Source of the DNA: a virus
DNA: 30,740 nucleotides
Virus record (IMG/VR): IMGVR_UViG_3300046482_000269
Location: 1-30,740 of that record
Direction: 5' to 3' (one strand)
Shown: positions 1-30,740 of the stretch, piece after piece
Position numbering within the stretch: position 1 is the stretch's first letter
Layout of the letters: every line of letters begins with the position of its first letter
Translations under genes and position numbers: made by a program
The notes under the pieces: model-generated
What the model was told of the DNA's origin: nothing
Seen by the model: the letters and a program-made list of their open reading frames with translations, nothing else
Database searches by the model: none

Positions 1-126
1 CCGATCAAGCTCCCCCACCAAGGACAGCAGAATGAGGCTATGCGTGGTGAACTGGGAGCGCCGGGCTTCGGCTTCGATGGCCGTCGCCAGCGTGCACAGG
101 ATCTGGAACAACTGCCGCCTCGTCAT
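1..126 (-). CDS. partial small phage protein, 3-prime end outside window
   Basis: The frame is open from an ATG at 126 to the window edge (42 codons), so the C-terminus is missing. The N-terminus begins MTRRQLFQILCTLATA and looks helical and amphipathic, with no motif I recognise. The ATG overlaps the TGA of the preceding gene (ATGA at 123-126), which implies translational coupling. It continues the minus-strand run that begins with the annealing-like protein. Function unknown. Confidence 0.55.
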   Translation of the reverse strand, partial: MTRRQLFQILCTLATAIEAEARRSQFTTHSLILLSLVGELDR

Positions 127-299
127 GGCGTGTCCTCCGCGTCCACCGTGGCCCCTGGCAGGCCGGCCACCGTATCGATCAGCACGTCGAACTGGTCGAG
201 GATATCGTACAGGGCCCGGCGCTCCGGAGAGTCCGGGAGCGCGGCGACGGCGTGTTGCAGCGCATCGACCAGGTCGCAGAACTCGGCGAATACCGACAT
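123..299 (-). CDS. 58-aa acidic hypothetical protein
   Basis: ATG at 299 is preceded by a good Shine-Dalgarno sequence (GGGAGG, seven bases upstream) that overlaps the TAG stop of the upstream recombination gene. The 58-residue product is acidic and predicted helical (MSVFAEFCDLVDAL at the start), with no zinc or nucleotide-binding motif. It lies 12 bp after the annealing-like gene and overlaps the next gene by four bases, so the three are probably co-transcribed. The family is not recognised. Coding status rests on the start signal, the tight coupling and codon composition. Confidence 0.6.
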   Translation of the reverse strand: MSVFAEFCDLVDALQHAVAALPDSPERRALYDILDQFDVLIDTVAGLPGATVDAEDTP

Positions 300-311
300 G
301 GCGGGTCCTCC

Positions 312-1598
312 CTAGGCCACGGCAAGCGCGTGGAGAATCGCCGGAAAATTGCTCTCCACCAGGGCGTACCCGGTGCGCTCCTTCACCCAGCGGCCGGCCT
401 CCTCGCGCCCGGTAATGTCGGGCGCCTGCTGCTTGATGTGCGTCCAGATCTGCTGGCGCAGGTCCGCTGACGTCGGGGCGTGCGCGGGGGCGGGTGCCTG
501 CGTCTCTTCGGGCTCGTTGATGTCCTGCGTGAAGACGTCCGACAACGCGCCCGTGCGCAGGATGGCGTCAATTTGCGCCGATTTTTGCGCCATCTTCACG
601 GCCTTGTTGATGTCGCCCTTGTCCTGCGCCAGCGTGCGCGCGCCCCGGCCTTCCCCGACCACCTGCCCGTCGCGGGTGGTGAGCCGGCAGACATAACACA
701 GGGTGCCTTCCTTGGCGCCGAGCATGCGCCAGGTGGCGGCGTCTTCCTCGAACGCGGCGGCCAGATGCATCAGGGCCATGAACTTCTCTGAGCCCGCCTT
801 GGAGAGGGTGGGCTTGCTGTCCCGGCCACCGACCCGCAGCACATAATAATCGGTGCCCTCGCTCAGTTGTTCCTTGATGTACTGCGTGACGAGTTGGCGT
901 TGTTCGCGCCAGGCGGTCATGGAGTCGGCCAGGGCCTGGGCTTCCCGGCTGCGGGTCACGACCGTGGTGGGACGCATCACGCCCGTCACCGGCGCGTCAT
1001 CGGGCTCGGGGATGTACGTGTCGTCAGCCATAGGGGCGATCTCCTTTCCTGGGCCATCCTGGGGCGGTGGCGCGGGCATGTGGGCGAGGCGCTCGTCCAC
1101 CGTCACCGGGGGGAGCGCCAGGGGCAGGGTCTGGTCGTCCACGGGAGACGGGGCGTCGTCCGTGCTGTCGAACGGCACCCGCGCACTGCGCTCCCCGGGC
1201 TCGGCAGGCAGCACCACCATGGGGCGGTCGTCCGTGGGCCGGGGCAGGCCCTGGGGGGAATACCCCATGCGGCGTTGCCACTCGACGTAGAGCACCACAC
1301 TGATATGGTGATAGCACCACTTGCTCTTGCCCTGGTTCGCCTGGGGGCAGGAACAGTGGTCCGTGACACGGTACAGCCGTTTGCCACTGCCCTCGACGGT
1401 GTAGGAGCCGTCACTGTTGGGCGTCAGACGGCCTTCCGTGAGGATGCGGGCCGCGCGGTTCAGGCGATTGCCCACGCCCTCGTCGGGGAAGAAAAAGGGA
1501 GGGCGTTCGTGGTGCCTGACGACTTCCCATAACAGACGTTCGGCTTCGGTTTCCATAATCTCGTTGATGAGTGTAGGGGTTCCTGATATTGTTCCCAC
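312..1598 (-). CDS. SWIM zinc-finger protein fused to a phage single-strand-annealing-like recombination protein
   Basis: The 428-residue product has two parts. Residues 82-97 carry a SWIM zinc finger, C-x-C-x10-C-x-H (C82, C84, C95, H97). A Pro/Asp-rich linker of about 80 residues follows. The C-terminal part has a KAGSEK element (about 267-272), a GEGRGAR turn near 315, a Lys/Ala-rich helix at 332-349 and SDVFTQD at 353-359. This pattern is familiar from phage and integrative-element proteins thought to anneal single-stranded DNA, though I cannot confirm the family name by search. I chose GTG 1598 because AAGGA (1607-1611) lies eight bases upstream. A GTG at 1640 would fall inside a strong hairpin, and an ATG at 1556 is a further possibility. 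A second strong ribosome site lies inside the gene (1041-1047, ATG 1031). Confidence 0.75.
   Translation of the reverse strand: MGTISGTPTLINEIMETEAERLLWEVVRHHERPPFFFPDEGVGNRLNRAARILTEGRLTPNSDGSYTVEGSGKRLYRVTDHCSCPQANQGKSKWCYHHISVVLYVEWQRRMGYSPQGLPRPTDDRPMVVLPAEPGERSARVPFDSTDDAPSPVDDQTLPLALPPVTVDERLAHMPAPPPQDGPGKEIAPMADDTYIPEPDDAPVTGVMRPTTVVTRSREAQALADSMTAWREQRQLVTQYIKEQLSEGTDYYVLRVGGRDSKPTLSKAGSEKFMALMHLAAAFEEDAATWRMLGAKEGTLCYVCRLTTRDGQVVGEGRGARTLAQDKGDINKAVKMAQKSAQIDAILRTGALSDVFTQDINEPEETQAPAPAHAPTSADLRQQIWTHIKQQAPDITGREEAGRWVKERTGYALVESNFPAILHALAVA
1029..1050 (-). promoter_or_regulatory. internal ribosome binding site and ATG inside the SWIM/annealing fusion
   Basis: On the minus strand AGGAAAGGAG (1041-1050) stands nine bases before an in-frame ATG at 1031. 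Starting there would give a 239-residue protein lacking the SWIM finger but keeping the whole annealing-like part. The signal is as good as those of the true gene starts in this operon. It lies at the end of the low-complexity linker, where a domain border is expected. I infer that either two products are made from one gene or the site is a fossil of two once-separate genes. Confidence 0.55.
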
Positions 1599-1634
1599 AG
1601 TGCGATTCCTTCTGCTAGGGGGACCGTGCGAGAG

Positions 1635-1663
1635 CCCCACACCAATGTGCAGTTGGTGTGGGG
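1635..1663. promoter_or_regulatory. 11-bp inverted repeat in the leader of the annealing-like gene
   Basis: CCCCACACCAA (1635-1645) pairs perfectly with TTGGTGTGGGG (1653-1663) around a seven-base loop. Relative to the predicted minus-strand promoter (-10 at 1682-1687) it would lie about 12 bases into the RNA and about 37 bases before the GTG start at 1598. It has no good U-tract on the minus side and only a weak T-rich tail on the plus side. An RNA leader hairpin or protein operator is therefore more likely than a terminator. Confidence 0.6.
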
Positions 1664-1673
1664 CGTTTGTCGT

Positions 1674-1719
1674 TCTATCTAATTATATCGAAACTTTGTG
1701 GAAAAAACTTTACCACAAA
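1674..1719 (-). promoter_or_regulatory. promoter with perfect -10 and flanking inverted repeat, for the SWIM/annealing operon
   Basis: The minus strand has TATAAT at 1687-1682 followed by TAGATAGA. No consensus -35 is present at 16-18 bp. Instead the region holds a 7-bp inverted repeat, TTTGTGG (1695-1701) and CCACAAA (1713-1719), which could bind an activator or repressor. The decamer TCTATCTAAT (plus-strand reading, 1674-1683) recurs exactly at 9390-9399, before the other SWIM gene. Confidence 0.5.
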
Positions 1720-1766
1720 TAGGCGCGAATTTTTTTCTCTATATACCCCCAAAAAAAGCGAAGTCT

Positions 1767-1945
1767 GTGAAGACATTACTAGTAAGTTACTCATAAATAA
1801 TCAGTTATAAATTTAAAAATGTCTTCACTCCCACCACGAGGCGTGAAGACATCTGAAGACATTTTTTCACAATGTCTTCACTGTTTTCAGTGTCGGCTTT
1901 TTTTTCGAAAGTTTTTGTTTTTGCATTTTCTGTAAATGTCTTCAC
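1767..1945. repeat. six-copy 11-bp iteron cluster, probable replication origin
   Basis: The motif GTGAAGACATT occurs at 1767-1777, 1843-1853 (last base C) and 1853-1863 (first base C, second T kept) on the plus strand. Its complement AATGTCTTCAC occurs at 1818-1828, 1871-1881 and 1935-1945. Two copies are in tandem at exactly 10 bp and face an inverted copy, so proteins could bind on one face of the helix. The 1690-1950 stretch is strongly AT-rich with A and T tracts of seven to eight bases, unlike its neighbours. It lies directly downstream of the helicase and primase genes. Iterons beside a Rep-type helicase suggest an origin; an operator array is the alternative. Confidence 0.65.
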
Positions 1946-2010
1946 CAAAGCGGACTACCAAACCTCGCGCACAGTGCTCCAGCTAGAGCCGTAGGCTTAG
2001 CGGGAGAGGT

Positions 2011-3216
2011 TCAATCGCCCTCGCCTATAATGAAGCGTCCTCGTGAGAGCTTTTCCACTTCGCGAACTTTGGCACAGCGATAGAGTACAAGACTCAGATT
2101 CTTACGCGTCTGCCTGCTATCGGTCAGTTCCAGTTCGTTGAGCAGGTCCCCGATGGTCAGTGGCGCGGGAGAGCGGCGCAGGCTCTCCAGGACGCGCGTG
2201 CGCATGTCGCCATAGTTGTTCATCTCTGGTGCGCCGCCGGTGTACTGGAGGAAACACCGCCCACCGTCGAAGGTAAACTTGATGTACATCTTCTGTTCTT
2301 GCCCGTGCCGGATGGTCATATCAAGTTCAATATCCTCGTGGTCTCGATTGACCATAATCAGGCCATCGGCCACCGCCTGCTTGGCGACTGAGCCATACAG
2401 GGTGTCCACCATCAGCACATCATCCCGCGAGCGCTTACGCCGGTGATCCAGACACACCATCGAACAATGCTGACTTTTGGCAAGCTCGCGCAACGGCACT
2501 AACATATCTTTGGTTTCTTCAAACTGGTTGCCATTCTTTTTCAGCACATACAGATAGGAAATAGGATCAATGATGATGAGCCGCGGATGATGTAAGGCTA
2601 TCGCTTCTCCCATCCAGGCAATGAGTCCATCACTAAAGGAGGGCAGCGCTGAGGCCCCATGCAAGAAGATGAGCTGGCCTGGATGGAGTGTTGCCTGTGG
2701 CATGAGTTCGTCAATCCGCAAATGCGTATCGTCCATGTCGTCTTCCAGAGAGATATAGAGGACCTTCCCGGCATCCGGTTTCCAGTGTCCACACCACAGG
2801 CCATCCGTTGCGACAGCGAGAGCAAGGGCGTATGCCAGATAGGTTTTGCCGCCCTTGGGTGAGCCGCCAAGGAGGGTGAGCCCATCGGCAATGACGCCTG
2901 GAAGCAGCCAGCGGCGTGGAGTCATCACCGTGCTCATAATGGCTGCCGCATCCGTAAAGGCAAATGGATCACAGCGTGGTTCTGTCTGCGCGTGGTGTCC
3001 ATTGCGACGTGCCGCCACGTCCTCCACGGCCTCGATCCAGGCCCGCACGGCCAGGCGCGGTTCCTTGTTCGCAGCGGTGACCGCCCGCGCCCACGCAATT
3101 TTGTCATGCCGGATGGCCGCCACCTCGCGCACGGTTTGATCAAGCATCCAAAAATCGGTTCCCGGTTGCGTTTCGAGTGTTTCAAGCAATTCATGGTCAC
3201 GATCCGTGAGTGGCAT
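2011..3216 (-). CDS. RepA/AAA_25-type replicative helicase
   Basis: The 401-residue protein has a RecA-fold ATPase core of the RepA/AAA_25 type. It shows Walker A GGSPKGGKT (117-125), the conserved SLEDD strand end (156-160) and Walker B LIIID (213-217). A CLDHRRK element follows near residue 252, in the position of the conserved His/sensor segment of hexameric helicases. The last 70 residues look like a winged-helix domain. The N-terminal 100 residues are not recognised. ATG 3216 has a GGGGG-type ribosome site and overlaps the primase-like gene by 20 bp, so the two are coupled. The iteron cluster lies just beyond its 3-prime end. It probably unwinds phage DNA at that origin. Confidence 0.82.
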   Translation of the reverse strand: MPLTDRDHELLETLETQPGTDFWMLDQTVREVAAIRHDKIAWARAVTAANKEPRLAVRAWIEAVEDVAARRNGHHAQTEPRCDPFAFTDAAAIMSTVMTPRRWLLPGVIADGLTLLGGSPKGGKTYLAYALALAVATDGLWCGHWKPDAGKVLYISLEDDMDDTHLRIDELMPQATLHPGQLIFLHGASALPSFSDGLIAWMGEAIALHHPRLIIIDPISYLYVLKKNGNQFEETKDMLVPLRELAKSQHCSMVCLDHRRKRSRDDVLMVDTLYGSVAKQAVADGLIMVNRDHEDIELDMTIRHGQEQKMYIKFTFDGGRCFLQYTGGAPEMNNYGDMRTRVLESLRRSPAPLTIGDLLNELELTDSRQTRKNLSLVLYRCAKVREVEKLSRGRFIIGEGD

Positions 3217-3769
3217 CGTTGTCCCCCTGTTCCTGCTCTAAGACTGTCAAAAAGCGGGCGGGATGAATGCCAGACGTGTGCAGCGCCTGTGTCAGTTTCG
3301 CCTTGGCATGGGCGGAGCGTGAGGCAAGCTCCCACGTTTTCGCCCGTGCCGGGGCACAGGTTTGGATAAAGTCAGGGTCACTGACGATCATCTCTTCCAG
3401 CATCACCTGGGCGATGTCATCCGGTTTGACGATCTCCAGAGCGGCCAGGCGGGAGATACGTGGACTACGCCCCCGGGGTGGGGCGTTCCTGGCATAGAGG
3501 GGGTGCACGCAAAACAGGTTGCGCACCTCGATGCCGAGTGCGGCGCAGATGTCCTCAATGGCGCACTGGTGGGCAAAGCAGTGCAGCAGCGTCATGGGAT
3601 TGCCCTGGCGATCACGGCCCTGCGCAATGCCCATGGCACTCGCATTGTCACCACCATGGACCGGACAGCGGGCACGCCATTTCTTGCCATGCTGTTTTCC
3701 ATCAAGCCATGCGGCAATCTCAGCCGGGGTGTACCAGATATGTCGCTGCGCATCAGGAATGTTGGACAT
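3197..3769 (-). CDS. primase-like protein with CHC2-type zinc finger
   Basis: The 190-residue product starts at ATG 3769 behind AAGGAAG. Residues 31-80 resemble the DNA-primase zinc-binding domain: WRARCPVHGG with C35 and H38, a small beta region, then LHCFAHQC with C64, H67 and C69, and a short helix ending in CAALGI. No TOPRIM catalytic domain follows; the rest is a helical segment of about 100 residues. It could therefore be the template-recognition part of a split primase, or an accessory to the helicase encoded in the overlapping next gene. The gene is the first of its minus-strand unit, and direct ATGGTAA repeats lie in its upstream region. Confidence 0.72.
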   Translation of the reverse strand: MSNIPDAQRHIWYTPAEIAAWLDGKQHGKKWRARCPVHGGDNASAMGIAQGRDRQGNPMTLLHCFAHQCAIEDICAALGIEVRNLFCVHPLYARNAPPRGRSPRISRLAALEIVKPDDIAQVMLEEMIVSDPDFIQTCAPARAKTWELASRSAHAKAKLTQALHTSGIHPARFLTVLEQEQGDNDATHGS

Positions 3770-3794
3770 CCCTGCTTCCTTTATGCAAAACTCT

Positions 3795-3813
3795 ATGGTA
3801 AATTGAATGGTAA
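3795..3813. promoter_or_regulatory. direct repeat ATGGTAA in the primase/RHH divergent region
   Basis: Two exact ATGGTAA copies (3795-3801 and 3807-3813) are separated by one helical turn (12 bp), between the divergent primase-like gene and the small ribbon-helix-helix-like gene. Such spacing suits a dimeric DNA-binding protein; the neighbouring RHH-like product is an obvious but untested candidate. TATACT on the minus strand nearby could be a -10 element without a clear -35. Confidence 0.3.
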
Positions 3814-3873
3814 CAGAGTATAGCAAAAGCCCCACGGCTTGTGAGGTGGAAAACAAATGTCTATGCTTTCTGC

Positions 3874-4074
3874 ATGGAAACGCTCACAGAACCATCAGAC
3901 AGCCCTCCCAAAAAGAAGCGCGGCCCGGCACGGAAACCGAACCGCATGGTGGATACGCACATCCACATGCCGGAAGACCTCCTGGAGTGGTGCAAGCGCC
4001 AGCCCGAGGGCTTTGCCGGGCTGGTACGGATGCTGTGTACCCTGGAAAAGCACCGCCGGAGCCTGCAACCCTAA
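3874..4074 (+). CDS. small basic protein, ribbon-helix-helix-like
   Basis: The 66-residue product has a Lys/Arg-rich N-terminus (PPKKKRGPARKP), then a short strand-like VDTHIHM and two helices (PEDLLEWCKRQ and AGLVRMLCTLEKHRR). This is the layout of a ribbon-helix-helix DNA-binding protein; the assignment is by pattern only. It is the only plus-strand gene among minus-strand early genes. The start is unclear: ATG 3874 lacks a ribosome site, while a GTG at 3841 is in frame. A good site (GAGGTGG, 3843-3849) instead fits an ATG at 3857 in another frame whose translation looks non-coding. The reading frame continues past the TAA into a remnant of another gene. Confidence 0.5.
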   Translation: METLTEPSDSPPKKKRGPARKPNRMVDTHIHMPEDLLEWCKRQPEGFAGLVRMLCTLEKHRRSLQP

Positions 4075-4146
4075 CCCTCACTCCACATTGACCTGACGCT
4101 CACGGCCATCAAGGACCTGCTGGAGCGCGGCAGGAATGGGCACTAG
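4075..4146 (+). pseudogene. 3-prime remnant of a gene related to the coiled-coil gene at 27617-27871
   Basis: After the TAA at 4072-4074 the same frame reads HIDLTLTAIKDLLERG and ends in TAG at 4144-4146. The C-terminus of the minus-strand protein encoded at 27617-27871 reads HIDLTLTAIKDLLGRD. The DNA is also similar, with about 34 of 37 bases identical in the best segment. No start or ribosome site precedes it, so this is the detached tail of a second copy. Its TAG interlocks with the TAG of the convergent VRR-NUC gene (CTAG, 4143-4146). Confidence 0.65.
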
Positions 4147-4535
4147 GCACCACGGAGCTTGGCGAGAATCTCCTGGAGCTGACCAGGCCGCCAACACTCC
4201 GCCACGACCGTCTTGCCGTGTAAGGCCCTGAGCCACAGCTCCTGCTCCCGCGTCAGCTTGCCCCTTGCCGTTTTCAGCTCCACCAGGTATACATACGGCA
4301 TCCCTTGCGTCTCACCGATAGGCCCTGTCCACCCCACTGGCCGGGGGTCCACAATGGCCAAATCCGGCCAGCCCGGGCTACTTTTCCGGGCGTCATAGTG
4401 GTGATGCACCACCAGGCCGAGCTCCCGCGCCAGCCGCACCACCTGCGCCTGGAACCGCGCCTCGGCCACGTTGTCAGGCATGGGCTGCCCACTGCGGGCC
4501 AGGAGGTACTGGTACTCACTCTCGCTCAGGCGCAT
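4143..4535 (-). CDS. VRR-NUC domain nuclease
   Basis: The 130-residue protein carries the PD-(D/E)XK signature of VRR-NUC nucleases: GWPD (D58) on the second strand and VELK (E86, K88) about 28 residues later, followed by the typical LTREQELWLRAL helix. Stand-alone VRR-NUC proteins are common in phage replication modules and are thought to cut branched DNA. ATG 4535 is preceded by AGGAGGGAG; a longer open frame upstream has low-quality composition and overlaps the neighbouring gene. It is the last gene of the minus-strand early operon and would pair functionally with the annealing protein and helicase, which is inference. Confidence 0.82.
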   Translation of the reverse strand: MRLSESEYQYLLARSGQPMPDNVAEARFQAQVVRLARELGLVVHHHYDARKSSPGWPDLAIVDPRPVGWTGPIGETQGMPYVYLVELKTARGKLTREQELWLRALHGKTVVAECWRPGQLQEILAKLRGA

Positions 4536-4716
4536 CGATCTCTCCCTCCTGCGTGACGACGACCCGCTCTTTGTCCCTGTGCTGCCATCCCGCCAGCACC
4601 GCCTCGGCGCCGCATACGCTGCACCGGGCGTGCGTGACCACTTGATACCACCCGTCATTCCAGGCCGGGCTGGTGGGCAAGAGCCACAGCGGCCGCATGC
4701 GGTGCACATGTTTCAT
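4516..4716 (-). CDS. 66-aa protein with a single CxxC knuckle
   Basis: ATG 4716 has GGAGGG seven bases upstream, which decides it over an in-frame GTG 15 bases earlier. The sequence is Trp-rich at the start, with a CSVCG knuckle near residues 32-36 and an acidic C-terminus. One CxxC pair is not enough for a zinc site unless it dimerises or uses histidines (H3, H5 and H29 are available). It overlaps both neighbours (ATGA with the upstream small membrane protein, 20 bp with the VRR-NUC gene). Function unknown. Confidence 0.65.
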   Translation of the reverse strand: MKHVHRMRPLWLLPTSPAWNDGWYQVVTHARCSVCGAEAVLAGWQHRDKERVVVTQEGEIDAPERE

Positions 4717-4805
4717 CGGGTATCCCTCCACAGCACGACGTACAGGGCCCCCAGGAACACCCCGAACGCCAGCAGGCCCAGCACGAGGAAGACGTCACCG
4801 AGCAC
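4713..4805 (-). CDS. 30-aa single-pass membrane peptide
   Basis: GTG 4805 has AAGGAG seven to eight bases upstream, and the frame ends in TGA overlapping the next ATG (ATGA). The 30-residue product is almost entirely one hydrophobic helix (residues 4-25, VFLVLGLLAFG and on), with a positively charged tail WRDTR. This fits a tiny inner-membrane protein with its C-terminus in the cytoplasm. Similar peptides in phage early operons often have no known role. It is shorter than usual gene-finder limits but is well supported by its signals and couplings on both sides. Confidence 0.6.
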   Translation of the reverse strand: MLGDVFLVLGLLAFGVFLGALYVVLWRDTR

Positions 4806-5016
4806 CTGGGGTCTCCTTCGCCGCGTCTCTGGCCTCGCGCTTGATGGCCGTCAGCGTGGCCTGGATGGCGTCGAGTGCCCGCAGCCACTCCTGCGGGATG
4901 CCCTCGGCAAACCAGGTCTGATAGCTGCTGGCACACAGGCCCAGCCGGTTGTAGAGCTCCCGCCCACGCGTGCGCTGCGCCTCGGTGGGGACAGGCAGCC
5001 ACAGCTCACCCTGCAT
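4795..5016 (-). CDS. 73-aa hypothetical early protein
   Basis: ATG 5016 follows GGAGGAG at seven bases. The product has a Pro/Trp-rich start (MQGELWLPVPTEAQ), a central helical segment with LGLCASSYQTWF and a charged C-terminal helix. Nothing suggests an enzyme. It overlaps the upstream zinc-ribbon gene by 11 bp and the downstream membrane peptide gene by 11 bp, typical of a compressed phage early operon. Confidence 0.65.
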   Translation of the reverse strand: MQGELWLPVPTEAQRTRGRELYNRLGLCASSYQTWFAEGIPQEWLRALDAIQATLTAIKREARDAAKETPGAR

Positions 5017-5230
5017 CGTGGGTCTCCTCCCGGTGTCTGCGAGCCAGCCGCTCATAGGCCTGGCGCTGGCGCGTCGTCAGCCCGACAATGGTGATGTGCG
5101 GCACGTCCATCTCAGGAAAACTCTGGCCGCCAAAGTTCCTGGTACGGCAATCGCTACAGAACGCATTGCTGTCGTCGTGGTCATCGGCACAGACCAGGGC
5201 AACACCGCAGATCCCGCACACCGTGCGCAT
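5006..5230 (-). CDS. 74-aa zinc-ribbon protein
   Basis: ATG 5230 has an almost ideal ribosome site (AGGAGGTGAT). Two knuckles, CGIC (residues 5-8) and CSDC (25-28), form a plausible four-cysteine zinc ribbon with an Asp/His-rich loop between them. The rest includes a short hydrophobic strand (HITIVGL) and a basic C-terminal helix. It could be a nucleic-acid-binding accessory protein; no family is recognised. Confidence 0.7.
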   Translation of the reverse strand: MRTVCGICGVALVCADDHDDSNAFCSDCRTRNFGGQSFPEMDVPHITIVGLTTRQRQAYERLARRHREETHDAG

Positions 5231-5231
5231 A

Positions 5232-5468
5232 TCACCTCCTGCGCGTGGGCAGCGCCCAGGCCGTGGCACGCGGCCCGGGGTCACTGGTGGAGGTACGCAC
5301 CTGGCTCTCCACCCACGCCTCGAGATCGGCCTGGCGGTACACCACGCGGCGGCCCACTTTGGCGTAGCGGGGGCCCCCGCCCTGCCCGCGCCATTTGGTG
5401 AGGGTGCGCGGCGAGACGTGCAGGTACTGGGCGGCGTCGTGCGGAGTCAAGAGAGAAGAGTCAGGCAT
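5232..5468 (-). CDS. AlpA/excisionase-like helix-turn-helix protein
   Basis: The 78-residue protein has the HTH_17/MerR-like layout: LTPHDAAQYLHVSPRTLTKW for the helix-turn-helix, then GGGPRYAKVGRRVVYRQADLEAWV for the wing and last helix (about residues 7-54). Proteins of this kind act as excisionases or as transcription activators (AlpA). No integrase is present in the window, so a directionality role cannot be supported here. ATG 5468 has only a moderate ribosome site (AAGG, 11 bases away) and overlaps the previous gene's end by 8 bp. Confidence 0.8.
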   Translation of the reverse strand: MPDSSLLTPHDAAQYLHVSPRTLTKWRGQGGGPRYAKVGRRVVYRQADLEAWVESQVRTSTSDPGPRATAWALPTRRR

Positions 5469-5898
5469 GGGTAGCAGCCTTCTTTTGTTCCCGACGATAG
5501 CGATCTAGCCGTGCCTTTTTCTGGAAGCAGCCGAAACACAATTCGCGATGCGGCATCGCTTTGCGATGACGACAGTAGGTACAGATATCTTTCGCTTTCA
5601 TGCGCGCATAACGTGCGGCAGAGTCTTGCCGCATTTTCTCTGCACAATCGGCACAGCGGCGCTTGCCTTCGAGGGCTGGCGCTTTCTTGCAGTCTTTGCA
5701 GATGCCTTGCGAGACGGTTTTCCAATAGGCGGTATGGTCCTTCTCCATACATATCTCACATAATCGACGATTGGGGACGGACGGCCTATGACAACGAGGG
5801 CACAGCCTCTGCTGTTTATCTAAGTCCTGCAGCGAATCATGCGAATCATGCACGATTGGCTGTTTATCTAAGTCCTGCAGCGAACCATGCGGCGGCAC
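5461..5898 (-). CDS. triple zinc-ribbon protein with duplicated N-terminal peptide
   Basis: The 145-residue product has six CxxC knuckles in three pairs: CPRC/CEIC, CKDC/CADC and CTYC/CFGC, each pair spaced 11-12 residues apart. They form three successive zinc ribbons about 30 residues apart, ending in a Lys/Arg-rich helix. GTG 5898 is chosen because AGGAGGA stands six to seven bases before it; ATGs further upstream lack such a site. The N-terminus contains SLQDLDKQ twice, from a 48-bp-period DNA duplication. The gene overlaps the ParB-like gene by 35 bp. It probably binds nucleic acid or protein; the target is unknown. Confidence 0.7.
   Translation of the reverse strand: MPPHGSLQDLDKQPIVHDSHDSLQDLDKQQRLCPRCHRPSVPNRRLCEICMEKDHTAYWKTVSQGICKDCKKAPALEGKRRCADCAEKMRQDSAARYARMKAKDICTYCRHRKAMPHRELCFGCFQKKARLDRYRREQKKAATHA
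5811..5890. repeat. two 32-bp direct repeats, period 48 bp
   Basis: The 32 bases from 5811 to 5842 recur at 5859-5890 with a single T/C difference. Each begins GCTGTTTATCTAAG and ends CCATGC or TCATGC. The period is a multiple of three, so the zinc-ribbon protein keeps frame and gains a repeated peptide. The second copy overlaps the last codons of the ParB-like gene (stop near 5864). A recent tandem duplication is likely. Confidence 0.8.
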
Positions 5899-6874
5899 CG
5901 AGAGTCCTCCTGAACGATGGTTCATCATAGGGCACGGGCTCATCGGTCAAATGCCAGTCCTCATTAATGAACCGCATGGCCGTTTTGCGACTATACGGCG
6001 TTCCTTCGATCAGGATCGGAATCTCTGTCGATGGCATAGAGACGTTTCCACGACTGCGTTCCGTATACATAGCATTCCAGGCAACGGCGGTGATATATGC
6101 CAGCTCGACAGCGCTGCGCCGTTGGACATGGGCCTCCGTCTGAAACCACTTCGCCAGCAACCGCGTCGGATGGGACGGGAAAATATGGTCTTCATGGGCG
6201 ATTTGATGCCAGAAGGTTTCGGCCATGCCGGGATTGAAGCGATACTGGACAAGGGCCATCGCGAGGATGGGTTGCCTGAGCAGATAGTCATGCCAGCGCT
6301 TTTGACAGCCTGCGATATCCCGGACAAACCACGTCGCCTCATTGGTCCATTTCAGGGCCGCCAGATAGAGCAATTCGTTATCCCGCAGATAGCCATGTGT
6401 TTTGATGGCCTTGGGTGTGCTATAGACAAAGCCGGAGAGGACAAGGCGCATGGCACTAAAGAGGACCTCCCCCTGTCGCTGGCTGAGACCGCTGTGCTCG
6501 GCAAAGCCATAGGCTTTCAGCATGTCCCTGGGGCTACGCTGGAGTTGCCGGTCAAACGTGTTGTAGAGCATGTCGATCTCGTTGGGACTGCTGACGTGAT
6601 AGCGTTGCAGCGTGACCCAGAGGGGTTTGTCGGCACGGATGATGGCATGCAACGTATGATTGCCGTTAATGATGTATTCCCGTCCGCCATGAATGGCCAG
6701 GGCCACCTCCGTGCCAGGGCGGTGTTTGGCGATGCTGATGAGATAGCGTAAAAACTCGACATGATGCTCACGAATGGGCCGTTGGCCTTCATAATGGGCG
6801 TTGTTAACCCACGTTTGCGCCTCGCCGGGATGTACCTGATAGCGTTCTACGGTAAAGTGAATATTTGAGAGCAT
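5864..6874 (-). CDS. ParB-like nuclease-domain protein
   Basis: The 336-residue protein has a ParB/sulfiredoxin-type N-terminal region: an amphipathic RPIREHHVEFLRYLI helix, a strand EVALAIHGG, and the signature INGNHTLHAII (about 69-79), followed by a strand leading to WVTLQRY. The remaining 230 residues are alpha-helical and not assigned. Phage ParB-like proteins may bind or nick DNA, or act as CTP switches; activity here cannot be judged. ATG 6874 follows AAAGGAG at five bases. An in-frame ATG at 6946 overlaps the upstream stop but has a poor ribosome site. Confidence 0.72.
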   Translation of the reverse strand: MLSNIHFTVERYQVHPGEAQTWVNNAHYEGQRPIREHHVEFLRYLISIAKHRPGTEVALAIHGGREYIINGNHTLHAIIRADKPLWVTLQRYHVSSPNEIDMLYNTFDRQLQRSPRDMLKAYGFAEHSGLSQRQGEVLFSAMRLVLSGFVYSTPKAIKTHGYLRDNELLYLAALKWTNEATWFVRDIAGCQKRWHDYLLRQPILAMALVQYRFNPGMAETFWHQIAHEDHIFPSHPTRLLAKWFQTEAHVQRRSAVELAYITAVAWNAMYTERSRGNVSMPSTEIPILIEGTPYSRKTAMRFINEDWHLTDEPVPYDEPSFRRTLGAAAWFAAGLR

Positions 6875-6935
6875 GTGCGCTCCTTTCTTTGGTGCTGGCC
6901 AGCGGGTATCTTGCGCATACCTGCTGGCTTCGTGC

Positions 6936-7187
6936 TCAATGATCATTGCCCTGCCAGCCATCGACCGCATTCGGGAAGACCTCGCAGCCCACTCCGAAGT
7001 ACACGGCTTCATAGCCGAACTCATCGATGGCCAGCGAGAGATCATAGATCAGACTTTTGAAGATGCGGTCCTGTCTTGTTGTCTGCGTTTCTCCTTTGAC
7101 CATGTTGTCGTCCGTGTGTTCTACCTCCAGGCGTGGCGGGAAACTCTGCAACCAGTGCCGAATTTGCTCTTTATCTGGCGTGCTCAT
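6936..7187 (-). CDS. 83-aa hypothetical early protein
   Basis: ATG 7187 is preceded by GAGGA with about eight bases spacing and overlaps the XRE regulator gene by 17 bp. The product has a helical start (TPDKEQIRHWLQSF), a charged middle and a mixed C-terminus with a Phe/Tyr/Gly-rich segment. No known motif. Co-expression with the regulator is likely from the shared promoter. Confidence 0.6.
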   Translation of the reverse strand: MSTPDKEQIRHWLQSFPPRLEVEHTDDNMVKGETQTTRQDRIFKSLIYDLSLAIDEFGYEAVYFGVGCEVFPNAVDGWQGNDH

Positions 7188-7380
7188 CCTCGTCTTCCTC
7201 AAAAAAGCGTGCGATAGGCAGCCCTAATTCACTTGCCAGTTTTTGTATCTGTTGTGCTGTGATCGCAATGGTGTGATGTTCGTATTTGCAGTACGTCGAG
7301 GTTGCTACGCCCAGGATGCGGGCAAAGCTTTCCTGGCTGGCTTTTCTGGACCTGCGAATCTCCCGCAGTCTCAGTCCCAT
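7171..7380 (-). CDS. XRE-family (Cro/C1-type) transcription regulator
   Basis: The 69-residue protein is a single helix-turn-helix domain: LREIRRSRKASQESFARILGV, then ATSTYCKYEHH as recognition region, and an acidic C-terminus FFEEDEDEH. ATG 7380 has GGGGGAGG four to five bases upstream; an ATG at 7401 has none. It is the promoter-proximal gene of the early minus-strand operon, so it may autoregulate it. The second XRE regulator at 9498 is on the other strand, as in lysogeny switches, although about 2 kb separate them. Confidence 0.8.
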   Translation of the reverse strand: MGLRLREIRRSRKASQESFARILGVATSTYCKYEHHTIAITAQQIQKLASELGLPIARFFEEDEDEHAR

Positions 7381-7419
7381 AGGGCCTCCCCCTTCCGTCA
7401 TGGTATCCGGTAAGCGGAA

Positions 7420-7447
7420 ATTCTACACCTTTAAAATTTCCTTGCAA
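7420..7447 (-). promoter_or_regulatory. sigma-70-like promoter for the early minus-strand operon
   Basis: TTGCAA (7442-7447) and TAGAAT (7420-7425, read on the minus strand) are separated by 16 bp, with an AT-rich spacer. Transcription would start near 7413, about 33 bases before the XRE start codon. The promoter lies between that gene and the hairpin-bounded HNH insertion. Confidence 0.6.
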
Positions 7448-7464
7448 GAAACTTTTTGTCCATC

Positions 7465-7536
7465 AGTTCCCTCGTTTCTGGGAACTCCGGCGTTCAGGCC
7501 GGAGAGGAAGAAACGTGCGTGCCAACGAGCACGCAC
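7465..7536 (+). repeat. three consecutive hairpins, the middle one resembling an IS605-type end
   Basis: AGTTCCC/GGGAACT (7465-7486, 8-base loop), CTCCGGC/GCCGGAG (7485-7504, loop GTTCAG) and GTGCGTGC/GCACGCAC (7515-7536, 6-base loop) follow one another. The middle hairpin and its tail AGAGGAAG resemble right ends of TnpB-type IS200/IS605 elements, which end in a stem with a TTCA-like loop. I read it as a degenerate end or the start of a structured RNA. Confidence 0.5.
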
Positions 7537-7686
7537 AGCTTTGTTCAGGGTTTTTCCCCAGGTTGTACAATGTTTGTGCACTGTTTCTGTTTGGCATACT
7601 GAGGTACACTTTTCTTGTCGCCGTAGGGCATACGGAGACGTTAAACGCCTGCGAAAAGCATGAGTCCTGGGGGGGAAGCTGGTTCC

Positions 7687-8109
7687 ATGTATGATCCAGT
7701 CGCCGCACATCTGTACTACGAAGCACATAAAGACGAACGACGTGCGCGCTATCTGGCAAATCAGGAACAAGCAAAAGCCTATCAGCGTGAATACAAACGG
7801 ACTCATTGTGCCTACCGCATGCTGCATAAAGCCAAGGAGCGTGCGAAAAAGCTTGGTATTCCCTTTAACATCACTCTGGCTGACATAGTGATCCCTGAGC
7901 GCTGTCCTGTGTTTGACATCCCTTTGACCTATAACACTGGAAAACGTGTTGATAGCACAGCAACGCTTGATCGTCTTGTCCCCAAGCTTGGCTATGTCAA
8001 AGGCAATGTTGCAGTGATCTCCTGGCGAGCCAATAAGATCAAGTACAAGCATACCTTTGAGGAGTTGCGGCGCATTGTGCAATGGATGTCCTCCTTTGAC
8101 ATCGGTTAG
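7687..8109 (+). CDS. HNH-like endonuclease, stand-alone
   Basis: The 140-residue protein has a basic helical N-terminus (KDERRARYLANQEQAKAYQ) and a compact C-terminal nuclease region. That region has CPVFDIPL (C73 on), TLDRLVPKLGYVKGNV (93-108) and ISWRANKIK (111-119). The LDR...GYVKGNV...N-x-IK pattern is typical of phage HNH-type proteins in which some zinc cysteines are lost. The start is uncertain: ATG 7687 has a G-rich stretch about 11 bases away, and ATG 7660 is an alternative without a ribosome site. It is one of two HNH proteins in the window and the only gene inside the hairpin-bounded segment. Homing or element mobility is inferred. Confidence 0.72.
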   Translation: MYDPVAAHLYYEAHKDERRARYLANQEQAKAYQREYKRTHCAYRMLHKAKERAKKLGIPFNITLADIVIPERCPVFDIPLTYNTGKRVDSTATLDRLVPKLGYVKGNVAVISWRANKIKYKHTFEELRRIVQWMSSFDIG

Positions 8110-8174
8110 GGGGATTGCATGAGCGAAAACCAAGCCAACAAACTCCCTCCGGGCAGCATAAAAAGTAACAGGAA

Positions 8175-8225
8175 CGGGGAATTGCTCCCCGGAATCCTCG
8201 TCCTTCAGGGCGAGGAGCATGTCAA
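8175..8225 (+). mobile_element. IS200/IS605 (TnpB-type) right end
   Basis: CGGGGA/TCCCCG (8175-8191, loop ATTGC) is followed after GAA by a 9-bp stem 8195-8203/8208-8216 with loop TTCA and one T-G wobble, then GCATGTCAA. From general knowledge, this arrangement is the recurrent 3-prime end of TnpB elements, where it also forms the 3-prime part of the omega RNA. No tnpB coding sequence lies upstream. The final GTCAA supplies the stop codon (TCA, 8222-8224) of the convergent minus-strand gene. Confidence 0.65.
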
Positions 8226-8584
8226 CATGGAAACAGTTGGATGCTGGGAGTTTCGCATGGCAAGAAGCCTCTGAAAAACCAGGGGAATTTCAGAGTGAGA
8301 GGCTCTGCGCTTGGGCGAGTGCGGAAGCAGGACGGAAGCACGCGGGGGAGCCTGCAGGCTCCCGCCGGGTGGGGTGGTTCGTCGTCGTCCGTGGGCAGCC
8401 GCAGCACGAAGCCGTTGCCGAGATCGACCGTGCCCGGTGGCGTGCCTGTGGGCGGCTGGAGGTGGGCCTGCCAGCGCTCCCGCTCCTGCGGATCGCACTG
8501 ATGGCGTCTGGCCTGGGCGCGGGTGGCGTACAGGTGCCCACAGTGGGGACAGCCGGGGCCGTAGAACGTGCGTGTGCGTCTCAT
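8222..8584 (-). CDS. small zinc-finger protein whose 3-prime end runs into the IS605-like end
   Basis: ATG 8584 follows AAAGGAG at seven bases and overlaps the upstream TGA (ATGA). The first 75 residues look genuine: GCPHCGHLYATRAQARRHQC holds a C2H/C-type zinc knuckle, followed by an acidic PTDDDEPP stretch. The last 45-50 residues are translated through palindromic sequence (8269-8295, 8346-8363) and stop inside the IS605-like terminus at 8222. I infer that the original C-terminus was lost and replaced by junction sequence. Confidence 0.6.
   Translation of the reverse strand: MRRTRTFYGPGCPHCGHLYATRAQARRHQCDPQERERWQAHLQPPTGTPPGTVDLGNGFVLRLPTDDDEPPHPAGACRLPRVLPSCFRTRPSAEPLTLKFPWFFRGFLPCETPSIQLFPC
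8269..8363. repeat. two inverted repeats next to the IS605-like end
   Basis: CTCTGAAA (8269-8276) pairs with TTTCAGAG (8288-8295) around an 11-base loop. Further right, GGGAGCCTG and CAGGCTCCC (8346-8363) form a perfect 18-bp palindrome. Both fall within the doubtful C-terminal coding part of the zinc-finger gene. They may mark the original terminator of that gene or part of the inserted element's flank. Confidence 0.5.
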
Positions 8585-8829
8585 CGGTCTCTCCTTTCCT
8601 GCCACTGCATGTGCTCCTCCTCCAGGCGGGCCTGCTCGTCTTCCAGGGCGTCGCGCCGGGCCGCCAGTTCCTCCGGGCACACGATGTGCCAGTGCTGCCC
8701 CTCCGGCATGGCCTCCAGGGGACCCAGGCAGAAGGTGCCGGGGTGGAGGGTATCTTCGGTGATCCACTGCGTGTCGTCGGCCTCCCACAGGGCCAGGGCC
8801 TCGTACAGATCGGTCGTGATGGTGCGCAT
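8581..8829 (-). CDS. 82-aa acidic, coiled-coil-ended hypothetical protein
   Basis: ATG 8829 is preceded by GAGGAG at eight bases. The sequence starts MRTITTDLYEALALW, has a central segment with WHIVCPEEL, and ends in a charged heptad-like helix rich in Glu, Arg and Gln (about 52-82). It overlaps the next start by four bases. The N-terminal half has the look of small phage DUF proteins that contact other proteins, but no family is recognised. Confidence 0.65.
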   Translation of the reverse strand: MRTITTDLYEALALWEADDTQWITEDTLHPGTFCLGPLEAMPEGQHWHIVCPEELAARRDALEDEQARLEEEHMQWQERRDR

Positions 8830-8874
8830 GGGGTGTGCTCCTCGTGGGGGAGGATACCCTCCCCCCGTGTCTGG

Positions 8875-9315
8875 TTACGCCGCCTGCGGCAGTTCGTAGG
8901 TGGCTTGATACGCTGGGCCTATTTTGACGGTGAGCATTGCCGCGAGGGCATGGCTGCACAGGCTCTGGCGATGGGCCATGTGCGGGCAGTCACAGTGCCA
9001 GGGCCCCCGCGTCACCAGGTGCGCCGCCTGCGGGTCGCGCTGGCTGCCCACCAGGAAACTCCCGCTGGTTAAGGGCCACACCTGCCCGTGCTGCACCAGG
9101 GTGGCGGCCTTGGCGATCCGGCTGGCGGCTTCGGGCAGGGCCGTGACCGCGTCGCCTACCACCTGTGCCAGCCTGGCGGTTTCGGCCTGGGCCGCCATCG
9201 CCTCGACGCGGGCAATGTGCGCCGCCTCGATGGCCGCGTACCACTCGCTGCCGGTCTTCGTGCTGAACCGGCCGCCTTCGTTGCGTCGTCTCGTGGTCTG
9301 TGCTACGTTCGTCAT
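8875..9315 (-). CDS. SWIM zinc-finger protein
   Basis: The 146-residue protein has a basic N-terminus, a central alanine-rich helical region (about 24-75), and a SWIM finger C-x-C-x9-C-x-H (C108, C110, C120, H122) preceded by a strand reading SGSFLVGSQ. SWIM fingers bind DNA or protein partners and are often paired with recombination functions. ATG 9315 has GAAGG about eight bases upstream. It is the first gene of its minus-strand unit and shares a promoter decamer with the SWIM/annealing fusion gene, whose N-terminal half has the same type of finger. Confidence 0.72.
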   Translation of the reverse strand: MTNVAQTTRRRNEGGRFSTKTGSEWYAAIEAAHIARVEAMAAQAETARLAQVVGDAVTALPEAASRIAKAATLVQHGQVWPLTSGSFLVGSQRDPQAAHLVTRGPWHCDCPHMAHRQSLCSHALAAMLTVKIGPAYQATYELPQAA

Positions 9316-9389
9316 GATCCGTGCCTTCTCGGGTGCGGGTTCGTGTGTGGCGCGATGTCTCTTTTGCGGGGGATCATCGCGCCATGCTG

Positions 9390-9426
9390 TCTATCTAATC
9401 TTATCCTCTACAAGTTATAAAGTAAA
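9390..9426 (-). promoter_or_regulatory. promoter for the SWIM gene, sharing a decamer with the 1674 promoter
   Basis: On the minus strand TTTACT (9421-9426) and TAAGAT (9398-9403) are 17 bp apart. The initial transcribed region carries ATTAGATAGA, whose plus-strand form TCTATCTAAT (9390-9399) is identical to 1674-1683. The region overlaps the divergent plus-strand promoter area of the XRE gene. Confidence 0.5.
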
Positions 9427-9444
9427 GGGTATTTTAGTAAAAAT

Positions 9445-9494
9445 TTGACAAAAATATCCTCCTTACTGTATATTTTATGGAAATAGGAGGATAT
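9445..9494 (+). promoter_or_regulatory. strong promoter with operator-like inverted repeat before the XRE gene
   Basis: A consensus TTGACA (9445-9450) and TATATT (9469-9474) are spaced 18 bp apart. ATATCCTCC (9454-9462) in the spacer and GGAGGATAT (9486-9494) over the ribosome site form a perfect 9-bp inverted repeat around the -10 and start point. A repressor bound to it would block both transcription and access to the Shine-Dalgarno region. Autoregulation by the XRE product is the simplest inference. Confidence 0.65.
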
Positions 9495-9497
9495 ACG

Positions 9498-9734
9498 ATG
9501 GTCAGCCTTGGGAAAGAACTCCGCAAAGCCCGCATTGACAAGGCGTTAAGCCAGCAAGAACTCTCGGCCAGGACAGGCATTGCCCAGAAACATCTCAGTG
9601 CCCTCGAATGTGATCAGATGTTGCCGAAGTGGCCCACGATTGCGCGTCTCGCCTCAGAACTCGATTTGAATCTCAATGATCTCGCCTGGGAATGGACACG
9701 GATGCACCCCAGAGAGGAGGACAAGCATGCCTGA
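9498..9734 (+). CDS. XRE-family transcription regulator
   Basis: The 78-residue protein is one helix-turn-helix domain: LGKELRKARIDKALSQQEL, then ARTGIAQKHLSALE as the turn and recognition helix, and LNDLAWEW at the end. ATG 9498 follows AGGAGG at seven bases; an in-frame ATG at 9477 precedes the ribosome site and is rejected. It is the first rightward gene before the late operon and lies downstream of an operator-like inverted repeat. It could be the lysogeny repressor or a Cro-like counterpart to the regulator at 7171. Confidence 0.82.
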   Translation: MVSLGKELRKARIDKALSQQELSARTGIAQKHLSALECDQMLPKWPTIARLASELDLNLNDLAWEWTRMHPREEDKHA

Positions 9735-9813
9735 CCTCTCCCCCGACGATGCCGAGGGCGTGGTCGCCCACCTGGCGCGCTCCCTCGACCGGGTGGCGCA
9801 CAAATCCGGTTGA
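9727..9813 (+). CDS. 28-aa acidic peptide coupled to the XRE gene
   Basis: ATG 9727 has GAGGAGGA five to six bases upstream and overlaps the XRE stop by 8 bp. The 28-residue product reads MPDLSPDDAEGVVAHLARS and on, an acidic helix. Its start signal is better than that of many larger genes here. No function can be assigned. Confidence 0.45.
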   Translation: MPDLSPDDAEGVVAHLARSLDRVAHKSG

Positions 9814-10080
9814 CACGGCAGGGGCGATGCGTGTATGTTCTCTCTCGTGCAGTAGTCTGTCTAGAGGAAGATAGTAGTAGTAGTATTACTCTACTCTCTC
9901 TCCTGGGGATAGGCTATTGCCTTTTTTGTGCCTACCCCGCTCTAGTCACAGCCTACCCACACCGACCCAGGGACTCACGATAGACCTACAGCACCCGCCG
10001 TACGTTCGTCCACACCGGGCGTACGGATGGGGGATGCGTCCTGTATCCGAAGGAATGGCTAAAGTAGCCAGAAGTAGCCA
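9814..10080 (+). other. 267-bp non-coding gap before the terminase genes
   Basis: No convincing gene is present. The gap holds an imperfect GA-rich/CT-rich hairpin with AGTAGTAGTA (about 9866-9903), a short stem AGGC/GCCT followed by six Ts (9911-9927), a 7-bp inverted repeat CCGTACG/CGTACGG (9998-10026), and a tandem AGTAGCCA just before the small terminase start. Position suggests a packaging start site, a terminator and a late-gene control region; none is proven by sequence. Confidence 0.4.
9911..9927 (+). terminator. weak intrinsic terminator-like hairpin
   Basis: AGGC (9911-9914), loop TATT and GCCT (9919-9922) are followed by a run of Ts. The stem is only four base pairs, though the flanking GGGGATAGGC/GCCTACCCC could add an outer pairing. 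It lies 98 bp after the XRE-linked peptide gene and could end the regulator transcript. Confidence 0.3.
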
Positions 10081-10386
10081 ATGCCACGAGGGGGCTCTAA
10101 ACCCGGCGAGCGCCGTGGTGGCCGCCAGGCCGGCACGCCGAATAAGCGCACCAGCGACGGCGAAGCCTATGCCCGCGCCATTGTCGAAGATCCCAAGGGT
10201 ATTGCACGCCTCCAACGGGATTTTCGGGCTGGGAAACTGCCGTCGCCTGTGCTGCTGCACCTGCTCCAGCTTGCCTACGGCACGCCCAAAGAGTTAACGC
10301 TTGTGGCGATAGAGGACGGATCGCACGATGGCGAGCATCGCAACGGCCAGGCGCCACAGACGCGCTATATCCTCACGGCCTCCTAG
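10081..10386 (+). CDS. terminase small subunit-like protein
   Basis: The 101-residue product begins MPRGGSKPGERRGGRQAGTP, the glycine- and arginine-rich opening common to small phage proteins next to terminase genes. A helical segment with LARLQRDFRAG-like character and LHLLQLAYGTPKE follows. It lies directly before the large terminase and overlaps its longest possible start, as small terminase subunits do. ATG 10081 lacks a clear ribosome site. The assignment rests on position and N-terminal style, so a different DNA-binding accessory is possible. Confidence 0.55.
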   Translation: MPRGGSKPGERRGGRQAGTPNKRTSDGEAYARAIVEDPKGIARLQRDFRAGKLPSPVLLHLLQLAYGTPKELTLVAIEDGSHDGEHRNGQAPQTRYILTAS

Positions 10387-10396
10387 GGTGGCGGAA

Positions 10397-11674
10397 GTGA
10401 CGCTATTTCCTCTGCGGCCGGCGCAAGAGGCGCTCTATCTGGCAAGGCAACGTTTTAATGTGTGGGTCTGCCATCGCCGCTTTGGCAAAAGTTATCTTGC
10501 CTTGCGCTGTCTCCTGGAAGGCGCGTTGACGTGTCCGCTGCCCTATGCCCGCTTTGCCTATGTCGCCCCGCTGCGCAACCAGGCCAAAACCATCATGTGG
10601 GACATTCTCAAACGCATTACTGGCCCTCTTGACGCACTCCAGGCCAATGAAGCGGAACTGCGCCTCGACTTCCCCAACGGCCATCGCTTGACCCTCTTTG
10701 GTGCCGATAATCCTGACGCGATGCGTGGGATCTACCTCGATGGCGTCGTCTTTGATGAATACGCCCAGATGCGGCCACGGACCTGGCATGAGGTGGTACG
10801 TCCGGCGCTCGCCGACCGGCAGGGCTGGGCCATCTTTATCGGGACACCGCTTGGGAGAAATCATTTTCACGACCTCTACCAGGCGGCGCAGACCCTGCCC
10901 GAGTGGCATGCGGCTCTCTACCGTGCCAGCGAGACGGGCATTGTCCCTGACGCCGAACTGGCGTTGATGCGTCAGAGCATGGCCCCGGAACAATACGCGC
11001 AGGAACTGGAAGCGTCCTTCGAGTCCGCCCTGATCGGTGCCTACTACGCCGAAGTCCTCCAGACGGCCAGAGACGAGCAGCGCATCACCGCCGTACCCCA
11101 CGACCCGACGCAGCCCGTCTACACCGCTTGGGATCTAGGCTTGAGTGATGCCACGGCCATTTGGTTTATCCAACATATTGGGCAACGCTTTCATGTGATT
11201 GACTATTTGGAGGCGTCCGATCATGGGATGGAATTCTATGTGAAGGCCCTCCATCACAAGCCGTACACCTACGCCAAACATTTCTTGCCTTTTGACATCG
11301 AGCACCGCGATTGGTCCGCGAATGGCCACACACGCTTGGACATGATCCAGCAACTCGGCCTCACGCCTGTGCAGGTGGTGCCACGTGGCAATGTCAGCGA
11401 CGGCATACAAGCCACCCGTAATATGTTTCCGCGTTTTCTTTTTGACCAGGAGAAATGTCACGCGGGCATAGAGGCATTGGCGAACTATCGGCGCGAGTGG
11501 AGCGAGGAACACCAGGCCTGGAGCGGGAAACCTCTCCACAATTGGGCCTCACATGGTTCTGATAGCCTTCGATATTTTTGTATGGGATGGCATGAAGAAC
11601 CACCCAGGACACCACGCCAACCACAGGCTCCCATGCTTGCGGGCGTGCCTCCGGACCAGCAGTGGATGGGGTGA
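10397..11674 (+). CDS. terL: terminase large subunit (packaging ATPase and nuclease)
   Basis: This 425-residue protein powers DNA translocation into the prohead and cuts the concatemer. It shows a deviant Walker A CHRRFGKS (25-32), Walker B VVFDE (117-121) and coupling motif FIGTP (147-151). The RNase H-like nuclease domain has AWDLGLSD (D246, D251), PFD (D300) and HGSDSLRYF (D389). Length is near that of compact phage TerL proteins. GTG 10397 is chosen because AGGG lies eight bases upstream; GTG 10388 and ATG 10328 are in frame, but the latter would overlap the small subunit gene by 59 bp. Confidence 0.9.
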   Translation: MTLFPLRPAQEALYLARQRFNVWVCHRRFGKSYLALRCLLEGALTCPLPYARFAYVAPLRNQAKTIMWDILKRITGPLDALQANEAELRLDFPNGHRLTLFGADNPDAMRGIYLDGVVFDEYAQMRPRTWHEVVRPALADRQGWAIFIGTPLGRNHFHDLYQAAQTLPEWHAALYRASETGIVPDAELALMRQSMAPEQYAQELEASFESALIGAYYAEVLQTARDEQRITAVPHDPTQPVYTAWDLGLSDATAIWFIQHIGQRFHVIDYLEASDHGMEFYVKALHHKPYTYAKHFLPFDIEHRDWSANGHTRLDMIQQLGLTPVQVVPRGNVSDGIQATRNMFPRFLFDQEKCHAGIEALANYRREWSEEHQAWSGKPLHNWASHGSDSLRYFCMGWHEEPPRTPRQPQAPMLAGVPPDQQWMG

Positions 11675-11684
11675 TTTATACTAG

Positions 11685-11783
11685 AATTATATATGGCAGA
11701 ATTTGTATATACAGCCTGACGGGCGTCGTCGCTGTAAAACGTGTAATAGGCGCAGAACCGGGGAGTGGAAAGCCGGGCATTAG
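11685..11783 (+). pseudogene. 3-prime remnant of a zinc-knuckle (HNH-type) protein
   Basis: Between the terminase stop and the next gene an open frame reads NLYIQPDGRRRCKTCNRRR and ends in TAG (11781-11783). Complete phage proteins of this kind have a preceding C-x2-GH part and then this NLY-I-PDGRR-CKTC half. Here the first half is missing, and upstream is AT-rich sequence with a stop at 11682. A TTG at 11703 could in principle start a 26-residue peptide, but a truncated relic is more likely. Confidence 0.4.
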
Positions 11784-11791
11784 GAGGGCGT

Positions 11792-11998
11792 ATGGCTACG
11801 AAGAAAACGAAGACCGACACGCTCGTGCAAGAGGCATTTGATGAGGTCATGCACACGCCACCCTCGACGCTCAAGAAAGGCCAGTCGGCTCCTGCCCGGC
11901 ACAAGCAAGAAGTGGCCATTGCGCTGAGCAAGGCACGTGCGAAGGGCGCAGACGTGCCACCGCCCCCCAAGAAACGCGGCGCACGCAGCACGTATTAG
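11792..11998 (+). CDS. small DUF6496-like protein
   Basis: The 68-residue product has an N-terminal Lys/Thr-rich stretch, VMHTPPSTLKKG in the middle, and RHKQEVAIALSKARAKG, then a Pro-rich basic tail. The combination VMH...LK-G...KQ-AIALS-A matches what I recall of DUF6496 proteins, which occur in phages and bacteria without a known function. ATG 11792 follows AGGAGGGCGT. Its location between terminase and portal is typical for small head-completion or DNA-binding accessories. Confidence 0.65.
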   Translation: MATKKTKTDTLVQEAFDEVMHTPPSTLKKGQSAPARHKQEVAIALSKARAKGADVPPPPKKRGARSTY

Positions 11999-12007
11999 GA
12001 GCGTCGT

Positions 12008-12244
12008 ATGTCTCTGGTCAACTGCTCGGATGGGCCACCCCCCCTCGAGACGCCCTGCACCGCCCTGGAACGCCTGTGCGCCTCGGTCCATTGTATGGCC
12101 GATGAGCTCGAACGGGCCCTGCAGACCTTGCCGGCGGACCATCCCTGCTACGCACCGATCCACACCGCCATGATCAGCCTCTTTGCGTGTAGCACGGAGG
12201 TGGGCGAGTGGCTCGACATCCAGGAGGACGCGCCCCGTGGCTGA
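12008..12244 (+). CDS. 78-aa hypothetical head-module protein
   Basis: ATG 12008 has TAGGAGCG upstream, which also contains the previous stop codon. The product is Cys-containing (C6, C17, C24, C29, C47, C61) and mainly helical, with an acidic C-terminus. The cysteines are not arranged as a recognisable zinc site. It overlaps the portal start by 8 bp, so translation of portal may depend on it. Function unknown. Confidence 0.6.
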   Translation: MSLVNCSDGPPPLETPCTALERLCASVHCMADELERALQTLPADHPCYAPIHTAMISLFACSTEVGEWLDIQEDAPRG

Positions 12245-14345
12245 GTCCCGCTCTACCCCCCGTGCCTCCCAAGACGAGGCCGTCTTGCTCGACGACATCC
12301 GCACGCGCTTTGCCTACGTGCAGGAGGTCGAGGCCGACTGGCGCCGCCGGGCCGAAGAGGACCTGCGCTTCTTTGCCGGCGAACAGTGGGACCAGCAACT
12401 CCTCACCTACCGCACCGGCCGTCCCTCCCTGGTGATCGATCGTATGGGCACCACGATTCGCCAGCTCGTCAACGAAGGCCGCCAGCAACGCCCCGGGATT
12501 ACCGTCTCTGCCGTCGATAGTGGCGCCGACCCGGACACCGCCGAGAAGATCCAGGGGCTTATCCGCCACGTCGAGGTGCAATCCAACGCCGACCTGGCCT
12601 ATACCACCGCCCTCGAACACGCCGTCATCTGCGGCCGCGGCTTCCTCCGGGTGCAGACGCGGTATCCGGACGCCTCGACGTTCGACCAGGAAGCGCTCAT
12701 TTGCCGCATTCCGCACCCGCTCTGGGTCTACCTCGACCCGCTGCATGAACAGCCGGATGGGGCGGACGCCCGCTGGTGTTTTCTTGCGCGCCAGATGCGC
12801 CGCCGGGAGTATCAGACCCAGTACGGGGGGACGGGGCAGGACCTGGCCGGCTGGGCCGCGCTGCACACCGGGTGGATTACGCACGATACCGTCCGCGTCG
12901 CCGAATACTATTGGGTGGAGACGCACCGCACGACCCTGCGTCTGCTCCAGAGTGGCCAGGTGTTGTCCGTGACGGACGAGGTTCCGGCAGGGGCCCGCGT
13001 GCTCCAGTCCAGGACGGTCGAGCGCCACGAGGTCTGGCACTGTCTCACCAACGGGCACGCCATCCTGAACGATTCCCTGACCCGCTGGCCGGGCACGAAA
13101 CTGCCGCTGGCGCAGGTCATCGGCGAAGAAAGCGAGGTGCAGGGTCGCCGGGACTGGCGCGGCCTGGTGCGCCGCCTGCGCGATCCGCAGCGCCAGTACA
13201 ACCTGATGGTCTCGACCAAAGCCGAAATTATCGCCCTGACGCCGCGTGCGCCGTTTATCGGGGCGGAGGGCCAGTTCGAGAATCACCCCGAGTGGGCCAT
13301 GGCCAATGTGCGCAACTATGCCTATCTCGAATACAAGCCGACCAGTCTCAATGGCCAGCCCATGCCGCCGCCGCAGCGCTCAGCCATCGAACCCCCCGTC
13401 CAGGCCGTGGTGGGCGCCTCGCTCCAGGCCGCGGACGAAATCAAGGCGATCAGCGGCTACTACGACCCTGCGCTCGGCGAGCAGTCCAACGAGACCTCGG
13501 GCGTCGCCATCCGCCAGCGCCAGGCCCAGACCAATACGGCTACCTATCACTTTCTCGACAATCAGCGCCGCGCCATTCGCCTCATCGGTGAGATCCTCGT
13601 GGACCTGTTTCCGCACATCCTGACGCAGCCGCAGACCGTGCGCATTCTCGGCGAGGACGGCCAGGCCAGTCAGGTGCCGATTAATCAGCCGCTCGTGGAC
13701 CCCAGCACGGGGCAACCGCAGGTGCACCCGCAGACGGGCAAGCCGCTGATCTATGACCTCGCCGCCGGGCGCTATGACGTGGCCATCGAGGCCGGGCCGT
13801 CCTACGCCACGCAGCGCCAGGAAAATCAGCAGATTCTCACGCAGATGCTTCAGGCCGCGCCGCAACTCATGGGCATTCTGGGCGACCTGTACGTGCAGAG
13901 CTTAGACATCGACCTGGCTGGCAAGATGGCCGACAGGCTCCAGCGTGCCATGCCCCCGCACTTGCTGCTCGGCGAGGAAGGGGCGGAAAAGAACCTGCAG
14001 GTGGCGCAGGCGAGCCAGCAACTGGCGCAACTGCCCCAGATGGCCCAGCAACTCCAGCAGGCCCAGGCGCAACTGCTCCAGCTCAATCAGAGTGTGCAGT
14101 CCCTCACGCAGACCAATAATGAGTTGACCTTGCAGCTCATGAACCGCGACAAAGATTTTCAGGTGCAGATGCGCAAGCTCGACATTGAAGAGGCCAGCAA
14201 GGGGCAGGAGCGCTTTGTCGACCAGGAAGCGATGAATATTAAAGCGTACGAGGCGGAAACGAAGCGCTACGAAGCGACCATGACCGAGGCTGCGACGGAC
14301 GTGCAGGGCGGCCCGTATGAGGCCAATGGCCGGGGAGGTGTCTAG
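12237..14345 (+). CDS. portal protein, P22 type
   Basis: The 702-residue protein forms the dodecameric DNA gateway of the head. The opening region has RFAYVQEVEADWRRRAEED, FFAGEQWD and PSLVIDRMG, then EGRQQRPGITV and ALEHAVICGRGFLRV, all characteristic of P22-family portals. The C-terminal 150 residues are Gln-rich coiled coil (LPQMAQQLQQAQAQL), matching the barrel helix of P22 portals. GTG 12237 lies nine bases after AGGAGG and inside the end of the preceding gene. Length is close to P22 gp1 (about 725). It is followed by the scaffold and coat genes as in P22. Confidence 0.88.
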   Translation: MAESRSTPRASQDEAVLLDDIRTRFAYVQEVEADWRRRAEEDLRFFAGEQWDQQLLTYRTGRPSLVIDRMGTTIRQLVNEGRQQRPGITVSAVDSGADPDTAEKIQGLIRHVEVQSNADLAYTTALEHAVICGRGFLRVQTRYPDASTFDQEALICRIPHPLWVYLDPLHEQPDGADARWCFLARQMRRREYQTQYGGTGQDLAGWAALHTGWITHDTVRVAEYYWVETHRTTLRLLQSGQVLSVTDEVPAGARVLQSRTVERHEVWHCLTNGHAILNDSLTRWPGTKLPLAQVIGEESEVQGRRDWRGLVRRLRDPQRQYNLMVSTKAEIIALTPRAPFIGAEGQFENHPEWAMANVRNYAYLEYKPTSLNGQPMPPPQRSAIEPPVQAVVGASLQAADEIKAISGYYDPALGEQSNETSGVAIRQRQAQTNTATYHFLDNQRRAIRLIGEILVDLFPHILTQPQTVRILGEDGQASQVPINQPLVDPSTGQPQVHPQTGKPLIYDLAAGRYDVAIEAGPSYATQRQENQQILTQMLQAAPQLMGILGDLYVQSLDIDLAGKMADRLQRAMPPHLLLGEEGAEKNLQVAQASQQLAQLPQMAQQLQQAQAQLLQLNQSVQSLTQTNNELTLQLMNRDKDFQVQMRKLDIEEASKGQERFVDQEAMNIKAYEAETKRYEATMTEAATDVQGGPYEANGRGGV

Positions 14346-15244
14346 TGGCCGAGGACCAGTATCAGGGCATTGTGACCACCAGCCCGGCGCCCGTGCCGGA
14401 CGCGCCGCCGCCGGAGCCTGCCCCCGAGGCGCCACCCCAGCCGGCGCCCTGGGAAGCCAAACTGGCGCAACTCGAACGCCTGACGCAGCAGCTCCAGGTG
14501 GATAACGCCGCCTTGCGCGCCACCGTGGAAACGACGCAGCGCTTACGGCCCGAGCCGCCGGCCGCGCCTCAGGAACCGGCTGGTCCGCCGGCCCGGCCGC
14601 AGGCCTCAGCGTATACGGACCAGGCGCAGTATGACCAGGACATGCAGACGTGGCTGGAGCAGACGGTCGAGCATCGCACGCAGCAGACGCTCCAGGCGGC
14701 CGAGCAGCACCGTGCGCGCCAGGCGCAGGAGCAGGAACTGGCGCGCACGCAGGCCGAACTTGATGCCAGGCTGACCGCGCGCGAAGCCGCCGTGCGCCAG
14801 ACCCAGACCGACTATGACCAGCTCGCACAGCAGGTCGCCGCGCAGATGAGCCAGGCGACCTACTGGGCGGTGCGGGCCACCGGGGACGCGGCGCCCGATC
14901 TCGTGGTGCACCTGGCGCAGCATCCCGAGGTGCTGCAACGGCTCAATCAGACCGCGCCGCATCTGCTGGGCTATGAAGTGGGACGCCTCAGTGCCCAGCT
15001 GGCGCCGCCGCCCGCAGCCCAGACGCCGCCTGTAGCAGAGACCTCAGCGCCGCCTGTGGTCCCCGTGGGGCCTCCCGCGCCCCCGGCCCCATCGCCCGTG
15101 GCCACGCGCCCACCCCCGCCGGCCCCACCCCAGATGGTGACCGGCGGGGGCGTGGTCCCGCCGGGCGGCTTCCATGACCAGATGTCGCAGCGGGCCTACG
15201 AAGAGGAACGCAGGAAACAGAATCCGCGCCTGTTCAGGCGCTAA
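14345..15244 (+). CDS. scaffolding protein
   Basis: The 299-residue product has a Pro/Ala-rich N-terminus, long Gln/Ala/Glu coiled-coil segments (about 38-65 and 95-165), a Pro-rich spacer (about 220-270) and a basic, charged C-terminus ending RKQNPRLFRR. A basic C-terminal end that contacts coat protein is usual in P22-type scaffolds. GTG 14345 has GGGGAGG upstream and shares a base with the portal stop. Position between portal and coat supports the role; there is no sequence signature of its own. Confidence 0.72.
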   Translation: MAEDQYQGIVTTSPAPVPDAPPPEPAPEAPPQPAPWEAKLAQLERLTQQLQVDNAALRATVETTQRLRPEPPAAPQEPAGPPARPQASAYTDQAQYDQDMQTWLEQTVEHRTQQTLQAAEQHRARQAQEQELARTQAELDARLTAREAAVRQTQTDYDQLAQQVAAQMSQATYWAVRATGDAAPDLVVHLAQHPEVLQRLNQTAPHLLGYEVGRLSAQLAPPPAAQTPPVAETSAPPVVPVGPPAPPAPSPVATRPPPPAPPQMVTGGGVVPPGGFHDQMSQRAYEEERRKQNPRLFRR

Positions 15245-15279
15245 CCGCGCGGGAGCGAGAGGACGAGGACGCTAGGTCA

Positions 15280-15351
15280 GGGGGCTTCTGCTCTAGGGCC
15301 TTGACACCCTCGCCTCCGCACTGCGCACCGCCGAGGCGTCCTAGAGCCCCC
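15280..15351 (+). promoter_or_regulatory. long nested stem-loop in the leader of the coat gene
   Basis: GGGGG (15280-15284) can pair with CCCCC (15347-15351), CTCTAGG (15291-15297) with CCTAGAG (15340-15346), and CGCCTC (15311-15316) with GAGGCG (15333-15338), all nested. The structure fills the 176-bp gap between scaffold and coat genes. A smaller GCAGG/CCTGC hairpin follows. It may attenuate or protect the mRNA so that coat protein outnumbers scaffold and portal; this is inference. No convincing promoter was found in the gap. Confidence 0.5.
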
Positions 15352-15420
15352 TAGACGCAGGGTCCATACCTGCGGGGAAGCCCCTCCCCGTCACGCTGAC
15401 ATTTCTGGGAGGGCTCTCCA

Positions 15421-16644
15421 GTGCCAAATGTCCTGACCGTGATCCAAATGACCTCACGTGAACTCTTGATGATGCTCAAAAATAACCTCGGCTTCTCCAA
15501 AGGCGTGTCCCGCCAGTGGGAAGCCCAATTCGCCGTGCAGGGGGCGAAAATAGGGGCGAATCTCCAGATCCGCAAAACGCCGCGCCATGCCGTGCAATCG
15601 GGGGCGCCGTTTAGTGCGGAGAACTATACGGAAGAGTACGTCACCCTCGTCGTCAACCAGCAAAAGCATATCGACGTCGAGATGCTCTCGACCGAGCTGA
15701 CCCTGTCGATGGACGACTGGTCGCGCCGGGTGGCCCGGCCCGGCGGCACGCGCCTGGCCAACGAGATCGATAAGGACGGCCTGATGTGCTACGCCCAGGT
15801 GGCCAATAGCGTCGTGTCACCCACCGACGCGACGCAGAAGTTTTATCAGTACAACCTGGCGCACGCCATTCTCCTCAAGGCCGGTGCCCCCATGGACGGG
15901 GACTTTTACGTGTGCCTCGAACCCCTCGAAAACGCGGCGGTGGTGAACAGTAACCGCGGGCTCTTCCAGTCGAGCGAGCGCATCAAGGAACAGTACGAAG
16001 AGGGCATCATGGGCCGCATGACGGGCGCCGATTGGGTGGTCGATCAGAATGTCGCCGCGCATACCACCGGGCAACGGGGCGGCACGCCCGTGGTGGCGGG
16101 TGCCGGGCAAACCGGCTCCAGCCTGAACACGAGCGGCTGGACGGCGGCGATTGCGGTCCGCCTCAATGCCGGGGACGTCATCCAACTGGCCGGCGTCTAT
16201 GCCACCAATCCGCAGACCTTGCAGAGCACCGGGCGCTTGCGGGATTTTGTGGTCACGGCCCCGGCCTCGAGTTCGGGCACCGGCACGGCGACCCTGCAAA
16301 TCTCGCCGCCCATTATCCTGCCGCCCGATCCGCGCGCCACGGTCACGGCGGGGCCGGCGGACCTGGCCGAAATCACCTTTACCGGGACGGCCTCGACCAC
16401 CTATGCGCAGAATCTCTTTTATCACAAGGACGCCTTCACGTTGGCCGTGGTGCCCATGATCCTGCCCTTTAGTGGCCAGGCCAGCCGGGCCGATGACCCC
16501 GAGTTTGGGGCGAGTCTCCGGGTGTGGCGGGATTCCAACATTGCCACAGACACCCATCCCGCGAGGACGGACGTGTTGTACGGCTGGTTGGCCCAACATC
16601 CCGAGCTCGCCTGCCGGGTCTGGTCGACCCCAGGCGTCAGTTAG
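15421..16644 (+). CDS. major coat protein, P22 coat (gp5) family
   Basis: The 407-residue protein builds the icosahedral head. The N-terminal arm starts MPNVLTVIQMTSRELLMMLKN, followed by VSRQWEAQFAVQGAKIGANLQIRKP-type text and the NEIDKDGL helix seen in P22-like coat proteins. An Ala/Gly/Thr-rich inserted beta region (about 215-325) sits where P22 coat has its I-domain. The C-terminus has an FHKDAF-like element (YHKDAFTLAVVP) typical of the HK97 A-domain. GTG 15421 follows GGGAGGG at seven bases. Length is close to P22 gp5 (430). Confidence 0.88.
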   Translation: MPNVLTVIQMTSRELLMMLKNNLGFSKGVSRQWEAQFAVQGAKIGANLQIRKTPRHAVQSGAPFSAENYTEEYVTLVVNQQKHIDVEMLSTELTLSMDDWSRRVARPGGTRLANEIDKDGLMCYAQVANSVVSPTDATQKFYQYNLAHAILLKAGAPMDGDFYVCLEPLENAAVVNSNRGLFQSSERIKEQYEEGIMGRMTGADWVVDQNVAAHTTGQRGGTPVVAGAGQTGSSLNTSGWTAAIAVRLNAGDVIQLAGVYATNPQTLQSTGRLRDFVVTAPASSSGTGTATLQISPPIILPPDPRATVTAGPADLAEITFTGTASTTYAQNLFYHKDAFTLAVVPMILPFSGQASRADDPEFGASLRVWRDSNIATDTHPARTDVLYGWLAQHPELACRVWSTPGVS

Positions 16645-16697
16645 TGGTCCGGAACACCTTCGTGACCCCGCAGCGGGCGGGGTCCACAGGAGACCGT

Positions 16698-16901
16698 ATG
16701 GCTGAAGACGCGACGCCCCAAAAGTATCCGGGCTGGCGCTATCACGTGAGGTTACCGGCCGTGGTGGTCCACTCTGAGGACGAGGAACACGCCCTGCCCG
16801 AGGGCTACGTGGCGCACCTGATTACCGAGGCAGAACGGGCGGAGGCGGCCGCGAAGGCGGCCGAAGGGGAGAGCTCCCCACGCAGCAGGAGCCACCGGTG
16901 A
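16698..16901 (+). CDS. 67-aa hypothetical protein between coat and gp4-like genes
   Basis: ATG 16698 follows AGGAGACCGT. The product has a Trp/Tyr-containing start (YPGWRYHVRLPAVVV), resembling small beta proteins, then an acidic patch SEDEEHALPEGY and an Ala/Glu helix. Its stop overlaps the GTG of the next gene. Small proteins in this place may complete the head, but no evidence beyond position exists. Confidence 0.65.
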   Translation: MAEDATPQKYPGWRYHVRLPAVVVHSEDEEHALPEGYVAHLITEAERAEAAAKAAEGESSPRSRSHR

Positions 16902-17617
16902 CCACCGCCAGAGCCATTGTGCGCGGGGCACTGCTTGATTTGCAGGTGGTGTCCGCTGAGCAACCCATCGACGCCAGCATGGTGCAGGATGGCCTGGACT
17001 TGCTCAACGCCATGCTGGACTCCTGGAGTCTTGAGGCCTTGACGGTGTATTACACGCCAGCCACGGAGATCCCCTGGCCAGCGGGCACCCAGGCGCTCAC
17101 GTGGGGGCCGGGCGGGGATATCCCGAGCGCGCGGCCGCTCAAGCTCCAGCCCTATGCCCAGTACCGCGATACGGCGACCGGCCTGGAGCTGCCGCTGACG
17201 GTGCTGGATCGCCAGTCCGCCTATGCGGCGTTCACGCTCAAGCGCCAGGCCAGCAGTACGCCACAGGTGCTGTACTATGCGCCGAGCATGCCCCTGGGGA
17301 CGCTGTATGAGTGGCCCATTGCCAGCGAGGCCTGGACGATCGTGGTCTACCCGTGGCAGCCGTTTGGGCGGTTTGGGCACCTGGATGAGGACATCCTGTT
17401 TCCGCCGGGCTATGAGCGGGCCGTGCGTGCCGGGCTCAGTCTGGAGAGCGCGCCGCAGTACGGGGTGCAGCCCTCGCCCATGACGGTGGGGATTGTGGGC
17501 GAAGCGAAGGCGAACCTCAAGCGGCTCAACGCGGTCGTGCCAATCCTGGGGATGGACCCGAGCCTGGGGGAGACGACGGCGAGAGATCCGTACGCTATCT
17601 ACACCGATGTGCCTTAG
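16898..17617 (+). CDS. P22 gp4-like tail accessory / head completion protein
   Basis: The 239-residue product contains the pattern of P22 gp4: a start with IVRGALLDLQVVSAEQP, GLDLLNAMLDSWSLEAL (about 32-48), a strand-rich centre, LYEWPI and a C-terminal helix PPGYERAVRAGLSLE. In P22, gp4 binds below the portal and bridges to gp10. GTG 16898 overlaps the previous TGA and has AGGAG six bases upstream. The gp10-like gene follows after 8 bp, in the P22 order. Confidence 0.8.
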   Translation: MTTARAIVRGALLDLQVVSAEQPIDASMVQDGLDLLNAMLDSWSLEALTVYYTPATEIPWPAGTQALTWGPGGDIPSARPLKLQPYAQYRDTATGLELPLTVLDRQSAYAAFTLKRQASSTPQVLYYAPSMPLGTLYEWPIASEAWTIVVYPWQPFGRFGHLDEDILFPPGYERAVRAGLSLESAPQYGVQPSPMTVGIVGEAKANLKRLNAVVPILGMDPSLGETTARDPYAIYTDVP

Positions 17618-17625
17618 GAGGCCTC

Positions 17626-19053
17626 GTGCCAGTCTTGCAGGGTTTCTGTGCCCCATCCGGCCAGTCACGTTCTTCTACGGTGAGTAGCGAGAGGACCATA
17701 AACCTTTACATCGAAAATTCGCCCAACGACCCGCGCCAGCTCGTCTTGTACGGGATGCCAGGGCTCAGGCCGTGGCTGCTGCTGCCCTCGGCACCTGTCC
17801 GTGGCCTGTACGAGACCTCCACGTCTCGTACGTTCGCCGTGACGTCGACGACCCTGTACGAACTCTTCGCCGGTGGCTCGTTCCTGTCGCGTGGCACGGT
17901 GACGACGGGCACGGCCCCTGCCTACTTCGCGGATAATGGCCTGCACATGGTCCTCAGTGTCGATGGCGTCGGCTTTGCCTACGATCTCAGTACGAACGTG
18001 CTCACCGCGCTTCCCCTCACCGGCCCGCAGACGTTCGGGCGTTTTGGCTATCTCGATGGCTATCTGGTGGTCAATGAGCCCGGCACCGCGCGCTTCTGGT
18101 ACTCCGGCCTGCTCGATGCACTGACCTGGGACGCCCTCGCCTTCTACAGTGCCGAGGGCCGTCCCGATCCGCTGGTGACGCTGTTCGTGGACCATCGGCA
18201 GATGTTCCTCATGGGCACACAGAGTACGGAAATCTGGGACTCAACCGGTGATGCCCTCAACCCGTTTGCGCGCAACAACAGTGCCTTCCTGGAGCAGGGG
18301 GGTGCCGCCCCCGCGGCCGTGGTGGGTGCCAATAACACGTTTTTCTGGCTCGGGGGGAGTCAGCGTGGTGAAGGCCCAATTTGGCGTTTGGACGGCTACA
18401 CCCCGCGGCGCATCTCGACGTATGCCGTGGAAACGGCCCTGGGAACCATGGAGACCGTCGGCGATGCGGTGGGCTTTACCGTGTCGTGGAGTGGGCACTC
18501 GTGGGTGGGCTGGTATTTTGTGAGCGGTGATCAAACCTGGCTGTTCGATACGAACCTTGAGTCTTGGTGCGAATTAGCCGATCTTGGTGATGATGGGCTC
18601 TTGCATGCCTTTCGTTCGTATACGCATGCTTTTTCGTCAGGGGAACATGTCTGGGGTGATAGGACAAGTGGCCGGGTGTATCTCTGGGATGACGGCTATT
18701 ACTTCTACGGCACGGACCCGATCTATCGCGCCCGGATTACCCCGCATGTGCGCCAGGATCAGCAGCCGGTCCTCTACAGTGCCTTCGAGCTCGTCATGGC
18801 GAGTGGCGTGGGTCTCGATGGGGGCGTGGTGCCCGGGACAGAGCCCCAGGTGATGCTGGCGTGGAGTGACGATGGCGGCGAGAGCTACAGTTATCCGCTG
18901 TGGCGCAGCGCCGGTCCCATCGGGCGCCGTGAGCGCCGCGTCATCTGGCGCCGCTTAGGGCGTGCGCCAACGACGCGCTGCTTCAAGGTCGCCATGACCG
19001 ATCCGGTGCCCACAGCCTGGCTCTCCGCGCGCGTAGAGGTGGCCGGTGGCTGA
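17626..19053 (+). CDS. P22 gp10-like packaged-DNA stabilisation protein
   Basis: The 475-residue protein resembles P22 gp10, the hexameric neck protein that plugs the tail. Signatures include [14 protein letters not shown] near the start, repeated beta strands with DG and GG turns, [32 protein letters not shown] and [12 protein letters not shown]. It is predicted to be all beta, propeller-like. GTG 17626 follows TAGGAGG, where the TAG is the stop of the gp4-like gene. The usual length of gp10 is about 470. Confidence 0.85.
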
Positions 19054-19639
19054 ATACTTAGAGCCCGCTCCCGCGAGACAGGCGGTGATTGACCGCGCGA
19101 ATCTGCTCATCGACCGCAGCTGGTTGCTCTGGCTCGAGCGCGTGCGCCGTGCCGCGCAAGAGGCGGGGGTCCCCGGGCCGCCCGGTCCGGCCGGGCCGAC
19201 GGGTCCTGCTGGTCCCCAGGGCGATCCGGGTCCGCCAGGCCCGCAGGGGGATCTCGGCCCGCCAGGGCCCCAGGGACCGCCTGGCGCCTTCAGTGAGACC
19301 ACGCTCACCGTGGCCGTGAGTGGCGCGGCCGTCATCACCGTGGCGAATATGGCACCGCCCGGCGCAACCATCCTGGGCGTGACCTGGCGGGTCAGTACCG
19401 CCTTCACCGGGGGTGTGACGGGATTGCTCATTGGCGATAGTGTGGCGGGTGATCGTTGGGGAGCCGCCAGTGCCGTGACGCTGGGCACCGGTGGCGACAG
19501 CAGCGCCTGGCGTGGGCAGGGGGGCTTCACGGTGACGACGGCGTACAGTGTCCTGGTGTCGCCGGTGGGCGCAGCCCTGGGGGCAGCGGGCGCGGTGACG
19601 GTGAAATGTACATGGTGGCCTGTGATCACAGCACCTTAG
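19046..19639 (+). CDS. collagen-like tail protein with shared C-terminal beta domain
   Basis: The 197-residue protein has an N-terminal helix (1-40), then about 13 Gly-X-Y triplets (about 43-82, rich in GPPGP and GPQGD) that would form a collagen-like trimeric stalk. A C-terminal beta domain contains [11 protein letters not shown] and [13 protein letters not shown]. The same domain ends the fibre protein encoded at 28263. GTG 19046 overlaps the gp10-like stop and has AGAGGTGG upstream. It is likely a thin fibre or decoration of the tail; receptor binding is possible. Confidence 0.78.
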
Positions 19640-19650
19640 AGAGGTGTAAC

Positions 19651-19698
19651 GCGCGTGGATATGCTCGTGTGTACTGGCCTGTCTTTGCGGCGCCATAG
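19651..19698 (+). pseudogene. relic of a second C-terminal tail-domain end
   Basis: After the collagen-like gene's TAG an open frame in another register reads GYARVYWPVFAAP then TAG (19696-19698). The collagen-like protein ends [12 protein letters not shown]. The shared WPV-x-x-AP ending at the same distance from a stop suggests a leftover from a duplicated or exchanged gene end. It is too short to be decisive. Confidence 0.35.
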
Positions 19699-19706
19699 GG
19701 GGACGC

Positions 19707-20276
19707 ATGCACTTTTTACGCCTCGCCACGGGCCTGGATGTGACACCCCTGCTGCTGGCGCTCAGGCAGCAGCCGGCGTTGTGGGGAAGATCTTTTAGAA
19801 CTACATTCCCGGAGAGCCCGCACCGCGAAATGCTGGACTGTGTGTTGCGCTGCCAGGTCGAGGGCAAGAGTGACGATCCCAGAGAGTGTTTCTGGCTGCC
19901 GCAGTGGGCGTGTCTGCCGCAGGCCAGGCCGCTGGTGTACGGCCTCCTGGCGCGCGTGGAGGGGGAGCGCTTGGGGCGGGTGCTGCTGACGTGGGGGCTG
20001 CCGGGGACCCAAATCTATAGGCATAGAGATATAGGACCAAAGGACGGTTTGCACTATGATTCAGAACCTTATTGGAGCCGTCATCATGTGGTATTGGAGA
20101 GCAATCCTGCCTGCACCTTTACCTGTGGCGAAGAGGGGGAAGAAGAAATGGTGCACATGGAAGCAGGCTCTGCGTGGTGGTTTAATAGCGCCTTGATGCA
20201 CAGTTGTGCGAACAAGGGCACCACTGACCGAATCCACCTTATCATTGATGTCCATTGTGGGCATATGGGGGCTTAG
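19707..20276 (+). CDS. aspartyl/asparaginyl-hydroxylase-like 2-oxoglutarate/Fe(II) dioxygenase
   Basis: The 189-residue protein shows the double-stranded beta-helix motif set: YRHRD (H106, D108) for iron, WSRHHVVLESNP (123-134), an acidic loop, AGSAWWFN (153-160), then H165 as distal iron ligand and DRIHLIIDV (174-182) with R175 for 2-oxoglutarate. This matches the Asp/Asn beta-hydroxylase-like family. ATG 19707 follows AGGGGGACGC. It sits inside the tail module, after the collagen-like protein, so tail or host protein hydroxylation is a reasonable but untested idea. Its TAG interlocks with the TAA of the convergent HNH gene. Confidence 0.75.
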   Translation: MHFLRLATGLDVTPLLLALRQQPALWGRSFRTTFPESPHREMLDCVLRCQVEGKSDDPRECFWLPQWACLPQARPLVYGLLARVEGERLGRVLLTWGLPGTQIYRHRDIGPKDGLHYDSEPYWSRHHVVLESNPACTFTCGEEGEEEMVHMEAGSAWWFNSALMHSCANKGTTDRIHLIIDVHCGHMGA

Positions 20277-21025
20277 GCAGTTTTTTTCTTGGTTGCTGCG
20301 AGCACGAGTAAGAACGGTTGTACAGGAATAGGCGGTAGTTTCGTGCCTTTGCGAGAATTGCAGGAGCCACATGCTCCTATGACATTGTGCACTGTATGGG
20401 AACCACCCTGTGACAGAGGTGTCAGGTGATCCTGGGTCAAATGGCCTTTGCAACGTTTTTTACAGTAGTAACAACGGTGGTTTTGCGCTTCCTGAATGCC
20501 AACCCATTCGGCAGAGGTCAAGTTATTGCTTGGGGCATTAGCCTTTCGCGCGCGACGTCTGGCGTTATGCATCGCGACGAATTCAGGACGTGCTTGGCGA
20601 TACGCCAGTTGTCTTTGGCGAATACGCTCAGGATGTTTCGCAGCATAACGTTGATTCGAGGCACGTGCTTTTTCAGGATGTGCAGCTTTATAGGCTTTTC
20701 CTCTTGCACGTTCTTCTTCAGGGTGGGCAAGTCGATAGGCTTTTACTCTGGTAGCTTCTTCAGCGCGATGCAACGCATTACGTGCATTCTGTTTCGCCCT
20801 GGCTTTTGCTCGACGCTCCTCGCGTGCTTCAGGGTAGTCAGCTTCATAGGCCACTCTTGCCGCCCACGAGCGCTGACCAGCAGCTTTGTCCAATGCTTTT
20901 TTTCGTGCAGGATGAGCGATCTTCCAGGCCCGCGCTGCGGCTCGTTTCTTGGCTGCATGGCGTTGGTTGTAGATTTTATCATAGGCTCGTTTCTTCTCGC
21001 GCTTTTCTTGCAAAGATTGCGGCAT
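20273..21025 (-). CDS. HNH homing-type endonuclease with 15-residue basic repeats
   Basis: The 250-residue protein has a C-terminal HNH domain: CYYC (185-188), QDHLTPLSQGG (D199, H200), N214, and CGSCN-SRK (219-225). The N-terminal 160 residues are Arg/Lys/Ala-rich, with AYRLAHPEEERARGK-type units in register every 15 residues (starting near 96, 111, 126 and 141, more degenerate before). These are probably DNA-binding helices. It lies antisense to the late genes, the usual state of a free-standing homing endonuclease. ATG 21025 follows GAGGAG at eight bases. The stop shares TTAG with the dioxygenase gene. Confidence 0.85.
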   Translation of the reverse strand: MPQSLQEKREKKRAYDKIYNQRHAAKKRAAARAWKIAHPARKKALDKAAGQRSWAARVAYEADYPEAREERRAKARAKQNARNALHRAEEATRVKAYRLAHPEEERARGKAYKAAHPEKARASNQRYAAKHPERIRQRQLAYRQARPEFVAMHNARRRARKANAPSNNLTSAEWVGIQEAQNHRCYYCKKRCKGHLTQDHLTPLSQGGSHTVHNVIGACGSCNSRKGTKLPPIPVQPFLLVLAATKKKTA

Positions 21026-21058
21026 GGCTCCAACTCCTCTTGTTGGTCCTCAGATGTA

Positions 21059-21108
21059 GCACGGCAGCCAGTGAGGTGCTGGGATTCGGGCCGTCGCCCT
21101 AGCCGTGC
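21059..21108 (-). promoter_or_regulatory. folded leader element upstream of the HNH gene
   Basis: GCACGGC (21059-21065) pairs with GCCGTGC (21102-21108). Inside are AGC/GCT and GGGC/GCCC mini-stems, giving a three-way junction. It lies 33 bases before the HNH start on the minus strand and could be a translation control element. The inner stems are short, so the fold is less certain than the one at 28142. Confidence 0.35.
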
Positions 21109-21132
21109 CATCGGCAGTATAGCAGGTGCCTT

Positions 21133-21633
21133 ATGGCTACACTAATTATAGACCAAAAAGAGACGAAAACACAGTCAAAAGTAACCTATCAAGTTGAGAC
21201 CTGGGAACAGTATTATCCAGAGGTGTGGCCTTTGTGGCAAAGGCACTGGCTGGAAGTCGCGCTGTCGCATGCCCAGATCCCGCTTGACCCCGATGTGGAG
21301 CGCTATCAGGCGTTCGCGGATGCCGGCCAGCTCCACATTCTCAGCATGCGCGACGGCGGCAAACTGGTCGGGTATCACGTGACGATCTGCACTGGGCATT
21401 TGCACTACAAAAGCACGCTGCACGGCCTGGTTGATCTCTATTACCTGTTGCCCGCCTACCGCAAGGGCCGTGCTGGCATACGGCTCTTCCAGGAAGCGGA
21501 ACGGGCGCTGCGGGCGCGGGGCGTGGTGAAGCTCCAGACCGCGACGAAGCTGCACGCGCATCTGGATATGTCGCGCCTGCTGGCGTGGCTCGGCTATACC
21601 AACGTCGAGAAAGTGTATTCGAAGCTCCTCTAG
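21133..21633 (+). CDS. GNAT-family N-acetyltransferase
   Basis: The 166-residue protein has the GNAT fold order. Strand VGYHVTICTGHLH is followed by LVDLYYLLPAYRKGRAGIRLF (about 97-117), where R-K-G-R-A-G is the acetyl-CoA pyrophosphate-binding motif A (Q/R-x-x-G-x-G/A). A helix with AERALRARG and a C-terminal LGYTNVEKVYSKLL follow. GNATs of this type are found beside ejection protein genes in podoviruses. Their substrate is unknown. ATG 21133 follows GCAGGTG. Confidence 0.8.
   Translation: MATLIIDQKETKTQSKVTYQVETWEQYYPEVWPLWQRHWLEVALSHAQIPLDPDVERYQAFADAGQLHILSMRDGGKLVGYHVTICTGHLHYKSTLHGLVDLYYLLPAYRKGRAGIRLFQEAERALRARGVVKLQTATKLHAHLDMSRLLAWLGYTNVEKVYSKLL
21145..21150 (-). promoter_or_regulatory. 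TATAAT -10 element for the HNH gene
   Basis: The minus strand reads TATAATTAG here, as at the 1682-1690 promoter. No -35 at normal spacing is visible; a TTGACT lies 22 bp upstream. A transcript from here would begin near 21138 and include the folded leader. The element lies inside the beginning of the divergent GNAT gene. Confidence 0.35.
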
Positions 21634-21666
21634 GCCCTCTCGGGGCCGGAAAGGGAAGGGTGTCTC

Positions 21667-23196
21667 ATGGTGGCGATAGCAGGCGCAGCCGCTGCAGCCC
21701 TTGGCGCGGGCGGGTCGATCCTGGGCGGCATGGGCGCCCAGAGTGCCGCCACGAAAGCCCGTCGCAGCCAGGAAGAGCAGTTCCGGCAATCCATGGCGCA
21801 TCAGCGCTGGCTCGACCAGAACGCCTACAACCGCACGCAGCCGTGGATTGGCGCGGGGCAGGATGCCCTGACGAACCTGCGCAGCCAGGCGTGGTACAGC
21901 GAGAACGATCCGTCTCGCTGGTATCAGCGCGGCGGCGTCGATCCGAACGCCTATCGCTGGCAGTCCCTCCGCGGCGTGGACCCGAACCAGTACGGCTTTA
22001 CGGCCGGCCCCACCGTCGATCCGAGCCAGTACCGCTTCAACGCCGATCCGTACAGTTTCAACGCCGAGCAGTCCCGCTTCAACGCCGACCCGTATACGTA
22101 CACGCCCGGCGCGGTGCTCGACCCGAGCCGGTACCGCTACACGCCCACCGAGAGTGCGAGCCTGGGGCGCTTTGATTTTACGCCGCCAACCGTGACCGAT
22201 GATCCGGGCTACCAGTTTCGCTTACGCCAGGGGCAGCAGGCCCTGGATGCGAGTGCGGCGGCGCGGGGTGGCTTAACCTCGGGCGCGGCCATGCGGGCGC
22301 TGACGCGCTATGGGCAGGAACTCGGGAGTCAGGAGTACCAGGCCGCCTACGGCCGCTCGTGGCAGCAGCAGCAAGAAGCCTATGAGCGCTCTCGCCTGGC
22401 CAACATGACGCAGGAAGAGCGCCAGCGCTACGCCGACGTGACCGGGTACGGCCGGGCGCTCACCGCGAACCAGATGGCCGATGAACGCGCGAGGTCCGCC
22501 GCCGCCCAGAATTACGCGCAGCAATTTGGCGCCAACCAGTTTAACGCCAACCTCGGCCTGCAAGCGCAGCAGCAGAACTTTGCCCGGGACTATCAGGTGG
22601 CGAGTGACTATTACAATCGTCTGGTGCAGCAGCAGCAGACCGGCTTTACGCAGGGCCTGGCCACGAATGATCTGGCGTATCAGCGCGCCGTGGCGGCGAA
22701 CCAGCTCGCCGAAAGCCGCGGCCTGGCGGAGACGCAGCGCAACTGGCAGATGGACCTGGCGGCGAACCAGCTCGGGCAGGAACGCGCCTGGCAGGAGTAT
22801 CAAGCGGAACTCGCCCGGCGCCAGAACGTCTGGAACCAGTACGCCTCGCTGGCCGGGCTCGGGCAGGTGGGCATGGGGCAGGCGCAGCAGGCCGCCACGC
22901 AATCCGGGCAGACCATGGCGAACCTGTTTCAGGGCCTTGGCACGGCCCAGGGCACGGGGTTTATCAACCAGGCCAACGCCGCCAATCAAATGTATAGTGG
23001 CATTGCCGGGAGCGTCAATCAAGGCCTCCAGAACTACATGCTCTCGAACTATATGAACAATCTTCAGACGCAGCAGCAGGCCGGGCAGATGGGGTTCAAC
23101 GCCGCCGGGCAGCGGACCTCAGGACTCCTGCCGACGACCTGGCCTGCCTATACGCAGGGCGGGTACGGGGGCACGCAATATCCGGCCTTTGGTTAG
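21667..23196 (+). CDS. internal virion / ejection protein, Gln-Asn-Ala rich
   Basis: The 509-residue product starts with a Gly/Ala-rich hydrophobic segment (2-22). A tandem repeat region follows (about 90-165), with VDPNQY, VDPSQY, FNADPY and LDPSRY units that end in aromatic strands. The conserved block DPGYQFRLRQGQQALDASAAARGG (about 176-200), seen in many phage virion proteins, comes next, and then a long Gln/Asn-rich helical region. Position between the tail accessory genes and a transglycosylase-bearing protein matches P22 gp7/gp20/gp16-type ejection proteins. ATG 21667 follows AAGGG. Function as an injected or DNA-conduit protein is inferred. Confidence 0.7.
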   Translation: MVAIAGAAAAALGAGGSILGGMGAQSAATKARRSQEEQFRQSMAHQRWLDQNAYNRTQPWIGAGQDALTNLRSQAWYSENDPSRWYQRGGVDPNAYRWQSLRGVDPNQYGFTAGPTVDPSQYRFNADPYSFNAEQSRFNADPYTYTPGAVLDPSRYRYTPTESASLGRFDFTPPTVTDDPGYQFRLRQGQQALDASAAARGGLTSGAAMRALTRYGQELGSQEYQAAYGRSWQQQQEAYERSRLANMTQEERQRYADVTGYGRALTANQMADERARSAAAQNYAQQFGANQFNANLGLQAQQQNFARDYQVASDYYNRLVQQQQTGFTQGLATNDLAYQRAVAANQLAESRGLAETQRNWQMDLAANQLGQERAWQEYQAELARRQNVWNQYASLAGLGQVGMGQAQQAATQSGQTMANLFQGLGTAQGTGFINQANAANQMYSGIAGSVNQGLQNYMLSNYMNNLQTQQQAGQMGFNAAGQRTSGLLPTTWPAYTQGGYGGTQYPAFG

Positions 23197-23205
23197 GAGG
23201 ACGTG

Positions 23206-25557
23206 GTGGGCACCTTACCGCAACTGATTGGCTTCCAGCCGCCACAGACCAGCCTGGCGGACACGTACACGGCCATGGCCCGGCTGGCGGCCTATGACCA
23301 GAGCCGCCGGACGAGTGCCTTCGAGTTGGAGGAGAAGCGGCGCGTGCGGGACGAGGACGCGCTGTGGCGCCAGACCATTGCCGGGGCGATCGCGCCGCCG
23401 CAGACGGGCCCGGGCTTTGTCGCGGCCCAGCCTCAGGCGGCCGTACAGCCCCAGGCGCTTGCGCCCGCGCCCGGCCTGTCCCAGACGTCCTTCACGGGAC
23501 CCCAGGGCATGGCCCAGAACATCCCCACCAATCAGTGGTTTCCGGTCAACACGCAGACCGGCGCATGGGGCCAGCCGGGCGGGTTCACGGCCACCCAGCC
23601 TCCCGAGATCGCCGCCCTGGCGCCACCGGTGGATACCAGCCAACCGCCGCGCCAGGGCGGGGGCTTCACGCAGGCCCCCGTGGGCACCCCGCAGCCCCAG
23701 CCCGTGAGCCTGACCACCGCCCAGCCCCAGGCCCCTGCCCCCCAGCCGGGCTTCACCGCGCCGCAGCCCCAGAAACCGCTCAGTGCCAGCGTGCCGGGCC
23801 TGATGCCGATGCCCGACATGGCGAAGGTGCAGGAAGCGTTTCGGATCAACCCGGAAAAGACGTCGCAGTGGTACGGGACGTATTTGACGCAGCGCGGCAA
23901 GCAGCTCGATGAGGTGGACCGCAACAACAAGCTGGTCTATCAGTACACCAGTGCCATCCTGGAGAACCCCGAGTTCTACCGGCAGGCCCTGGAGCAGATG
24001 CGTGAGCAGGGTGTGCCGATCCCCAAGAACATGCCCACGACGTTCAACGCGGCCCTGGTGAAGTTCCACAACGATGTGAGCCGGCAGCGACTCGACCCGC
24101 TCCAGGAAGCCCAGCGCGAGAATCAGTTAGCCCTCGCGGCCCTCAATCGCGACAAGCTGCTCACGCAACAGCGCACGCGCGACATCCTTGGGACGGTGGG
24201 CGAGCAGATGCGGCAGCCGCCAGGGGGCGAGCGCGACGCAGGGAGCGGGACGCCCCTGGATACCCGTGCCCTGTCGCCGGCCTTTCTCAGCAAGAGTCAG
24301 CAGGTCGCGGATCGTCTCGAGATGCGGCACGATGACTTATTGCGCATCATGCACTTCGAGACCGGCGGGACGTTTGATCCAGGCGTGAAAAATCGGGCGG
24401 GCTCGGGCGCGACCGGCCTCATTCAGTTCATGCCGGACACGGCGAAACGCTTAGGAACGACATCCGAAGCCCTGGCCAAGATGACCCCCGAGCAGCAACT
24501 GGACTACGTAGAAAAGTATCTGAGCCAGTACAAGGGCCGGATCGGCACCCTGGACGATGCCTATATGGCGGTGCTCTATCCCGAGGCCATGGGCAAGGGC
24601 GGGGGCTATCGGCTCTTTACCAAAGAGGGCAATCCGACCGCGTACCGGCAAAATGCCGGCCTGGATCGGGAGGGCAAGGGCTACGTGACGGTAGCGGATG
24701 CGGTGGCGGCAGTGCAGCGCACGACCGGTGGCATGGATACGACCACTCGAGGGGAGGCGGGGGGGACGACCAGCACGGCGCGCGCCACGCCCGAGGTGCA
24801 ACGGCTCAACCAGGAGATTGCCAAACGGCAGCGCATAGTCGACGCGCTCAGTCTCGACCCTGAGATGAACACCGTCGCCGATAATCAGCAAAAAATCATC
24901 GACCGCCTGACGAAGGAACGCGACCAGTTGACCGAACCGCAGCGGGCCGGGACGCGGGTGACGGCGGAAGAACAGGCACGGTATCAGCAAAAGCAGCAGC
25001 AGCAGGCCGGGCCGATGCTGCCCGAGGACCGCCGCAAGCTTCTCACCGGGCTGCGGACGGATATTCGGGCGGAGCCGACGTTCAAGATCTATCAAGAAGT
25101 CCGGAACGGCTATCAGAACGTGCAGGTTGGTGCGCAGCGGGATTCCTCGGAGGGCGATCTGGCCCTCATCTATGGGCTGGCGAAAATCCTTGATCCAGGC
25201 AGCGTGGTGCGTGAGTCAGAATTTGCCACGGTCGCGGCGGCGCAGGGCAAACTCCAGCAGCTCCTCAATACGCCCCAACGGTTTTTTGAGGGGGACCGCC
25301 TGACGCCGGAGAACCGCAAGAAGCTCCTGAGTATGGCGCAGGAGTTGAAGAACCAAAAACTGAGCACCGCGGCACGCGAACTGCGCCAGGTCTATGAACC
25401 CCTGGCGCGCGAGGGCAACATCCAGTTCAGCCAGCTCCTGCCGCTGGAGGAGGAGACGCCAGCAGGGACATCCGCCCCCAGCCCTACGGGGACGACAGGA
25501 ACCACGGGCATCACCCCGACGGCCAAAGAAGATTTACTCAAGAAGCATACGAGGTAG
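23206..25557 (+). CDS. ejection protein with lytic transglycosylase domain
   Basis: The 783-residue protein has a helical N-terminus and a long Pro/Gln-rich linker (about 60-190, many QPQ and APQP units). A lysozyme-fold transglycosylase domain lies at about 365-510: LLRIMHFETGGTFDP with catalytic Glu at 385, then GSGATGLIQFMPDTAKRLG and DDAYMAVLYP. The C-terminal 250 residues are helical. Such proteins cut peptidoglycan locally during DNA entry. Start: TAGGAGG precedes two in-frame GTGs; 23206 has the better spacing (five bases) than 23203 (two). Confidence 0.82.
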   Translation: MGTLPQLIGFQPPQTSLADTYTAMARLAAYDQSRRTSAFELEEKRRVRDEDALWRQTIAGAIAPPQTGPGFVAAQPQAAVQPQALAPAPGLSQTSFTGPQGMAQNIPTNQWFPVNTQTGAWGQPGGFTATQPPEIAALAPPVDTSQPPRQGGGFTQAPVGTPQPQPVSLTTAQPQAPAPQPGFTAPQPQKPLSASVPGLMPMPDMAKVQEAFRINPEKTSQWYGTYLTQRGKQLDEVDRNNKLVYQYTSAILENPEFYRQALEQMREQGVPIPKNMPTTFNAALVKFHNDVSRQRLDPLQEAQRENQLALAALNRDKLLTQQRTRDILGTVGEQMRQPPGGERDAGSGTPLDTRALSPAFLSKSQQVADRLEMRHDDLLRIMHFETGGTFDPGVKNRAGSGATGLIQFMPDTAKRLGTTSEALAKMTPEQQLDYVEKYLSQYKGRIGTLDDAYMAVLYPEAMGKGGGYRLFTKEGNPTAYRQNAGLDREGKGYVTVADAVAAVQRTTGGMDTTTRGEAGGTTSTARATPEVQRLNQEIAKRQRIVDALSLDPEMNTVADNQQKIIDRLTKERDQLTEPQRAGTRVTAEEQARYQQKQQQQAGPMLPEDRRKLLTGLRTDIRAEPTFKIYQEVRNGYQNVQVGAQRDSSEGDLALIYGLAKILDPGSVVRESEFATVAAAQGKLQQLLNTPQRFFEGDRLTPENRKKLLSMAQELKNQKLSTAARELRQVYEPLAREGNIQFSQLLPLEEETPAGTSAPSPTGTTGTTGITPTAKEDLLKKHTR

Positions 25558-25560
25558 GCG

Positions 25561-27102
25561 ATGCCGATTGACCTTGAAGCGTTACGGGCGGACCCCGCCT
25601 TTCAGCAGCTGTCGCCAGCAGACCAGCAGGACGTGCTGGCGACGGCGCAGCAGCGGAATCACGCCGAGGGACAGGCCGTACCCGTTGAGCCAGCGGTGAC
25701 GGCCCAGACGCCCTCGCCTCTCCAGGCGCTCTGGGGGGCGGTACGTGGCGAGCAGCGCTTGCCTTTCCAGTCCGGGGCGCCAGCCGAAGGCGTGAACGTG
25801 GCCGACGTCGCCACGCAGCGCGTACGTGAAAGCCCCTTCGGGCACGTGGTAGGGGCAGCCGTCGAGCCGATGACACAGCCCGCATCGGTGGGTGAAGCGC
25901 TGGGAACCATCGTCACACCCTGGTGGGCCAAACCCGTCGGTGGGGCGCTCGGGGCAGCTGGCGGCGAAACCGTGCGGCAGTATCTGGCTGGCGAGCCGAT
26001 TGACGTGACGAAGATAGGCAAGGAAGCGGCCTGGAGTCTGGGGCCTGAAGTCGTCGAGTCGGCGGGGCGCGGCATCATCCGCCAGTTTGCCCGCAATTCT
26101 CCTGGTGGCCAGCGGCTGCGCTTCGAGCACGCGGCCGAGGAATCACGTCAGTTGCCGGAGAAGGTGTTTCAGCCCAAGCCCGCCGACGTCATTTCGGATG
26201 CCTTCGAGCAGGTCAGGGCGGCCAAAGTCGATGTGGATGTGGGCGATATCAGCCGCCATCTCTCGACGCTCTCGCCCGGCAAACAGGCTGATATCCTCAA
26301 TACGCTGGACGCGATTGACCGTACGCACAAAACCGGGGGACGCTACGGGCAACTCTATACCGATCTCATGCAGGGGACGGCTGGCGCGCGTGATATTGGT
26401 GCCTTACAGACGATGCGCAGTCATCTGCGGCAGGAAGCCGATCTGCTGGCGGACAAGTCCTCGGAAGCCTATCAGCTCATCAAGAACTTGCAGCGGGCTA
26501 TCGACGATACCATCGATAACGGCTTCGTCATGAATGCCTCAGCGGCAACGAGCCAGGCCACCCGCGATCTGCTGCATCAGGCACGCAAAGATTATGCGAA
26601 CCGGATGGCGGCGGATGATCTGGGCGATCTGATCGAAGGCAAGATCACCTCCAGCCCTGACCTGAAGAGTAATACGATTCAAATTCGCGCGCTCTATGAT
26701 GAGTTGCGTCGTGGCAAGAGCCAGGCCAGTCAGAGTATCAATCGCGCGCTCGATCTGACACCAGGCGCGCGTGACCGTTTTGAGAAAGAGGTGCACACCA
26801 TTGCCAGGTTGTATGAAAAGATTGAACTGCCGATGACGGACGTGGCTGGCTTCTCGCGCCTGCCTGTGGTGGCGGCCGCGCGCCAGGGTATCGGGCAGAT
26901 GCTGCTCACGGATCAAGGCCGCACATGGTTGAAGGACACGATCATTGAGGGGCGGGGGCGCTTGTCGCCAAATGCCGTCGCCGTGCTGGTCAATGCAGGA
27001 CGACGGGAGACGCGGCCTGAACTCACCGGCCGGCCGCGGCCCCAGGGGGCACAGGTGGAATCCTGGTGGGCTCCAGGGGGCTCTGCGCGCCTGACGGATT
27101 AG
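25561..27102 (+). CDS. large internal virion / ejection protein
   Basis: The 513-residue protein starts MPIDLEALRADPAFQQLSP, with a PADQQDVL helix familiar from ejection proteins. A small Gly/Ala-rich hydrophobic patch (about 119-140, VGGALGAAGGE) and long helical stretches follow (210-440). It has no enzyme motif. ATG 25561 follows GAGGTAGGCG, three bases after the previous stop. Order and character match the third ejection protein of P22-like phages (gp16 or gp20 role). Its TAG interlocks with the TAA of the convergent minus-strand membrane protein gene. Confidence 0.7.
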   Translation: MPIDLEALRADPAFQQLSPADQQDVLATAQQRNHAEGQAVPVEPAVTAQTPSPLQALWGAVRGEQRLPFQSGAPAEGVNVADVATQRVRESPFGHVVGAAVEPMTQPASVGEALGTIVTPWWAKPVGGALGAAGGETVRQYLAGEPIDVTKIGKEAAWSLGPEVVESAGRGIIRQFARNSPGGQRLRFEHAAEESRQLPEKVFQPKPADVISDAFEQVRAAKVDVDVGDISRHLSTLSPGKQADILNTLDAIDRTHKTGGRYGQLYTDLMQGTAGARDIGALQTMRSHLRQEADLLADKSSEAYQLIKNLQRAIDDTIDNGFVMNASAATSQATRDLLHQARKDYANRMAADDLGDLIEGKITSSPDLKSNTIQIRALYDELRRGKSQASQSINRALDLTPGARDRFEKEVHTIARLYEKIELPMTDVAGFSRLPVVAAARQGIGQMLLTDQGRTWLKDTIIEGRGRLSPNAVAVLVNAGRRETRPELTGRPRPQGAQVESWWAPGGSARLTD

Positions 27103-27347
27103 CGCAGCAGTGCCCAGGCCACGCACACGACCGGGCTCAGGGCCAGCCCCAGGGGGATGGTGTATTCAGGATAGAGCCAGCGCGCACACCAGTCGGCACA
27201 GCAGTGCAGCGCGCGGCTCAGGGCATCCAGGCCTAGGACGGCGGCGAGGAAGACCGCACCGCCAGCAAGGAGCAGGAGCCAGAACCCGACGACGCCCCAG
27301 AAGGTCAGGAGCGTCCAATAGAGCAGAGTCTCGAGTGTGGGCAGCAT
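27099..27347 (-). CDS. 82-aa membrane protein, last gene of antisense cassette
   Basis: The product has a long hydrophobic stretch (8-40, probably one hairpin or two short helices) and a second helix at 63-81, with a Cys-containing loop (C49, C50, C54). ATG 27347 follows TAGGAGGGG, in which TAG ends the upstream gene. The topology resembles small holins, but no endolysin is adjacent, so a lysis role is only a possibility. Confidence 0.65.
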   Translation of the reverse strand: MLPTLETLLYWTLLTFWGVVGFWLLLLAGGAVFLAAVLGLDALSRALHCCADWCARWLYPEYTIPLGLALSPVVCVAWALLR

Positions 27348-27356
27348 ACGCCCCTC

Positions 27357-27605
27357 CTAGCGTACCGGCAGGCGTTGCAGGACCTGCCAGGCCAGCGCGA
27401 GGACGGAGCCCAGCGTCAGGACATGGAGCGTCAGCATGACGCCTCCCATCCAGAGGACGAGACGCTCTAAGCCATTGATGCGTTCCGCAAGGGTGCCGAG
27501 TAAGGAGGTCGAGCCGGCAGCTTCAATCGCCGCGTGTCGGGCTTCGGCTTCAGGAGTGCCCCCAGCTTTGAGGGCATCGTACAATTCGATTTGCATGAGG
27601 GACAT
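27357..27605 (-). CDS. 82-aa protein with C-terminal membrane helix
   Basis: Residues 1-48 are helical with Ala/Glu-rich segments and LAERINGLERLV leading directly into a membrane helix (about 50-73). This suits a tail-anchored or coiled-coil-plus-TM protein. ATG 27605 has TAGGAGGACGG upstream; the TAG is the stop of the 27617 gene, and the junction copies the pattern of the other genes of the cassette. Confidence 0.65.
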   Translation of the reverse strand: MSLMQIELYDALKAGGTPEAEARHAAIEAAGSTSLLGTLAERINGLERLVLWMGGVMLTLHVLTLGSVLALAWQVLQRLPVR

Positions 27606-27616
27606 CGTCCGTCCTC

Positions 27617-27871
27617 CTAGCGCCCGTTATCGCGGCCGAGCAGGTCCTTGATGGCCGTGAGCGTGAGATCAATATGTTCGATGGTGCGCTGGAGTGCGTC
27701 CATGCGCTGCTGGTGCGCATCCATCCGCAGGTGATGCCGCTCGAGCATCTCGGCATAGGCGGTGAGCCAGTGCTGGTGCACGCCGAGGCGTTCCTTGTGG
27801 TCAATCAGCGTATCGGCGTGGAGCTGCATGGCACGCTGGAGGAGTTCCAGGGGGGTCGGTGTGGTGTCCAT
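27617..27871 (-). CDS. 84-aa soluble coiled-coil protein
   Basis: The protein is one long His/Gln/Leu-rich amphipathic helix (LLQRAMQLHADTLIDHKERL and on) with heptad spacing, ending HIDLTLTAIKDLLGRD. No membrane segment is present. ATG 27871 follows TAGGAGGACGCGCC. A longer open frame reaching 28204 is rejected because it shadows the next gene. A relic of a second copy of its 3-prime end lies at 4075-4146, so the gene belongs to a family once present twice. Confidence 0.7.
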   Translation of the reverse strand: MDTTPTPLELLQRAMQLHADTLIDHKERLGVHQHWLTAYAEMLERHHLRMDAHQQRMDALQRTIEHIDLTLTAIKDLLGRDNGR

Positions 27872-27882
27872 GGCGCGTCCTC

Positions 27883-28119
27883 CTAGCGCCCGCTGGGCAG
27901 GCGGCCCGGCATGGCATCGTGTTCCTGGAGGAAGCGCGTGTGGTCCGCTAAGGCCGTGTCGGCCATGATGATCAGTTTTTCGTGATGGCGCTCGCTCTGC
28001 TGCTGGCGTTTTTCGATGCCGTCGAGGACGACCAGGGCATGCGCCGTGACCAGGATAATCGCCAGGCCAAGCAGAATGTAGACAATGAGTTGGGCAAGAT
28101 CGAGTGGAGACAGTCGCAT
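27883..28119 (-). CDS. 78-aa membrane-anchored coiled-coil protein, first of antisense cassette
   Basis: An N-terminal membrane helix (about 9-32, LAQLIVYILLGLAIILV) is followed by a charged, Gln/Glu/His-rich helix (33-70). This is the layout of an inner-membrane spanin-like or other membrane-anchored coiled-coil protein. ATG 28119 has GGAGG five to six bases upstream; an ATG at 28131 precedes this site and is rejected. A sigma-70 promoter and a folded leader lie just upstream. Role unknown; lysis or superinfection exclusion would fit the architecture. Confidence 0.68.
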   Translation of the reverse strand: MRLSPLDLAQLIVYILLGLAIILVTAHALVVLDGIEKRQQQSERHHEKLIIMADTALADHTRFLQEHDAMPGRLPSGR

Positions 28120-28141
28120 CACAACCTCCATTCAGGTTGAG

Positions 28142-28200
28142 TGTTTGGGGCTTGATGCTGAATGGAGCACCGTGCGGGTAGCGAACCCGCGCCCCAAACA
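28142..28200 (-). promoter_or_regulatory. three-way-junction RNA leader of the antisense membrane cassette
   Basis: TGTTTGGGGC (28142-28151) pairs perfectly with GCCCCAAACA (28191-28200). Inside are TGCT/AGCA (28156-28159/28166-28169) and GCGGGT/ACCCGC (28174-28179/28185-28190), the last stacked directly on the outer stem. With the promoter at 28211-28239, transcription would begin at about 28204, so this fold would be the very 5-prime end of the cassette mRNA, 22 bases before the start codon. Confidence 0.6.
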
Positions 28201-28210
28201 ACATACTCTT

Positions 28211-28239
28211 AGTCTATCGTATCGACCGAGACAAGGCAA
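28211..28239 (-). promoter_or_regulatory. sigma-70-like promoter of the antisense membrane cassette
   Basis: On the minus strand TTGCCT (28234-28239) and TAGACT (28211-28216) are exactly 17 bp apart. It reads left into the four small genes 28119 to 27099. No other -35/-10 pair in the 28120-28262 gap is as good. Confidence 0.5.
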
Positions 28240-28262
28240 AACTTTAGCGCAAAGGGTCCAGT

Positions 28263-28949
28263 GTGGCGCCCAGTACCGACATCACCGTGGTGACGATCAT
28301 CCCCTGGCCGCTGTTCCAGAGCTTCGTGGATGGCCTGCCCAATATCGGCGGGAAGCTGTATGGCTATGTGCCTTCCACGAGCACTCCGAAGGTGACGTAT
28401 GCGGACCCCTGGCTCACGGTGCCCAATGCGCAGCCCGTGGTCATGGATGACCAGGGGTCCGCGACCGTATATCTGCGCGGGCTGTACGACCTGCGCCTCT
28501 ACGATGCCGAGGATGTCCTGCTCTGGAGTGTCGATGCGTACTCATTTGTGAGTAGTGCCCCACCCCCAGATCCGGGAGAGAAAATCGTGGGCTCTGCAGA
28601 TATCGACGTCACCCCCAGCCCCGGGACGGGCGTGATCAGTATTCCCTCCCTCGTCCCAGCAGGTTTTCGCTGTGAAGGCCTGACCTGGACGATCACCACA
28701 GCCTTTGGCACGTCTGGCGGTCTGACAGGCATCCTTCTGGGCGATGCCATTGCCAATGACCGCTGGGCGCACATTACGGATCTGAGCGCCGGGCAAAGCG
28801 GTGGACAGGTGTCGTTTCGCTCGGATACCACGCCGGTGGAGCCGATCCCATACGTGATTCTCGCGTCAGCCCTGGGCGGGAACTATGACGCCGTTGGTGG
28901 CCTGCACGTCACGGCGTACTTCTCCGCCCTCCCCGCCGACGTGCCATAG
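28263..28949 (+). CDS. tail fibre protein, phage N-terminal domain and shared beta domain
   Basis: The 228-residue product begins with the fibre/tailspike N-terminal pattern: FQSFVDGLPNIGGKLYGYVPS, TSTPKVTYADPW, PVVMDDQGSATVYLRGLYDLRLYD (about 18-83). The Pro-rich hinge APPPDPGEK is followed by a beta domain with GLTWTITTAF and GILLGDAIANDRW, shared with the collagen-like protein at 19046. GTG 28263 has AAAGGG six bases upstream. The N-terminal region probably attaches to the tail. Confidence 0.78.
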   Translation: MAPSTDITVVTIIPWPLFQSFVDGLPNIGGKLYGYVPSTSTPKVTYADPWLTVPNAQPVVMDDQGSATVYLRGLYDLRLYDAEDVLLWSVDAYSFVSSAPPPDPGEKIVGSADIDVTPSPGTGVISIPSLVPAGFRCEGLTWTITTAFGTSGGLTGILLGDAIANDRWAHITDLSAGQSGGQVSFRSDTTPVEPIPYVILASALGGNYDAVGGLHVTAYFSALPADVP

Positions 28950-28958
28950 GAGGACACG

Positions 28959-30089
28959 ATGCCGAATCTGCATAGCAGTGGTCCAGATACCCTGGCCGAG
29001 ATGAACGCCCAGCATTTCGACCTCCTCCCCGCCTGTATCGTCTCGACCACCTGGCCCACCGCCCCGGGCAGTGGCCTGACCATTGCCGCGTTCGCCACGC
29101 AGGGCTATGTCCGCAAGGGCAGCCTGCTCAGTTACGTCGATCAACCCGCGCGCGCCATCACCTTGCCCAGCGCGGCCGGCACCTACTACCTGGCCCTCAC
29201 CACCGACACCCACAGTACGCCGGGGAGTTTTACCCGGGTGCCTGGGAGCCACTACGCCTATCTCCAGAGCGCCAGTGCGCCGACGTACCCGGACGGCACC
29301 ACGCCGATTGCCTCAGCCGTGGTCAGTGGCGGGAACATCACGGCGGTGGATACCGCGCCAGCCCTGACGCCGCCGCTGTCGCGCCAGACGGCCGACGCGG
29401 TGGCGATTACGGGGGGGAGTGCCACGGGGCTCTCAACGGTGCGCAGCACGTATGACATGCAGGCGCTCCAGTTCGATGGCCTGGCGACCGCGCTGACGGA
29501 CATCGCCTCCTTTGCGGGGCACAAGATGGCCGGCACGAATCGCTGGAATCTCTACTGCGACGGCACCGCCAACAACTACCTCCAGGGGCCGCTGTCGCTC
29601 GCCGCCGCGACCCCGGACGCCAACTGTCAGTTGTTCATTCGCTTTCGCCATGACTCGATCACGGGCATCCTCCTGCGGCCCCTCGATGGCGATAGCGGCT
29701 CCTTTCAGCCGCTGGTGTTCCTCAATCAGGCCGGGGGCGTGGTGGGCTCGATCAGTACCACGGCCACCGCGACGGCGTACAATACGTCCTCAGATGTTAG
29801 GCTGAAATTTGGCGTGACCGCACTCACTGGAGCGCTGGAGGTGGTGACGAAGCTTCGGCCGGTGCGCTTTCGCTGGAACTATGACGACAGCAGTGGCATC
29901 GGTTTCCTTGCCCATGAAGCCCAGGCCGTGATTCCCGAGAGCGTGACGGGCCTGCCTGATCAAGTTGACGCAAATGGTCAAATAATCCCTCAAGGAATGG
30001 ACCACTCAAAATTAGTGCCATGGCTCGTTGGAGCCCTCCAAGAAGTCACCCAACGTCTCGAAGCGCTGGAAAGCGCGCTAGGAGTCTAA
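28959..30089 (+). CDS. tail spike/fibre with S74 intramolecular chaperone domain
   Basis: The 376-residue protein ends in a peptidase S74-type chaperone domain that drives trimer folding and then cuts itself off. SDVRLK carries the catalytic pair S278 and K283, followed by LRPVRFRWN, GIGFLAHEAQ and a final coiled coil QEVTQRLEALESAL. The N-terminal 265 residues are beta-rich and would form the mature fibre. Cleavage before S278 is expected from the family. ATG 28959 follows TAGGAGGACACG, in which TAG is the preceding stop. Confidence 0.85.
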   Translation: MPNLHSSGPDTLAEMNAQHFDLLPACIVSTTWPTAPGSGLTIAAFATQGYVRKGSLLSYVDQPARAITLPSAAGTYYLALTTDTHSTPGSFTRVPGSHYAYLQSASAPTYPDGTTPIASAVVSGGNITAVDTAPALTPPLSRQTADAVAITGGSATGLSTVRSTYDMQALQFDGLATALTDIASFAGHKMAGTNRWNLYCDGTANNYLQGPLSLAAATPDANCQLFIRFRHDSITGILLRPLDGDSGSFQPLVFLNQAGGVVGSISTTATATAYNTSSDVRLKFGVTALTGALEVVTKLRPVRFRWNYDDSSGIGFLAHEAQAVIPESVTGLPDQVDANGQIIPQGMDHSKLVPWLVGALQEVTQRLEALESALGV

Positions 30090-30090
30090 G

Positions 30091-30381
30091 ATGCCGATGG
30101 ATCAACTGGAGCGTGACACGGTGGCCAAGATGTCGGCGATCTGTAAAGAAGTGCTGGCCAGTCTCGAACCACGACTGCACGCGCTCAACGAGATTTATAA
30201 CGCCAGTGGCACGGGCGTGAGTAGCACCTTGAGCCAGGCAGAGATGGACGAAGAACCTGCCCTCGCCGGTCTCCAGAAGACGACCCTGGACGACGCAGCG
30301 TATGGGCTGACGGCGCAGGTCCTCCCGGCGATCACGGCCGCGTATGCCGCGCTGGCCGCCGTGGGTGCGCGCAATCTATGA
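30091..30381 (+). CDS. 96-aa helical protein after the fibre gene
   Basis: ATG 30091 follows AGGAGTCTAAG one base after the fibre stop. The product is helical with LEPRLHALNEIYNASG and an Ala-rich C-terminal helix (AITAAYAALAAVG). It resembles small fibre-assembly or tail-associated proteins only by position; no family recognised. It overlaps the next gene by four bases. Confidence 0.65.
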   Translation: MPMDQLERDTVAKMSAICKEVLASLEPRLHALNEIYNASGTGVSSTLSQAEMDEEPALAGLQKTTLDDAAYGLTAQVLPAITAAYAALAAVGARNL

Positions 30382-30593
30382 CCGCCGCCACCCTCCTCGC
30401 CGAACACACCCAGGCGCTCGACGCCGTGCTGTTGCGTTTGCGCGTCTTGGAACAGGAGACACAGACCTTGTTCCAACAGCGCTTGCGATTGGAAGGGGCC
30501 GTGCAGGCGCTTCAGGCGCTCGTGGACGCGTCCAGCACGCCGGAGGTCTGTGTGTGCAGCCAGGATGGCACGACGCCGCTGGTGGCACGCTAG
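30378..30593 (+). CDS. 71-aa coiled-coil protein
   Basis: ATG 30378 overlaps the previous TGA (ATGA). Residues 5-50 form a clear heptad coiled coil rich in Leu, Gln and Ala; the C-terminus holds CVC and a short polar tail. It is probably made with its neighbours. Function unknown. Confidence 0.65.
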   Translation: MTAATLLAEHTQALDAVLLRLRVLEQETQTLFQQRLRLEGAVQALQALVDASSTPEVCVCSQDGTTPLVAR

Positions 30594-30602
30594 GAGCCCC
30601 CT

Positions 30603-30740
30603 ATGCCCCTCCTGCTGCTCCTCGCCTGCTGCCTGCTCGGGTGTGGGGGCGTGCGCAGCATCGAGCGGGAAGGCTGTCCGCCGGCCACGCGGGTCTATAC
30701 CGTGTGGTCGACCATCCAGACCGTTACGCAGAGTCCGCCG
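30603..30740 (+). CDS. partial lipoprotein, 3-prime end outside window
   Basis: ATG 30603 follows TAGGAG (TAG is the previous stop). The first 14 residues, MPLLLLLACCLLGC, form a lipoprotein signal with lipobox LLGC, so C14 would be lipidated after signal peptidase II cleavage. At least 32 more residues follow, including two further cysteines at most and VYTVWSTIQTV. Size and position fit an outer-membrane spanin (Rz1-like), but a truncated sequence cannot settle this. Confidence 0.6.
   Translation, partial: MPLLLLLACCLLGCGGVRSIEREGCPPATRVYTVWSTIQTVTQSPP

Follow-up and report, generated by a model that had tools for sequence, protein, structure and literature searches.

The window analysed here, a 30,740-bp IMG/VR virus contig that encodes a terminase, a portal and a major head protein, carries a non-autonomous IS200/IS605-type element (PATE, palindrome-associated transposable element) in which an HNH endonuclease gene sits between the two halves of one omega-type RNA, in the loop of a 10-bp predicted helix. 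We favour the reading that the HNH gene is nested inside the omega-type RNA of a phage-borne PATE, and put its probability at roughly 0.7. Below we describe the anatomy of the element, the kinship of its ends with those of IS200/IS605 elements and the recent movement of a sibling. On one side the element is flanked by a repressor-like HTH gene (7171-7401, minus strand), on the other by a possible minus-strand gene starting at 8584; it comprises the following features, given in window positions:

7460-7463, plus strand: putative target tetranucleotide CCAT, directly 5' of the element, from the left-border alignment of relatives and the empty/filled pair of the sibling in sister contig L002
7464-8225, plus strand: the entire non-autonomous element (PATE of IS200/IS605 type), HNH gene included, at about 762 bp; recognised by homology of both ends, with deduced borders
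7473-7515, plus strand: left-end stem, made of an outer stem (7473-7478/7510-7515) and an inner hairpin (7485-7504)
7516-7535, plus strand: second left-end hairpin, with CCAACGAG in its loop, as in several relatives
7605-7610, plus strand: candidate -10 box TACACT, common to relatives (GGTACACTT) by eye and missed by the consensus scan
7621-7684, plus strand: 5' half of the omega-type RNA, a hairpin CCGTA/TACGG followed by the long helix's 5' arm
7666-7675, plus strand: 5' arm of the HNH-enclosing helix, CCTGGGGGGG, overlapping the likely ribosome-binding site of the gene
7687-8109, plus strand: HNH endonuclease gene, 140 aa, phrog_3322, from a PHROG match and a structure model
8110-8225, plus strand: 3' half of the omega-type RNA and right end, from the match to RNA model R2 and 74% identity to locus L060
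8144-8153, plus strand: 3' arm of the HNH-enclosing helix, TCCCTCCGGG, pairing with 7666-7675
8175-8191, plus strand: right-end hairpin 1
8196-8215, plus strand: right-end hairpin 2, with GGAAT before it
8222-8225, plus strand: right border TCAA, the end of GTCAA

The original prediction, made from the letters of this DNA, had placed the borders at 7465 and 8225; the right one stands, and the left one is off by 1 bp, at 7464 instead. The CCAT target has ATG in its reverse complement, and the uninterrupted empty site of the window element is predicted to read ...TTTTTGTCCAT^CATGGAAACAG.... If the RNA is used in trans, 8226-8245 (plus strand) is presumably the TnpB guide position, by the architecture of TnpB-omegaRNA systems. 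The proposed absence of TnpA and TnpB from the element holds: neither was found by comparing both-strand ORFs with Pfam and PHROGs or by TnpB tblastn, and the ORFs of 7464-8225 gave no Pfam match to Y1 TnpA. Antisense ORFs of 264 aa and 102 aa across the element matched nothing in PHROGs, and nothing in Pfam above cut-off. No plus-strand promoter-like site was detected in the element by a consensus scan, and five terminator-like stems were detected by scan, compared with a mean of 1.3 in shuffles. At gathering thresholds, no Rfam family falls within the element, and no intron family is present among the three Rfam matches at E ≤ 10 over 7380-8320.

Homology of both ends confirms the IS200/IS605-like character that had been assigned to them. 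The right boundary had been described as a TnpB-element end with two hairpins and GTCAA, and the same end indeed follows TnpB elsewhere. A relaxed pattern scan for it in IMG/VR returned at least 119 stretches. Among the matches listed, the window and the loci from L048 on hold 125 right-end-like sites, and a TnpB match (tblastn, one query) lies within 2,200 bp upstream at 90 of these, including one match in the opposite orientation and one at a distance above 1 kb. No TnpB match was found at the other 35 of the 125 listed sites, several of which are truncated at contig ends. A right-end site also follows a Pfam-confirmed TnpB in Morganella phage IME1369_01. Protein ARM67932.1 of this phage (KY653118.1, 35015-36163), annotated as a 'putative virulence protein', is a TnpB by Pfam.

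The left boundary, predicted as a stem with a GTTCAG loop plus two more hairpins, recurs elsewhere with strong covariation. A relaxed left-end pattern was found in four IMG/VR stretches, one being the window's sister contig, and in one bacterial MAG, G001 (SXND01000032). R1, our covariance model for the left end, was made from 14 sequences with the window included, so the window's score of 74.7 bits, its sole match at E ≤ 0.05, is set by construction. Realigned on 19 distinct rows, R1 has changes on both sides in 15 of 18 pairs; pairing holds in 93.4% of cells, a share that drops to 40.7-52.8% when the partners are slid. MAG G001, which is about 6 Mb in size and holds locus L061, was searched by scoring 150 of 2,952 left-end candidates, and contains at least 29 left ends by R1 at E ≤ 1e-6; the four other genomes searched from its phylum gave none. 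Among 20 left-end loci examined in G001, 15 have TnpB downstream and 5 end at a contig edge within about 70 bp. Two further left ends (L238 and L239) are followed by a Y1 TnpA and then a TnpB; the Y1 TnpA is intact in C226 and contains stops in C43, and of the two TnpBs one is interrupted and one open. Because the left end precedes both TnpB and TnpA plus TnpB in G001, it is the left end of an IS605 family. Beside its left ends, G001 has 59 matches to the RNA model R2 described below, and the four other genomes have at most one; G001 thus represents a large expansion, and is a possible host group for these phages.

To describe the RNA at the right end, we turned to four TnpB-less loci (L060, L177, L105 and L240) with a common RNA of about 205 nt that reaches the right end; L105 has no R1 left end. 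The covariance model R2 was built from these four sequences, with the window left out. Both-side changes occur in 14 of 45 pairs of its structure, and 98.8% of cells are paired compared with 36.5-54.1% when slid, a contrast that is partly built in because the structure was derived from the same four sequences. R2 matches the window at 8018-8225 with 50.6 bits (E 1.8e-14); the fit is good over 8110-8225, and its 5' part fits the HNH coding sequence poorly. Searched over 77 loci, R2 also matches many TnpB-element 3' ends, such as those of L130 (70.4 bits), L066 (68.7 bits), L089 (62.6 bits) and L048 (60.3 bits). A model made without the window thus recognises its right end together with TnpB-element 3' ends, and so we class this RNA as omega-type, as the original prediction had suggested.

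The RNA lies at the right end, where the omegaRNA is found in TnpB systems, by R2 and by Rfam matches below gathering: HgcC at 29 bits (gathering 50, E 1.4e-4) and sot0042 at 18.6 bits (gathering 88). Excerpts of one source describe sot RNAs as regarded as omegaRNAs (PMC12558985). A strict regular expression for the 5' part of the RNA matched 3 of the 125 listed right-end sites, all TnpB-less, and no TnpB-bearing site among those listed; the longer RNA is therefore known so far only from TnpB-less elements. In a viral scan, a pattern for the 3' half recovered L050, L060 and L177 together with L227-L229, the latter three without the left end. L060 also resembles HPnc0580 at 23.6 bits (gathering 37), a hint only; HPnc0580 appears among uncharacterised sRNAs in an excerpt of PMC8322730.

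The 5' half of the RNA is found on the other side of the HNH gene. Local alignment of 7621-7684 gave scores of 26.5 to L060 and 19.5 to L240 (0 of 1000 shuffles in each case) and 15.5 to L177 (1 of 1000 shuffles), and R2 alone gave the 5' half 6.5 bits (E 0.32). The coding sequence, 7687-8109, almost exactly fills an RNA junction that L060 and L240 span with about 30 nt. The helix arms 7666-7675 and 8144-8153 pair with each other at 10 of 10 positions. Each window arm forms 9 of 10 pairs with each relative's arm, and the L105 5' arm forms 10 of 10 with the L060 arm; cross-pairing is nearly as good, which makes arm covariation a weak test. For the 611-nt transcript, the minimum-energy structure contains the enclosing helix, with pair probabilities of 0.48-0.84 (mean 0.75). 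When 8110-8169, the region of the 3' arm, was shuffled, the mean helix probability was 0.001 and 0 of 40 shuffles reached 0.5. With the ORF shuffled and the arms kept, the mean was 0.25 (12 of 40 reaching 0.5), and with the ORF removed it was 0.135, indicating that the prediction depends on sequence context. As the likely ribosome-binding site is the 5' helix arm, one transcript may act as mRNA or as folded RNA, in a putative switch between RNA folding and HNH translation.

The 140-aa HNH-type gene that had been recognised inside the element corresponds to the ORF at 7687-8109; if translation began at an in-frame ATG at 7660, the protein would have 149 aa. Its product belongs to phrog_3322 (3.8e-36), a common free-standing phage nuclease family found in 110 phage records. 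The ORF is intact and retains the invariant residues of the family (C, D, GY, N and AN), and the protein has zero Pfam or NCBIfam hits. Its structure model (pLDDT 91.8) has an HNH fold with the conserved motif. Its structural matches are weak, and a different fold scores about as well: the top Foldseek match is the HNH enzyme PacI (probability 0.97, E 0.066), with nothing at E ≤ 0.001, and the best Z with VIA is 6.0, with a dehydratase domain tied at 5.9. The G+C content of the gene is 0.48, compared with 0.62 for the window.

The HNH gene and the element were not found together elsewhere. At E ≤ 1, the left end was found at none of 45 loci with HNH relatives, some of which end beside the gene, and blastn of both ends over the HNH-relative loci did not find the ends with HNH elsewhere. 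In the other direction, HNH tblastn over 205 other loci (E ≤ 1e-3) returned the sister contig only, and a search of five genomes of G001's phylum, run with no positive control, returned no HNH gene. With the HNH gene occurring without the left end and the ends without the HNH gene, the association is not conserved. Both observations that the original prediction had named as refuting it were made, HNH relatives without the left end at these loci and such ends on ten elements without HNH, and the proposed reduced OMEGA-like system with an HNH effector is unsupported, since HNH and element are unlinked elsewhere. The other suggestion made for this locus, a mobile relic or an element of homing flavour, was nearer the mark. 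Because the two are otherwise unlinked, we describe the locus as a non-autonomous element with a nuclease gene nested inside it, and not as a reduced IscB/OMEGA system. By sequence comparison, the two seem to be independent mobile units that came together once, here. The nesting is known from one lineage, the window and one near-identical contig, so it could be a chance, decaying event.

Ten elements that share the left end but lack a recognised gene were measured at 351-425 bp, whereas the window element with its HNH gene is about 762 bp; nine of the ten are in phages and one (L240) is in the MAG G001. The TCAA right border is present in 4 of the 10, the remaining ones ending otherwise, and two have antisense ORFs (133 and 124 aa). 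Several phages carrying such elements are protein-related to the window's phage, at up to 62% identity. The sister contig L002 matches the window without a difference over 4,925 bp and at 99.97% identity over 3,097 bp, and contains an extra 425-bp sibling element at window 8584/8585 (CTCAT^CGGTC), with no duplication. The empty site of the sibling, in the window, and its filled site, in L002, can be placed side by side; this sibling is the best evidence of mobility, and it moved recently. The original prediction had proposed looking for empty sites in related phages, and the outcome is clean for the 425-bp sibling; for the window copy none was found, the search via the left-flank protein (5864-7042) returning only the sister contig.

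A second kind of element has the same left end and another RNA, and is found at L002:4926-5350, at L177:7894-8263 (minus strand), and at L181, L179 and L054:10091 onwards. By eye, it has a changing outer stem around GTTGCGG..CGTAAAA and right borders that are mostly TGAC or TTAC. In the L002 copy, Rfam gave nothing above threshold.

Insertion at start codons in general was considered and rejected, as pooled ATG and GTG sites showed no enrichment (16 of 36 vs 161 of 369). At YCAT targets, a subset chosen after this pooled result was seen, the element directly adjoins the ATG of an ORF of at least 80 codons on the opposite strand in 9 of 11 cases, against 46 of 160 in the control (p 7e-4). The left borders compared for YCAT were those of the window (7460-7463), L060, L002, L177, L049, L187, L193, L196, L197 and L205. 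At such targets the left end, read outward, is GGAGG-like at ribosome-binding distance by eye. The window's own YCAT-side opposite-strand ORF has only 10 codons.

On the favoured reading, a free-standing, homing-type phage HNH gene would have entered the element as a nested mobile gene, and TnpA from a host IS605 element with matching ends would move the element in trans. The HNH protein would be expressed from the element's own transcript. The element could then have two routes of maintenance and copying, TnpA transposition and copying driven by the HNH nuclease. A host TnpB may be guided by the RNA, and HNH may or may not help.

The nested arrangement could instead be dead, the HNH gene having chanced into a decayed PATE, with RNA and gene uncoupled and the ends immobile. 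Restriction to a single lineage, the lack of tnpB, the context dependence of the helix prediction and the uncoupling of HNH and ends elsewhere are all as expected from such a relic. However, the HNH ORF is intact with its invariant residues, structure is kept at both ends, and a sibling has moved recently, differing between near-identical phages; we consider a relic possible but doubtful, in an estimate that overlaps with the one for nesting. At the other extreme, HNH may have replaced TnpB as the nuclease of the element and promote its retention, by analogy with a nuclease in a group I intron loop. Lying in an RNA loop with an intact end on either side, the gene is placed much as intron-encoded endonuclease genes are. 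Excerpts of PMC10278001 state that TnpB likely maintains its transposon, a role that HNH would take over. The arrangement is known from one lineage, though, in a protein family normally without these ends, and we regard such a replacement as rather unlikely. A fuller version, in which HNH in TnpB's place would cut empty sites and so keep or spread the element, with RNA folding versus translation as the switch, strikes us as distinctly improbable; the cutting may rely on HNH's own specificity or, at its boldest, be RNA-assisted.

Two further explanations fare worse. That one element holds both an HNH protein and an omega-type RNA might suggest a reduced OMEGA system, in which the RNA would guide the HNH protein as in IshB or IscB. 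Yet the protein family lacks such ends at all 45 loci, the protein has 140 aa with only the HNH fold in its model and no Pfam or NCBIfam domain, and the RNA is at the right end and fits a model that matches TnpB-element ends, which makes guidance of this protein very unlikely. Short hairpins are common, and the excess of terminator-like stems over shuffles might point to unrelated terminators or regulatory stems resembling IS ends by chance, but this is already contradicted by the left end being common to TnpB loci, by its covariation and by the R2 match at E 1.8e-14, and we give it almost no credence.

PATEs, omegaRNAs and phage HNH genes are each already known. Neither a PATE with an HNH gene nor a gene inside an omegaRNA was found in titles or abstract openings among the matches listed from the open-licence literature. 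In group I introns and IStrons, a structured mobile RNA holds a nuclease gene in one of its peripheral loops, and IscB and IsrB OMEGA elements combine an HNH-type protein with an omega RNA in an IS200/IS605 frame. The window element resembles the former in the nuclease gene in its RNA loop, but it differs from them in that Rfam returns no intron family over 7380-8320. With TnpB-omegaRNA elements (IS200/IS605, IS1341 group) it has in common the left end, the right end, the TCAA border and the omega-type RNA; unlike in these, TnpB and TnpA were not found and a gene lies inside the RNA. The window gene is like free-standing phage HNH genes in its phrog_3322 family and conserved motif, and unlike them in its left end, which was found at none of the 45 loci of its relatives. 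Similarity to IscB, IsrB and IshB elements lies in the HNH-type protein with omega RNA in an IS200/IS605 frame (for IshB, from excerpts of PMC12477157), whereas the window's phrog_3322 protein shows no RuvC part by Pfam or NCBIfam and the RNA is at the right end, TnpB-like. An IscB-type protein would combine HNH with RuvC or PLMP, and neither database returned a hit for the window's protein.

PATEs of Haloquadratum and Halanaerobium are described as short, transposase-less elements with near-terminal IS605-type palindromes and no target duplication (PMC3119063, PMC7290912), and some of them, HqIRS71 and a 271-bp Halanaerobium element, keep tnpB 3' sequence (PMC3119063, PMC7290912). Like these, the window element has near-terminal IS605-type palindromes and no transposase gene; unlike PATEs as described there, for which gene cargo is not mentioned, it has an intact nuclease gene as cargo, belongs to a phage and has retained an omega-type RNA. 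If the nesting is functional, an IS200/IS605 element would have recruited an unrelated nuclease in place of TnpB; according to excerpts of PMC12477157, one postulated step towards the origin of IscB is the entry of an HNH protein into an OMEGA element. Even if the nesting is non-functional, phages carry omega-type RNAs on TnpB-less elements, which would need a nuclease or transposase in trans. The defined ends, target and predicted empty site make the nesting directly testable.

Elsewhere in the window, 21047-21109 (minus strand) matches the Rfam family int-alpA at 41.2 bits (gathering 35.8), and 46 bp at 27631-27676 are 87% identical to positions 425-470 of the sister contig L002.
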